Assembly (NCBI RefSeq): GCF_039555335.1
Contig: NC_092647.1
Location: 16,168,094 to 16,232,093, forward strand
Source: Amphiura filiformis
Taxonomy: Eukaryota; Echinodermata; Ophiuroidea; Amphilepidida; Amphiuridae
DNA length: 64,000 nt
Direction of reading: 5' to 3'
Below the pieces are notes generated by a model. That model was not told where the DNA came from. It ran no database searches and was given only the letters and a program-made list of their open reading frames with translations. Shown piece by piece: positions 1-64,000 of this stretch. The position numbers and the translations under genes were made by a program. Positions within the stretch are counted from its first letter, which is position 1. Each line of letters begins with the position of its first letter.

Positions 1-1
1 G

Positions 2-373
2 CTACTAAGTAGCATCTACAAAGCTGCTTTTGCAGAAAAACCCATTGAAATTGGACAACCAGTTCCAGAGATATTAGCAATTAAAGTGTTTCCAAAACCA
101 GAGGAAACAAAAGGAAATATTCGCTTTGTTTGGCTATATCTCAAAATCAATATTGCCGAGTTCCGACTGGGGAGAATAAGCTTTAAACGTTACTTTTTCA
201 GAGTCTGGGTAGAGCAGAGGCGTAGCTTACGACGCCATCACGGCGTCTTCATTCAGCGTAGTGACTACACTCTTGCGGTCACCACAGTGCGGTCACCTAA
301 CCACCTGGTGAGTGGTCAAGAGACAGTAGATCGTCATAGATGGCGGGCAGGTCGTATCTGGCATCCCTGTTGA
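2..373 (+). CDS. unrecognised open reading frame, open at the left edge
   Basis: A frame is open from base 2 to a stop at 371-373 (about 123 codons), and the first Met is at 86. The first 40 to 50 codons have normal-looking protein composition (for example IEIGQPVPEILAIKVFPKP). The part after about codon 60 is Arg/His-rich and overlaps the Penelope fragment on the other strand, so any real coding sequence probably ends before about 180. It could be the end of an exon of a gene lying to the left or part of a retroelement. I do not recognise it, and I see no convincing splice donor. Confidence 0.25.
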   Translation, partial: LLSSIYKAAFAEKPIEIGQPVPEILAIKVFPKPEETKGNIRFVWLYLKINIAEFRLGRISFKRYFFRVWVEQRRSLRRHHGVFIQRSDYTLAVTTVRSPNHLVSGQETVDRHRWRAGRIWHPC

Positions 374-491
374 GTGTAGATCCTTGGGTCTTGATCTCTA
401 AGGCTTCTCTGATCTTTCGGTTCCAAAAGGTCATGATGCAGTCATGTCTACAGTAGAATTCATCTCGACCTTTGCAGGACTTAAACCCCAT
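297..491 (-). pseudogene. Penelope-like element, 3' end of GIY-YIG endonuclease region (fragment)
   Basis: The minus-strand frame contains a block reading KIREALEIK followed by STLNRDARYDLPAIYDDLL. This is the layout seen at the C-terminal end of the GIY-YIG nuclease of Penelope-like retroelements: a Lys-Glu-Ala helix, then a Leu-Asn-Arg asparagine site, then a Leu-Pro-x-Val/Ile-Tyr/Trp tail. The catalytic Tyr-Ile-Gly core is missing, so this is a truncated, inactive remnant. A longer relative lies at 42506-42964. The family call rests on this short motif only. Confidence 0.5.
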
Positions 492-809
492 TAAAAGCTA
501 TTAAACCAAGATAACACTCATTGAAGCAGCTCAACTGATTAAATCAGATCTTCTCTGGTTGTGCACAAGTGTCTGTTTTCAATGTGCGACATCGCAATAA
601 AGCTGGTATTATAGCTTCAGTTGAGTAACCGATTATAAAGGAAACGAAAGGAAACAATGGTATGTATACCTTTGTTCACGAAATGAGACAAAGACCTGCT
701 TTTTGTTAACCAGCATTCTTCAAAATGAGCAACATAATGATTGTTGACTTAACACGGTTTGGAAATAATTTCTTCATATTTTTGGTGTTATCTGTCGTTT
801 ACATATCCT
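492..809. other. non-coding stretch
   Basis: AT-rich sequence with no open frame of note, no hairpin and no recognisable repeat. Confidence 0.4.
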
Positions 810-1283
810 TCCTAAAACACAAAAGTGCGACCCTCTCCAAACATCTAAATTAGCTAAATATTTAGGACATGTTACAAAACTATATTTTCTAGAACCTATT
901 TAGAATAGTTTAAATGTAGCTTTTACCGGTTTTTTGTGGCATCCTTCAGAAGTGAGCGGTCCGATATCAATATTTTCGGTCAAATCTCCATTCAATTAAC
1001 ACGGGGAGTTGGCTAGCTATGCCTTGCCCTCACTCATATTTTACAAAAGTGCGACCATTTCTGAACATCTAACCTAGCTGTAATTTTAGGTCATGTTAGA
1101 GAAATATATTTGCTAGAAGTTTTGGAGAATAAATAAAATATTGGCTGGTTATTTTTCACACAGTGATGTTAACTAGGCAAGTGTCCATTCTTCCAACATG
1201 CATCATTTCTAGAGGTCACGCGTCAATGGTGAGAGCACTGTGTATTGTGTATAGGAAAACGGACAGTAACTGCAGTATGTATC
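810..1283 (-). repeat. interspersed repeat family D, copy 1
   Basis: From about 910 to 1283 this is the reverse complement of 9850-10225 and is also related to 26118-26470. Shared landmarks include TTGGCTAGCTATGCCTTGCC near 1010, GGTCATGTTAGAGAAATATA near 1088 and the end GGACAGTAACTGCAGTATG near 1262. Bases 810-905 look like a second partial copy of the central portion. No coding potential is visible, and the ends are not defined well enough to class the element. Confidence 0.7.
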
Positions 1284-1976
1284 CTCCCTACCAATAACTT
1301 CTACATTGTCCAAACTGATGTCATGTTTGTGATTGGATTTATGTTCACCCACCGCTGTCAGCGGGGCGGTGGTTCTTGTATTTAAATGACAACGAGTGAC
1401 GTAGTATTCGATAGGGGCTATACCAGAATGAAACTAGGTGACTTATAATGTCAAAAAACAAAAACTCAACTTTGGCTGACTGACTCTTTAGTACCGGGAT
1501 AGCCTGGGCTAGCCCCAGTACATAATACTTTCATTTTTAATTAACCGCATATTTGGCCATTTTTGCCCCCAAAGGGCAAATTTTTTCGCGCCTCGCGCGA
1601 ATTTATTCCATTTGGACCCATATTTCAAGAGTTTAGCTTCAAATTGGCAAATTTTTCATTTTCAAGGTGCTGAATTCACTATACCGTAATTCAAGACATT
1701 TTTTCCAACCCCATCCACCCAATGTCAACAAGAAATTTGCGCCACTGGCTATTAGTGCGAATCAGGCCTAAAGTAATTTGGTATTAGCGAATGTAATTAG
1801 GGCAGTTTGTGGACCTAAAAACAAATATGCGAAAACCGCCCTAATTAGGGCGGTTTCGGATATTTGTTTTTTATTGTACACATCCTCGTACGTATCATTC
1901 TTCCGTAGATTTCTTTGTTAAAAGCAACGTGGTTCTCGAAAACAATGGCGCAGCACTAATTAGCGACTATTGCACA
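1284..1976. other. non-coding stretch with a 24-bp perfect palindrome at 1833-1856
   Basis: There is no supported gene. The palindrome AAACCGCCCTAATTAGGGCGGTTT is perfectly self-complementary. A related half (TAATTAGGGCAGTTTG) sits just upstream at about 1795-1811, which suggests the remains of a small inverted-repeat element. Confidence 0.6.
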
Positions 1977-2785
1977 AATTGCAACTATCTGTGGCTATTT
2001 ATATAATTGGTAAACATTGATAATGCACGTGGTTATTTGTACAGATTGCACACTTTCTGACAAATTACTGTAGGTTATTCGTGCAATTGACTGGCATAAA
2101 TTCCGGGCATAAATTGAACGAATTTAGCTATTTATACAATTTGTGAACATTACTTACAACTCACCTTGATGACATAAATTGTACAAATAGTAGGCATAGG
2201 CTTAGGAACCGTGGGGGCTGGGGGCCGGGGCTCAGCCCCTCAATAAATTTAGTTAAACAATTGTGATAAAATAGAGGGAAAATGGGTGTTTGTGACCTAT
2301 ATTTTGCATTATTATGTTTTGATGGATCCAAGTGTGTGAAAATATTGGATCCAAACACATAATAATGATAAAATTGGATGCTTTACGCCCAATATTTATT
2401 GGTCTCGCTATGATTTGTAAAATATTGGACTCGACTACGTCTCGTCCAATATTTTAAAACTCATAGCTCGACCAATAAATATGGGCTCAACCGATCCAAT
2501 TTTATATCAAACTTGTCCGACTCCGAGCGGACACCCCACTATCCCACCAAACATGTCTCCAAGCTTCAGCCCCCCCCCCCCACCACGTTGAAAATCTTCC
2601 TAAGCCAATGGTGAGTGCTTTGCTCCATCAGCTTGATGGCATACATTGCAACTATCTGTGGCTATTTATACCAATTTGTAAAATTGTTTATGCACGTGGC
2701 CTTGTACAGCAGCAGATTGCACACTTTCTTACAACTGTAGAATTCATGCAATTGACTGGCATAAATTCACGTGGCTATTAATGTG
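1977..2785. repeat. local direct duplication of about 130 bp flanking a foldback
   Basis: 1977-2103 and 2645-2770 share long matches: GCAACTATCTGTGGCTATTT, then GCACGTGG, GATTGCACACTTTCT and CAATTGACTGGCATAAATTC. Between them lies the foldback at 2366-2509 and a C-rich tract near 2570. This is either a tandem duplication later interrupted by insertions or two copies of one short element. Confidence 0.65.
2366..2509. repeat. foldback (inverted-repeat) element
   Basis: The left arm starts TGATAAAATTGGATGCTTTA and the right arm ends with its near reverse complement, CCGATCCAATTTTATATCA. The arms stay complementary through the inner motifs CCAATATTTATTGGTC and AAAATATTGGAC, which leaves only a short central loop. 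It is typical of a small MITE and has no open frame. Confidence 0.75.
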
Positions 2786-2919
2786 CTATTTGTACAAATT
2801 GCACACTTTCTTGCAATTGATGGCTAATTAAAAGGTAAGTGACTTGCACTTTAAGGTAGTTAATTTGTCTTCGTTGTAAAATAGAGAGCCAGGTAATTTA
2901 AGACACAAGTAACTAATTT

Positions 2920-3020
2920 CTAAATCACGTTGAGCCAACGTCGAAAAACAACGTTGGCCCAACGTAGAAAGGTCAGTTCGCACACGTTGGACCAACGTTG
3001 GGCCAACGTAGTGTTGCTAT
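2920..3020. repeat. ACGTTGG/CCAACGT palindromic cluster
   Basis: At least four CCAACGT or ACGTTGG units occur within 100 bases (about 2935-3010), including ACGTTGGCCCAACGT and ACGTTGGACCAACGTTGGG. The units are mutually self-complementary. They probably form the end of an inverted-repeat element. Confidence 0.6.
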
Positions 3021-3543
3021 CTGCGGTGTGTATTAAGATATGTCATAGTTTGGTCTAGGTGAAAGGTCAAATTTCACACAAATGGCATGTACCATGTATA
3101 CATTTATTACAATGGTGTATTATGGGATGCTGTGAAAATCTTCTTTGGAATGTAAGCCTACTCAATGACTTGAAGCTCTCATCTGTATTTGTACGTGTCT
3201 CGCACATAGGGAAATCTTGCAAAACGATATTTTATTTGTTTGAAATAATTGTAAGTTTGCACATCACGAGACTATAGTGATTTGATTTCATGCGTTGAAA
3301 TACTTGTTATTGATTTTTTTTCTCGCCCTGGTAAGCGCGAGGTATTAGTGTGGTGATATGGAGAAAAGACTGAACATAGTAAATTGTATTTACCTTCATT
3401 TAAATATTTATGATACTTTCATCAAAACAAATATTTAAGCGATGATAGTGTGTAATTAAAAAAATATAAAATGTCACTATTTTCAAAGAAAATGGGTTTT
3501 ATAGACAAAATTGATAGTTTCTTTTCTGGATAGAGGTTGATTT

Positions 3544-3628
3544 GTCTCGGTCCCAGCCAGTGTGTGTTCCTCCGTCACTAAAATGGGTTGTTTTGACGAA
3601 GGAGCACAATTCGGCCAGGACCGAGACT
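3544..3628. repeat. hairpin element, arms of about 33 bp
   Basis: GTCTCGGTCC at the left pairs with GGACCGAGAC at the right. Pairing continues through GCC/GGC and through TTCCTCCGTC with GACGAAGGAG. It is a small inverted repeat that could be transposon-derived. Confidence 0.6.
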
Positions 3629-4847
3629 AGAGGTTTTTTTACTAATTGTATTGAGCATGCGTGGTGATAAATTGACAAAAAATTCTTTCATTTTTAAAAT
3701 TCCCTTTAAATGGAAAGCCCGGAGGGAAAGCTAAGCAATAAATATACGTCACTTATACATCAATTTGAAAATATCAGTTATTCCTTTATAAAGGGAAAAT
3801 TCCTTTATAAAGGGAAAATTATATATAGTATAGCATTAATATATTTCAAGATATGGATAATTTTGTAAATGATACCTTGATATTTTTGACAGCTGCTATT
3901 CTGAGAAATGGGCTAATTAGTTTCCTGCCTTACACAGAATTAAAGATGGATTATCATAGTTTAACTGTTAATTATTGATTAAATAAACCTCTTTTTAATA
4001 AGTACTTTAAACTTCCATTCAGTCCCAAGGTCAAATATCATACTTTATGATACTTTATGGGAATGTCATCTTTAAAGGCATATAACTCAAAAACATGCGT
4101 GGCGACTTGTGCCGGGTTTTGTTGGAGCTGGTCACATGTACGTCACTTATACGTTGAACACGGATCGATTGGCGCGAGGTTCATATTGCTGCGTAAATGC
4201 GTATGCACCAAATATGTATCTTGTAATTACTTTGTTTACATCCCCATTTATATCAAAGGTTATGTTAATTAATCAGATCATTTTACTACAATGACGTCGC
4301 TGATTACCCTGAGATACCTTACCCTGACTAGTTAATTGATTTTGTTCGCTAATTAAAACGCTTAATTAATTGTTTTCTGAGAAGCACTCTCGCGTGTGAA
4401 TACATACATCACAATACTATAACGGACAAAAAAGACTCGTATATTTATGTTTTGTAACTTTATTGAATGACGTCAGTACAAAAGTTGCCTTTCAATCAAC
4501 ATCATCAGTTCCCGTTTTCCAGCTTATTATATGTATATAAATACAAAAATTAGTTCAATAATCTTTCTTTCTTCAGAAATTCCCAACCGTGCCGTTAAAA
4601 ATGGCCGATCTTCCTGATTGGTTTCATTCAGTATTCGTGGTATTTTAATCATAATAATATCAATTTCTAATAAATCTACGTTATTAAGAATGACAAGCTG
4701 CTGCATGAAAACATTTTTAGTAACACAATAAAATGTTTAATGTAATGTACCTTATCTATGTCTGGAACTTTACATATGTATAAAATGGCAATAGGCGAAC
4801 CATATAACCAACAATAAAAGTGAGATGTTCACAAGACAAAGACACAT

Positions 4848-4876
4848 GGTGACCTTTGACATGGTCAAAGGTCACC
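4848..4876. promoter_or_regulatory. palindromic nuclear-receptor-like motif
   Basis: Two perfect 13-bp arms (GGTGACCTTTGAC and its complement) surround ATG. Each arm contains TGGTCA-A-AGGTCA, which matches the direct-repeat-1 site bound by HNF4/COUP-TF/RXR-type receptors. The sequence fact is certain, but any binding is speculation because no promoter or gene is recognised nearby. Confidence 0.3.
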
Positions 4877-6386
4877 ACCGTCGGGATACGCTAAATAGCG
4901 TTAAAACCGACAGCTTGTCACTTTAATAACTACAGTGTTCAGCTGGAATATGATGCAAATAACGCCGTCATTCCTGTCTGCTGCTTTCAAACGACATACC
5001 ATGATACGGTTCAATGTTCAAACCGCTGAATTAAAAAATAAAACTTACCACCATCACATTCTCCAGACCATAGACAAAGATCTCGAGTAAATATGGTAAA
5101 TTAATGCTGCGGATGGAATGTTGTCCAGGTACAACCACCAGGTGCAGTGATTAATTAGAATGCACCACTAGCACTATCAAAACCAGAACAACGCCGATTT
5201 TGGGCAGTAAGACAATAGAGGTTATCCACTTCACTCATCATAACAGTCACATTATATGCCATTTCCAAAATGGGCGTGTGTGGATTCACAAAGCCAAGCT
5301 AAGCCACTCCTATTAAACTTACTGACTGACCAACAATAGCCAATGAGAAGTCTGCCTTGAGGCTCAAAAGCTGCCATTTTCAGTTTATAATATACTATAC
5401 TGGTACATTTTGTGTATGAGTTCATTCATGCAGGCACAGAGCAGCTATGGATGTGATATCAGAATGCATCTATTCAGGTTATTATTTGCTCAAGGAATGT
5501 TTACTTATCAGTGTTTGTAACTTCTCTATTCATTCATGATAACCACGAATGGGGAATTATTATCTACGGATTTACTTCTGATGGTTTATTTATCTAGTTT
5601 GCAATTTGTAATAAGTCTGCACAAATCTGTGGTGGTTTTTTACATGTAATATTTTATAATTCATGCAGCATGTAGAGCCTATACACAACTTGACAATTCC
5701 AAAAATATTTTCTTTGTGTTGGATAATTTACAGGCCTAAATGTACAATGTAAATTCCAGTTAAAAAAAGCTCTTTCAATATTTTCTGACATAGCTGATGA
5801 TATAAATACCGGGTATAAATAGTGTTATACCTATACTCCATTGTAAATATATGATGAACAGTGAGAACTTAAAAATTAGATACATTTCTTTATCATTATT
5901 TTTTGCCTATACACCTCTTCAACAAAATCTCCATCATGATTTAGTATTATTAATGATAGTATAGGGCCTATATTTCTGTTTATCAAAAAGGGAAAATTTC
6001 AAACTAGGCCTGGGTCTACTATCATGACTATAATACTATAGTAATGATCCAAATCCATGCTCTACACTATATAGCAACATTACTATATATAGAGAGAAAT
6101 AGTAAGAAATACTGAATGCATTTTTATTTGTTTTGAGGTCTGTTTGGCATTTTACCATTCATTTGTCCTTGTAGGTATTGTAAATTTAACTTAAAGCTCC
6201 GGCTTATTACACATAATTGCATAACTTTGCTTGTATATAGTATGACTTAAAATCTTTCAAACTGGAATCAGTGAAACTATGTGCATTTCATCACTGGCGC
6301 AGAGAGAATTTCCTTCAGGTCTGAGGAAATTTTAGGCCGTTTTAGCATAGTCTGTTAAATTCAACTTTACAATAATTTTTTTGTCA

Positions 6387-6926
<540 letters not shown>

Positions 6927-7040
6927 TGCAGGGCGTTTCAACCAATGACAAGCCTTGATTGTGTCCGTTTGTCTGCAATACGCGTGCGCCACGCCGCTCA
7001 GCGGCAAGCGGCAGGGTAGTATGAAACCAGCATAAGGACA

Positions 7041-7640
7041 ATGAAACAATCAGGTTTTTTTAAATAGAACATTTTAGGCTTACATGAAACTTTAATAACC
7101 TGGAATCATGTAAATCTTTGGACCTTGCAACTGCTAAATTGTTGATCGGCTATGATTTAGCTATTGAAATAGCCTACTGAACAAAAAGACACAAAAAGCA
7201 TCACAATTATCTCATACCATTGAGGAGTTATGGCTTTTCAAGCTCAAAATTAGGCGAAAATTGCATTTTTCCCAAATAAATTGTCAACCTGACCCCAACT
7301 TTCTAACCCTGTTACGAAAAATAAGAAACAGATTTATCCCGTTTAATGATTTGAATATCACAAATCCTTGTCACATAATTAGCATAAACAATTAGGCTAT
7401 GCACTACTCAGTAGTTTTCATGTTCATAGGCCTACACTCAGCAAGTCAATTTTTTTTCACCCCAAAACGGCCATTTTCGGCCAAATTGGACCAAAAATTA
7501 ATTTTTCTCAAAATCAGTGAAAAATAAGGGATTTTAAGTGTCCAAAATCTGAAAATATGTGACATTTTACCCCTAGAAACATTTAAGTAATCAAGAATTT
7601 TGACTGTTTTCACCCCTAAATATTTTTTCACACGACACGC
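7041..7640. other. non-coding stretch
   Basis: AT-rich and no exon supported. The block 7445-7625 has many short CAAAA/CCCC motifs and may be the remains of an element next to the MITE cluster that follows. Confidence 0.35.
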
Positions 7641-8530
7641 GTGTCCGCCAAACGTAAATCAAAACTTGAATGCTGTCATATCATTAGATTTAGAAAGTTT
7701 ACTTCGAGGACTGTTAAATGTCAACAATTTAAAAAATATCAAATTTTAATCATTCATAAAATTTGTATTATATCGCGAATTAAAAAAAAAATGATATCAG
7801 AAGGACATTCCTCGTATTCATAATTCAATTCGATATGTCGGATGTGCTCTCATGTCCCATAAAAAATACCAGAGTACTGGATCTAGAAAATGAGCGTTTA
7901 TTGCGTTTCGACAGTATTTTTGTGGGACATGAGAGCACCTCAGACTATCGAATTGCATTCTGAATACGAAGCATGTCTTTCTTATATCAAATAATTTTCA
8001 TTTTTGAAAATCACAATATAATACAAATTTTATGACAAATTATAAAAATTTGATATTTTTCAAATTTTGATATATAACAGTCCTCGAAGTAATTATATAA
8101 ATCTAATGATATATTCTTAAAGTGTATGTAGCTGGAAGGAAAAGCCGACGGTCAATTGAAAATTTTGACCTTTTATATTGAAGATATGGATTTTTTTTCC
8201 CAAAAGACCTATTTTTTTTTGGTGTTTTGGGAAAAAAATCCATATCTTCAATACGAAAGGTCAAAATTTTCAATTGATCGTCGGCTTTTCATCCCACCTA
8301 CCTACACGTTAAGTATAAATCATCAGATTTATAAAGTTTACTTCAGTACTGTTAAATATCAGAAATATCAATTTTAATGATTTGCCATAAAATGTGTATT
8401 AAATTGCGAATTTCAAAAAATCAAAATTATTTGACAAAATTCTTCGTATTCAGAATGCAATTCGATATGTCTGATGTGCTCCAATGTCCCAAAATAAATA
8501 CTGTCCAAACGTTCATACCCCTTCCCTTAA
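7641..8530. mobile_element. MITE family A: fragment (7641-7877) joined to a near-complete copy (7878-8530)
   Basis: The second copy opens with GAGCGTTTATTGCGTTTCGACAG and closes with ACGTTCATACCCCTTCCCTTAA, so its right TTAA is intact (8527-8530). The left TTAA was lost at the junction with the first fragment. The centre (8146-8290) is a near-perfect hairpin containing CAATTGAAAATTTTGACC and the A-run/T-run loop. The outer arms carry CGAATTGCATTCTGAATACG and GTGGGACATGAGAGCAC. There is no transposase. A TTAA target duplication is characteristic of piggyBac-type transposition. Confidence 0.8.
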
Positions 8531-8745
8531 GTGCAGACAATACAGAGCACATGCCTCCAATCGATTTGAAAATATTTAGAAAATCCCACAGGAAAATTGC
8601 CAAAAAGGGCTTGTGCCACCCAATCAGGCCCAGCTCCCCAATCAACGCCCCGCCCACATCCTTGGGTCCATGGAAATACATATCAACATGATCAACGTAA
8701 ATTTGAGCAGTCAAATTTCTCCGGGTTCCAAATACGTTTATGCGT

Positions 8746-9346
8746 TTAAGGGATGGGGTATGAACGTTTGGACAGTATTTATTGTGGGACATTAGAGCAC
8801 ATCGGATGATATCGAATTGTATTTTGAATACGAAGAATGTCCTTCTGATATCAAATAATTTTGATTTTTTGAAAGTCACAATGTAATACACATTTTATGG
8901 CAAATGATTAAAATTGATATTTTGATATTTAACAGTACTCGAAGTAAACTTTATAAATCTGATGAATGTTGACCTTTCGTATTGAAGATATGGATTTTTC
9001 GCCAAAACACACAAAAAAATTAGGTCTTTTTGAGAAAAAAATCCATATCTTCAATATGAAAGGTCAAAATGTTCAATTGATCGTCGGCTTTTCCTCCCAG
9101 CTACGTACACTTTAAGAACATATCATTAGATTTATAAAATTTACTTCGAGGACTGTTATTTATCAAAAATGTGAAAAATATATTGTCAAAAAATTGTATT
9201 ATATCATGAATTTCAAAAAATGAAAATTATTTGATATCAGAAAGGCATTCTTCGTATTCAGAATGCAATTCGATATGTCTGATGTGCTCTCATGTCCCAC
9301 AAAAATACTGTCGAAACGCTCAAAACGTTCATTCCAGATCCCTTAA
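8746..9346. mobile_element. MITE family A, complete copy with TTAA at both ends
   Basis: TTAA at 8746-8749 is followed by GGGATGGGGTATGAACGTTT. The right end reads ACGTTCATTCCAGATCCCTTAA, with TTAA at 9343-9346. The whole element folds back on itself around the core at about 8985-9065. It is about 600 bp and non-coding. TTAA ends on a foldback element support mobilisation by a piggyBac-like transposase, which is an inference because none is encoded here. Confidence 0.85.
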
Positions 9347-9849
9347 TAGAAACGGAAAAACCATGATAAGACACTGGATGAAATGGTAAAACGGCTTGAT
9401 ATTTATAACTCAATCTTTTTTATCCTATTTTCCCTGCCCTTCTAATTGGGACAAAACCCGGAAGGGGCGGAGGCCACCGAATATAGGGGTCATTCAGCGC
9501 AGCGTAGACATGGCAGAACCTTAAAAAAAAAGCTTTAAAAAGGGTGTGTTTCGGTGCAGGTGGACTGCTAAAAAGTGAGGCTTATGAAAAAGTTAGTAAA
9601 CTGGTCATGTTTAGGTAGTATTTATCATTAATCATGTTAATATGAACCATGTACAGTCTACAGGCTACACACATAGGCTATACATGTACTTCTAGGAGAA
9701 AAGCTGACCTGAATTGAACTGCTTACAGCCTTGCAAGCCATAATCCCACCCAAACATACTGAATTAACAAAAGATATTTTCCCAACTTTAGAGCTTATCC
9801 GGGATATTGAGCATAAGCAACACAAACAACAGCTTTACATTTGTATAGT
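9347..9849. other. non-coding stretch
   Basis: No exon, hairpin or shared repeat was noticed. Confidence 0.35.
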
Positions 9850-10225
9850 TCATACTGCAGTTACTGTCCGTTTTCCTATACACAATACACAGTGCTCTCA
9901 CCATTGAGCTGTGACCTCTACAAATCGTGCCACGTTAAAAGGATAGGCATTTGCCTAGTTAACGTCAATGTGTGAAAAATAACCGGCCAATATTAAAAGT
10001 ACTCTCAAAAACTTCTAGCAAATATATTTCTCTAACATGACCTAAAATTACAGCTAGGTTAGATGTTCAGAAATATTCGTACTTTAGTAAAACAGTGAGT
10101 GAGGGCAAGGCATAGCTAGCCAAATCCGTGTTAATTGAATGGAGATTTGACCGAAAATTTTGGTAAACGGACCGCTCACTTCTGAAGAATGCCACACGAA
10201 AACGGTACAAGCTACATTTAAAGTA
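9850..10225 (+). repeat. interspersed repeat family D, copy 2
   Basis: This is the reverse-complement partner of 910-1283, and 26118-26470 is a third copy in the same orientation as this one. It begins CATACTGCAGTTACTGTCCG and ends near the ACCGCTCACTTCTGAAGAAT block. It is non-coding. Confidence 0.75.
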
Positions 10226-10473
10226 CTCTCTGTTCGATCATCATGATGAGTTTTTAAATAGTATGCCGAAATTTGGTACTGTAGGTAATTGACAAAGGGT
10301 CGTACTTCGCTGATGAGTAAGTGACAGTGAACATGAAAATCAGGGCCCATAACCCAAGTTAGTAGCTAGTTAGTGGAGGCCGTCACGGGACTGATTATTG
10401 ATTATTGAAGTGCCTTATTAATAGATACGCACGATCTAGGGCAAGAAAAAAAAAACCGGGACACTTTTGGAGA

Positions 10474-10531
<58 letters not shown>

Positions 10532-10551
10532 GGCATCATCATCATCATCAC
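10474..10551. repeat. (CAT)n microsatellite
   Basis: About 25 CAT units with a single CGG interruption near 10531. Confidence 0.97.
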
Positions 10552-10631
10552 TTTCTACATTTTTTCTAAACAACATAGGGCCTACCGTTTTAATAAGATT
10601 TTTTTCTTGAAATGCATGTAACTATAATTAT

Positions 10632-10925
10632 TGTTTAGAGCGTGATGAAATAAAACATCACGATTTTCATCACAAAACAAATATAATGCATAAGAAATCG
10701 TTTGTTTTAGAGCGTGATGATGAAATAAAACATCACGGTTTTCATCACGAAACAAAGTAATACATAAGAAATCGTTTGTTTTAAAGCGTGATGAAATAAA
10801 ACATCACGATTTTCATCACAAAACAAAGTAATAGGCCTACAAAAGAAATACATTTTTCGAGAGTGATTAAATAAAACATCACGATTTTCATCACGGAACA
10901 AAGTAATACATAAGACATCGTTTGT
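10632..10925. repeat. tandem repeat, four copies of about 73 bp
   Basis: Units start near 10634, 10706, 10780 and 10855. Each holds a small hairpin (GTGATG...CATCACG) followed by ATTTTCATCACAAAACAA and TAAGAAATCGTTTG. The fourth copy is the most diverged. Confidence 0.85.
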
Positions 10926-10929
10926 TTGA

Positions 10930-12060
10930 TTGCAATCAACCGCGACAGTTCGTCTCACACACATAACAATGCACTGCGATCAAATAGGTTGATGACAACA
11001 TTTGATTGAATGGACTGCACTGCGCCATGATTACGTGCACCGGTTCAAATCCTTTGTTTGGAGCCAATCAATAATTTCACGTACAGCCTCTATGCAAATT
11101 AGAGTTTACACACGCTGCAGCTGGGGTAATCGACCGAAGCTGGTTGCCGTTAGTGATCGAATGCATGAGCTTATTTGCTTTATTGAATCGATTTACTGGA
11201 TTAATTTCCTGTTAACTGGGTTTAATGCCACAAAGGTCGAATCAGGCTTACAATGGACCATAAGTGCATCATGTCCATCTTATGATCATCAAGGGTCTAT
11301 ATTATGACTGTGCTCTCTCATTTTTGTGGACGGGTGGAAATGTGCCCTCTTTAAGGCTTGCTCTAAATTCGAGTGATAAAAACGTTAACCGATATTGAGG
11401 GTGTTGTAGAGTGAAATTTACAGTACAGAAAACATATTTTAATCGCATAGTATGATTAGTTTACTAATCATACTATGCGGTAAATTTCTGAACTGCCCAC
11501 TGTAAACTTGTATAACTTAGCTGATAGTTTAGGATTTGCTCACCTATGCGCCGATGAAAGGGAATTGTGCGAATAAGAATTTTTTCTCTTGATAATTTTC
11601 CTGTAGGTTTTAAAGAGTTTGATTTTTAGTGTTCATACCATTTAATGGGGTGTGTGTGGGAATAATGGGGAGGGGGTAAAACAAGGTACAATGATCCCAA
11701 AGAGGATCCAAAAGTTCAGTGTTTTAGGGGGAAAAAAAAAATAAAAATAAAAATCAATTTATGCGATAATTTTCAGCCTATTTTGGGAGCCCATTATGAG
11801 ACCCACAATTGGAGGTAAAGCCCGGCCTCAGTGCAGGGAGAAAATAATATTATTTTTCCACGAGAACTTTTAAAAACAAAAGTGATTAAAGCACAGATTT
11901 AAAGCCAACAGGATAGAAGAGCAATTTTTTCTCAGTTAGATAATTTTCCTATAGGTCTATATACCTCAGGTAGAGGAAGCATATGACTTGAGACAGTGGG
12001 TATATATGATTTCTGTGTATAGATAGTCAGGGGAATAAGTCATGAGAATCTCGTTAAGTG
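10930..12060. other. non-coding stretch with a perfect hairpin
   Basis: No exon supported. At 11444-11479 two perfect 17-bp arms (CGCATAGTATGATTAGT) surround a 2-base loop. A purine-rich A-run lies near 11730. Confidence 0.45.
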
Positions 12061-12063
12061 AAC

Positions 12064-12176
12064 CTGCAGCCAACCCCCCCACCCACCCACCCACAACACA
12101 CACACACACCACCGCCCACACTTTTGAAATCATGTAAAGGTAAGAAGGATCAAAAAAAAAAAAAAAAAAAAAAAGG
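12064..12176. repeat. C/CA-rich simple sequence and poly-A run
   Basis: A (CCCA)n/(CA)n tract at 12074-12120 and about 22 A's at 12152-12174. Confidence 0.9.
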
Positions 12177-12199
12177 GGTGATCAATCAAAAACATTTCA

Positions 12200-12783
12200 C
12201 ACCGTAAGGGTACACAGAAAACTAATTATGAAAGAGCATACATGTAAGTTGAATATCCATGTCCTGCGTGTATGTTCATAAGTCATAAATTGCATAATTA
12301 CCATCTTCAGTACATAGCGATAAATTACATAATTATAATGAACACCATGAGTACAGTAATCAGCAGTTAGGTATACTATTAAATGTCATAATTACTGTTT
12401 TCAGTAGATCGCAATAATAAACTTCATACCCAATGATAACTATAGTACTGTCTTCAATACAGTAATATAAATTGTCGTCTTCCGTAGTAATCAATATGAA
12501 ATCACATACTTACTGTCTTCAGTAGATAGCATTATTAAATGACATAATATTAATAATAAATTATATAATAACTGTCTTTAGTAGATAGCAATATTAAATG
12601 ACATAATATTAATAATAAATTATATGATAACTGTCTTTAGTAGATAGCAATATTAAATGACATAATATTAATAATAAATTATATGATAACTGTCTTTAGT
12701 AGATAACAATATTAAATGACATAATATTAATAATAAATTATATGATAACTGTCTTTAGTAGATAGCAATAATAAACATAAGTA
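12200..12783. repeat. AT-rich minisatellite, left half
   Basis: Diverged units with the consensus CTGTCTTCAGTAGATAGCAAT followed by AATAAATGACATAATTA become a clean 59-bp tandem. The ACTGTCTTTAG landmark recurs at 12571, 12630, 12689 and 12748. The array stops exactly at the mariner-type element at 12784 and resumes after it. Confidence 0.9.
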
Positions 12784-13973
12784 CAGGGTGAGTCAAAAAC
12801 TGCAATAAAGCAAAGAATCAATATTTATGTAAGAACCAAGTCGAACTTCCCCAATATTGAAAAATTCTATAAATGCTACACTCAATGGCCACCTTCTGTG
12901 AAAATATGAAGTGAATCGCGACTACCGTTTAATTTTTATGAGTCCTTTTGTTGCGATACCCAATTTCGTTATTTGTCCACGAGGTACCATGTATTTTGAA
13001 TGAGAGCACACAGTGCACGGTAAAGACACCACATCTGAAACTGACTTTAACTTAAAAATAAGGTTGATTTTTATGTTATTTTAATTTCTTTCTGTTTTTC
13101 TGTTCAAACAATTACTTTAAGTCCTTCATACCTCACTCAACTCCAACTCCAGTTTTTGTAATCCCAATATGTCCAACTTACTGGATATTTTGAAATTCAC
13201 TCCACTTCAATTTGCGCTCATTTCATTTTGACATTAGAAAAACCTGCCTACAAATTTATATCTTTTTGATAGAGAATAAACATCTTTAAAATAAAGGTAA
13301 AATGAAAATAACAACCAGTGGCGTAGATTTCTTTTTTGACATTGGGGGATGGAGTTTGAAAAAATTCTCGAAGTATAGTCAATCCAGCACCTTTTGCGAC
13401 ATAATAAGTTTATGTTACAAAAGCGCACGAGAAATTTTGCTATTTTGAAGCTAATCTGATTAAATATGGTGTAAAAAGTAGAATAAATGTATTTTGGGGG
13501 CTAAAATGAGCAAATATGAGGTTAATTTGATCAGAAAACCATTATCAGGCGTCAACATTGGGGGGATGATTGTATGGACCATCCCCTTGCAAAATATTGG
13601 GGGATAAATCCCCATCCCCCCGGATCTACGCCTATGATAACAACAAATAATGTTTCTTCTCCTTAAACAAGACCAAGGGCAATAACACTTTGGGTGCTCC
13701 ATTTTATAATAATGCCAATGAGGTTAAGAAAATGGCAGTTGTTCCAAACATGAAATCTACCTTACACAGAGTGGGATGACATTCAAATTTTAGATGTCTC
13801 TTGGACAAACATTAAAATTGGGTAGCGATATAAAATGTGACATAAAAACAAAACGGTAAATGCTAATTCCTTAATTTTTTCACACAAGGTCACTGATGGA
13901 TATAAAAAAGTTCAACTCGGTTCTTAAATAAAAATGGATTCTTTTCTCTATTGCACTTTTTTGTCTCACCCTG
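12784..13973. mobile_element. mariner/Tc1-type non-autonomous element inside the minisatellite
   Basis: The left end CAGGGTGAGTCAAAAACTGC and the right end GTCTCACCCTG are inverted repeats, and both are flanked by TA (12782-12783 and 13974-13975). CAGGGTG ends with TA duplications are the signature of the Tc1/mariner superfamily. The length is about 1.19 kb including the nested element at 13316-13636. No transposase frame with a recognisable DDE/D motif survives, so I call it non-autonomous or decayed. Confidence 0.7.
13316..13636. mobile_element. 'GTGGCGTAG'-ended element nested in the mariner-type element
   Basis: It begins CAGTGGCGTAGATTTC and ends GGATCTACGCCTATG with G/C-run inner flanks (TTGGGGGATGG on the left, CCCCATCCCCCC on the right). 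The same terminal type recurs at 32358-32776 and 40408-40761 in this window. It is non-coding. Confidence 0.6.
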
Positions 13974-13975
13974 TA

Positions 13976-14935
13976 GTACAGTAAACAGTAGCTACAATCA
14001 ACGAAATTAATAGTTGGCACACCTTGGCAATATAGATTTTGGAACTCTTCATTGCGTCTCTGATAGTTCAGTTGACTATGTGTTAGTACAAACCTTCTTC
14101 TTTCCCTTCCTCCTCCATTCGCCCTCAATCAATGTTGGGGAGAGCCCAATGGAAAAAGTGTTTTCATCAACATTGAACTGGGGGAGGGTGGGGATTTACA
14201 TTTAGTATGCCAGAGTGTGCCAACATTTCCTTGATTGTTGGTAGTAATATTAAATGTCATAATTACTTTCTTCAGTAGATCCTAATAATAAATTTCATAA
14301 CCAATGATAACTATACAGTAATTATAATAATAATAATATAAACAGGGTACATAATAGCCGTCTTCGGTAGATATTAATATAAATTCACATGATTTCTGTC
14401 TTCAGTAGTTAGCAATATCAAATGACATAATTACCATCTTCAGTAGATAGTAATAATAAATAACATAATTACTGCCTTTAATAGATATTAATAATAAATT
14501 ACATAATTATTGTCTTTAGTATAGATAGCAATAATGAGCATAAGTACATACAGTAAACAAACAGTAGCTAGGTACTAATATTAAATGTCATAATTTCTGT
14601 CTTCAGTAGATCCAGATCATAAACTTCATAACCAATGATAGTACTGCCTTCAATACAGCAATTATAAATTACATACTTGCCGTCTTCAGTAGATATCAAT
14701 ATGAAATCACATTATTTTAGATAGTAATATCAAATGACATAATTACTATCTTCAGTAGATAGTAATAATAAATAACATAATTACTGTCTTCGTACATAGC
14801 AATAATGAACCTCATAAGTACAGTATTTATGTATATTAAATGAGATAATTATTGTCTTCAGTAGATCACAATAATGCACTTCATTTAGCAGTAATAAATT
14901 ACATTAATAATTGTCTTTACTAGATAGCTATATTA
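13976..14935. repeat. AT-rich minisatellite, right half
   Basis: The TAATAAATNACATAATTACTGTCTTCAGTAGAT units resume within a few bases of the mariner-type element (from about 14246 for clear units, with AGTACAGTAAACAGTAGCTA at 13976). They run with increasing divergence to about 14935. The embedded open frame at 14014-14205 has no recognisable content. Confidence 0.8.
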
Positions 14936-15054
14936 ATGATTACTGGCATTTGCCGAATCTGAGACGCAGAAATGACACCGATTATTCAGTGTAATGCGGG
15001 GAAAAAGCCAAATTTTCGTCCCTATTTGTCAATTTGTTGTCCCATTGCTAGTGG

Positions 15055-15350
15055 GGGGGGCAATCAGGGTAGGCTTAAAGAATGGCGGGTCCTTCATTCT
15101 TGAAACAATCTGTTGCACAAATTTGCACAATTTGCTGACCCCCCCCCGAAATTCACTCCCCCCCCCCGAAAAACATTCTGGTGCCGCTACTGCCCATGGG
15201 GGGCAATCAGGGTAGGCTTAAAGAATGGCGGGTCCTTCATTCTTGAAACAATCTGTTGCACAAATTTGCACAATTTGCTGACCCCCCCCACCGAAATTCA
15301 CTTTCCCCCCCCCCCCCGAAAACATTCTGGTGCCGCTACTGCCCATGGGG
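15055..15350. repeat. tandem duplication of a 143-bp G/C-run unit
   Basis: CAATCAGGGTAGGCTTAAAG starts at 15061 and again at 15204. Each copy ends with a run of C's and TTCTGGTGCCGCTACTGCCC. The two copies are nearly identical. Reading frames across them are by-products of the duplication. Confidence 0.9.
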
Positions 15351-16560
15351 GGCTAAACCAAGTTTTCGTCCACGACACTTTTTAATCTTTGCCGTTCCTA
15401 TTTCTCTCAACATTTTCTAGGGAGGGGGCAATTTGGCCTTCGGCTCCCCTGGCTACGCCACTAGCACTGGCCCGATCTAATGGAACCGGGGTTTTTTTCA
15501 ACCCCGATTTTTTGGCATATTTGTAATGTTTACACATGTCCCAAGTTGCACATATGGAACCAACCAAATTTGTTGTTTTTGTACATAGGTCAACAAAGCA
15601 AAGTACGACACAAAGTCCTATTATGACTTTATGTCCTCCCATAAAACTACATTTTGTTAAACGGCCAAAATAACCAGTATAGGGTTTCTTTCACTTTACC
15701 TTGCGATTTCAGCAAAATGGACAGAAGCACTTCGCGACAGATGAGTATAGATTAACAAATCTAAAATTGGAAGGAAATCGTACATGGCTTTAGTATAAAC
15801 CGTCCACATCAGAGTCTCCGGAAGATTGTAAAATTTAAGATATTGGTGCATGGGGGGGTGGCACCTGGCTCCAAGTTATTGGGGAGGGGCAATGGTACTT
15901 GTCCATAGTCAAAATTATTCGTCACTCCTCCAACCCCTCCCCAACCACCCCTCCTCCCAACCCACCCACCCCATCGGTTCCGGAGGCATTACCCCCGGTA
16001 ATCTAGAAAACAGGACTTGAAAAATGGGACCCGATCAGTTTTATTTATATACATGTAGTAATAAATTTAGTTACTTTGCATACATTTTTTCAGGCCTGTT
16101 TTAATATATCAGGTAATCTGGAAAACGGGGACACAAAAAGGGGTGGCGGTCACATTTTTCGAGAACGGGGACAGACCTATTTTTAAAAAACGGGGACTGA
16201 CATGAACCCATTTTCCAGTCACTTGATCGCATTGCAGTATAAAAACAAGTACAGTTAGGCTTATTTTGCTTTTTCTGTTCCCGTTTTTCAATTTTTGCGT
16301 CCCCATCACTGAAAATTTCTGTGGGGAGAACTCTGCCTCTTCCCCACCTAGCTACGCCACTAATAAGGGACCGTTCACAAACACTTGTTAGGGGAGCCTG
16401 ATGCAAGGGGGGACTGAAAAAATGACCAGAAATTTTCCTGAAAAATTTATATGCATTTCTATGGGGTTGACCCATAATTTTCATGTCAAAAGGGGGCTGA
16501 AATTCTTGAGGTTTGTAAAGGGGGGGCAAAAACCTACTGCAAATATTCTTTAAGTGTTGG
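15351..16560. other. mosaic of decayed G/C-run elements
   Basis: Terminal-type motifs GGCTACGCCACTAGCA (near 15450) and TAGCTACGCCACTAATA (near 16350) mark the ends of at least two elements of the 'GTGGCGTAGC' type. The interior has repeated ACGGGGAC motifs (16127-16195). Bases 15490-15600 match 47305-47400. No gene is supported. Confidence 0.5.
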
Positions 16561-16787
16561 CAAAATATTTGGTAAAAATGTTTGCAAAAATATTTGACAA
16601 TAACAATTTGAAAACATTTTCAAAATATTGTTGCAGTGTGTTTTCATACAGAACGTTTTTTAAAACGTTTCCATGACATTAATATAACCCGACATTTGGT
16701 GTTATTATATAATGTTTTTATCTAAACCAAAACCCAAAGTATAACATGTTTAAAACGTTTTAAAAACAATTTTGTGTTTGCTGAGTA
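16561..16787. mobile_element. MITE family E copy ('AGCAAACACAAAACG' ends)
   Basis: The right end TTGTGTTTGCTGAGTAG is the reverse complement of the CAGCAAACACAAAACG terminus found at 38541. The interior carries TAAAACGTTTCCATGAC and AACCCGACATTTGGTG, which are also present in the 30112-30256 and 38541-38751 copies. Confidence 0.6.
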
Positions 16788-16912
16788 GCCTAAAATACAT
16801 CAGAGGAAATGAAAAGATCTTCCAGCAAAAAGATTTTACAATATACATGTAGGTTATCAGTAGTGTTCATGATTCCAGTTCAAAATCTGTGTATAATTCA
16901 AAACTTAAAAAA

Positions 16913-16938
16913 GCTTTTTTTTTTTTTTTTTTTTTTTT
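16913..16938. repeat. poly-T run
   Basis: About 25 T's. They may be the tail of a minus-strand retrotransposed copy, but nothing nearby identifies one. Confidence 0.85.
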
Positions 16939-17183
16939 GAGACTTTCTCATAAATGTAGGTAGTGTTATGAACACATTTTTGATGAGATATGCAGGGGAT
17001 TGATTAGGCATGAATGCGAACACTACCAAATCAGAAATAATAATTTCTATCATTCAAATGATATCGTTTCAAAATCTTACACAGATGAAGTTAGATTTTA
17101 AAATATGAAACATATAAAGACTTTAAACAAAAGTGAAAGATTATTCTTAATTACATTTAGTGATTTATCTAATATCCTTGTAC

Positions 17184-17850
17184 GATGAGCGTTTGGACAA
17201 CATATTTATTTTGTAGGACATGATGAGAGCACATCAGACATATCTAATTGCATTCTGAATACGAAGAATGTCTTTCTGATATCAAATAATTTTGACTTTT
17301 TGAAATTTGCGATATAATACAAATTTTATGACAAATTTTTAAAATTTTATATTTTTAAAATTTTTGATATTTAATGATACATAAAATTAGAAGAAACAAT
17401 TATTCCATGCTGATTCACCACAGACTGTTTTAAATTTAATGATGTGAACTTTAAAAGTGTATGTTGTTGTTGTTATTGTAATATTAGTTATTTTTGCATA
17501 TGCATATTATTGCGTAATCAGAGGGTAATAACAGCATTGATTTATTTCACCAAAGACAGAAATAAAGCGATGGGGTATCATGTTTAGACAGTAGGCTTAT
17601 TTTTGTGGGACATTAGAGCACATCAGACACATCGAATTGCATTCTGAATACGAAGAATGTCCTTCTGATATAAAATGATTGACCTTTTTCGAAATTTGCG
17701 ATATAATACACATTTTATGACAAATGATTAAAAAAATGATATTTTTTATATTTAAAAGACTCGGAAGTAAACTTTATAAATTAAATGATATGTACTTAAA
17801 GTGTATGTAGCTGTGATGAAAAGCCGACAATCAATTGGAAATTTTAGTAT
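17184..17850. mobile_element. MITE family A, two left-half remnants
   Basis: 17184-17395 and 17565-17850 both start in the ATGAGCGTTTGGACA / GGGGTATCATGTTTAGACA terminal region. Both then carry GGGACAT..GAGCACATCAGAC, GCATTCTGAATACGAAGAAT and the GATATAATACA block. Neither has its right half or TTAA ends. Confidence 0.75.
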
Positions 17851-20670
17851 TTTTGGGAATGAATAATGTCAGTAAGTTTTCTATGTTCATGATTAACAAA
17901 TCTGTGTATAATTCAAAATTCAAAACTTTTTTGAGAGGCTCATATCAAAATTATGAATAGGTCTCCATGTAGGATGTGTGAAACAAGAATACATTTTAGA
18001 TAAGTCACATTAAAAGTAATAGGCCTATGGGTTAATGCAGGGGTTAGTTGATAAGTCATGAATGTTAACATTAATAAATTTATATTATATACCTAGGCCT
18101 AGCTTTAAAATCTTAGCATGCTTCGAGAGATGACTCTAAATATCCTCAAACTTACTCAAATAATAGGCCCCTAATTAATATTCTTATTTTCACCATGTTC
18201 ACTAGCATGCAGGACATGAGTTTGTAACTGCCTTCCTGGTAACTTTGTATCAATCAAAATTCTAAATTAATGGCTTGTTTTGCACCACAAATTAGTCAAT
18301 AAAAACGAACCAAAATAACACTAATTATTTGCCTGATGTAGCTACACTTGAATCCGCTGCGTTGAGGGACGTTGAGGTTCCTTTAAAACCAGAGAAGGTC
18401 TGCTTAAACCAGAGAAGATGAGAAGAATTTCTCATCTTCTCTGCTTAAACATAGGCCTACAAGTTATGGCTCAATCTGTAATTTTATTTTATATGTTTAA
18501 TATGCACATAAACCAATGATTTGGCATAAAGTTTGATCATTATTTGATCACACTGCACTATACTGGTACTCCTGCATATGATCAGACGAAAATGATGGTA
18601 TATGAGGAAATATAAAACTCAAATCTTATTTATTCAAAACTTTCAAATAGCATTATAGAGCATAGCTGTATGATTATAGTATTCCAATTGAATGAACAGC
18701 CTTGAGAATTCTGCCAAATGAATGAATAGACCATGAATGGACTATGGAGTTGAAAAGACTGATATTTACTTTAACCATGTTTACTGTCCATTCAACCATA
18801 TCTCATCAACATTATATGCAGTGACCAGCCACTTGTCTGTTATTACCATATATAGACATATGTGATCCTTTTCTATTGTTAACAAACTGTCTGTAATCTA
18901 GCTTATGAATAATCAGTACTTAGTCCAAAAGTGGCGTATAAGTTGACTGCTATGGTGTGACTTCTAACAAAAGGCGCTGATTCCCGTAGTATTCCTCATT
19001 CAAACCAATTCACTGCACGACCTCGGAGTTACCTGCATGACTTTGGCGGGCTATTGTGAAACAGTTATGGTTGCACATGCAGGTACTTCTTTTGAAAGTC
19101 CTAAACAAGGTATAGCAGTCGCTGATAGGATATGCAACTTATAGAACACGGATAACCTGTATTGACCTATCAGCATGTGGTGACTTAATAGAAAATTGTA
19201 CACATACATCTAGAAATCAGAATTTTATTTCTATCAACATTACGTTTCACTACCTGAAGAGAATTGATCAAAAATTGAATGCCCTCCTGAAGTTAGTATC
19301 TGTCAATGAATTGACCAGATCACCATATGCACTATATGACACATTTTGGGTCAATGAGTTACATAAAAATGTGGTATTTATATAGTTCCAAAGGAAGTGA
19401 ATTTTGCCTGAGGTAATTTGTGGTTAAGTGTTCATCCCTCACTAAAGAGTTATTACCGTTGATTTGGTTGAAAAGGAGGTGGTGAGACATGATCAATTCT
19501 GTTCAGGCAGTGAAACCTAATGCTATATAATTTGAATCCGCGTAAATGACTAGAGTTAGTTCTCCTCTTCGATTGGATTAGGATTTAGAATATTGACCAT
19601 ATCCATTTATCAAACCAGAAAGTTATTTCCCACCCTGTCTATGTCTATGTATTATTTCCTGTTCCAGTCAAAAATAATGACCACATAGGGATATTATGAA
19701 ATTAACCCAATGCAGCCATTATCCTTAAGGATGTTAAGGGCTATGCAATAATTATGAGCCGGGAGTAAAACTGGCTGGGAACCCAAGAATATTATAGAAT
19801 ATCATGGCCAGCCGAGGGGAGCAATTTCTGACACACATTCAAGGGGTGCCTTTTGAAACGCTAAAGGCTTAGTACTGAAATGCTTAAATATGCAAGTTTT
19901 CCTGCTCGTTGTGCTCGCAATATTATATAGACCGTTTTAAGGTTTTCAACTTGGGATCCCAAAAATTTGGCCGAGAGGGGGTAACTGGCAAGCGATTTTT
20001 GGCAGGCCGAGATGGGAGGGGAAATTTTTTTTGGCACGTCGTTTGGAAATTTACCCCGCCCGTTCATAACTATTGCACAGCCCCTTATTTAATATCATTA
20101 TTATGCAAATGCAATATTTAGAACTCTCCTGGACTGACTATATCCGAAGATAGACGCTACTAAAGCTCTTGCATGCTTGAGCAAATTCAGCAAATTGAGT
20201 TATGAAGTCAAGGGTCACACAAGGGGATTAAAATTTTAGAATCAAGTTTACAAATGTCACATGTTGATATTCTAGTCTGAAGGAATAAAAAAGGTCAATG
20301 GTCATGTAGTTAACGAGGTATAGGTCAAAATAAGTCAAAGGGTAATATACATGGGTCACATTTTCAAAATACTAAAAATAATATCAAATTTTTCGTCTAC
20401 ACAAATCAATACAAAAAGGTATGCTACACAAATTAATACAAAAATGTATAGTTTGCTATATTTAAGAAGTCATCTTATTCTAAAATCATGGGTCCGAGTT
20501 CAACAACCCCATATATCCTATACAGAACTTGTAATCTTGACAGTTCAGAGGTCATAGCATAAAATGTAGACTTCGTAGATATGGTAAACTATATATTTTG
20601 TGTTTCATTTTGTCACGGCGGATAATTTGAGACCATTTTCATTGCAATTAGTGCATTTTGAAAATTTTAC
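17851..20670. other. gene-free stretch
   Basis: No exon supported. There is a hairpin at about 18407-18445 (AGAGAAGATGAGAA...TTCTCATCTTCTCT). The block 19880-20070 resembles the internal part of the element at 57175-57648 (GCTCGTTGTGCTCGCA, GGCCGAGAGGG, TTTTTGGCAGG), so it is probably a decayed relative. Confidence 0.45.
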
Positions 20671-20672
20671 CC

Positions 20673-21516
20673 ATGTACAATTTCGTTTTTACCCTTTGAC
20701 CTTTTTTGACATATATCCCATTAAAAGGGCATTTCGTGATCCACAGCCTCATCCCCCCCACTTTTCTCAAAAAAAGTTGAGATTTTTATATCACTGGAAA
20801 CCTCTGGCTACATAATGTTTATGTACAAACTATTTCTTGCAGATTAATTCGTTTAGCAAAGATATCGTGAAATTTGAATTTCGTTCTGGTGCACCAGAAC
20901 GAAATTACAACGCATTGTCTATGGAGCAGTGTAATACACATAATCATGCATAACTCGCGACCGCAAAATCGGAATCAACTGACATTTTGGGAATAGGGTT
21001 TTTTCGGGGATATCTAATGAAAAATGACATAAATAGAGGATGCTAGGATCACGAAATACTCCTTTAGTTGTAATTAGTCATCAAACTTATGCGTCAGTAT
21101 GTCAAACTTTTCAAAAAATGTACAATTTCGTTTTTACCCTTTGACCTTTTTTGACATATATCCCATTAAAAGGGCATTTCGTGATCCACAGCCTCATCCC
21201 CCCCCCACTTTTCTCAAAAAAGTTGAGATTTTTATATCACTGGAAACCTCTGGCTACATAATGTTTATGTACAAAATATTTCTTGCAGATTAAGTCGTTT
21301 AGCAAAGATATCGTGAAATTTGAATTTCGTTCTGGTGCACCCGCAGAACGAAATTACAACGCATTGTCTATGGAGCAGTGTAATACACATAATCATGCAT
21401 AACTCGCAAACGCAACATCGGAATCAACTGAAATTTTGGGAATATGCTTTTTTCGTGGATATGTACTGAAAAATGTCATAAAAAGAAGATGTTAGGATCA
21501 CGAAATACTCCTTTAA
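20673..21516. repeat. tandem pair of MITE family B copies with shared flank
   Basis: Each copy starts at TTAAAAGGGCATTTCGTGAT (20721 and 21166) and ends near GATCACGAAATACTCCTTTAA (21067, with TTAG in place of TTAA, and 21516). Both are preceded by the same 48-bp flank TGTACAATTTCGTTTTTACC...CATATATCCCA. This shows a segmental duplication of flank plus element and not two insertions. Each holds an inner palindrome (TTTCGTTCTGGTGCACCAGA in the first; the second has an extra CCGC). Confidence 0.85.
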
Positions 21517-21793
21517 GGCATTATATATATGACCATTGAATGTTTTACTCTTAGGACCCATAATAAAATTGGTGATAATCCCCTTGTATGACCTTTGACG
21601 TCACTAACTCAATAGTTGCTCAAGGGTGCCCTCTTGACTCCCGGCGAATAAATTATAGTTGCACGCAACTTCCGGGGCAACTTCGCACCCATACGGCGAT
21701 TTTCCTTGACTACTAATAAGCATTGTCATGATGCTGCATAAGCAGTATAGTTCGTGGACTGACTAAATGATGCTATGGGTAGTACCAGGGGCA

Positions 21794-21993
21794 GTATTCG
21801 CCACTTGCACGGTTCCGCCATTATGCACGGTGTGCGGGGAGAGCCTCGAACTGACAACATACATGAATGGGAATTGAACCAGTCATATAACATTCTGTGT
21901 AAGGTTACGTAATTCTTCCTTTCATGTATGCTGCCAGTTCGAGGCTCTCCCCGCATATAGTGCATAATGGCGGAACCGTGCAAGTGGCGAATA
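21794..21993. repeat. long inverted repeat with arms of about 75 bp
   Basis: TATTCGCCACTTGCACGGTT on the left pairs with AACCGTGCAAGTGGCGAATA on the right. The pairing continues through CCGCCATTATGCAC and GGGGAGAGCCTCGAACTG, leaving a loop of about 40 bases. Open frames across it are mirror images of each other and not genes. Confidence 0.9.
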
Positions 21994-22289
21994 GACGAAT
22001 CCAACGAGCCCAGTCATGGTCAGGATTTGGTTGGCCATTATCGGGTTCCCGTATGCACCAAACAGGTGTTGTGAGTGCCCAATTGGGTGGATTAAACCCG
22101 CTTAAAATTCGATGTTAGATTCTTTTGTAAACTGTCATCATTCTTTTCTCTACGTGTAACACGGGTGGTAGAATGCAGTTTAAAATACCCTTCACGGCCG
22201 CATCATTCACATTTTAGGTGAGATAGGTGGGTCCCCGTCGCGGCTATGGCTGCTATTGAGGTGTGGGAATGCGTGAAATTGGATTCGTC

Positions 22290-22490
22290 TATAGTTCATG
22301 GACTGAATAAGCATTGCCAAAATACTCAAGATGACCAAATGAGGCTGCATGGACAGTATAGTTCATGGACCGACTATAAGCATTGCCAATGGCCAAATTA
22401 TGCTGCATCCTGCATGGGCAGTATAGTTCATGGACTGACTATAAGTATTGCCAAGATGCCCAAATGTTGCTGCATGTCAGTATAGTTCCG
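22290..22490. repeat. tandem repeat of about 62 bp, about three copies
   Basis: GCAGTATAGTTCATGGACTG with CTATAAGCATTGCCAA and a 'GCTGCAT' landmark recurs three times. A related start lies at 21730-21765. The array ends about 65 bp downstream of the ankyrin-gene stop codon and may form part of its 3' region. Confidence 0.8.
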
Positions 22491-22511
22491 GAAGAAAAAA
22501 AATACTGGTTA

Positions 22512-22517
22512 TTTAAT
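22512..22517 (-). promoter_or_regulatory. possible polyadenylation signal ATTAAA
   Basis: On the minus strand ATTAAA lies about 40 bases after the TGA at 22556-22558 of the ankyrin/CaaX gene. It is the common variant of AATAAA, but position is the only support. Confidence 0.3.
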
Positions 22518-22555
22518 TTGTCCAATATCATAAACATTTTTCAATATGAAGATCT

Positions 22556-22828
22556 TCATAAAATCACACACATTTTGGAATCCTTGACCGTATTTGTATC
22601 ACTTGTCCTGTTCTTTGTTGACGTAAGGTCAGATTGCTTACTATTGTCCGCACTTTGTACTGAGGTACTTTTCCCATCGCAATTTTCAGTACTATATTTC
22701 TTTGCATTGCCGTTGACAGTCACATTCTCATCAATAGAGGCTACATCATCTATATCACTTGATTCATCCACTCGAATGGTTGGCACTGGTTTGTGGAGCC
22801 ACGCAGTAATTTTGGAATGTTGTACCAT
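22556..22828 (-). CDS. ankyrin/CaaX gene, exon 10 (polar tail, CaaX, stop)
   Basis: The acceptor is ttctttctag|ATG, giving 90 codons plus TGA. The tail is rich in Ser, Thr, Asn, Asp and Lys, probably disordered, and ends K-M-C-V-I-L-stop. Cys at -4, two aliphatic residues and Leu at the end fit the CaaX rule for geranylgeranyltransferase I. The frame matches the phase-0 end of exon 9. Confidence 0.7.
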   Translation of the reverse strand: MVQHSKITAWLHKPVPTIRVDESSDIDDVASIDENVTVNGNAKKYSTENCDGKSTSVQSADNSKQSDLTSTKNRTSDTNTVKDSKMCVIL

Positions 22829-24587
22829 CTAGAAAGAAGAGCATAAAATTACTTTTAAAACGTGAAAGAAAAAAAACATTCAATACATTGTATTCTGCGT
22901 AATCCAAGCATTTATTTGGATGAATGAATGAATGAATGAATGAATGAATGAATGAATGAATGAATGAATGAATGAATGGAAAAAGTACACTGTAAAGTTG
23001 AATTATTATTTATTTTTGTGTGTTTATTATATCTGGGTTTTTTTTAAATAGTAAATAGCTGTATTGTCGTGACAGATTATGTTTTAATGCGATTCCGTAT
23101 AAAGTACAGTGTGCACTGCAGTTACGGCAACTGTCACAGTAGTAATTTTAACGGTAGATTATTGGCAACCTAGTTGCCAGGTATTTTATACCGTAAAACA
23201 TACGTGCTTTCTACCGTATTTATACAGGATTGTGGGTATTTTACCGTACATTTACGGCAATATACCGTGAAATACTTGTAAAATCGTCGTTTTTACGGTA
23301 GAATGCTGGCAACTTAGTTGTCAGGTACTCTACCGTAAAAATTACGGTCAAATTTTCACAGTGTATGTAAACAGATAATAAATAAATAAATAGATAACAT
23401 ATATTCATAGTTAGACTACCTTTTGAATAGAGTGCTTAATCCCAAGAAGGGAGAGCGTATAAAAATTCAAAGTTTAGACCTTCCAGAATAGAGGTCGTTA
23501 CTCTGAGTTTCACGCCTAAAGGCGATCATCAGACGACACGGTGGAGAAAATTTGGCTGGACAAGTAGACTATGCCATAGTCGAATTTTATTAAAAATATG
23601 TTATTATTAGTCATGATGAACCCATTTCGTTGAACTCAAAATTATACTGATGTTTATTAAAATTAAAGTATTCAATAGTAAAATGGTCATAAAGAGTTAA
23701 AAATATCAGACGATTAGTGACAATAAAAGTAATTGAATGCAACATTATCTTACATAATTATAACGGCTCACTTTTATACTGAACAATTCTGATTTTGGAA
23801 TCTACCAGTTTATTGATAGCGAACCCCGAAATTGGGAAGCTAACAAACAGAGGGAGTAGGGTGACTGATCAGATGTGAAAATCTATCAATTGTGCACACA
23901 TTAATTAAATCAGAGTTTTAAGCTTAAATACAATATCCAGAGTATGCACAATGGGCAAGTCCCGGGGGGCAAGTGGACTACGGGGTAGTCTACTGGACAA
24001 GTGGACAACCATCTCCTTAGAATGGAAGAATTTACATTCCATGGTGTCAACAGCCAAACTATTCCAGAGCCGGCCTGAACTATCATAGATAGAGAGTGCT
24101 CAACTGCAATTACTGCATAACAGGAGTGTAATAACAACATAATATACTCGAGTTTCAAAGTTTAGACCTTCCAGAATAGAAGCCCGGAATAGAAGTTGTT
24201 ACTCTGAATTTCACGCCTAAAGGCGATCGTCAGACAACATGGTGGAGAAAATATGGCTGGACAACCATCTCCTTGGAATGGAAGAATCTACTATTCAAAA
24301 GGTAGTCTAACTATGAATATATGTTGTTATCACGCTCCTGCTATCATAGATAGTCAGAGAGTGCTCAACTGCATAATGCAGTTGAGTACTCTCTGTCTGA
24401 CTATCTATGATAGTACATGTACAGGCATACTCTGGAATAGTTTGGCTGTTGACACCATGGAATGTAAATTCTTCCATTCCAAGGAGATGGTAGTCCAGCG
24501 AAATTTTCTTCACCGTGTCGTCTGACGGTCGCCATTAGGCGTGAAACTCAGAGTAACGACTTCTATTCTGGAAGGCTAAACTTTGAA

Positions 24588-24626
<39 letters not shown>

Positions 24627-27600
24627 AAAGAATAATTATAGCTTACTTCATTAGGAACGTTTGAAGAGGTGACGATGTCAGCTGCATCACCCTGAAAAAT
24701 AGCACAAGAATGAATTTTAAAATTAACTTGCTTCCGACAAGGCCGTCCTTTGGCAATAAACTGTCTGCACTTCTTATGCGTGCATATATGCTCCATTATA
24801 GGGTTAGGCATTTTAGAGAGATCAAACAAAACTGTTTGTTCGCCGATGCTTGTTGAAGTTAATCTGACTGAGTCCACAAATCATCAGCGACCACAACAAA
24901 TTTGAAAATGACACGATATATAATTTTTAATGGACTCGAAATTACTGAACATGAAAGACTTCGTGAAACCTGACTACTAGCTTGTGCTTCATACAAACAA
25001 TGCTTGTTGTCAACAACATAATGATCGCCCTTCACCTGTTATTTTCCAAAAACTCAAAGGTTTCAGTGACGCACACACGTGCATATAGGTCTTCATTACC
25101 AAGGATGTTGAAATATTTCGTCGCTCGGATGACATATCGGCGACTCGGCGTATCAGCCATTTTTTGACAAATTAATAGTTAAAGGAGTATTTCGTGATCC
25201 TAGCATCCTCTTTTAGGAAACGTTTCAGTAGCTATCCACGAAAAAGGCTTATTCCCAAAATTTCAATTGATTCTGATTTTGCGTTTGCGAGTTATGCATG
25301 ATTATGTGTATTACAGTGCTCCATATGCCACTGTGGTAATTTCGTTTTGGTGTACCAGAACAAAATTCAAATTTGACGATATTTTTGCTATACGAATTAA
25401 TCTGCAAGAAATGTTTGGTACATAAACATTATATAGGCAGAGGATTCCAGTGGCATAAAAATCTCAACTTTTTTTGAGAAAAGTGGGGGGGATGAGGTTG
25501 TGGATCACGAAATGCCCTTTTAAGTTTCATAATCTATGTGTTACGTTCTACATTTTGATAAACTTTCAAGACACGCATGTTATTAATTAATTACGTTTGG
25601 CGTATCCCACCAAATGGGAAAATTCTATGCAACATCCCCTCATGTTTTGGACGACATAGCGGCGTATTAGTCACATACGTCACTATGTCGTAAATATGTG
25701 ACATACGCCACTATTTCGGTATATCACAACTGTGTGGCTAATACGGATATGAATTCAACAATTGCTCGACAAACTCACGTATCACATGTCTTATGTAAAT
25801 TTTGAATGGAGAATTATTTTTTGAAAAGTTTGACAAAAAATTTGACGAAAAGTTTGATGACTAATTACAATTACCGGTAATTGGTGAATGACGTCAATGT
25901 ATTTTATACATAAAAATTAATGTAACTTAAATATCTATTTTTTTCATATCCATTCAACAAATGGGGGCATTTTAATCAAGGTAGACAAACGGGTAAAAGT
26001 TGCAAAACTTTCAAATGCGATTATCTCAAAATGGTCATTTTCGTGATACGCCACTATGTCATCCGACCGACGAATTATTGATGAGATTCATCATGATCGT
26101 TCAAAGTCAATTAATCATACTGCAGTTACTATTCAGTTTCCTAAACACAATACACAGTGCTCTCATCATTGAGGTGTGACCTCTACAAACAGTGTATGTT
26201 AGAGGTATAGGGCATTTCCTAGTTAACGTCACTGTGTGAAAAATAACCGGCCAATATTTATTGTACTCTCTGAAATTCTAGGAAATATAGTTTTGCAATA
26301 TGTCCTAAATTTTTAGCTAATTGAGATATTTGAAAATATTCGCACTATGGTATTTTATCAAGTAGGGCACGGCATGGCCTGCAAAATTCCCTGTGAAAAT
26401 CGAATGCAACTTTTAGTGATTATCACTCACTTGTAGACCGCTCTCTTCCGAAGCTTAAGGGCATTAAAGCTAAACCACTTGACGGATATTTATGTACTTG
26501 ATGTCAATCAAGAATAGTGTATACATTACATGTAGGCTAAAAACTGAGTATGTGGGGCATCTGCAAATGTTCGTACCTCCCTGATATGTAAATGACAGGT
26601 AACAGCAAAAACAGCTCCCATATCTGTCCATAACTTTGGTCAGTGCAGCGAGTCAGGGGATTTCAAGTGGGTGATTATTGATTGGCAGTGCAAGTGCAGT
26701 CCACCATTCAATATGGAGGATAGACTAAGTTCGAGTGAGAACTTACTTAATTGAGGTTGAAATAAATATGGAGAGTCAACAAATTACGTAACGCATTGTT
26801 CCTATATCATTCGTGCCATTGATTTGCCATCAGGCTATTCAAAAAAGTGGTACCATTGTTTCGAACAAAAGGGTTCCTCCATTAAATGGTAACTGACCCG
26901 GCAGAATATTAATGCTTTACTTGGAAGGGGACTGTCAATATAAGTGATGAATAGAAATTAGAAAGTTATGTGTAAGCGCACCACTTGACAAAGTGGTACC
27001 ATTGTTCTCACGTATCCCAAAGGTGTGTTGGTGTGGGTCTCGAACCTATAAAGCCGGCTTAAACTATCCGTGTACACTTCTTTATTGCCCATCTGACTTT
27101 AGACGTTTCATTTAAATAAACTGAATGGACTTGCCACCCTACAAAAAGACGCCCAACCCCCCACTTGCTCATAGAGGGGGCAACAATTAAACACGCTCCA
27201 CATTCACTAAAACATGTCACATTATTCGTCAAGACCTAAGGATTACAAAAATGTAACATATTTGCGCGAAGGACATAAAGTTACCAAGTGAGGCTCAATT
27301 TTCATCTTATACATTTTCGTAAAAATAGATGGAAACTGTTCCTAAAGTTCAAGGGATTCAGGAAAAGAATAGTTTGTACTATCTGCAATGTCAAGTTCAG
27401 AAGATAGATGATAAATAAATGCAAATTCCATTAAATTTTATGCAAACCTATATATCTTTTGACTCTTTGCTGTGTAACATATTAAACTATAGGCATATCA
27501 GATAGTGTAAACTATTCTTTTTCTGAATCCTCTAGCTACTAGGTAGGCGAACAATTTGTCTCAACATTTACGAAAATTGGAGCAAATTTGACTTTTGACT

Positions 27601-30600
27601 CAGACACAACAAGCAAATCGTGACTCCGTGGGACCACACGTTTGACATGTTTGAAAATGTTTTTGGAATGAAATTAATTTTTGCCCCCTATATGATCCTA
27701 CGTGGTCAGTTGGGGGTCCTTTTGAAGGTCACGGTCTCAAAATTTTGCTTGGCAGACAGCAGATTCGAGTTCAGCATTTTCAAATTGATGAAATTAATAA
27801 AAAGAAGCTGGTTGCCAACTTTTACGCAAACTTGCTGCTAGGAACGCGATTTTCGCAAATAGAACCGGTCTAATATGAGAGTGAAGAGACTCGAAATTTT
27901 GCAGTTCAATGCATAACTTAAGGGATCTAGAATGAGCGTTTATGGCGTTTCGACAGTATTTTTTGTGGGACATGCGAACACCTCAGACGTATCAAATTGC
28001 ATTCTGAATACGAAGCATGTCTTTCTGATATCAAATAATTTTCATTTTATGAAATTCACGATATAATACAAATTTTATGACAAAGTATTAAAATTAGATA
28101 TTTTCACATTTTGAGATATAACAGTCCTCGAAGTAAATTTTATAAATTTAATGATATAGTCTTAAAGTGTATGTAGCTGGGAGGAAAAAGCCGACGATCA
28201 ATTGAAAATTTTGACCTTTCATATTGAAGATATGGATTTTTTCCCAAAAGGACCTAATTTTTTTTGGTGTTTTGGGGAAAAAATCCATATCTTCAATACG
28301 AAAGGTCAAAATTTTCAATTGATCGTCGGCTTTTCATCCCACCTACATACACTTTTAGGTAGAAATCATCAGATTTATAAAGTTTACTTCAAGTACTGTT
28401 AAATATCAAAAATATCAATTTTTAATGACTTGCCATAAAATGTGTATTACATTGCGAATTTCAAAAAATCTAAATTATTTGATATCAGAAGGCCATTCTT
28501 CGTATTCAGAATGCAATTCGATATGTCTGAATGTGCTCTAATGTCCCACAATAAATACTGTCCAAACGTTCATACCCCTTCCCTTAAACGAGAATGTTGG
28601 AAACAAAAAATAACAACGACTTTACCTTTGCGTTACGTAGCATAGCTTCAATTGAATCAACAATGTCTTTCATTCCAGCTTTGGGTGATTCTTTGTGTCT
28701 TATATGTGCTATTGATAATGCGGAGACTTCAAAGATTTTGTTGTTTTCTTCGTTGAAATTCTAAAAAATCAAACAGAATGTGATAAAAAATTTAGTCCAA
28801 TTAGCAAAGCATTGAACATATTAACCTGAAAGCAAAATGACGTGTTTATTGTCACACATAAGAAGTGTGTGTCAAACTATTAAATAAACATCTAAAAAAA
28901 AAAAACTAACCCCCTTAAATAATGGTCATTATTCAAAAAACGGGTGATTGTATTACAAATCTGTAAAATGCGCTGGAAGCAGAATTTACTTCTGCACATT
29001 TTGACACCTCATTTGTAGAAATTGACTAAATATTGACGTCACAGCGTAAATTTAAATCAATGAAACCCAAGATTTGAAAGTTGCAATTGATTTGTATTCA
29101 GTATAATGGAATTGGAAGGGAATCTGTGTAATGATATCTGAGTGTTTTTGTATCAATGTGATGTAAGTGCAACTTTTAAATCTGGACCTCACTACATTAA
29201 ATTGACCGGTGTTTTATTGTTTTCTGGACTATCGTATCAAATGAGGTGTCAAAATACGCAGAAATAAATTTTGCTTCCAACGCATTTTACAGATTTGTAA
29301 TACAATAGTCCGTTTTTGAGTAATGACCATTATTTAAGGGGGTTAGTTACTTTTTTGAGATGTTTATAATAAATGGATAATATGTCTATGTTTACCTTTT
29401 TCACAATACTAAGATCTATTTCAAAAAGGTTAAGTAGTAGGACTTATCTATTATCATGATTATGCCCAACTTAAAAGTGATTACCGACAGATTGACCAAA
29501 AAAGCTCAAAAACACGTAGAGACTGGTTCTATTTGTCAGTTATTCCACAAGGAATTAGTCCCATTTACAAGAAACAAGAAGGCATAGGCCTATGTCATAA
29601 TGTGAACTCTCAGACATGCATGCAGTAAAAGTGCCGTAACTTTTGTAATTATTCACGCAAGACATATAAATTATACATGTTGCTCAAAAAATGAGTAAAA
29701 AAATTGCATAGTCTAGTCCTTTATTTCAATGAAAAGAAACACACAACATGCCTTCCATAGTTATACTAACCAAATTGAGATATCGTGGGTAAAAAGCAGA
29801 AAAACCAAAAAAAAAAAAAAAAAAAACAAAACAGAACAGAACAATTTGGAGTAATGAATTAAAGAGTTGACAGGAGATTCATGAGATTAGGGGTTAATGT
29901 TTTCTGCTCTTTCAGTGTACATGTTCTCATCGTTGATGGTTTGGTGGACTGCCATGTAACACGGATGCAAGTATGATCCTAACAATGCCTTTCACATTGA
30001 CCAAAACTAAGACCTCTTCTACATTGAAGCTGGCTTTCCCTTTTAAAGGGAAGAATTTTTATTTAATTCCGTCTTTAATTATACACTTCATTTGAGTCCT
30101 CGACAAATTTGATACAAATAATTTTGCACAGATGTTTGCCCAAAATATTTTACAATAACATTTTAAAAACGTATTCATGATCTTTAAATAACCCAACATT
30201 TAAATGTTATTAAATCGTTTTAAATAAACGTTTTAAGAACTTGTGTGTTTGCTGGGTAATCATCGATAATGTAAATTCAATAAAAAAGACGTCTATGCCT
30301 ACTTACTTGGAAAACTGTGCCCACTTTTGCACCTCGGTTGATGAGAAATTTTGCGATATGTTTGTGCCATTGCGCTATAGCAGCAATCAGAATGGATGCT
30401 TGGTTGCCGACGTCGTCCTGTAATTAAATGAAATGCACCGAAAACAAACTATAACAATTGCTATGAATAAATTAATATTTTATATGTCAAACCCTTTATG
30501 GGGGGTAACTGCCCTCTCTAACCATGCTAACAATCGATACCCTATTCGACTCGTAGGCGTTAAGTTTTCTTTAGGTTCAATCAAACAAATTCAGAACCTG

Positions 30601-33600
30601 TAAACAATATTGAACTGCTTCCTTTCAGTCCGGGCTTTCAGTCTTTTATTCGACCTCCCATCCATTCTTATAAACCATTATCTCCCATAAAGAAAATGCA
30701 TTATCAACATTTATCATGCACAAATATAATCATGAAATATGTTATAGTCATAGCCTATAAATTATATTGGATTTCCCTTTGACAGAGAATTCGTTCGAGT
30801 AAATATACATTTAAAAAATGTATTGAAATAAAACAATATTGTTCTTCACGCTGTAATTATGTGCATCACCGTCAAAGTTAGGTAGACCGAACAGACTCAT
30901 TTTAATCAAAATTTGTCGGAACGTAACAGAAATTGACGTATTGGTCAACTGAATGATATTTCAATATGGGAAATATTTTGCGCCATTTATAATAGAGTTA
31001 TAATGAAATGTTACGTTTGGACTGGGGTTCCGGGGGGGCACTCACTAAAAATGGGTGACGGGGATGTGCGGTCACATTGACCCCCACTTTTCAAGTCCCT
31101 CTCACCCAATGACCCCCTTTTTTGTTTTACTGAACTCCCTCTCACCCAATTACCCTCTTTTTTTGTTTTCCTGTCACTAAAAGACCCTCTATTTTTCCAA
31201 ATTTTGGGAAATTTTCTAATAATTTCTCACTGAATGACCCTGTTTTTTCATTATTTTTCTTCAAATTTTTCAAAAATATTTCAAATTTTACAAAACATTT
31301 TCAAATTTGTCAAAATATATGAAAATTTTGTATCAACTTTTATATTTTGACCCAAAATTTTTCCCAGTCTCACTAAATGACCCCCTTTCTTGGTAAAATT
31401 TCCCCCAGTCTCACGGAAAGACCCCCTTTAAGACCCCCCTTTTTTCGGTGTCTAGGCTCTCACCGAAAGACCCCTAGTTTCGAACTACTGTCCGTCACTT
31501 ACAAAGTCGAGTGTCCCCCCGCGAGAAGTACCTACCTGTTGAATCGTGTTGACATCTACTCCATGGTTAATAAGAAGCTCAACAGAAAATAAATCGCCTT
31601 CTTCAATTGCATCAATAATAAACTGGAAAAAAAAAGACAAAAATTACTATAATAAAGTAGCTTACCATAACGTCGTAGCAGAAAAAACTAAACGATGTCG
31701 AAAGACTTCATTTTTCATTAAAATTTAAAAAAATATAAATAATATTTAGGCTAATCCTTCATACTGACAGTAGTAATTTTTTTTTCACTTATATATACTT
31801 CTTGGTCTTCCCGTTGGTCTTAAATCACTTTTATTCTTGGTGTGTGTTGATGGGGGAGTGCAGTGAGGAACGACAAAATAACAATTTGGTATAACTATGA
31901 TATCAATCACCATATGTCAGAGCTGATCTAACGTTGCCATGCAGTGTTCGCTCCCACTTAGCTAGTTGTAAAGTGTGCTGAGGCTTGTGGTAGATCAACG
32001 TCTAGGCATTGTGCCTGTGCATATCACACTATAAATCACTGCGCTTTAAAAAAAATAGTAGTAGGCCTATATAAAAGACTCGAAAAGTGATGATAAATGA
32101 ATTGACGATATTGTTAGTCAAATTTTTAATAATCCATGCAAAACGATCCACTCATTTTTGAATAGAAACTTGTTAAATTCGACAATGGAAAGTATTTAGA
32201 TGAGGACATAATATATTTCTCTTCAAAATGAATCGGATATTCTCATCAAAATGACAAGAAACTCATCAAATTTGATTAAGATTGCCTTGTTATTTAAAAA
32301 TTGAATAGCTTCTTGTCAAAAATGACACAACATATCATAATTAGTAGGTCTGTCTTGCAGGGGCGTAGCCAGCTTTCTTGGTCAGGGGGGGCAAAATAAA
32401 ATTTTTAGGGCACAGACGAAAAAAAATTGCAGTTGCATCATACAATACATAGAGACTGTATGTCTTCGAGCTTCCCGAAAAGGGCCTTATTGGGATGATG
32501 TGCGCGCGTAGCGCGCAAAAAATGGTATTTTACACTATTTTCGCCCATTATCCGGCTAAAAAATTGCTTGATTGTTACAATGTGCGAGCGCAGCGCGGAA
32601 ATTTTTTGTATTTTACACAATTTTGACCCTGAATTTTGCTAGAAAAGGGGCTCCTTGCCCTTTTTCTTTTCCTTTGCCCTCTTGATTTTCTCTTTCATTT
32701 TTTGTCAGAGGGGCACTTTTTCTTTCATTTTTTGTCAGGGGGGGCACTCTGCCCCCCCCTGCTGGCTACGCTACTGCTGTCTTGTCAAAAATGACCAAAC
32801 AAAATCAAATTTGATTCGTCTGTCTTGTCAGAGGGTAACTTAACAGAAAGTTGTTAAAATGGAATCAGTAATCTTGTCAAATAATGAGTGGGAGATCTTC
32901 TTAATTTAAATAGTATAATTGTTAAAATAAAACGGAAACTGTTAACTTTGATACAATTGTTGGTTCAAAGTGATAATATACCTAATCAAAATGAACAATC
33001 TCATAAAAACGAATAGTTCAAATTAAATGAGTAGCGGGGATTCTATTAAAAACAACGAATAATCTGAAATTAAAGTGTAGTTTTTTTTATCGTAATCGTT
33101 TACCAATAATTAAAAGGGCATTTCATGATCCATAGCCTCAACCCCCACTTTTTTTCAAAAAAGTTGAGATTTTTATATCACTGGAAACCTCCGGCTACAT
33201 AATGTTTATGCACAAAAAATTTCTTGCAGATCAATATTCGTTTAGCGATCAATATTCGTTTATTCGTTTAGATAGTCTTTAGGTATCGTGTTTGAATTTC
33301 GTTCTGGTATACCAGAACGAAATTACAAACTGCCTTTGGAGCAGTGTATACACATAATTGTGCATAACACGCAAATAAACGCAAAATCGGAATCAACTGA
33401 CATTTTGGGAATAAGCTTTTTCGTGGATATCTACTGAAAAATGTCATAAAAAGAGGATGCTAGGATCACGAAATACTCCTTTAAGTAAAAGTATGTGGTG
33501 AATTTGATGTCTGAATACGGACAATGAATAACCTACTCTCCCAATTATTCAGAGAAAACAAAAACAAATTAATGTAAGTGCCGCATTGTATCAAACACAC

Positions 33601-36600
33601 AGCTCTATACCCTGTGATTCTGTTCATGCCACAAGGCACCCCCGGGACTGGTAAGTCGACTTTCACTGTCTGAGACCCCAGACCCATGGTCTCTGCAGTG
33701 AAGCTCCATTTTTCGTTTTACAACATTAACTCATACCTTATTACAAAGCTCCTTATTGTAATCCATGATATAATCTAATGTTTGTATCGTTTCAAAAACA
33801 ACTTATGTTGACTTCGTTAATTTACAAAGACAATTTTCTGAGTTTCATATCCCGTCCTTTTTTATATATTTTTTAACCCAACATACAATTGTGAAGCCAC
33901 CGTCACCCGGGGGGCACTTCAATATGAAATGGATATAGGTGTAGGGCTGGCACTTTCGCACTAAGGGGCATTCGGTGAGAGCAAAATGCAAAAAATATGG
34001 GGTCATCATTGGGTGAGAGCGTGATTTTGACATTCGGTGAGAGCAAAATGTAAAAATATGGGGTCATTGGGTGAGAACATGACCTTTTTTTAAAATGGAA
34101 TCTTTGGGTGAGAGCCGAAACAGCACCACAGAAACCTCTAAAATCGAATTTCTAGTTCTAAATGGCTTCAAATATCTTTGTTTTTTCAAAATAAGTAACA
34201 AAATCTGTGGTAAATGAAAGTTGCTGTTCAAATTGAACTTGTAAGGGTCTTTGGGTGACAGATCAAATGGAAAAATAGGGGGTCTTTGGTGACAGAGCAT
34301 GTGTTCGTAAAAAAGTATGGAGTCTTTGGGTGACAGCGATGCTGAAAAAGGGGGTCTTAACAGCCCTTACATACGCGTCACCTCCAAAGTTGAGTGCCCC
34401 CCCCCGGCCGTCACCACGGCTATCAGTGTCATAAACCTTACTCTATAAACGCGTTGATTTAAAATTAAAATAATCTCTACCAAACTGAAATTTAATACAT
34501 TTTTTGATATACTAAAATAACACAACATACCAAGAAATTTATGTCTGATATTTATTCAGTGCTTCTATGATAAATGTCAAACGGATAGCATAATATTAGC
34601 CTAGTATATGAGTTCCATTACTTTCTGCAGTCTAATAATATATTTAGTTACCGAGAGTTAGGTAAATAAGCTTTCATTATTTTATTCGGCAGAATAAATT
34701 AAAACTGGAAAACAAAACAAAGAGCAGGAGAAAAAATCATGAAAAATTAAGGAAAATCGAAAACGATTCGGAAAAGAAAGAAAAAACCTCTGGTCGCACA
34801 ACCTGACGACGTACAAGAACACATTTTTTTCACATTCACACACAAACACGATAAGCAAGTATCAAAATGATATCAAATATATATAACCTGGGGAGATAAC
34901 ATGGATTACATTAACTCTTTCCACGCGAGTGTCGACTGCAGACGACAAGTTTCAAAATTTTTGTAAAAATTCAAAAATTTCCGAATTGTACATTTTCATG
35001 ACAATATTTGGAATCAGCATGAAAAATGCATTACAATGAGTACAAACAAGCCTTGTATTGGTTCAGTGGTTCTTATGATAGCTCTTGATATTTTGAGAAA
35101 ACTTGGGACTTTTTATATTGAAGCCTATGGCTATAGCATGCAGAGCATGTTGAGAAACATTTCATTTGAACAAACAAACAAATACATACGAATAAACATA
35201 ATTACCTGCGACGGAATATCATTTGGTAAGTTCCTCGGTGGTACACATTTAGGTTCTCTTCCCTAACCGAATAAGAAAAATTTACATAAAATTTACATAA
35301 TTAGAGTAAAAATAACCATGTACATACATAGATAAACAATAAATTGATGCAATTCTAGAGAGAAGTCTCTAAACATTTGCTATTAATTGTGGTTAATATG
35401 GATTAAATTGTTATCGATGTTTTTTTACAATAGTAATCAAGGTAACAATAACTTAACAAAAATACACGAAAAAACATAAATCCCTCTTCTCTCTCTCCCC
35501 CCCCCCCTCTCTCTCTCTCTAACACACACACCCCACCCCACCCACACCCCGGTGTATGGGGTGTGTGCATGGTGTGTATATATAACTAGTTTTTTTTTCT
35601 AAATCGTTAAATATTATGTTTGTATCTGTAGTACCTACCTGACATGTCTTCAAGACCTTTTCGATGCTGCACAGTACTTCGCCGAGATTGTTGTCCAGCG
35701 ATACTTCATATAACATTCTTGCCGTTGTTTCGGCCGTGATTTCGTAAATACATTGGTTTTGTTTATCATAATTCTGGTTAGATGAAAGGAACATTAATGC
35801 AGATGATTAGTTGGTTAAGCAACATTTATGGGCATACTACTAAACATCTCAAAAAAAAGTAACTAACCCCCTTAAATAATGGCCATTATTCAAAACGGGG
35901 CTATTGTATTACAAATCTGTAAAATGCGTTGGAAGCAGAATTTATATCTGCGCATTTTGACACCTCATTTGATACGATAGCCCAGAAAACAATAAAACAC
36001 CGGTCAATTTAATGTAGTGAGGTCCAGATTTGAAAGTTGCACTTACATACCAATTTTTACAATTTTTATAATTTTTACAACTAAGCTTATACCTATATTT
36101 ACAGAATGATACGATATGGTAGGCATATCATTTTTGCGACAACGATATTAGTTTAGTGTGCGACTATATCGACACAATTATTCTCTAGGCCTACATCATT
36201 TACACATGCCTATCCAAAATTTATTAGCCGGCAACTAAGATTATAGATACTCACCAAAAATAAGGTATCTACCCTGGCGCCTTTTTCCAGCAGTAGTTTT
36301 GCAATAGAAAATTGGTTCTTTGAAATTGCATGAATAAGAATGGAATGCTGACTCTCTGTTTCCTCATTCTGTGGATAGGATAAAAAGGGGGTAAAAAGAC
36401 TTCAGGATAAAATGGTCTTAATGGTACATAAAATGTACCGCACACATACACTTAAACGAACTCATGCTTTTTCATACTGAATAATTCGAGTATAAATTAT
36501 CCAGATCCAGAATATCTTACCAAGTGCGAAAACCTACTCCCTTGATCAACATTAATAGCAATTATGTCAACATACATTATTGTGGTTTGTTCAATATGAA

Positions 36601-39600
36601 GTAATAGTATCGAGAGTACTGAGAGCTGGATAAACAACAAGATATATCGAAGTCGAAGATGGGCCCTGTTTTTAAGGAAATGCGATCGAAACGCGGGCAA
36701 AAAAAAATGTTTACACCAAATGCGTCCAAAATACACTTTGTTTGAAATGGGCTAACTTGGTGTCCTCTGTCGACTCTTAGTTAAGTTAGATGAACCCATC
36801 ATGCCCGTGAGAATGTCTACCGCACAGTGTCATCGACCCTATATCTTCATGGCAGGAATAGCCATGGTAGGTTGAATCCACAGCCACGATTAGCCATTTG
36901 GTTCAAACCTTTAAAGCTCTTTAGAACTAATAATTAGTCGAGGGACATAACTAAGGCTACTCACAATACCGGGTAATTGATCTTGGTTGTGCGTGAATAA
37001 GCTTGTATCCCCATTGAGGTCAATGGTCATCGACTTTTATACTGCCTACAGTGAGTGCAGCTGTACTACACGCTGTAGTCTATAGGCCTACAGGGTATTA
37101 CATACAGGACCAACGCAATATAAAATGGTCAGATTATGAGTTCAAAGCGCACGGCCAATTTTCAAAGCGCATTCTAGCGACTATCATATCTGTTCAACAC
37201 GTATTTTCAGGTGTATGAGACCACATCTGGTTTCTTGAGAAAAATTCATTTGCGGGAGATATTCATCAATTTCTAACCCAGTATTCGAAGATTTTCGTCT
37301 GATATCAAAATCGTACATAGCAATTCACGTGTATCGATCCCGTGTATTCATTTTAGTGTCCCTGCTCCACCAAATAATTATTAGCCAGGCGGTGTCGGTG
37401 TGTACCGTGTGCATGGTATGGATGGCGGATACCTTCAGAATACGCGTAAGATAATACCCTTAACCTTACACGCCTAAGATGAAATCTTAGACGTTTAAGA
37501 TTTTATCTTAGGCGTGTAAGGTTAGGTGCATACGCAGTGTATTATGCGTATTTTGAAGGTATCCGCCATCCATACCACCGTTCGTTTGCATCTCCTCTTT
37601 GTAGGCGGGTTGGTAGGGCTGTATTTTATCAGATGAACTGAGTTTTATTAATAACCAATTAAATGCTTTAAATATATTAACAATTAACTCAACATTTAAA
37701 CTTACAACGTCCACCATGTCCACGTTGTCTCCGTTGGCAATTAGTGTGTTAACTGTTTTGATATCCCCACGCTCGATGGCGACCTTCATTGCCTAATGGA
37801 CGAACAAAAGGAACAATTCAATTGTTCAGTTATGGATAATAATAGTTATCAATTGTTTCTCTCTGAATATAACCTAAATGACATTTAAAGAATTGATGGG
37901 AATTAAGATTATAGTCGATAGCTAGCTACCCCTGCATGGTTGTAATTTAATATAATTTCTATATACATTTCAAGACTACGTAAAGTGTAGTTTAATGACT
38001 CGTATTGTGCTTTTCTATTTCTTGTTTTTCAAGATTGATGTTTTATGCTACATATACATGTCTTCAAATTCAAACATATTAATTATGTTCGAATTTGAAG
38101 ACTGTTGACTCTGTTCCTGTTTCTATTTCTTTTTTTATTTCTTTTTCTTTTCTTTCGCCCTCCTTCGTTTCTCCTCCACCTCTTCTTCTTCTTCCTTTTT
38201 CCTCCTTACCTTTTTCATTATTTTTCAAAATGTCCATGTTTTGCAGAAATAAGTTTTCAAGTTTATACCAGACTGACAGAGTTACCATGACACTAGTGAT
38301 ATGAAACCCAAATTCTGGAAAAACTACATTGCTTGTACCGTTGTATACATTTTCTTTGATTTAAACCTTGAATTAACTACAGTGAATGTTTTTTAATGCC
38401 GAGCTCAGAGACAAGCCAGTGTATTCCACACTTGGGATGTGTATTCCCACGCATAACATTCAACACTGAAGGACAAGTCGGCATTGACAAGTGATTTGAC
38501 TTTAATGCCTCTGTCACACATCGCCTGATCAGCCCTACGTCCAGCAAACACAAAACGTTTTTAACGGGTTATATTTTAGATTTTGGTTTTAGTACAAACG
38601 TTTTAATAACATTAAATGTCGGGTTATTTAAAGGTAATGAAAACGTTTCAAACGATATTATACCCTTTATATAATCCGACATTAAACGTTTTCTGACAAC
38701 CTTTCATAACCTTTTGCGAATGATGTTGAAAACGTTTTGTGTTTACTGGGGTACAAGCATTAATTTGTATGTCTTGCTATCATCTGCCACATGCGTTTCG
38801 TGTTAGGTGATGTTCGTTAAAGAGTAGCACATCTGGATTTATTCATAAAATGTTATACAAGCTCAACATTAATGGCAAAACATAATCCATAATAAAAATT
38901 GAAGGGTCCAATTAACTCACCACGGTCCTGACCAGTGTAAAAGAACATTGTAATATGTAAGGACAAGGTTACCTGCCCAAATCCTAGTATAAACATTCAG
39001 AAATTGCTGGTATTTAATTACCATGGTTACTGCACAAACCTGGCCATTGGCCTGGCCAACAATGTTAGACCTTTAAGTCCGTCGGCAAGTTTTGTGCATT
39101 CCCAAAACTTGAAACGGAGTGTGCCGAATAGGGCCTACATATAGACGAATCCAGCGAGCCAAGTGATGATCAGATTCAATTCGGCCATTAATGGGTTCCT
39201 CTGCACCGTGGACGGATTCACTCATTCACCGGAAATTATTTTGGTTACTTGCCGGATGTTGACGAATACATATCAGACATCTAGGACGCTTGCATGACTA
39301 TTACCGACTACAACGCATAGAGAAACGAACGGAATTCGGACGAAATGTTTGATGCAAATAATTTCCTGTGAGGACCTGTTGTTACGGCTGTAGACTACCC
39401 CGTAGTCCACTTGCCCATTGTGCATACTCTGGATATTGTATTTAAGCTTAAAACTCTGATTTAATTAATGTGTACACAATTGATAGATTTTCACATCTGA
39501 TCAGTCACCCTACTCCCTCTGTTTGTTAGCTTCCCAAGTGGACTACTGACATTGCCTTGCGGTTAAGATTTTTAACACGGGACTCTATGGAGAGTTAGGC

Positions 39601-41502
39601 CAATTTCTGGCCTAACTAAAATTGGCCATGATGTAATGCATCTTTAAATGGATCTGCCTTGTGATTGGTCGCCCATACCTCGCTATGGTTTAAATCGTCT
39701 GGGCCCGCGCCATTACCATTAACTACACCGTAAACAACTGTCTGTGGTATTTGCGGCGCTTTTGTGTTGACGCGAAAGTTAAACTCTCATCAAACATCTA
39801 GCGCGTACTTGTGGTTAATGGACTGATAAACAAGTATGCTTGACAGTGTGTTTTTAGAGAGCAAAGTCCAGGGGGTAAAGTTCTGCTTACAATTCAAAGT
39901 TCATAGTCGAAATTTCGGGGTTCGCTATAAATAAACTGGTAGATTCCAAAATCAGAATTGTTCAGTATTAAAGTGAGCCGTTATAATTATGCAAGATAAT
40001 GTTGCATTCAATTACTTTTATTGCCACTAATCGTCTGATATTTTTAACTCTTTATGACCATTTTACTATTGAATACTTTAATTTTAATAAACATCAGTAT
40101 AATTTTGAGTTCAATGAAATGGGTTCATCATGACTAATAATAACATATTTTTAATAAAATTCTACTATGGCATAGTCTATTACGGCTGCAGATGTTTGTT
40201 TCTTGACCACAGTTAGTGTGTAATGACCAGGTTCACAAAAGTAATACGACTGAAGGTCAAGAGTTCTTGGTTTCAATTTAATAATGATTGATCTCTCTTT
40301 CTATATCTTTCCTTTAATATTAATTGATGGTTATTATTAATTATCATTAAGACACTATATTTTTTCTACCCTTCCATTCTGGTTTCTTACAAATCCATCC
40401 CAAAATACAGTGGCGTAACTAGGGTTGGTAGCGCCCGGGGCAAGAAACAAAATTGGCGTCCCTACCGCCCCCACCCCACGGCGAGAATATCTTAGATGCC
40501 CCCTCCCCTATTCTTGAAACAATTGCGCGCGGAGCGAGCGAAATATTGGACAAATAAGACCTACCAATAATTAATTTTGGTTACTAGAAGTTGAATACTG
40601 CCTTGTTCTTTCAATTGATTTTATGCTGAAAAATTTTGACTTTCATTGCTTGGAGGGGCACCGTATCGATGCTAAATTGGTCACTTTGGCGCCCCCCCCC
40701 CCTAATGGTGGCGTCCGGGGCATGTTGCCTCCCTCTGCCCCCCCTCGTAGTTACGCCACTGCCAAAATCTTCTGCTGGACTGGTGATTTCGCCAGCGAAT
40801 AAAATATTTTTGTATACGGCAATATACGTTGACGCAGCGCAGTCCGTTTTTGTGTGACAGAGGCATTACGCTTACATTATGCAATCTACGTCCGTACCAC
40901 TGTGTCTATGTTCCGTACAAACACAAAACACTACCAATAACAGGAAGTTCAACTCGAACTCAAATACTGGCATATATTGCACCTGTTACAACGATTTTAA
41001 TAAGCACCCGTTATTATTAAGGGATAGGGTATGAACATTTGGACAGTATTTATTGTTATATTTATAACAATTGTAATTTGTTGTTTTTACGGGATAACAG
41101 GAAAATTTGCTGCCAATGGGTTCCCCGTACTTTTACGGGGACCAGTAAAATTACGGAAATTTACTTCCATGTCAGTGCCCGCTTTCATGTGTTTAAGCAG
41201 AATTAAATGGGAGTTTATAGTGAATGATACACATGGGTCTGTAGTATTACATGTAGATGTGTGGGTGGGTGTGGATGTAGATAGGTGGTTCTAATCACAA
41301 AAGGGTGTTTTGATTTATACGGCTGGTTTCCGTAAAATTACGGTTAATTTCGAAATACGGGCGTCGCCATTTTTTACAGTGTGCACTCCGCCCCACACCC
41401 CATGACTACACGTATTTACACTAGATAACCTACCTTAGAAACACGAGGTGGTGCGTGGTTCAAATCCATTTTATTGTTATTTATGTCTGCAAGGAGAACC
41501 AT
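22556..41502 (-). CDS. ankyrin-repeat protein with duplicated four-exon module and C-terminal CaaX box (ten-exon model)
   Basis: The model has exons of 69, 87, 114, 135, 57, 87, 111, 135, 45 and 273 nt (371 codons with stop). All begin after AG, end before GT and are phase 0. Exons 2-3 and 6-7 encode ankyrin-like helical pairs (IERGDIKTVNTLIANGDNVD; AKLLLEKGARVD; IEEGDLFSVELLINHGVDVN; AKFLINRGAKV). Exons 4 and 8 are each exactly 45 codons and end in a similar helix (SIEKVL / SIEAML). Exon 10 is a polar tail ending CVIL-stop, a CaaX prenylation signature. Ankyrin repeats bind proteins, and CaaX-Leu ends are usually geranylgeranylated, so a membrane-tethered scaffold is my inference. I do not recognise a named ortholog. 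Exons may be missing, notably near 33.7 kb. Confidence 0.72.
22919..22979. repeat. (GAAT)n microsatellite
   Basis: About 15 perfect units in the last intron of the ankyrin/CaaX gene. Confidence 0.97.
22985..23368. mobile_element. inverted-repeat element rich in TTTTACGGTA
   Basis: It begins GTACACTGTAAAG and ends TTTTCACAGTGTATG. The interior has several TACCGTA/TACGGTA palindromes and the paired blocks GGCAACCTAGTTGCCAGGTA and GGCAACTTAGTTGTCAGGTA. A related sequence lies at about 41085-41390. It is non-coding. Confidence 0.55.
23395..24590. repeat. cluster of direct and inverted copies of one repeat, with a 34-bp-arm hairpin
   Basis: The block AGTTTAGACCTTCCAGAATA followed by TTACTCTGAGTTTCACGCCT is present at about 23470 and 24157 in one orientation and at 24540-24585 in the other. 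ACAACCATCTCCTTGGAATG occurs at 24005, 24260 and, inverted, near 24475. At 24341-24413 CTATCATAGATAGTCAGAGA forms an almost perfect hairpin. All of this sits in the intron between exons 9 and 10. Confidence 0.8.
23565..23992. repeat. left copy of a distant inverted duplication (family H)
   Basis: This block is the near-exact reverse complement of 39393-39540 plus 39897-40183. Shared landmarks include GGTAGATTCCAAAATCAGA and CCGTTATAATTATG (as complements), and CAATATCCAGAGTATGCACA with GGGCAAGT. Both copies lie in introns of the same gene, about 16 kb apart. Confidence 0.85.
24585..24628. repeat. (AAAT)n microsatellite next to exon 9
   Basis: About 11 AAAT units ending 18 bases from the donor of exon 9. 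Confidence 0.97.
24647..24691 (-). CDS. ankyrin/CaaX gene, exon 9 (linker, module 2)
   Basis: The acceptor is gctatttttcag|GGT and the donor GAA|gtaagc. It has 15 codons, GDAADIVTSSNVPNE. The same frame is open upstream without a stop to an ATG at 24877, so a longer or alternative first exon here cannot be excluded. Confidence 0.6.
25179..25523. mobile_element. MITE family B, complete copy with TTAA at both ends
   Basis: TTAAAGGAGTATTTCGTGAT opens it and GATCACGAAATGCCCTTTTAA closes it. The length is 345 bp. The inner palindrome GGTGTACCAG is flanked by TTTCGTTTT. It is intronic (between exons 8 and 9) and non-coding. Confidence 0.9.
26118..26470 (+). repeat. interspersed repeat family D, copy 3
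   Basis: This is similar to 9850-10225 over ACTGCAGTTACT, ACAATACACAGTGCTCTCA, CTAGTTAACGTCACTGTGTG and AAAAATAACCGGCCAATATT. It diverges towards its right end. Confidence 0.75.
26471..27917. other. intronic stretch
   Basis: No exon is supported between exons 8 and 9 here. An inverted repeat pairs GGATTCAGGAAAAGAATAGT (near 27355) with ACTATTCTTTTTCTGAATCC (near 27508). The open frame at 27620-27841 has no recognised content. Confidence 0.45.
27918..28587. mobile_element. MITE family A, complete copy with TTAA at both ends
   Basis: TTAAGGGATCTAGAATGAGC at the left and ACCCCTTCCCTTAA at the right. The central hairpin (28189-28333) pairs CCGACGATCAATTGAAAATT with its complement. The length is 670 bp. 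It ends 39 bp from the exon 8 splice donor. Confidence 0.88.
28626..28760 (-). CDS. ankyrin/CaaX gene, exon 8 (45-codon helical block, module 2)
   Basis: The acceptor is attttttag|AAT and the donor AAG|gtaaag. It has 45 codons as in exon 4, and MKDIVDSIEAMLRNAK parallels LGEVLCSIEKVLKTCQ. A TTAA-flanked MITE starts 39 bases past the donor. Confidence 0.75.
28886..29366. mobile_element. foldback MITE family F, complete copy
   Basis: The left end ACTAACCCCCTTAAATAATG pairs with the right end CATTATTTAAGGGGGTTAGT. Complementarity extends through TACAAATCTGTAAAATGCG on both sides and into TTTGACACCTCATTTG. It is about 480 bp, intronic (exons 7-8). A half-copy lies at 35847-36055. Confidence 0.88.
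29367..30111. other. intronic stretch between exons 7 and 8
   Basis: Bases 29606-29690 are the reverse complement of about 59120-59195 (CAGACATGCATG...GTAAAAGTGCC), an interspersed repeat shared with POFUT2 intron 1. A poly-A run lies at 29809-29826. No exon seen. Confidence 0.5.
30112..30256. mobile_element. MITE family E, partial copy
   Basis: It ends TTGTGTGTTTGCTGGGTAA and has an ATAACCCAACATTTAAATG interior, like the copies at 16561 and 38541. Confidence 0.6.
30307..30417 (-). CDS. ankyrin/CaaX gene, exon 7 (ankyrin-like repeat, module 2)
   Basis: The acceptor is aattacag|GAC and the donor CAA|gtaagt. It has 37 codons, one fewer than its counterpart exon 3. SILIAAIAQWHKHIAKFLIN then RGAKV is ankyrin-like. 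Confidence 0.8.
30426..31028. other. intronic stretch between exons 6 and 7
   Basis: AT-rich. No repeat or exon recognised. Confidence 0.35.
31029..31521. mobile_element. GGGGGGCACTC-ended element ending 14 bp from the exon 6 donor
   Basis: It opens CCGGGGGGGCACTCAC and closes GAGTGTCCCCCCG. The interior is built from repeated CTCACCCAATGACCC and CTCACTAAATGACCC units. Same terminal type as 33908-34407 and 63634-63953, but I see no clean target duplication for this copy. Confidence 0.7.
31536..31622 (-). CDS. ankyrin/CaaX gene, exon 6 (ankyrin-like repeat, module 2)
   Basis: The acceptor has a long polypyrimidine tract (ctttttttttccag|TTT) and the donor is CAG|gtaggt. It has 29 codons, and IEEGDLFSVELLINHGVDVN is a textbook ankyrin helix pair and loop. 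A G/C-run transposon begins only 14 bases past the donor. Confidence 0.85.
31623..31974. other. intronic stretch upstream of exon 6
   Basis: No repeat or exon recognised except the polypyrimidine tract of the exon 6 acceptor (on the minus strand). Confidence 0.35.
31975..32060 (+). repeat. probable SINE 3' end
   Basis: GAGGCTTGTGG-TAGATCAACGTCTAGGC, then TTGTGCCTG and CACTATAAATCACTGCGCTT with a short A-run, matches 60626-60693 in POFUT2 intron 1. A shared 3' module ending in an A-run suits a short retroposon. No tRNA-like promoter box was identified with confidence. Confidence 0.55.
32061..32357. other. intronic stretch with recurring TTGTCAAAAATGAC motifs
   Basis: Loose repeats of CTTGTCAAAAATGAC and ATCAAATTTGAT occur here and resume after the element at 32358-32776 (up to about 33050). 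This marks an older repeat array interrupted by that insertion. Confidence 0.5.
32358..32776. mobile_element. 'GGCGTAGCCAG'-ended element
   Basis: CAGGGGCGTAGCCAGC at the left and GCTGGCTACGCTACTG at the right, with inner runs of G and C. The GCGCGTAGCGCGC and GAGCGCAGCGCG motifs inside are typical of this group in marine invertebrate genomes (from general knowledge). It is non-coding. Confidence 0.7.
33110..33484. mobile_element. MITE family B, complete copy with TTAA at both ends
   Basis: TTAAAAGGGCATTTCATGAT at the left and GATCACGAAATACTCCTTTAA at the right. The inner palindrome TCTGGTATACCAGA is flanked by TTTCGT/ACGAAA. A small duplication of GATCAATATTCGTTTA occurs at about 33230-33262. 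Confidence 0.9.
33729..33793 (-). CDS. candidate extra exon of the ankyrin/CaaX gene
   Basis: On the minus strand an open stretch reading FETIQTLDYIMDYNKELCNK ends at a good donor (AAG|gtatga). It would join in frame to exon 6 (FIIDAIEEG...). Its possible acceptors (CATAAG or ACATTAG) give a phase-1 start, while exon 5 ends in phase 0, so a further exon would be needed. It is left out of the main model. Confidence 0.25.
33908..34407. mobile_element. GGGGGGCACTT-ended element with an 8-bp target duplication
   Basis: The direct repeat CCGTCACC at 33900-33907 and 34408-34415 brackets a 500-bp element that starts CGGGGGGCAC and ends GTGCCCCCCCCCGG. The interior repeats GGGTGAGAGC / GGGTGACAG units. 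Eight-base duplications are typical of hAT transposition, and the class is an inference. Confidence 0.75.
34416..34914. other. intronic stretch between exons 5 and 6
   Basis: AT-rich. No exon or repeat recognised. Confidence 0.35.
34915..35160. repeat. interspersed repeat family G ('GTGTCGACTGCAGACGAC')
   Basis: It begins CTTTCCACGCGAGTGTCGAC and continues through CATTTTCATGACAATATTTG and GAATCAGCATGAAAAATGCA. It is the reverse complement of 46318-46510. Non-coding. Confidence 0.75.
35206..35262 (-). CDS. ankyrin/CaaX gene, exon 5 (linker, module 1)
   Basis: The acceptor is cggttag|GGA and the donor CAG|gtaatt. It has 19 codons, GREPKCVPPRNLPNDIPSQ. Exon 9 (15 codons, ...SSNVPNE) occupies the same place in module 2, and both carry N-(L/V)-P-N-(D/E). 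Short exons are easy to miscall, and the shared position and phase are the main support. Confidence 0.6.
35480..35530. repeat. (CT)n / C-run / (CA)n simple sequence
   Basis: Low-complexity pyrimidine tract in intron 4 of the ankyrin/CaaX gene, followed by CACACCCCACCCC. Confidence 0.93.
35639..35773 (-). CDS. ankyrin/CaaX gene, exon 4 (45-codon helical block, module 1)
   Basis: The acceptor is taaccag|AAT and the donor CAG|gtaggt. It has 45 codons, exactly the length of exon 8, and both start with Asn-aromatic (NYD / NFN) and end with SIE-(K/A)-(V/M)-L. It is predicted to be helical. It is not a canonical ankyrin repeat and I recognise no named domain. Confidence 0.72.
35847..36055. mobile_element. 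MITE family F, half copy
   Basis: CTAACCCCCTTAAATAATGG through TTGACACCTCATTTGATACG and CACCGGTCAATTTAATGTAG to GAAAGTTGCACTTACA. It matches one arm of 28886-29366. Confidence 0.8.
36255..36368 (-). CDS. ankyrin/CaaX gene, exon 3 (ankyrin-like repeat, module 1)
   Basis: The acceptor is ccacag|AAT and the donor TTG|gtgagt. It has 38 codons. HSILIHAISKNQFSIAKLLL then EKGARVD is a clear ankyrin-type helix pair and loop. It corresponds to exon 7 (SILIAAIAQ..HIAKFLINRGAKV). Confidence 0.8.
36780..37340. repeat. interspersed repeat family I, copy 1
   Basis: Bases 36815-36885 (ACAGTGTCATCG, TATCTTCATGGC, CCATGGTAGGTTGAATC) and 37190-37340 (AGACCACATCTGGTTTC, TTCACGTGTATCGATCCC) occur as reverse complements in 45250-45775. 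Between exons 2 and 3. Confidence 0.65.
37440..37570. repeat. hairpin with arms of about 50 bp
   Basis: CCTTACACGCCTAAGATGAA pairs with the later TTTTATCTTAGGCGTGTAAGG, and CCATGGATGGCGGATACCTTC-type flanks pair with GAAGGTATCCGCCATCCATA. It ends about 135 bp from exon 2. Confidence 0.8.
37706..37792 (-). CDS. ankyrin/CaaX gene, exon 2 (ankyrin-like repeat, module 1)
   Basis: The acceptor is ccattag|GCA and the donor GTT|gtaagt. It has 29 codons, the same as exon 6. The motif ERGDIKTVNTLIANGDNVDM matches the helix 1, helix 2 and Gly-Asp/Ala-x-Val-Asp loop of an ankyrin repeat. The usual TALH start of the repeat is absent. Confidence 0.75.
37793..38540. other. intron 1 stretch
   Basis: A pyrimidine-rich tract (TTTCTTTTTCTTTTC) at about 38120-38215 gives spurious frames on both strands. 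There is a short inverted repeat GTCTTCAAATTC/GAATTTGAAGAC at 38060-38102. No exon seen. Confidence 0.45.
38541..38751. mobile_element. MITE family E, complete copy
   Basis: CCAGCAAACACAAAACGTTT at the left and AAACGTTTTGTGTTTACTGGG at the right, about 210 bp, with ACATTAAATGTCGGGTTAT and ATAATCCGACATTAAACG as inner complementary blocks. Confidence 0.85.
38752..39392. other. intron 1 stretch
   Basis: Nothing recognisable apart from short similarity of ATAGACGAATCCAGCGAGCC (near 39141) to 21993-22012, which suggests a shared repeat. Confidence 0.35.
39393..40183. repeat. right copy of inverted duplication (family H) interrupted by about 356 bp
   Basis: 39393-39540 and 39897-40183 together are the reverse complement of 23565-23992. 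The intervening block at 39541-39896 is absent from the left copy, whose corresponding point is the GAAATT-GGGAAGC junction near 23838. The block was either inserted here or deleted there. Confidence 0.82.
40408..40761. mobile_element. 'CAGTGGCGTAACTA'-ended element
   Basis: CAGTGGCGTAACTAGGG and CGTAGTTACGCCACTG are inverted ends, with inner GGCGCCCCCC/GGCGTCCGGGG runs. The length is 354 bp. Intron 1 of the ankyrin/CaaX gene. Confidence 0.8.
40762..41433. other. intron 1 stretch next to exon 1
   Basis: Contains a short family A terminus (AAGGGATAGGGTATGAACAT at 41020) and a TTTTACGGG/TTTACAGTGTG remnant (41085-41385) related to 22985-23368. No exon. Confidence 0.5.
41434..41502 (-). CDS. 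ankyrin/CaaX gene, exon 1 (start codon exon)
   Basis: The ATG at 41502-41500 opens 23 codons (MVLLADINNNKMDL...PRVSK) ending AAG|gtaggt. It is the first in-frame ATG after an in-frame TAG 15 codons upstream. That TAG sits in a TTACCTAG context that could itself be a splice acceptor, so an upstream 5' exon and a different start remain possible. Confidence 0.6.
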
Positions 41503-41880
41503 ATTGTCCTTTGTCTGTTTGTTGTTTAATGTGTTTAGCGGTTTACACTAGGTAAGCACAAAATATCTTCCCTTCCTTAAAATCTGGAACATATCTATAA
41601 TGATGAGCAAGACTTCATTCACTTCTATGGAGAAGATTGGCACACAGTTGTTTCTAGTATAAAATCACCGTCCGTCTGTAAGGCTTCTTTCCCTGTTATG
41701 CCTATGCGGTAAAACAAAAAACACAGAGAGAAATCTAATTACATTCACATATCGGATCTAACACATATCGAGTAATAGCGCTATATCATGATATCTGAAT
41801 ATTAATATTGCTACTATCTAGTACCTAAAAGGCACTATTTTGGCAATTCCCACCCAAAATTTTCGCACTTAGAAAAAAAA
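41503..41880. other. region upstream of the ankyrin/CaaX start codon
   Basis: No TATA box or other promoter element could be assigned. An in-frame TAG lies 15 codons upstream of the chosen ATG. Confidence 0.35.
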
Positions 41881-41884
41881 TCTT

Positions 41885-42422
41885 AATCTATTACTCTTCT
41901 TTCTAATTGCAATTGTGCAATTTTGACAATTCTATACAATAAGAAGTTCAATACAGCGAGTGCAATTATAGCAATCTTCCAATATAACAAGGCACACTGC
42001 ATGCAATTGCGGCAATTATAGCAATTCTGCAATATAAGAAGGTTGCGTACAGAGTAAACTGCGGTAAGTGTGGCAATTCTACAATGGGAACTCACTACAG
42101 CGAGTGCAAATGTGGCAATTTAGCAATCTTCCAATATGACAAGGGTGTGCACTACATGCAATTGCGGCAATTATAGCAATTCTACTATGGGAAGATCCAC
42201 TTTGCCTAGTGCAATTGTGGCAATTTTGCAATATAAGAAGGCTGCGTATAGGGTGCAATTGCGGCAATTGTAGCAATTCTACAATGGGTAGATTCAATTT
42301 AGCGAGTGCAATTGTGGCAATTATGGCAAGTCTGTAATATACGAAAGCTATACAGTAAGTGCAATTGCGGCAATTATGTCAATTTTACAATGGGGGATTC
42401 ACTACAATGATTGTAATTGTGG
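41885..42422. repeat. AATTG-rich minisatellite, left part
   Basis: Units of about 55-60 bp alternate TGCAATTG(C/T)GGCAATTNTAGCAATT with spacers such as CTACAATGGGAAGATTCACT and AATATAAGAAGGCTGCGTA. About nine diverged units precede the Penelope fragment. Confidence 0.88.
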
Positions 42423-43157
42423 TATTGAATTAAACATAAAACTGATCAACTGGACTCACATTTATTTGAGAGGCTACAGTATCGCACCTAATCCAAGGTG
42501 CATCTTCAGGCCGTCTGATGATCTGGCGGCAAAAGGTCGTTGACCTGTGACAAGGTGGTGTTGCCAGAGGTCGTGGATCTTGAGTTGAACTTCTTAGGAA
42601 TGTTCTTGATGACAGAATTGTAAGCCCCCGCCAAGTTATGACGAAGACCGCCTCCCCTGTTTAGTGAAGGTTGTTCTTTCTTGACGTAAATTGCTTCTTT
42701 GACGCCCCTTTCAAACCACCTGCGTTCTCTGTCTAAAATCACAACATCTTGGTTGTCAAAAGTGTGATGTGTACTGTCCAAATGCGTGAACACGGCTGAA
42801 TCCCCGCAACCAGTACTAGCACGTCTATGCTGGTACATGCGTTTGGATAATGTCTGTTTGGTTTCACCTATGTACAAGTCCTGGCAATCAGGAGCCTTGC
42901 ATTGTATTGCATAAACTAAATTGCTTTGCTTGTCCTTGGGCGGCTTGTCTTTGGGATGAACCAAATTCTGTCAAGAACATTCCTAAGAAGTTCAACTCAA
43001 GATCCACGACCTCTGGCAACACCACCTTGTCACAGGTCAACGACCTTTTGCCGCCAGATCATCAGACGGCCTGAAGATGCACCTTGGATTAGGTGCGATA
43101 CTGTAGCCTCTCAAATAAATGTGAGTCCAGTTGATCAGTTTTATGTTTAATTCAATA
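42423..43157. mobile_element. Penelope-like element fragment with long inverted terminal segments
   Basis: Left arm 42423-42611 and right arm about 42966-43157 are almost identical reverse complements (start TATTGAATTAAACATAAAAC; end GTTTTATGTTTAATTCAATA). They differ by a 2-base gap near 42609. The single-copy centre encodes the GIY-YIG domain on the minus strand. Penelope elements are known for inverted or tandem partial copies of this kind. The insertion splits the AATTG minisatellite. Confidence 0.85.
42506..42964 (-). pseudogene. Penelope-like element GIY-YIG endonuclease domain, 5'-truncated
   Basis: The 152-residue frame starts inside the parent protein. VYAIQC (17-22) and LYIGET (30-35) are the GIY and YIG elements. 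SKRMYQH (40-46) carries the conserved Arg, RGVKEAIYVK holds the Glu, and SLNRGGG the Asn. The spaced cysteines C22 and C27 are typical of Penelope GIY-YIG domains. The domain nicks target DNA during retrotransposition. All key residues are present but the reverse transcriptase is missing, so this copy cannot act alone. Its start coincides with the inversion junction at about 42965, and the real initiation codon lay upstream in the complete element. Confidence 0.85.
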
Positions 43158-43189
43158 TTTATTAAACCTGGATGAATGACAACCTTCAC

Positions 43190-43512
43190 AAACGTGTAAT
43201 TGTGGTAATTTTGGCAATTCTGCAATAAATCAAATTTGTGCGATAAGTGCAATTGCGGCAGTTATGGCGATTCTACAAAGGGGGAAGATCCACTACAGCG
43301 ATTTCAATTGTGGCAATTATGGCAATTCTGCAATGTACCAAGTCTACCCGCTTGGAGCAATTGCGGCAATTCTAGTATATAACATGTCTCCACAATGGGT
43401 GCAATTGCGGCAGTTATTGGCAATTCTAGAATGTGAAAGTTCTATACGTATCTATATAGTGTGTGCAATTGTGATACGGCAATTCTGTAGTGTGGTATTT
43501 GCTACAATAGCA
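43190..43512. repeat. AATTG-rich minisatellite, right part
   Basis: The GCAATTGCGGCAATT array resumes about 30 bases after the Penelope fragment and decays near 43512. Confidence 0.85.
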
Positions 43513-43772
43513 TGAACCGGGCATCCCATAGTTTCTACATTACAGTGCCCCCGGGACAGTGCCTCCCCATGTCACACCACATAAATAGATCTCCCTTTTC
43601 CATGGTTTTCAGGTAGTGTTAGCAATATCAACACCAAAAAGTGATAAATCTACCCCGGAAAATCTACACATGCGTTATACAGTGGCTATGTTGCCCTGCG
43701 GGCTCCAAATATTGGGACCTCTGAGTCTTTTATGGTTCTCGTGTAGAAATCCAGCGGTTACAAACCAAGGCC

Positions 43773-44720
43773 AGACCTTGCCGTCTAGTTTTTAAAGGCG
43801 AGTGGTTAATCACTCGCTAGCATGATGCTAGGCGAGTGGTCGAATTCCTCTCCAGTATGAATGATGCTAGGCGAGCGTTGCCACGTTTCCTCTCGGTATT
43901 GTATCCAGTGGCTGCGGCCGGGGGCTGCGGAAGGCTGAAGCTGTAAAGGGGGCAACTCGGCGAGCATATCTTGTTCGAAGCGCGCAAAAGTTTGCATTTC
44001 TTTCCTATTTTCGGCTAAAAAAGAAATTGTAGAGGTCAATAAATTAATATTGCTTTATTTTTTCTTGTTAGAATTTGAAGTTCAAATAATATTTTGATCA
44101 TATGGCAAGTACTAAGCAAAACATTTCAAAAGTAGAAAGGTATAGAAAACTGGATTGGATACAATCATAGGCAACGTCTGCCCCCCCCCCCCAATCAATA
44201 ATAAGAAGAAGTAAACTAAGCAATAATTGACCTCTGTATCTTTCTTTTTAGTCGGAAAAACACAGTGGTTTGGGCCAAAATAGGAAAGAAATGCAAACTT
44301 TTGCACGCGTCGAAAAAAAATTCCGAGAAGAAAAAAATAAAGCAATAGCTGACCTCTACATTTTTTTTTTAGCCGGAAAAACACAGTGGTTTGGACCTTC
44401 GAAAAAAAAATTAACAAGAAAAAATAAAACTATATTTATTGACCTCGAAATTTTCCTTTTTAGCCGGAAAAACACAGTGGTTTGGACCTTCGCAAAAAAA
44501 TTTAACAAGAAAAAATAAAACAATATTTATTGACCTCGAAAGTTTCCTTTTTAGCCGGAAAACAGAATGAAAATAGGAAAGAAACGCAAACTTTTGCACG
44601 CGTCGAAAAAAAATTCTAAGAAGAAAAAATAAAACAATATTTATTTATTGACATTTTCCTTTTTAGACGGGAAAACAGAATGATTAATCACTCGCCTTTA
44701 AAATCTGTACGGCAAAGTCT
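43773..44720. mobile_element. large foldback element with internal tandem units
   Basis: The left end AGACCTTGCCGTCTAGTTTT continues into AAAGGCGAGTGGTTAATCAC. The right end is the inverted match (GATTAATCACTCGCC...GGCAAAGTCT). Inside the right half, four or five units of about 90-120 bp repeat TTTTTAGCCGGAAAAACACA and GACCTC, and 43940-44070 carries one unit in the opposite orientation. It is about 950 bp and its frames are low-complexity Lys/Phe. Confidence 0.8.
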
Positions 44721-44960
44721 GTTTATTACAATCAACTGTGAATACGGTAATCCTTTATTTGGAAATGTAGTATAGTTACAAAAAATCATTGTGTTTTGTA
44801 CCTGTGTAAATTTGATTTGATATACTTTGTTTACATTTTAAACTATTTCATGAGAAACGGAAATCTTCTCTCATAAATCACAATAACGCAGTCAGATCTA
44901 TTGATGGGTTGTAAAATCCCAGATAACAATTGCATTGCATCTTATAAATGTGAATTTAAG
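44721..44960. other. short non-coding gap
   Basis: No recognisable feature. Confidence 0.35.
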
Positions 44961-45137
44961 CAGTGGCGGTGCTACGGCTACGGGGGGGGGCATTCCCCCC
45001 AATATTTTTCTTGCCCCTCTTCCAGTTTTCCTCTCCCCACTTTTGAAGCAAAACCTCCAACAGTACGTAAATTTCCACTTTTTGCGGCAAATTCACTTCC
45101 CCAATGCCCCCCGAAAAGAATCCTGGTGCCGCCACTG
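44961..45137. mobile_element. small 'CAGTGGCGG'-ended element
   Basis: CAGTGGCGGTGCTACG and GGTGCCGCCACTG are inverted ends around G-run/C-run flanks. The length is 177 bp. The TTCTGGTGCCGC-type end is related to the tandem at 15055-15350. Confidence 0.7.
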
Positions 45138-45249
45138 AATGTAAGAGAGCGAGAATGGAGTATTACAGAACTTTCCAGTTTTACTAGTTTGGTATGAATG
45201 ATACACACCGACATCGCCTGACTAATAATTACTTTGTCAGCAGAGATAC

Positions 45250-45785
45250 TAAAATAAATACCCGGGATCGATACACGTGAATTTGCTATGCACGAGTTTG
45301 ATATGAGAAGAAAATCTTTGGATACCGCGGGGTAGAAAATGATGAATATCTCCCGTAAATGATTTCGTATAAAGAAACCAGATGTGGTTCCTTGCACTTG
45401 AATATATATTTTGAACAGATATGATAGTCGTTAGCTTGCGTCTTGAGAGAGTAGCTTGCGTCTTGAGTCAAAAACTGACAATAATTCTGATTTATATGTG
45501 CCGAATTATATAGCGCAGTGTATAGGCCAATCGTGAAGGTAATCTAAAAGCATATGACCTATGGCGTACCATGCTCGACTGACACACAGCGAGGTCAGTC
45601 GCCGAGCTAATCGGGGCTATTGTCAGTAGCCTTAGTCAGATGTCCTTCGGCCCATTATGCGACTCAAAACTATTAAACAGGTCGATACAAAATGGCCATG
45701 CGTGGCGGTAGATTCAACCTACCATGGCGATTTCTGCCATGAAGATATCGGGGCGATGACACTGTGTGATAGAAGGAAGAGATTT
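45250..45785. repeat. interspersed repeat family I, copy 2 (inverted relative to copy 1)
   Basis: Carries CCCGGGATCGATACACGTGA, AACCAGATGTGGTTCCTTGC and GATTCAACCTACCATGG as complements of blocks in 36780-37340. A local duplication of GTAGCTTGCGTCTTGAG appears near 45430-45470. Confidence 0.65.
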
Positions 45786-46105
45786 TCGGGGCAGATTAGG
45801 TCTTTTGGTGAAAAATGTATATGTTCAATACGAAAGGTCTGACATTTTCATATGATGGTCGGCTTTTCCTCCCAGCTACATACACTTTAAGTACATATCA
45901 TTAGATTTTTATTAAGTTTATTTCGAGGACTGTTAAATGTCAAAAATACAAATTCTTAACAATTTGCCATAAAATTTGCATTATGTCGCGAATTTAAAAC
46001 AAATCTATATTATTTGATAACAAAAGGACATTCCTCGTATTCAGAATGTAATTTGGTATGTCTGGTGTGCTCTCAGGTCCCACCATAATACTGTGCAAAC
46101 GTCGC
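45786..46105. mobile_element. MITE family A, right-half copy
   Basis: Starts at the central ATGTTCAATACGAAAGGTCT, continues with GGTCGGCTTTTCCTCCCAGC and TTTCGAGGACTGTTAAATGT, and ends TAATACTGTGCAAACGTCG without a TTAA. Confidence 0.78.
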
Positions 46106-46317
46106 TAGAGCACTCTTCAGATTTCGATTCACCCCCAAATATAGTATGTATTGACATTTGTATTGAGTTGCTCTCGGATCTATTGTCATTTTATTTGCTT
46201 CTTATATTTGTTTCTATTATTGTTGCCAGACACATAATAAAAAAGACGGGCAAATTCTCAATAAGACGGCGAATCTTAATGCTCTGCGTGCTATAGCCAT
46301 GCGCTTCAACGGAAAAA

Positions 46318-46510
46318 GTTCAAGTTTTGAAATATTTTCTCAAAATGAGCTATCTTCAGAAATACTGAACCAGTACTAGGCTTGTTTGTACTCATTTTAA
46401 TGCATTTTTCATGCTGATTCCAAATATGGTCATGAAAATTTACATTTCTAAAATTCTTGATTTTTTTTGAAACGTTGAAACATGTCGTCTGCAGTCGACA
46501 CCCGCGTCCC
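46318..46510. repeat. interspersed repeat family G, second copy
   Basis: Inverted relative to 34915-35160. It ends TGTCGTCTGCAGTCGACACC. Confidence 0.75.
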
Positions 46511-46539
46511 CATGAAACAAAATGTTTTACAGCGAACAT

Positions 46540-46655
46540 TGAGTTAGGCCTATATAAACGTTGTAATAACATTAAAAACATTTTTTGAAAACGTGACTCA
46601 AAACCTTTTAACTTAATGTTATTTAAGAGTTGACAAAATATTGTGTCGTTCATTT
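46540..46655. mobile_element. MITE family E remnant
   Basis: TATAAACGTTGTAATAACAT with GAAAACGTGACTCAAAACC resembles the interior of 38541-38751. The ends are lost. Confidence 0.4.
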
Positions 46656-46755
46656 TAAATTTGATAGATTTTTGTCTCTAAATAACCGCAGGGGAAGGTT
46701 ATCTGAGAATTCAATCTATTAAAATAAAGGCATAGATTTGATAAGTTTATAGATA

Positions 46756-46894
46756 CAGGGTGTCCCAAAAAAAGAGGCCCCACATTGCGCCCTCTTTTTC
46801 TCCTACTTCTGAAAAGTTGATCAAATGTATTTTGGTATGTAGGAAAATCTTTGAAGTAGGAGAAATGTGGGGCCTCTTTTTTTGGGACACCCTG
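46756..46894. mobile_element. 139-bp mariner/Tc1-type MITE
   Basis: CAGGGTGTCCCAAAAAAAGA at the left and TCTTTTTTTGGGACACCCTG at the right are perfect ends, followed inward by GGCCCCACAT/ATGTGGGGCC. They are flanked by TA on both sides (46754-46755 and 46895-46896). Terminal sequence and TA duplication identify the Tc1/mariner group. There is no coding capacity. Confidence 0.9.
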
Positions 46895-47150
46895 TATTAT
46901 CATGATATTGTAATATCGCGGGACTGTAATACGTGTTTTTCATTTGGACATTATTTCGATGATGATATTATTCTAATCTTTTGACACCCATCCAGTTTGT
47001 GCTTCTTTCAAAGTCATAACATTCACAAATTATATTATCATGATTATTGCGACTTTTGCTTATGCATTTTTTACATGGTATAACATTTTCTTCTTATTAT
47101 TACGTTGAAAAGAGCTACAAAGGCGCACTTAATTCATTCCCATCTGCAAG

Positions 47151-47612
47151 TGGGCGTTACTATTTTAATCCGGGCCCTAATCAGATATCTTCTAGCATGT
47201 CTTGTTCGTAATGATAATCTAGACGTCTCAAGGTATCCGCTTAAACATTAAAGCCATAATGTACGGTCTCATATTAAATATCACAATGGTTTATTTTTTC
47301 TAACCTGATTTTTTTGCATATTTGTAATGTTTACACCAACTTACACCTAAATGGAATCGGCCAAATCCGTTGTATTTGTCAGGTCAACAGAGCAATTTGC
47401 CATAATAAGTATTCAGACATAAGCTCGCCCCTGAACTCCATGTTACGGCCAAACTAGCTTAAGAGATTTTTAATTTTACCATGTTTACCTTGTTATTTCG
47501 GCTTAAAATGGTCAAAAACCCTTCCTGATCTAATTATGTGACCGTACGCTACGAATGAGCCGTAAAGTCGATGGGCGTTACTATTTTAATCCGGGCCCTA
47601 ATCAGATATCTT
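47151..47612. repeat. identical 41-bp direct repeats bounding 380 bp
   Basis: TGGGCGTTACTATTTTAATC followed by CGGGCCCTAATCAGATATCTT occurs at 47151-47191 and 47572-47612 without a mismatch. The block between (47305-47400) matches 15500-15600. This could be a short terminal-repeat retroelement or a local duplication. Confidence 0.75.
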
Positions 47613-47756
47613 AGTTGGGTAGATATTCATACAACATTTATTGCATGCTCTATCTAATTCATATGTGGCAATTTGGAGCTTGTCAAAAACCATATCCAGC
47701 AGGGTCAGCATAACGGATGTTGCTGATCCTGACATCACCCATCCTGACAGCTGTCA

Positions 47757-48100
47757 GGGGGGGGGGGTCACTCCCATTGTGGCCTGTACACCTTCCGCGA
47801 TAATGAAAACGCGTAAAAAGGGTAGTTTTTCGTGGGTAAGCACGATACGCGCGTAACGCGTTTAAGGTGTCAAAAACATGAAATATTGAAAAAAGGGTAG
47901 CAAAATTGCAATTGCTAATACGCGGAAATGAAATTTAGGGTATGAAATTTGATGCAAGGACTAAAATCCCTGTTTAGGGTGTGAAAACACCTGCTTAGGG
48001 TATTGTTTTAGCCCAGGGTTAAATCCTTGTTTAGGGTGCTTTTCAAAAGTTGATTATCGCGGATGGTGTACGGGCCACAATGGGAGTGACCCCCCCCCCC
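47757..48100. mobile_element. GGGGGGTCACTCC-ended foldback element
   Basis: G-run then GTCACTCCCATTGTGGCC-TGTACACC at the left. The right end is the inverted match (GGTGTACGGGCCACAATGGGAGTGAC then C-run). The interior has repeated TTAGGGT(G/A)TG motifs. The length is 344 bp. Confidence 0.85.
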
Positions 48101-48234
48101 TGTATCAAATTGTTGTAAACATTTCATAACAAACTCCAGGAAAAGGTTGAAAAAGGATGGTGATAGTAGGCATATTTGCCTACCCAACCTCCAATTTAAA
48201 ACCACTCAGATATGACAATCATAGCACGTTTAGT

Positions 48235-49640
48235 CTATGATACAGGACTTCGGTGAGATTTGCTATGAACTGCAATTAAACTCAGGTAATTTCGAAAGGG
48301 CTTCGCGCCAATTGATATCGAAGTGGATAGAAGCTGATAGAGGTACGTACGATATCCTTCTTTGGCTTTCGCCCGAATTTGTCTGGCAACAAATACTGCA
48401 TCTGTGGTGGCTGTTCTGATCCACACTGGGTCCCAGTCAAATTGTCTTCGTCCTGTATTCTGTTATAAGGACCATTCTGCAGAAATCTTTACCCGTGATT
48501 GAGAGAACTAGTATGATGACTTTGTAGTTAGCTGAGTTAGCGCCAATCCTCTCATATTTCCCCTTGATTCCATGCCGGATTCCAATCTGCCTCACTTATG
48601 TTAACTATGCAGTGGCTGTTCTGATCCGCACTGGGTCCCAGTCAAATTGTCTTCGTCCTGTATTCTGTTATAAGGACCATTCTGCAGAAATCTTTACCCG
48701 TGATTGAGAGAACTAGTATGATGACTTTGTAGTTAGCTGAGTTAGCGCCAATCCTCTCATATTTCCCCTTGATTCCATGCCGGATTCCAATCTGCCTCAC
48801 TTATGTTAACTATGCAGTGGCTGTTCTGATCCGCACTGGGTCCCAGTCAAATTGTCTTCGTCCTGTATTCTGTTAAGGACCATTCTGCAGAAATCTTTAC
48901 CCGTGATTGAGAGAACTAGTATGATGACTTTGTAGTTAGCTGAGTTAGCGCCAATCCTCTCATATTTCCCCTTGATTCCATGCCGGATTCCAATCTGCCT
49001 CACTTATGTTAACTATGCAGTGGCTGTTCTGATCCGCACTGGGTCCCAGTCAAATTGTCTTCGTCCTGTATTCTGTTAAGGACCATTCTGCAGAAATCTT
49101 TACCCGTGATTGAGAGAACTAGTATGATGACTTTGTAGTTAGCTGAGTTAGCGCCAATCCTCTCATATTTCCCCTTGATTCCATGCCGGATTCCAATCTG
49201 CCTCACTTATGTTAACTATGCAGTGGCTGTTCTGATCCACACTGGGTCCCAGTCAAATTGTCTTCGTCCTGTATTCTGTTAAGGACCATTCTGCAGAAAT
49301 CTTTACCCGTGATTGAGAGAACTAGTATGATGACTTTGTAGTTAGCTGAGTTAGCGCCAATCCTCTCATATTTCCCCTTGATTCCATGCCGGATTCCAAT
49401 CTGCCTCACTTATGTTAACTATGCAGTGGCTGTTCTGATCCGCACTGGGTCCCAGTCAAATTGTCTTCGTCCTGTATACTGTTAAGGACCATTCTGCAGA
49501 AAGTTTTACCCGGGATTGAGAGAACTAGTATGATGACTTTGTAGTTAGCTGAGTTTAGCGCCAATCCTCTCGTATTTTCCCTTGATTCCATGCCGTCTAT
49601 TTCCAATCTTTAACAACATCTTTCTCACTTATGTTAACCA
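48235..49640 (-). pseudogene. decayed LINE reverse transcriptase fragment expanded into a six-copy tandem array
   Basis: CTGTTCTGATCC landmarks at 48411, 48616, 48821, 49024, 49227 and 49430 define five steps of 205, 205, 203, 203 and 203 bp. On the minus strand each unit encodes a piece of non-LTR reverse transcriptase (SITGKDFCRMVLNRIQDEDN, matching the conserved 'GKVFxRxLLNRI' region). Single-copy sequence beyond the array (48300-48400) encodes RTATTDAVFVARQIRAKAKE, the next conserved RT segment, so the array expanded in place from a LINE copy. Copy 6 is the most diverged. The 2-base difference comes from TATAAGG versus TAAGG in copies 1 and 2. Confidence 0.82.
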
Positions 49641-50809
49641 TGTTAACTATTAACTTATTTATTGTGCTGTCTATGCGTAAATAGAAGTTGGCTATGTCGC
49701 ATTTTAATGGCATTTGCATCGCAATATTGCCGAGTGCAAAGATCTGAATCTGAACTTTTCATGACATAAACATGGGCTGGGATCGTGTACCGTTCACGCA
49801 GACCACCACATATACCATAATTAACATGATTAATTAGACGCTTGTCGCTTATTAAATAATTATCCTAATGAAGTTCTTAATGAGCTTACCTTGATTGCAG
49901 TATTACTGTTATTGAATTCGAAGTTAAGCAACTTCAAAGTGACGGTATATGGCTCTCTCCATTTGTAAAAACACACCTTGGACCACAGAAGTTGCAATAA
50001 ATGTCACTTAACAATCAACCTTCACGAATACATAGCGAAAATATCTGAGAATATTAACAAGTATTGTTTCCTTTCTTTTATCATATTAAGTCGCACAGTC
50101 ATATAATGTCAGAGGTTTATAAAAAGCTATAAAACGTCTTCAATCTTGTCGACTTTGAAATGCCATGGTTGTCATGAGTGGGTGTATACAGATTAATAAA
50201 TAAGGTACAGTGTTTCTAGATGATACTTCCACCGAATTCAATGCAATCACCAAAACATTGTAATCATGGTCAGACGTACATGTAAGTCAACACGAAGAGA
50301 ATGTTACAAAATTAAACAAAAATTAGCTAGTCAAATTTACATAACGAAATTATATTTTTCTTTTAATTTTAATGTTATATAAAACCTACTTCCATCACCA
50401 GGCGATTCTACGACAACAAACAGGTAGACCTGGTAAACATCCCTATGACATAAAGGCCGGGCATAAAGGGTCAACATTTTGCCTGGGGGTAACAGGTAAA
50501 TCGATATAGTGTATTTATTTTAACACAAGTGATAGAGGATGTTCGATAGCTTTTCCCCTGAGTAAATAGTTACAGAAAAGACTCTGTCGCTTCCAAAGCG
50601 ATTGCTCTTTGACAATAATCGATCATACGCTTTTGACGCATAATAGCGGTTGGTCAGTTCGATGCTATAATACATGTTCTATTATTAGGCATCCAATAAA
50701 ACTGGCCTTGCTCCTATAAAAGTGGCAAAAAATGCAACGAGCAATCAATAGCAAGTTCAATATAAAACGGGACTATAAAAAAAATCCGGGATTCACTATC
50801 AATTTATTT
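49641..50809. other. gene-free stretch
   Basis: No exon, repeat or structure recognised over about 1.2 kb. Confidence 0.4.
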
Positions 50810-50951
50810 TTAAAAGAGTATTTTGCGATTCCAGCTTCCTCTTAAATTTATGGTATGTTTGAGTAGATTTTTACGACAAAAAATTCCCAAACTTTCCGCA
50901 GTTGATTCTGAATTTGCGTTTGTGAGTTAATGATTATGTATTATTACAGAC
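50810..50951. mobile_element. MITE family B, left part, interrupted by family C
   Basis: TTTTAAAAGAGTATTTTGCGATTCC through AATTTGCGTTTGTGAGTTA matches the left half of family B. It breaks off exactly at the TTAA of the next element. A short right-end remnant (TTCACGAAATGCC) follows at about 51320. Confidence 0.7.
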
Positions 50952-51299
50952 TTAAGGGGGTACTACATCCCTGGCCAATTTTGTGCCTATTTTTGCATTT
51001 TTCTCAAAAACTATAGCACATTGGTGACAAGTAAGATACATGTATGTTTATTATAGGGGCAAGGACTGCACTGAAAATACATCAACTCAAGGCAAGTAGT
51101 TATTGATCAAATATTGGTTTTCCCTCATTTTTGACTGTAACTCCACAACTGTTGTCTGTGCTGAAATAAAATTTCCAGTGCAGTAGTTGTAGTCCTTGCC
51201 CCTATGATATACATATCTTACTTGTCACCAATGCGCTATGATTTTTGAGAAAATGCAAAAATAGGCACAAAATTGGACAGGGGTGTAGTACCCCCTTAA
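50952..51299. mobile_element. MITE family C, complete copy with TTAA at both ends
   Basis: TTAAGGGGGTACTACATCCC at the left and GGGGTGTAGTACCCCCTTAA at the right. The arms are complementary almost to the centre (CAAAAACTATAGCACATTGG and complement). The length is 348 bp, inserted in a family B element. This is a third distinct TTAA-flanked foldback family in the window. Confidence 0.9.
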
Positions 51300-51579
51300 C
51301 ATTAAGTATGGAATAGTTCTTCACGAAATGCCAAGACTAATCTTAAACGGGTCTGCATAAAACCGCAGGGTGTGTTGGGAGAATGGTGAAAATGTACTTT
51401 CCACGAGTTTACATATGGTGCAAATAATGTAGTGAATTTAGCCTAAAATGGCCGATTTATGGAGACTAAATTTGCGTAAAATTTCTGAATTTCTGAACAT
51501 TGTTCTGATATTATGAAATTTATTGAAATTTGAGGCGATATGTACTGAACCTAAATTCCAATAAGTGTTGATCAGAACT

Positions 51580-53990
51580 ATAATATGACACTGATGTCTT
51601 GGGAGTGCAGATGGACAGGGCATGGAAAGGTCAAGTTGAGAACACGAGAAAAAGTGTGATTTTTCTGGGAGAGAAGATAATTTACATCAACACGGAGTTA
51701 CCATAATGATGCCGAAGAAGGCAGAGCAGGCATTGATAGAATAGAAACCACTAAACGATAGGATCTTTTATTCATTTATCGAAATTTTTGAAATTCTCAA
51801 TCATTATAGTATATATGCACCCACCAATGAAACAAATGAAGAGGATAAAGACAATTTCTATGACCAACTGCAAGCAATTGTAAATAGCATTCACAAACAT
51901 GCCGTACTTATTTGTGATGGGAGAGTGAGATCTAAATGCTAAGGTTGGAGAGGATAATGAAGGCTGTGAAAGCATCATGGGAAAACATGGACTAGGAGTG
52001 AGGAATGACAATGGAGAGAGGTGTGTCGACTTTTGTAATCTAAATAACCTTGTGATTACTGGAACAATCATCGACATATACACAAGCAAACGTGGGTTTC
52101 TCCAGATGGAAGAACTAAGAACCAAATTGATCATGTAATGGTAAGCAGACAGCACAGGACATCTGTTCAGGATACAGGAGCCATGCGGGGAGCCGATATA
52201 TACAGCGATCATCAACTATAGTACGTACCAAACTTAAGATTAAGTTTAAAAGAAAGCAACAACCAAAAGTGGCAATGAGGAAATTTGATACAATCAAACT
52301 CCAACAGACTACCATCAGATCAAAAACCATCAGATCAAAATTGAATCTTAAAAATAGATATGATGTACTTCAAGATTATCAGGATATAGGAGAGAGTATA
52401 GGGGAAGAGTGGCATTTTGAGGATGCTTACAAAGAAACTGCACAGAAGGTTCTGGGGTACAAAAAGAAGGGCCAGAAACCATGGATCAGTATAAAGGAAT
52501 CATGGGATTTAGAAGTAGAGGAGAGGATAAAGCTGAAGAGACATATTGAACAGACAAAGTCAAGCAGAATCAAACAGAACTATAAGACGACTACAGGAGC
52601 AAAGATAGGAAGTCAAGAAACGTATGAGAAGCAACAAGCGGGAATGGGCTGATGATCTCGCATCTCGGGCAGAACAAGCAGCAGGAATTGAAATGGGCGA
52701 ATGAAGGAATTTTATGACATGACAACGATTTTAAGCAATGATAAATGCAGAACAAGCAACGCTGGACAAAACATGGAAGCTGGGGCTCATTGTCAAGTTA
52801 CCAAAGAAAGGGGATCTCACAGAATGTGGAAATTGGCGAGGCATTGCGTTGACTTCTGTCCCAAGCAAAGTATTTGAAGAGTGCTTGTTGATAGAATTAG
52901 AGATGGAGTTCATTACGTTTGAGGACTTTGAAAAGGCGTTTGTCTCCGTACACCGAGAAAGCCTGTAGAAAATTATGACTAGCTATGGAATTCCATCAAA
53001 GATAATCATGATAATAGGAATGGTCCAGATGTATGAAAATAGCGAGTGCGCAGTATTAGATGAAGGGGAGCAGTCAGAATGGTTCAAGGTGAAAACCGGT
53101 GTGAAGCAAGGGGATGTAATGTCTGGCTTTATTTTCTTGACTGTGGTGGATTATGAAACATGCAACAGAGGGAAATAACACAGGTATCCGATGGAAATTT
53201 ATGACAAAACTAGAGGATTTGGACTTTGCGGATGATATAGCTCTTCTATCATCTACCATCCAACACATGCAGGATAAGGCAACAAAGCTAAGTGAATTTG
53301 CAGGAAGAAAGGGTCTAAAAATTAATACCAAAAAAACTGAAGTGCTAGAATAAACAGCAAATCCAACATCAGGATAGTCTTAGCAGGCCAGCAACTAAAT
53401 GAGGTAGAAAGGTATACATACCTAGGTGCAAATGTCAACAACCAAGGAGGAGGGGGTGAATGAAGACATGAGGAACAGAATTTGCAAGGCAATGTGATCA
53501 TTTATGAAGCTCAAACAAATCTGGAACGCAAGCAAGCTCACTTTAGGAACCAAACTGAAACTGTTTAAATCTCTGGTAATGTCAGTACTATTATACGGCT
53601 GTGAAACTTGGAAAATCAATGATAGTGATAACAGGAAGTTAGACACTTTTCAAATGTCTCAGGAGAATACTGAAGATTAGATGACCATAAAGAATAATGT
53701 CATATCAAACAAAAGAAACCAAAATGAACAGGACAAGTGAAGAAGTAAAAAAAAATAGCCAGGTGGAAATGGATTGGCCATATGTACTAAGGATGGAAGA
53801 CAAAATAGCCATTTGTCTTCCATCACTTGTCCTGTTCATTTTGGTTTCTTTTGTTTGATATGACATTATTCTAATGACAGCACTTTCATAGGCTCCAGAA
53901 GTTGGTCGCCCTTAATGACAACATGGAGGCGGACAGTGGGAGAAGAAAGAGAAAGGGATAGCTGGAGGAGGAGACTTGCAGCCTTAAGGT
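51580..53990 (+). pseudogene. decayed non-LTR retrotransposon (LINE): endonuclease plus reverse transcriptase
   Basis: Reading across frameshifts gives an apurinic-type endonuclease (CRWTGHGKVKLRT near 51606; IYAPTNE near 51812; DLNAKVGEDNE near 51930; NNLVITGT near 52042). The reverse transcriptase follows: KKGDLTECGNWRGIALTSVP near 52805, FEDFEKAF at 52919, KTGVKQG near 53092, the catalytic FADDIALLSS at 53222 and YGCETW at 53594. About 50 residues are missing between the GNWRG region and FEDFEKAF, the result of an internal deletion near 52905. Many stops and frameshifts show it is dead. Order and motifs fit the LINE group often annotated as 'craniofacial development protein 2-like' endonuclease. 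Confidence 0.88.
53693..53870. repeat. perfect 48-bp inverted repeat within the LINE 3' region
   Basis: 53693-53740 (AATAATGTCATATCAAACAA...) and 53823-53870 are exact reverse complements. LINE-like coding sequence (about WxWIGHVLRMED) sits in the loop and further LINE sequence resumes after 53900. The repeat arose inside the element, probably by a template switch or fold-back repair. Confidence 0.9.
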
Positions 53991-54010
53991 AAGGTAAGGT
54001 AAGGTAAGGA
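53986..54010. repeat. (AAGGT)n microsatellite at the LINE 3' end
   Basis: Five AAGGT units directly after the last LINE-like codons. Short tandem 3' tails are typical of several LINE clades. Confidence 0.85.
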
Positions 54011-54127
54011 CTGATATGCAATTGTAATTTTGAATGTGGGAGGAGCTTTTGAAAAAATGGCTCTTAAAAGTGTACGTACTCACTCAGAAACCCTGGGGTT
54101 AAGTGTTATAAACTTGGGCCAAAAATG

Positions 54128-54285
54128 TTTGGATTTGGCGTATTCCTGGACCTAGCTAGAGCTAAATACTACAATCATTCATGGTGACTTAAAAAAACCA
54201 ACATTTTTACTTTCAACCATGACAGATCTTAGTTTTTAACTCTAGCTAGGTCCAGAGATACTCCAAATCTGAAAAAAATTGAATT
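54128..54285. repeat. foldback of about 160 bp
   Basis: GGATTTGGCGTATTCCTGGA and CCTAGCTAGAGCTAA pair with the later TCTAGCTAGGTCCAGAGATA and CTCCAAATCT. Arms are about 48 bp. Confidence 0.75.
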
Positions 54286-54575
54286 TTACTTATTTTTATA
54301 TATAAAAAAAAATAGAAAAAAAATATTGGTCAGGCCTTAATCTGAGGAGCGGGCGGTGGAGGACAAACAAACAACTTTTTTGGCCTTACTGTACACAACA
54401 ACGTGAGTTCATTGGACAACCATGAATCCGCGCAGTTGTTTTTTTTTGTACCGTAAGTTTAATTAAAAAAAACCTTTAAAAGGGTTAAGCAGCGCAAGGG
54501 GTTTATCATTTCAATGTTGATAGGCCTAATTGTGTATGTTGATCCAAGGATTGGTACCATCACGTGTAAATATCC

Positions 54576-54890
54576 TTAAGGGGGTACTACACCTTTTGCA
54601 TAAGTTGCGTTTGTTTACATTTTGTGAAGAAATGAGAAAAAAAAATGGACAAAGTGGTATGTAAAATGAAGGGGCAAATCTTATGGTAAATCTTAGCCTA
54701 TATCAAATGATACATGAGTGATGTAGGCCCTACCACTTTTTGGCTTCTACCTTTAAAAGCATGTAAGCTACATTAATACCGATGCCACCAATAGAACGAG
54801 AAGACTTGCCCCTTCATTTTGCATACCATTTTGTCCATTTTTTTCTCATTTCTTCACAAAATGCAAAAAACGTAAAAAAAAAATGCAATG
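54576..54890. mobile_element. MITE family C relative, right end lost
   Basis: TTAAGGGGGTACTACACC starts it. GAAGAAATGAGAAAAAAAAA pairs with TTTTTTCTCATTTCTTCAC, and GTGGTATGTAAAATGAAGGG with CCTTCATTTTGCATACC. The terminus is the same as the 50952 copy but the interior differs. Confidence 0.75.
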
Positions 54891-55353
54891 GGTAGGCCTA
54901 CATGGGTTTTGTCAAAACCCATGTGATTGTCGGCAAAACTATGTGTGATTGTCGGCAAATTGTAAGAGACACATAAAAAATTAATGTGTCACGAAGTTGT
55001 GCTGTTGTTACGTACCGGTAATAGACCTATTGTGACTTATAGTAGTTACTAATTTAAAAAAAATTGACCCCCCCCCCCAATTTTACCCTCCCCAGGGCTC
55101 ATAATTTAATATTGCAATAAAAAAAGAGGTATCGCCCTCTACGACCTAACGACATTTAGTAATCTCCACTCCTCTCTACGTCATACATAAATTCGCCAAG
55201 CCCCATTTCCCTAAAGTATAATCAGCCTACCATTTTTTTTGTAAGACGGTCTGGATTTTTGCAATTTATAGTATAAGTCCACATAGGAAGCGCGGATCCG
55301 GGGGGGGGGGGTGTGTGCTTTGGTGGCTGCAGCACCCCGGGGTATGAATCGCA

Positions 55354-55355
<2 letters not shown>
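54891..55355. other. non-coding stretch with C-run and G-run
   Basis: C-run at 55065-55078 and G-run at 55300-55310. Nothing else recognised. Confidence 0.4.
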
Positions 55356-55357
<2 letters not shown>

Positions 55358-55388
<31 letters not shown>

Positions 55389-55420
55389 AAAGAAAGGAAG
55401 AGAGAAAGAAAGAAAGGACT
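55358..55420. repeat. (GA)n / (GAAA)n microsatellite
   Basis: Purine tract of about 60 bases. The Arg/Glu/Lys frame across it is an artefact. Confidence 0.95.
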
Positions 55421-55427
55421 GGCTTCA

Positions 55428-55885
55428 TGGACGGGCCGTCATTCACAAATTGTCGGCTTTTTCAAACTAAAATATTTTACACACTAGTAATAATGCCAAA
55501 ATGGTACACCAAATCGCTTCAATTAGGTATTCAGTTTGCAAAATTGTCCAACTTCTCAAGGGGGGGAATCCCCCTCAGACACCCCCTTGAACGTATATTG
55601 GATCATGAACAAGTGCTCATTTTTGCTTTTGCTGATTTATGTTTAAAACAATTTATAGGCCTACAACAATAGGGAAATGAAAGGCTTCATGGCCCGTCAT
55701 ATCACAAATTTTCGGCTTTTTCTAACTCAAATTGTACACACTATTCAAAAATAGTACCAAAATGGTCAACCAAATCGCTTCAAGTAGGTCTTCATTTTGC
55801 AAAATTTCCTACTTCAGGGGGGGGGGGGGAACATCCGGCCCTCAGACACCCCCTGCGTAGTGCATAAACAAGTGTTTAAAACAAT
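55428..55885. repeat. diverged tandem duplication of about 255 bp
   Basis: GGGCCGTCATTCACAAATT near 55433 and GGCCCGTCATATCACAAATT near 55690 start parallel blocks. Each contains CCAAAATGGT..ACCAAATCGCTTCAA, a G-run and CCTCAGACACCCCCT. These are probably two copies of one repeat unit. Confidence 0.8.
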
Positions 55886-55982
55886 ATATAGGCCCATAAT
55901 AAGAATAAGGGATATATGCTTACAGTCCAATTCCTCCAAAGAAAGGAAATTGCAAACCAGAAATATTTTATGTAGTCAAAGT

Positions 55983-56453
55983 AGGCCTACTACTATTAGG
56001 CCCTATGTCACAGGGGAAGTTGCCCAAAGTGGTCCAGAATTGTCAAAATAGTATAAAGTTATTCAAAGTTTCACAAACTTGCTTAAAACTTCCTCGAAAT
56101 TGCGGTAATAAGTTGCACAAAGTTGCTTTTTAAGTTTCTCAAAATCGCGTAAAGTTATTCAATATTTCACAAAATTGCTTAACATTTTCTCAAAATTGCT
56201 TAAAGTTGCTGAAAAGAAGCTCAAAAGTTTTCAAAATTACTCAAAATTGCTTCAACTCCCGCGCAAGCTGCGTAAAGTGAGCGCGGATTCCATCAAATTG
56301 TCAAAAAATTTCCAGTGCAGCACAAATAGGTCATGCAACCTCACGCACTTTTGGGGAACTTTACGTAACATTAAAAAATGTTGCAAAATTTCGGACATTT
56401 GTGGAGAATTTTGACACCTTTGGGCAACTTCCCCTGTGACATGTGGCCTACTA
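55983..56453. mobile_element. inverted-repeat element with AAAATTGC-rich interior
   Basis: TATGTCACAGGGGAAGTTGC CCAAAG at 56004 pairs with CTTTGGGCAACTTCCCCTGT GACAT at 56418. The interior consists of many short TCAAAATTGCTTAAAGTT-type repeats. It is about 470 bp and non-coding. Confidence 0.78.
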
Positions 56454-56629
56454 TTTGCCAGTGTTGTCGGAGAAGATCTAGAATACGTCCAAGAACGTAC
56501 TTCTTCCAAGAAAGGAATATATATTCTTCTGTCGACTTGCTGAAGTCTGGTGATTTGATTCAACGCAACTGTCAAAATAAGTGGGACTACTGCATCGCAG
56601 TCCTGCTTCCTGAAGATATTGTGTGAAAG

Positions 56630-56872
56630 GTGGAAATAGCATCAAGTTTGGAGAAGCAGCGCAAGGTGTTAAGTTTAGAGAAAGCAACGCCATTTTTGTG
56701 TGAGGATTTCATACGCAAGGATATTTATCATAACTCAAGTGTACACTGGACTTCGCTGATTTTCGCAGCCTGTTTCGCAGGACAAGTGAATAAGGATATA
56801 TTACATCAGTCGTCCAGAACATTGCAAGAACTTTATGATCACCAAGAAGAATGCTGGCTAAGTACTAAATAG
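56630..56872 (+). CDS. unrecognised open reading frame, possibly a fragment of an older gene or element
   Basis: 80 codons with balanced composition (for example CEDFIRKDIYHNSSVHWTSL and LQELYDHQEECWLSTK) end in TAG. The same plus-strand frame is open before the TGA at about 56624 (SVDLLKSGDLIQ...KWDYCIAVLLPEDIV), so the two pieces could be one decayed frame. An ATTAAA lies about 90 bases downstream (near 56963). I recognise no domain. It could equally be chance. Confidence 0.25.
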   Translation: MEIASSLEKQRKVLSLEKATPFLCEDFIRKDIYHNSSVHWTSLIFAACFAGQVNKDILHQSSRTLQELYDHQEECWLSTK

Positions 56873-57174
56873 TTAAAGAGTGATTATATTTGGTTATTGT
56901 CATATTGTGTATGTGCATTTGTTGTCATAGGCCTATATTGTACCAATAATAACGTGCTTTCAATTAAAGACGTAGATTTTGTTAGCTTAACCAAACAGTG
57001 TATTTGTGTTGTGCATTCGTCACGGTGAGTTCGGGTAAAAGGTGATTTTGGCCTTGAGTCAAGTACGGTACGACTCGTAACAGTATTATGCATATAGGCC
57101 CTATGATGCTTCAGTTTTTACACATAAAATATTTCACTGAAAACCCTCTCACTCGGCTATTTTAAAAAGGTAAT

Positions 57175-57648
57175 GGGTGGTGCATGAATAATTAGGCCTA
57201 TGTGTACCCGCCCGGGTGGTGAATTCTCAAAATGGTCTGCCAAAATCGCTTCCCCCCTTTAGCGCTCCCTTTGGCCGTGCCAAAAATCTTTGCCCCCCCT
57301 TTCGATGTGCCAAAAACCTTTGCCCCCCTTTTGACGTGCCAAAAATCTTTGCCCCCCCTTACACGTATGCAAGATTTTGGGGAACCCGAATTTAAAACCT
57401 TAAATTGTCTTATCATAGGCTATAATGCGAGCGCAGCGAGCAGGAAATTTTGCATATTTGAACGTGTTCCTAATGTTTTCCTACACCTTTTTAGGGCGTT
57501 ATAAAATGATACCCAAAATATCTGTGCCAAAAATTGCTTCCCCCCCTTTCGACCTGCCAAAAATGCTTGCCCCCCTTTTGGCCTGCCAAAAATCTTTGCC
57601 CCCCTATAATTCACCACCCCGGGGGTACACATAATTATTGCACCACCC
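57175..57648. mobile_element. GGGTGGTGCA-ended element with internal 'TGCCAAAAATCTTTGCCCCC' tandem units
   Basis: GGGTGGTGCATGAATAATTA with TGTGTACCCGCCCGGGTGGTG at the left, and the inverted match CACCACCCCGGGGGTACACA with TAATTATTGCACCACCC at the right. Six or seven units of about 23-30 bp (GTGCCAAAAATCTTTGCCCC) lie inside in two groups. The length is 474 bp. It lies about 200 bp upstream of the POFUT2 start. Confidence 0.85.
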
Positions 57649-57844
57649 TAAAGTACATGTATCAGGCTTCCTCAGCATGTGCAATAAAATAGCATTAAAA
57701 TTTTTCTTATTCTAGCAGCGTTTTAGAAATACTTGGTGAATCGCGGCCACTGCTGTAAGTAATCTCTTTGCCACTTAGATAACGTCAAATGTCCCAAACA
57801 TTGCAACGTAAAGATAGCATGTAGACCTCTGGAATGATGTCAAA

Positions 57845-58008
57845 ATGGCGACCTCCATGAATTGTACACGGTGGCTTGTTTTCACTCTATATATTTTGTT
57901 TTTGACGTTATTTCTCAGTGTGATTTCATTAGCTAATGCAGCCGATGACATTGTTTTTCAGTCCGGTAATCAACAGAAACTGAATGTGGGTGTTGCAAAA
58001 GCTAGAAG
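57845..58008 (+). CDS. POFUT2: POFUT2 exon 1 (signal peptide exon)
   Basis: 54 codons plus two bases, donor AG|gtaagt. [19 protein letters not shown] is followed by a Leu/Phe-rich core and ANA before ADD. The tail [12 protein letters not shown] leads into the catalytic domain. Confidence 0.85.
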
Positions 58009-61000
58009 GTAAGTAAAAGCAGGATCTGTACACAAACCGTTCAAACCCGGCCCAGGGTATACCTGATCTCATGTACCAATACCTTGTGTATTGGTAACCC
58101 AAGGGAACGTCCATTATATTTTATTATTAACGCGGCTGTGTACTCTAGACATTGTTTCTTTAGCGAAATTGAGCTTTTTTGAAATATATTTACTTTGTTA
58201 TGTTTTTTATAAATACAAGGAAAGAAAATCCAGATTTGTTAACGCCAACTGCTCTATTTTATGGATTTTATTTCACTATTTCACTCGCTTCCGCAATTTA
58301 AAAAGAAAGAATATCTTTGTTGTACCATCGGGGTATACGCGCGTTTTGTAGACGCGCAATTTGTTAACGCACAGATACGCTACATAACGCTTATCTGCAT
58401 CGCCGCGCATCTTATGGAAGCACCACGGAAGCACTGATTTCATAAATACCTACAAAATGTAGCGGTCAAATGGCTCCGTTTTAGCTGATAAAATGTGAAT
58501 TTTTTCAAGTTCTTTTCCCGGATTTAAACATCAAGATATGAATAGATTTCTCCCAAACTTCTCAAGGGGCTGTGGATTTACCCGATGTTCACGTAATGTA
58601 AGGTAGAAAAACGAGAACTACCGCATTCTCCTGTGAGCTTCGATCAAAGTGCAAAATATGAACTTCAACGGCCTTTATTTCAATGTTCATTTTCTCGGTA
58701 AAATGACGATTTAGGTACACGATAACTCAATAAATACAGCATCTATAGGTAAGCAATTATGCTCATCATAAAAAGCATGATCGAGTCAAGAAACAGTTTT
58801 CTCATTTTTTATATTTTGGTCTATTTCCGATTTTAGGCATCATTTTGTGCAAATAGGCGTTTGTGAATATTAAAAAGATCATTTTGATGCCTTATATGGT
58901 CAATATCTCAAAAAATAAGGCCAATCTCAAAATACTAAAAAAACTGTTTTTGGAATGGAGTCTCAAGATTTAAGAAAAAAAAAAAAAAATTTTTGGAAAG
59001 AGTGTTTTTTGTTATGATGTACCGAACAAAATTGCCAAAAACTCACTTTTTGTGATTTTCTTAGTAACACCAAATCTGTATTATATTTAAAATAAGATTC
59101 ATTGATCTTGCCTTTATAAAAATGTATACTTTTATATGTCTTGCGTGAATAATTACAAAGTTATGGCACTTTTACTACATGCATGTCTGAGAGTAGGGGA
59201 GATTGGGGTTAGTTGAAACATTTTTCACAAAATCATCTTTTTAATGCAAACCGATTACTTTCAAGAAACACTAACCATATCAGTATAAACATTTACATAC
59301 ATGCTACAAATACAGCCTTAAACTTGATTGGACCTGCTTATGATTATTCATATTTATAATGCAATTTGAAAATTTGAAAAAAAGTGTTTCAACTAACCCC
59401 ACCCCTGGGGTAAGTTGAAACATAGGGTGGGGTTAGTTGAAACACGGCTTGTAAAAATGTCAAAATAATTATTATTGTGTTGTTAGGGTTATACTTCCCT
59501 TGAAGGCACCCTTTAACATACAATCAGTGTGTTTATGGTATTATAAAGGTCTTCTGTATAGACAATTTCAGCACTAAACAAAATGTCAGTGGACTTTGCA
59601 AAAATAAAGAAATAAATTAAAATTATGTGTAAAATTCTGTCCATACATTTTGAGGTGATTTTTTTTACGTTCCGGAAGGGACAAAAAAAAAATTTTAGTC
59701 AAAACTTTCCAAAATATCAACTACATGTATTATGTTAATAAACATTCCTGAGTACACAAAAATTGAATTCATCAACTTTGCTAGATTCTTCTTTTTCAGG
59801 CCTTTTGTGGTAGGATGCCAGCAATAAGGTTATTTTCAGGGTCTGTGGTGAAAAACATGACCCTGCCACATTTTGAGATGATTTTTTTAAGTTCAGGAAG
59901 GGATGACAATTGTTTCCTCCAGCCACATATGGTGAATGTCAAGACAACAAATCAATCCATTTCAAGGGCAAAATTCAAGTTTTGGAACAAGAATGGAAAA
60001 GGCTTAAACCTATAATTTTAACCCATCAAATCTAAAGTAGGCTATACAAGTATAATTGTTTTCATTATAAATGTCGCAAAATATTAATATTGATATGAAT
60101 GATTAACAACCTGTTTGACCTCGCCATGTTCATAATGCTTACCTTTGTTTTCATATCATATATTTTGTAGTGAAAAATGATTACAAATGTGTATTTTCAA
60201 TCATTAAATGGAACAATGATTTCTTCGTACTGATGGCAAATATGTATGTACATGTAAATGCACATTAAACACATACACAGCACAGTCAGCACCGGTTGGA
60301 ACTCCCGGTCAGAGCCGGGAGTTTCAATTATTGGAACTGACCTAGCCCTAGAACTCTGGCCATATCCGTTTTTACTTCTAGGGCCAGAGGCACTTACATT
60401 GAAAAATTGTTGAGCATGCTTGAGCGATCCACTGGTGTAACAAAAGTTGAAAGCATTGCCTTGTTGTAACCCGTACGAAACTCAGGGAGCTGATCCTGGT
60501 TGCGAAGGTTATTTGTGGAATGTCTAGGGTGTGCGCTCTTGTAGCAGCATAGTTCCTGAATTGTTTTTAAATGGTTTATGGAATGATGTGGGCTGTAGTG
60601 GTCTGCGACAACCTGTAATGAGCTGCGAAGGCTTGTGGATCAACATCTAGGCGTTGTGCCTGCGTAGCGCACTATAAATCACTGCGCTTTTTTTTAAAAC
60701 CAAGTTTCCTCTTGTAGTGAACAAAATGGCGACTCAAGGTAATAAAAATGTGCAGTTGTCAACATTCCTCAAATGGGAAGTCTGTAAAGCCTTTGATTAT
60801 GAAACCACAGAAATTTAAGGGCGAAGAAGGTGACATGTAAAATATGCTCAAAATACATTGACAAAATACATTGACTCAGAGGCAAGCAGCACTGAAGAAC
60901 CTGAAGGCTGAAAAAAAGCTTTGTATCAAATTGAGCTCTAAGCCAACTCAAAGAAGCGATCTGAGGAGCTCAAGTTGAGCTCCCTGTTGAAAATGGGAGA

Positions 61001-61477
61001 GCAATTGATAGAGCTCCAAGATTTTATAGAAGCGAAGGTCTGTTAAGGTCAGTTATACTCAGCCACTATCCCGTGTAGTGTCGTAGATGACACTCAGGAA
61101 CCAATACAATTTAGTGTTTACAAGCTAAACCACATGCATGATGACTAATAATCAGATTTCTTATACCGTATTGTCAACTTAACAGGTTGTCTATAATAGA
61201 TTTCTTATATATTTTGGACTAAACAGGTTTCTCTTATACGATGTTAATCCTGGCGAAGGATTTAATCTACGACGGGATGTATACATGCGAATGGCTAATC
61301 TAGTTGGCGCACTAGGTGAGACTGAAGATTGGACGTTAGTATTACCACCATGGGGAAGAATCTACCATTGGCAGAACAGACACCTGGATCAAGTCCGTAT
61401 TCCATGGTCAACCTTCTTTGACGTACCAAGTCTCAATCGCCATATTCCAGTCATAGAATTGGAAGAATACATCAAAA
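57845..61477 (+). CDS. POFUT2: GDP-fucose protein O-fucosyltransferase 2, 5' part (exons 1-2)
   Basis: POFUT2 adds O-linked fucose to Ser/Thr of folded thrombospondin type 1 repeats in the endoplasmic reticulum, using GDP-fucose. Exons 57845-58008 and 61227-61477 join in phase 2/1 (AG|G, Arg55) to give 138 complete codons. Residues about 10-32 form a hydrophobic signal segment ending ...SLANA, with likely cleavage before ADD. The start of the GT68 catalytic domain follows: [53 protein letters not shown]. Glu65 in NPGEGFN corresponds to the catalytic glutamate of human POFUT2 (from knowledge of the family). The C-terminal two thirds lie beyond the window. ATG 57845 is chosen because it gives the signal peptide. 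Confidence 0.93.
58009..61226 (+). other. POFUT2 intron 1 (about 3.2 kb)
   Basis: Holds no further exon that I can see. It contains an A/T-run region (58970-58990), a repeat matching 29606-29690 (about 59120-59195), a block with three GGGGTTAGTTGAAACA motifs (59206-59450), the hairpin GGAACTCCCGG/CCGGGAGTTTC at 60298-60327, and the probable SINE ending at 60693. The open frame at 59815-60015 is unrecognised. Confidence 0.6.
60380..60693 (+). repeat. probable SINE (3' part certain as a repeat)
   Basis: 60626-60693 (GAAGGCTTGTGGATCAACAT to CACTATAAATCACTGCGCTT, then T/A run) matches 31985-32060. The region 5' of this is only tentatively part of the same element. Confidence 0.5.
61227..61477 (+). 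CDS. POFUT2: POFUT2 exon 2 (start of catalytic domain)
   Basis: The acceptor is ggactaaacag|G and the donor AAA-A|gttagt. It encodes residues 55-138, including the [10 protein letters not shown] nucleotide-sugar/catalytic loop and [10 protein letters not shown]. An in-frame TAG lies two codons past the exon end if it is not spliced, which supports the donor. Confidence 0.93.
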
Positions 61478-62263
61478 GTTAGTATAGTGTGTTAACTGTT
61501 TAACCCCCTGAGCACTATCTGCCGATCTAACATTGCCTCTGATTGGTCAATTACATGATATCTTCATTTTAATCACCAATCAGAATGGAGCTTTGAAAAT
61601 AATTCACCCCAATTTTTTTGTGTGGTGAAATTATTCTAACAATGTTGCTGATTGGGCCAATTGACAATGAAAACTTCTTTTTGGCCAATCGGCAGGTAGT
61701 TCTCATTGGGTTAACTGTCTAGGCTGTATTTTGTTTCCCCACATGATCAAGTTAGTGTACCTTGCCCGTTTTCTTTCCTGTTAACTGTTTGTTTGTTAGA
61801 CAGGGCCCTGTCTAATTCATGAAAAATGCATGCCCAAATGTGCTTTATTTCAAATCGTCCGTTTTGGTAACTTCAAAATATTTAGGACTGTTTTTTGAGA
61901 TGAGTGAGAGCAATTATTGCTCCTCTACAGCTCCTCTTAAGTTGCATTGGTAAGGGTGATTTATAGCTCCTCTTGATGGCTTGTTAAATTCTTTAATGTT
62001 TTAATGGCCACAGGTGTAAATAGCTGTTTTAAAGGTCTTCTTGAAGAAACCAGAAGAGAAGTCTACAGCTCTTACTTTATTTTCAAAAGATAGTCCCTGA
62101 AATGGAAACAGGTTTAACAGAAGCACCAAATTGCGCATGTGGCTTCCTGGTCATAGTGATCAAGTTTTGAATAAGCTCCAAAATTATCAACTTCTGGAAA
62201 CCATTGAACTGTTAACTTAATTAACTGTGCATATCTTCGTTAGACTGGAATAGTTTCTTTCAA
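61478..62263. other. POFUT2 intron 2, proximal part
   Basis: An inverted pair ATTGGTCAATTACATG/CCAATTGACAATGA with AACCAATCAGA-type motifs at 61535-61700 suggests a small foldback. No exon. Confidence 0.45.
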
Positions 62264-62876
62264 CTAAACACATCAAAAGAAATAAGTCCCCCTCTGAACA
62301 TGTCGTCATAACATTGTAAGGTTTCGTTTTGTACCAATAAAACTAACTTTGAAATAATTATATGACTGTTTACTTCAGGGCTGAATGAGCCTAAATTGAA
62401 GGCAAAAACTGCCCTTTTCAAAAGTCACAAAGTAGGCCTATGCTTGTCACAAAAGTTGATTCATGGCTTGTTACATGTACTAATGGAAAACCCTGTGTGT
62501 TTGAGTGCAGTTTAAAATCCTCACCAAGTGAACATTTACTGTAATGTGTATCGATTCTTGATCATTCAGCCATGTAAATCCCCTTGGTGCAGAGTTCAGC
62601 ACAGTGAGTTGTAAGATGGCCAGTTCCATTCCTTGTCCCCAATCACGCCTTGCAGTTAACAAGCATAGGCCTACTTTGTGACTTTTGGAAAGGGCAGTTT
62701 TTGTCTTCAATTTGGGTTCATTCAGCCATGAAGTCATGGACATCTTTCATTTTCACAAAACACTTAGTAAACAATCGTATAATTATTTCTAAGTAAGTTT
62801 TATTGGTACGAAGTTTTACTTTACGATGTTATGACGAAATTTTCTGAGGGGGACTTATTTCTTTTGATGTGTTTAG
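62264..62876. mobile_element. foldback element in POFUT2 intron 2
   Basis: CTAAACACATCAAAAGAAAT AAGTCCCCCTC at the left and its inverted match ending TTTGATGTGTTTAG at the right. The inner blocks TACCAATAAAACT, AAGGGCAGTTTTTG and AGTAGGCCTATGCTTGT are also inverted. The length is 613 bp with arms of about 200 bp. Non-coding. Confidence 0.88.
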
Positions 62877-63633
62877 ATGGTGTATTTCAATACTTCGCAA
62901 AAACTTCAATGCTGTTGTTTCTTAAAATACATATTTTACAAATTATGTCGTTCTAGCCGTCAAATCGGCTCAATAAAAAACAAAACGTTCAAACCTGACT
63001 CGTAGCCTATTGTTATTATAATTTATAAGTGGGATTATTTTTTCCTCCATGACATGATTGCCACCAATCTTGTGTCAATAGATTGTGGCCAATTGACTTG
63101 TCCATAAATCAATACCCATTATCGACTCGTGTTTGTAAGACTAGTAGAAGTTTCAAGTACAAGTATCATATTCCTCCAAGGAGTAAATAAATATTGATAA
63201 ATAAATTAATAAATGAATTTATAAATGAATAAATATAAAATAAATAAATAAATTCAGTTAGATTTAGATTCACTAGATTGAAATACATAAATAAACAAAT
63301 AAAAATTAATAAGCAAATAAATTAAACAAACAAAGAATAAAAGATTGTAGAGTAAGCCTACCTGTATTTAAAATGTTAAAAAAAGGCCTAACTATTGATA
63401 ATAATAAATGGTATTAAATAAAACTAATATTGAATACCAAAAATAATCATAAAGAAACAATACAAGCCCCCCCGACAAGCCCCAATTAAAAACAAATTAA
63501 CCTAATAAATAAATAAACTGATAAATAAATGCATAAATAAATAATTTCGCTCCTGCCTGACTCGACGCCCTGCCCACACATGCGATGAGTCAGCTGATCA
63601 TCACTGATCATGTCCATCAGAGCTGACTGCACT
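62877..63633. repeat. intronic stretch with (AAAT)n-rich sequence at 63182-63545
   Basis: Interrupted AAAT/AATA simple sequence over about 360 bases, split by TTCAGTTAGATTTAGATTCA and a C-run. No POFUT2 exon 3 is visible. Confidence 0.75.
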
Positions 63634-63953
63634 CCCGGGGGGGGCACTCACATGTTAAGGTGGTACGGGTATGTGCGGCGGTCAAGGGTCCCTTTTTCAG
63701 GCTCTCCGGCAGTTCCTTAAGCCCCACATTTGAATCTAATCCAGTTCTTTGAGCCTCAAACTCTGACAATTGCAGCTCTTTAAGCTCAAATTTGGAAACA
63801 AATTAGAAATTTTTAGCTCAACAGCCTATAATTTGGCCCAAATTTCAGTTCTTCAAGCCCCTATTTTGCCCAAAAATCAGTTCTCAGTTCCCAAAGTTTG
63901 GCGCTCCGCGCCGCACACCCCTACCAAAATTTAAGTTGAGTGCCCCCCCCGGG
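63634..63953. mobile_element. CCCGGGGGGGGCACTC-ended element with a perfect 8-bp target duplication
   Basis: ACTGCACT at 63626-63633 and 63954-63961 bracket a 320-bp element whose ends (CCCGGGGGGGGCACTCAC and TTGAGTGCCCCCCCCGGG) are inverted. Inner GGTACGGGTATGTGCGG pairs with CCGCACACCCCTACC. Repeated CAGTTCTTTAAGCC units fill the interior. An 8-bp duplication suggests a hAT-type transposase acted in trans. Confidence 0.85.
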
Positions 63954-64000
63954 ACTGCACTGCCTGCTGTGTCCTCTACTCCTCTATCAATACGATCAAT

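Follow-up and report, generated by a model that had tools for sequence, protein, structure and literature searches.

The gene at positions 22556 to 41502, on the minus strand of the 64,000-nucleotide stretch of DNA analyzed here (the window), belongs to the brittle star Amphiura filiformis (Ophiuroidea) and probably encodes a cytosolic, lipid-tethered ankyrin adapter with six repeats and about 370 to 380 residues. The echinoderm origin assumed in the preliminary description is therefore correct. Long ago, a unit of four exons was duplicated in tandem, which would have produced two ankyrin half-solenoids of three repeats each, with each half comprising two recognizable repeats and a diverged third, and with a proline-rich NxPN linker joining the halves. 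The ankyrin body would continue into a polar, disordered leash of approximately 90 residues that ends in CVIL. The Cys residue of CVIL is most likely lipidated by geranylgeranyltransferase I (GGTase I), and the lipid would hold the ankyrin surface at a membrane, where it could recruit a protein partner.

The reading frame and the exon structure can be read directly from the DNA, and agree with a database protein. Ten exons, rebuilt from the sequence, have coding lengths of 23, 29, 38, 45, 19, 29, 37, 45, 15 and 90 codons (stop excluded), which yields 370 residues. All nine junctions are GT-AG and in phase 0, and no phase change occurs across the joined exons. Exon 1 (41434..41502; this and all other exons are on the minus strand) includes the start Met and encodes a 23-residue N-terminal segment. 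An in-frame stop is located upstream of the start Met, with no further Met between, and the sequence ATTAAA is found roughly 40 bases past the stop codon. The exon model in the preliminary description of this locus, which was drawn up from the letters of the sequence, is exact in its start and end coordinates and is supported.

A search of 5.8 billion proteins revealed one near-identical record, P0001, which is annotated as "uncharacterized protein [Amphiura filiformis]" and has 380 amino acids. All 370 residues of the model, including those of exon 1, are identical in P0001, and judged by this identity the two are the same gene. P0001 has ten additional residues, VIMFIRMYLF, at the junction of exons 5 and 6. 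These residues read directly from the DNA when the exon 5 donor is placed 30 nucleotides downstream (TTT/GTTTGT), so that the exon ends at 35176 instead of 35206. Scored with a simple donor matrix, the site used in our model reaches 7.8 (rank 22 of 1096 GT sites), and the farther site, used in P0001, reaches -3.1 (rank 746 of 1096). Either the weak donor in P0001 is backed by read evidence or the record is wrong at this position. The longer exon (35176..35262) places a hydrophobic stretch of ten residues between the halves, and either belongs to a second isoform or is a mistake in the annotation. With P0001, the gene is already present in public databases, where it has no function assigned. 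For the published annotation of the A. filiformis genome, transcriptomes assembled from 18 samples were combined with protein similarity and ab initio predictions (PMC11310086). In the main text of the genome paper (PMC11310086), both "ankyrin" and "prenyl" occur 0 times, and among the papers listed by searches of a limited library with a limited set of terms, no title or beginning of an abstract describes the gene.

Several introns include repeated sequences. Inverted repeat pairs of 269 nucleotides (98% identical) and 129 nucleotides (99%) link positions 23565-23960 in intron 9 with 39409-40179 in intron 1. The members of these pairs are about 15 to 16 kb apart, so they flank exons 2 to 9, and they are probably recent copies of mobile elements. 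Introns 7 and 3 also share related repeats (28885-29371 and 35838-36048), one of which is a direct repeat of 131 nucleotides (79%) and the other an inverted repeat of 211 nucleotides (92%). These copies are perhaps small noncoding transposons.

The internal duplication is directly observable when exons 2 to 5 are compared with exons 6 to 9. In all 16 pairings of the two sets, each tested against 500 shuffles, the position-matched pairs score far above chance. Exon 2 (37706..37792, 29 codons) matches exon 6 (31536..31622) with a z score of 6.2, exon 3 (36255..36368, 38 codons) matches exon 7 (30307..30417) with 9.3, exon 4 (35639..35773) matches exon 8 (28626..28760) with 9.8, and exon 5 (35206..35262) matches exon 9 (24647..24691) with 4.3; for each pair, 0 of 500 shuffles scored as high. 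The last pair, which consists of the Pro-rich NxPN linker of 19 codons and its 15-codon counterpart (NVPN), is the weakest, and 1 of 1000 shuffles equaled it in a separate run. Of the 12 pairs that are mismatched, 11 do not exceed a z score of 1.2; the exception is exon 3 with exon 6 at 3.9 (0/500 shuffles; 2/1000 in a separate run), which is the similarity expected of ordinary ankyrin repeats. As a control, neighbors within a module were also compared (exon 2 versus 3, z 3.2; exon 6 versus 7, z 5.1). Because neighboring repeats inside a module are also alike, exons 5 and 9 would not by themselves be sufficient proof of duplication, but the whole pattern is, and each repeat resembles its counterpart across the modules more than any other repeat.

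The complete modules align with a score of 163, compared with a shuffle mean of -27.7 and a maximum of 25 (0 of 2000 as high). Identities are 10/29 for exons 2 and 6, 16/37 for exons 3 and 7, 11/45 for exons 4 and 8, and 5/15 for exons 5 and 9, or 33% for the module overall. This pattern supports the four-exon duplication proposed in the preliminary description, and points to an old tandem event rather than to independent gain of repeats. No further copy of the module was accepted in the window; in tblastn searches that allowed E values up to 50, matches outside the ten exons and their overlaps all had E values of at least 7.1.

Four of the duplicated exons are ankyrin repeats by sequence comparison. 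A profile derived from repeats in nine other ankyrin proteins places repeats in exon 2 (A1, z 5.2), exon 3 (A2, z 9.0), exon 6 (B1, z 8.5) and exon 7 (B2, z 6.9). Compared with Pfam, the 370-residue protein matches Ank_2 (PF12796; E 5.3e-14, 53 bits, cut-off 27.3) and Ank (PF00023; 38.2 bits, cut-off 21.1). The ankyrin character earlier ascribed to these exons is thus supported, and the whole protein scores above the curated cut-offs, as generic ankyrin-repeat proteins do. It differs from such proteins in that, in both halves, the third unit goes unrecognized as a repeat when it is alone.

This third unit is a 45-codon block encoded by exons 4 and 8. In the preliminary description it belonged to no recognizable domain, and the gene was put forward as the best candidate in the window for something undescribed. 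The first statement holds for the block in isolation, as its z scores with the ankyrin profile are only 0.8 (exon 4) and 0.6 (exon 8), and the isolated exon 4-5 and exon 8-9 pieces have no Pfam match with E values up to 10 allowed. When the module is aligned by profile with 45 three-repeat ankyrin stretches, only the first two repeats are aligned, and the local HH alignment goes no further than module column 65. Moreover, residues 89-156 of P0001, when used as a query, retrieve only P0001 itself (1 of 6 candidates). These results would also be expected if the block were a distinct helical domain that alternates with pairs of ankyrin repeats; the protein would then be a scaffold of two modules whose extra domain is specific to the lineage.

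Other observations argue for a worn ankyrin repeat. In the whole-protein Pfam search, the ANK_LRRK2 profile covers residues 52-122 (E 0.00012) and the Ank_KRIT1 profile covers residues 22-105 (E 0.0026); neither reaches its curated cut-off. Exon 4 starts at residue 91, and these matches thus continue beyond exon 3 into exon 4, a weak hint of ankyrin sequence in exon 4 when it is in context. In an AlphaFold model, exon 8 forms a hairpin (pLDDT 57-69) and two helices (pLDDT about 78) that continue the stack of the preceding repeats. The modeled region of exons 6 to 8 can be superposed on approximately 95 residues of ankyrin chains at 1.6 A; the alignment used for this model is shallow and ankyrin-biased. 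Exon 4 has helices at residues 104-115 and 120-134, at low confidence (pLDDT block means 34-47). A prediction made free of any alignment had a mean pLDDT of 36 and was set aside. In addition, the block occupies the place of a third repeat and, like the other repeats, is a single phase-0 exon.

The exon 8 block is, according to the structural model, most likely a divergent third ankyrin repeat (B3), and the exon 4 block is probably one as well (A3), with less certainty than for exon 8. The distinct-domain reading is fairly unlikely. It is also unlikely that the block is a lineage-specific non-ankyrin domain and that the duplicated unit of ankyrin repeat, ankyrin repeat, block and linker, together with a lipid anchor, represents a scaffold type confined to brittle stars. 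The suggestion of an undescribed domain is therefore weakened by the ankyrin profiles that reach into exon 4 and by the modeled fold of exon 8.

A TRPC-like origin of the block, suggested by a resemblance, was also considered. This candidate was dropped as unsupported rather than as refuted. The TIGR00870 match (E 0.05, 11.6 bits versus a cut-off of 498.75) covers residues 56-86, which lie inside one ankyrin repeat, and the isolated block has no Pfam family. The other NCBIfam matches are to bacterial ankyrin-protein models and two unrelated models, all far below their cut-offs (the best has 33.1 bits versus 600), and appear to reflect generic ankyrin similarity.

Exon 10 (22556..22828, including the stop codon) encodes a polar tail of 90 residues, of which 63% are S, T, N, Q, D, E, K or R, and which has a net charge of -2. 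The tail has no Pfam match and is predicted to be disordered, with pLDDT block means of 23-35 past residue 280 of P0001. Its last residues are CVIL (22559..22570), directly before the stop codon, so the CaaX ending noted earlier is plainly present in the sequence. In CaaX boxes, Leu or Phe at the last position directs GGTase I (PMC12493179), and CVIL has the required arrangement of a C-terminal Cys, two aliphatic residues, and Leu or Phe. By its sequence, CVIL is a CaaX box of the geranylgeranylation type, whose Cys is most likely lipidated by GGTase I.

Alternatively, the CVIL ending might be a coincidence, and the protein a soluble ankyrin adapter. The window has 2181 segments of 20 codons or more that end in a stop; six of them, including this one, have strict CaaX-type endings, and 11 have a looser motif, so a gene that is picked after the fact could have such an ending by chance. 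Also, the protein searches found no orthologue in which conservation of the box could be checked. However, CVIL obeys the GGTase I rule, and it terminates a tail that is predicted to be disordered, as an accessible substrate requires. With these counts, chance is possible but is not our first choice, and we consider coincidence unlikely.

A lipid-anchored ankyrin protein has precedents. TIMAP (PPP1R16B) and MYPT3 (PPP1R16A) have ankyrin repeats and a C-terminal CaaX box, and are prenylated for membrane association (PMC6737228). These examples weaken the earlier view that ankyrin scaffolds with a prenylation signal are uncommon. The brittle star protein shares with TIMAP and MYPT3 this overall plan, which might suggest that it is a diverged member of the PPP1R16 group, whose prenylated ankyrin proteins are targeting subunits for protein phosphatase 1. 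In contrast to TIMAP and MYPT3, it lacks their MyPhoNE motif and their KVxF PP1c docking motif, which in that family is upstream of the repeats; its 370 residues include no match to the RVxF/KVxF motif, and none to a MyPhoNE-like pattern. Also, among the matches listed (60 of 180 and 60 of 346), none of the chains has the name of a myosin phosphatase subunit, nor do those listed in two further comparisons. A further difference is the four-exon internal duplication, which was analyzed in the A. filiformis gene only. Given the absence of the docking motifs, membership in the MYPT/TIMAP group was dropped, and it is highly improbable. By analogy, the brittle star protein may share the tethering principle of TIMAP and MYPT3 without being a member of their group.

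Searches for relatives mostly revealed general ankyrin similarity. With E values up to 0.01, the protein search retrieved the A. filiformis record and seven other ankyrin proteins (8 of 2642 candidates), and with residues 165-300 of P0001 as the query, 3 of 91 candidates were retrieved, namely P0001 itself and two ankyrin proteins of a generic kind. Nine metagenomic or other unnamed ankyrin proteins (P0002 to P0010) resemble the brittle star protein at the ankyrin level, with P0009 the best (27/69 residues), and the local alignments of P0009 follow the ankyrin repeat signatures. Unlike the brittle star protein, all nine lack a CaaX box at their C-terminus, and all are longer (483-643 amino acids). 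No relative in another animal was found by these protein searches, which require shared exact words of five residues and may miss distant orthologues. Viral contigs also yielded no relatives, an expected result for a search that is sensitive to close relatives only.

Two other features of the window are outside the gene. An open reading frame at 42506-42964 (minus strand) overlaps one arm (42423-42609) of an inverted repeat and reaches up to the other arm (42971-43157); the arms are 187 nucleotides long and perfectly complementary. This frame resembles the GIY-YIG endonuclease end of a Penelope-like element, and it matches no Pfam family with E values up to 0.1. A long simple-repeat array at 6615-7049 has open frames of KERK-like units on one strand and of SFFL-like units on the other, and is unlikely to be a gene.

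The gene is real but ordinary, and the combination of a probable lipid anchor and ankyrin repeats is already known from other proteins. The expectation of something undescribed is diminished by this precedent, by the existing database record and by the probable identity of the block as a worn ankyrin repeat. What the locus provides is a clear case in which the tandem duplication of four exons lengthens an ankyrin scaffold, and a candidate for a lipid-anchored adapter in an animal that regenerates. It raises no long-standing question, and is chiefly of value in showing that an unrecognized block is probably a decayed repeat and in flagging a doubtful exon 5 donor in a public protein model.
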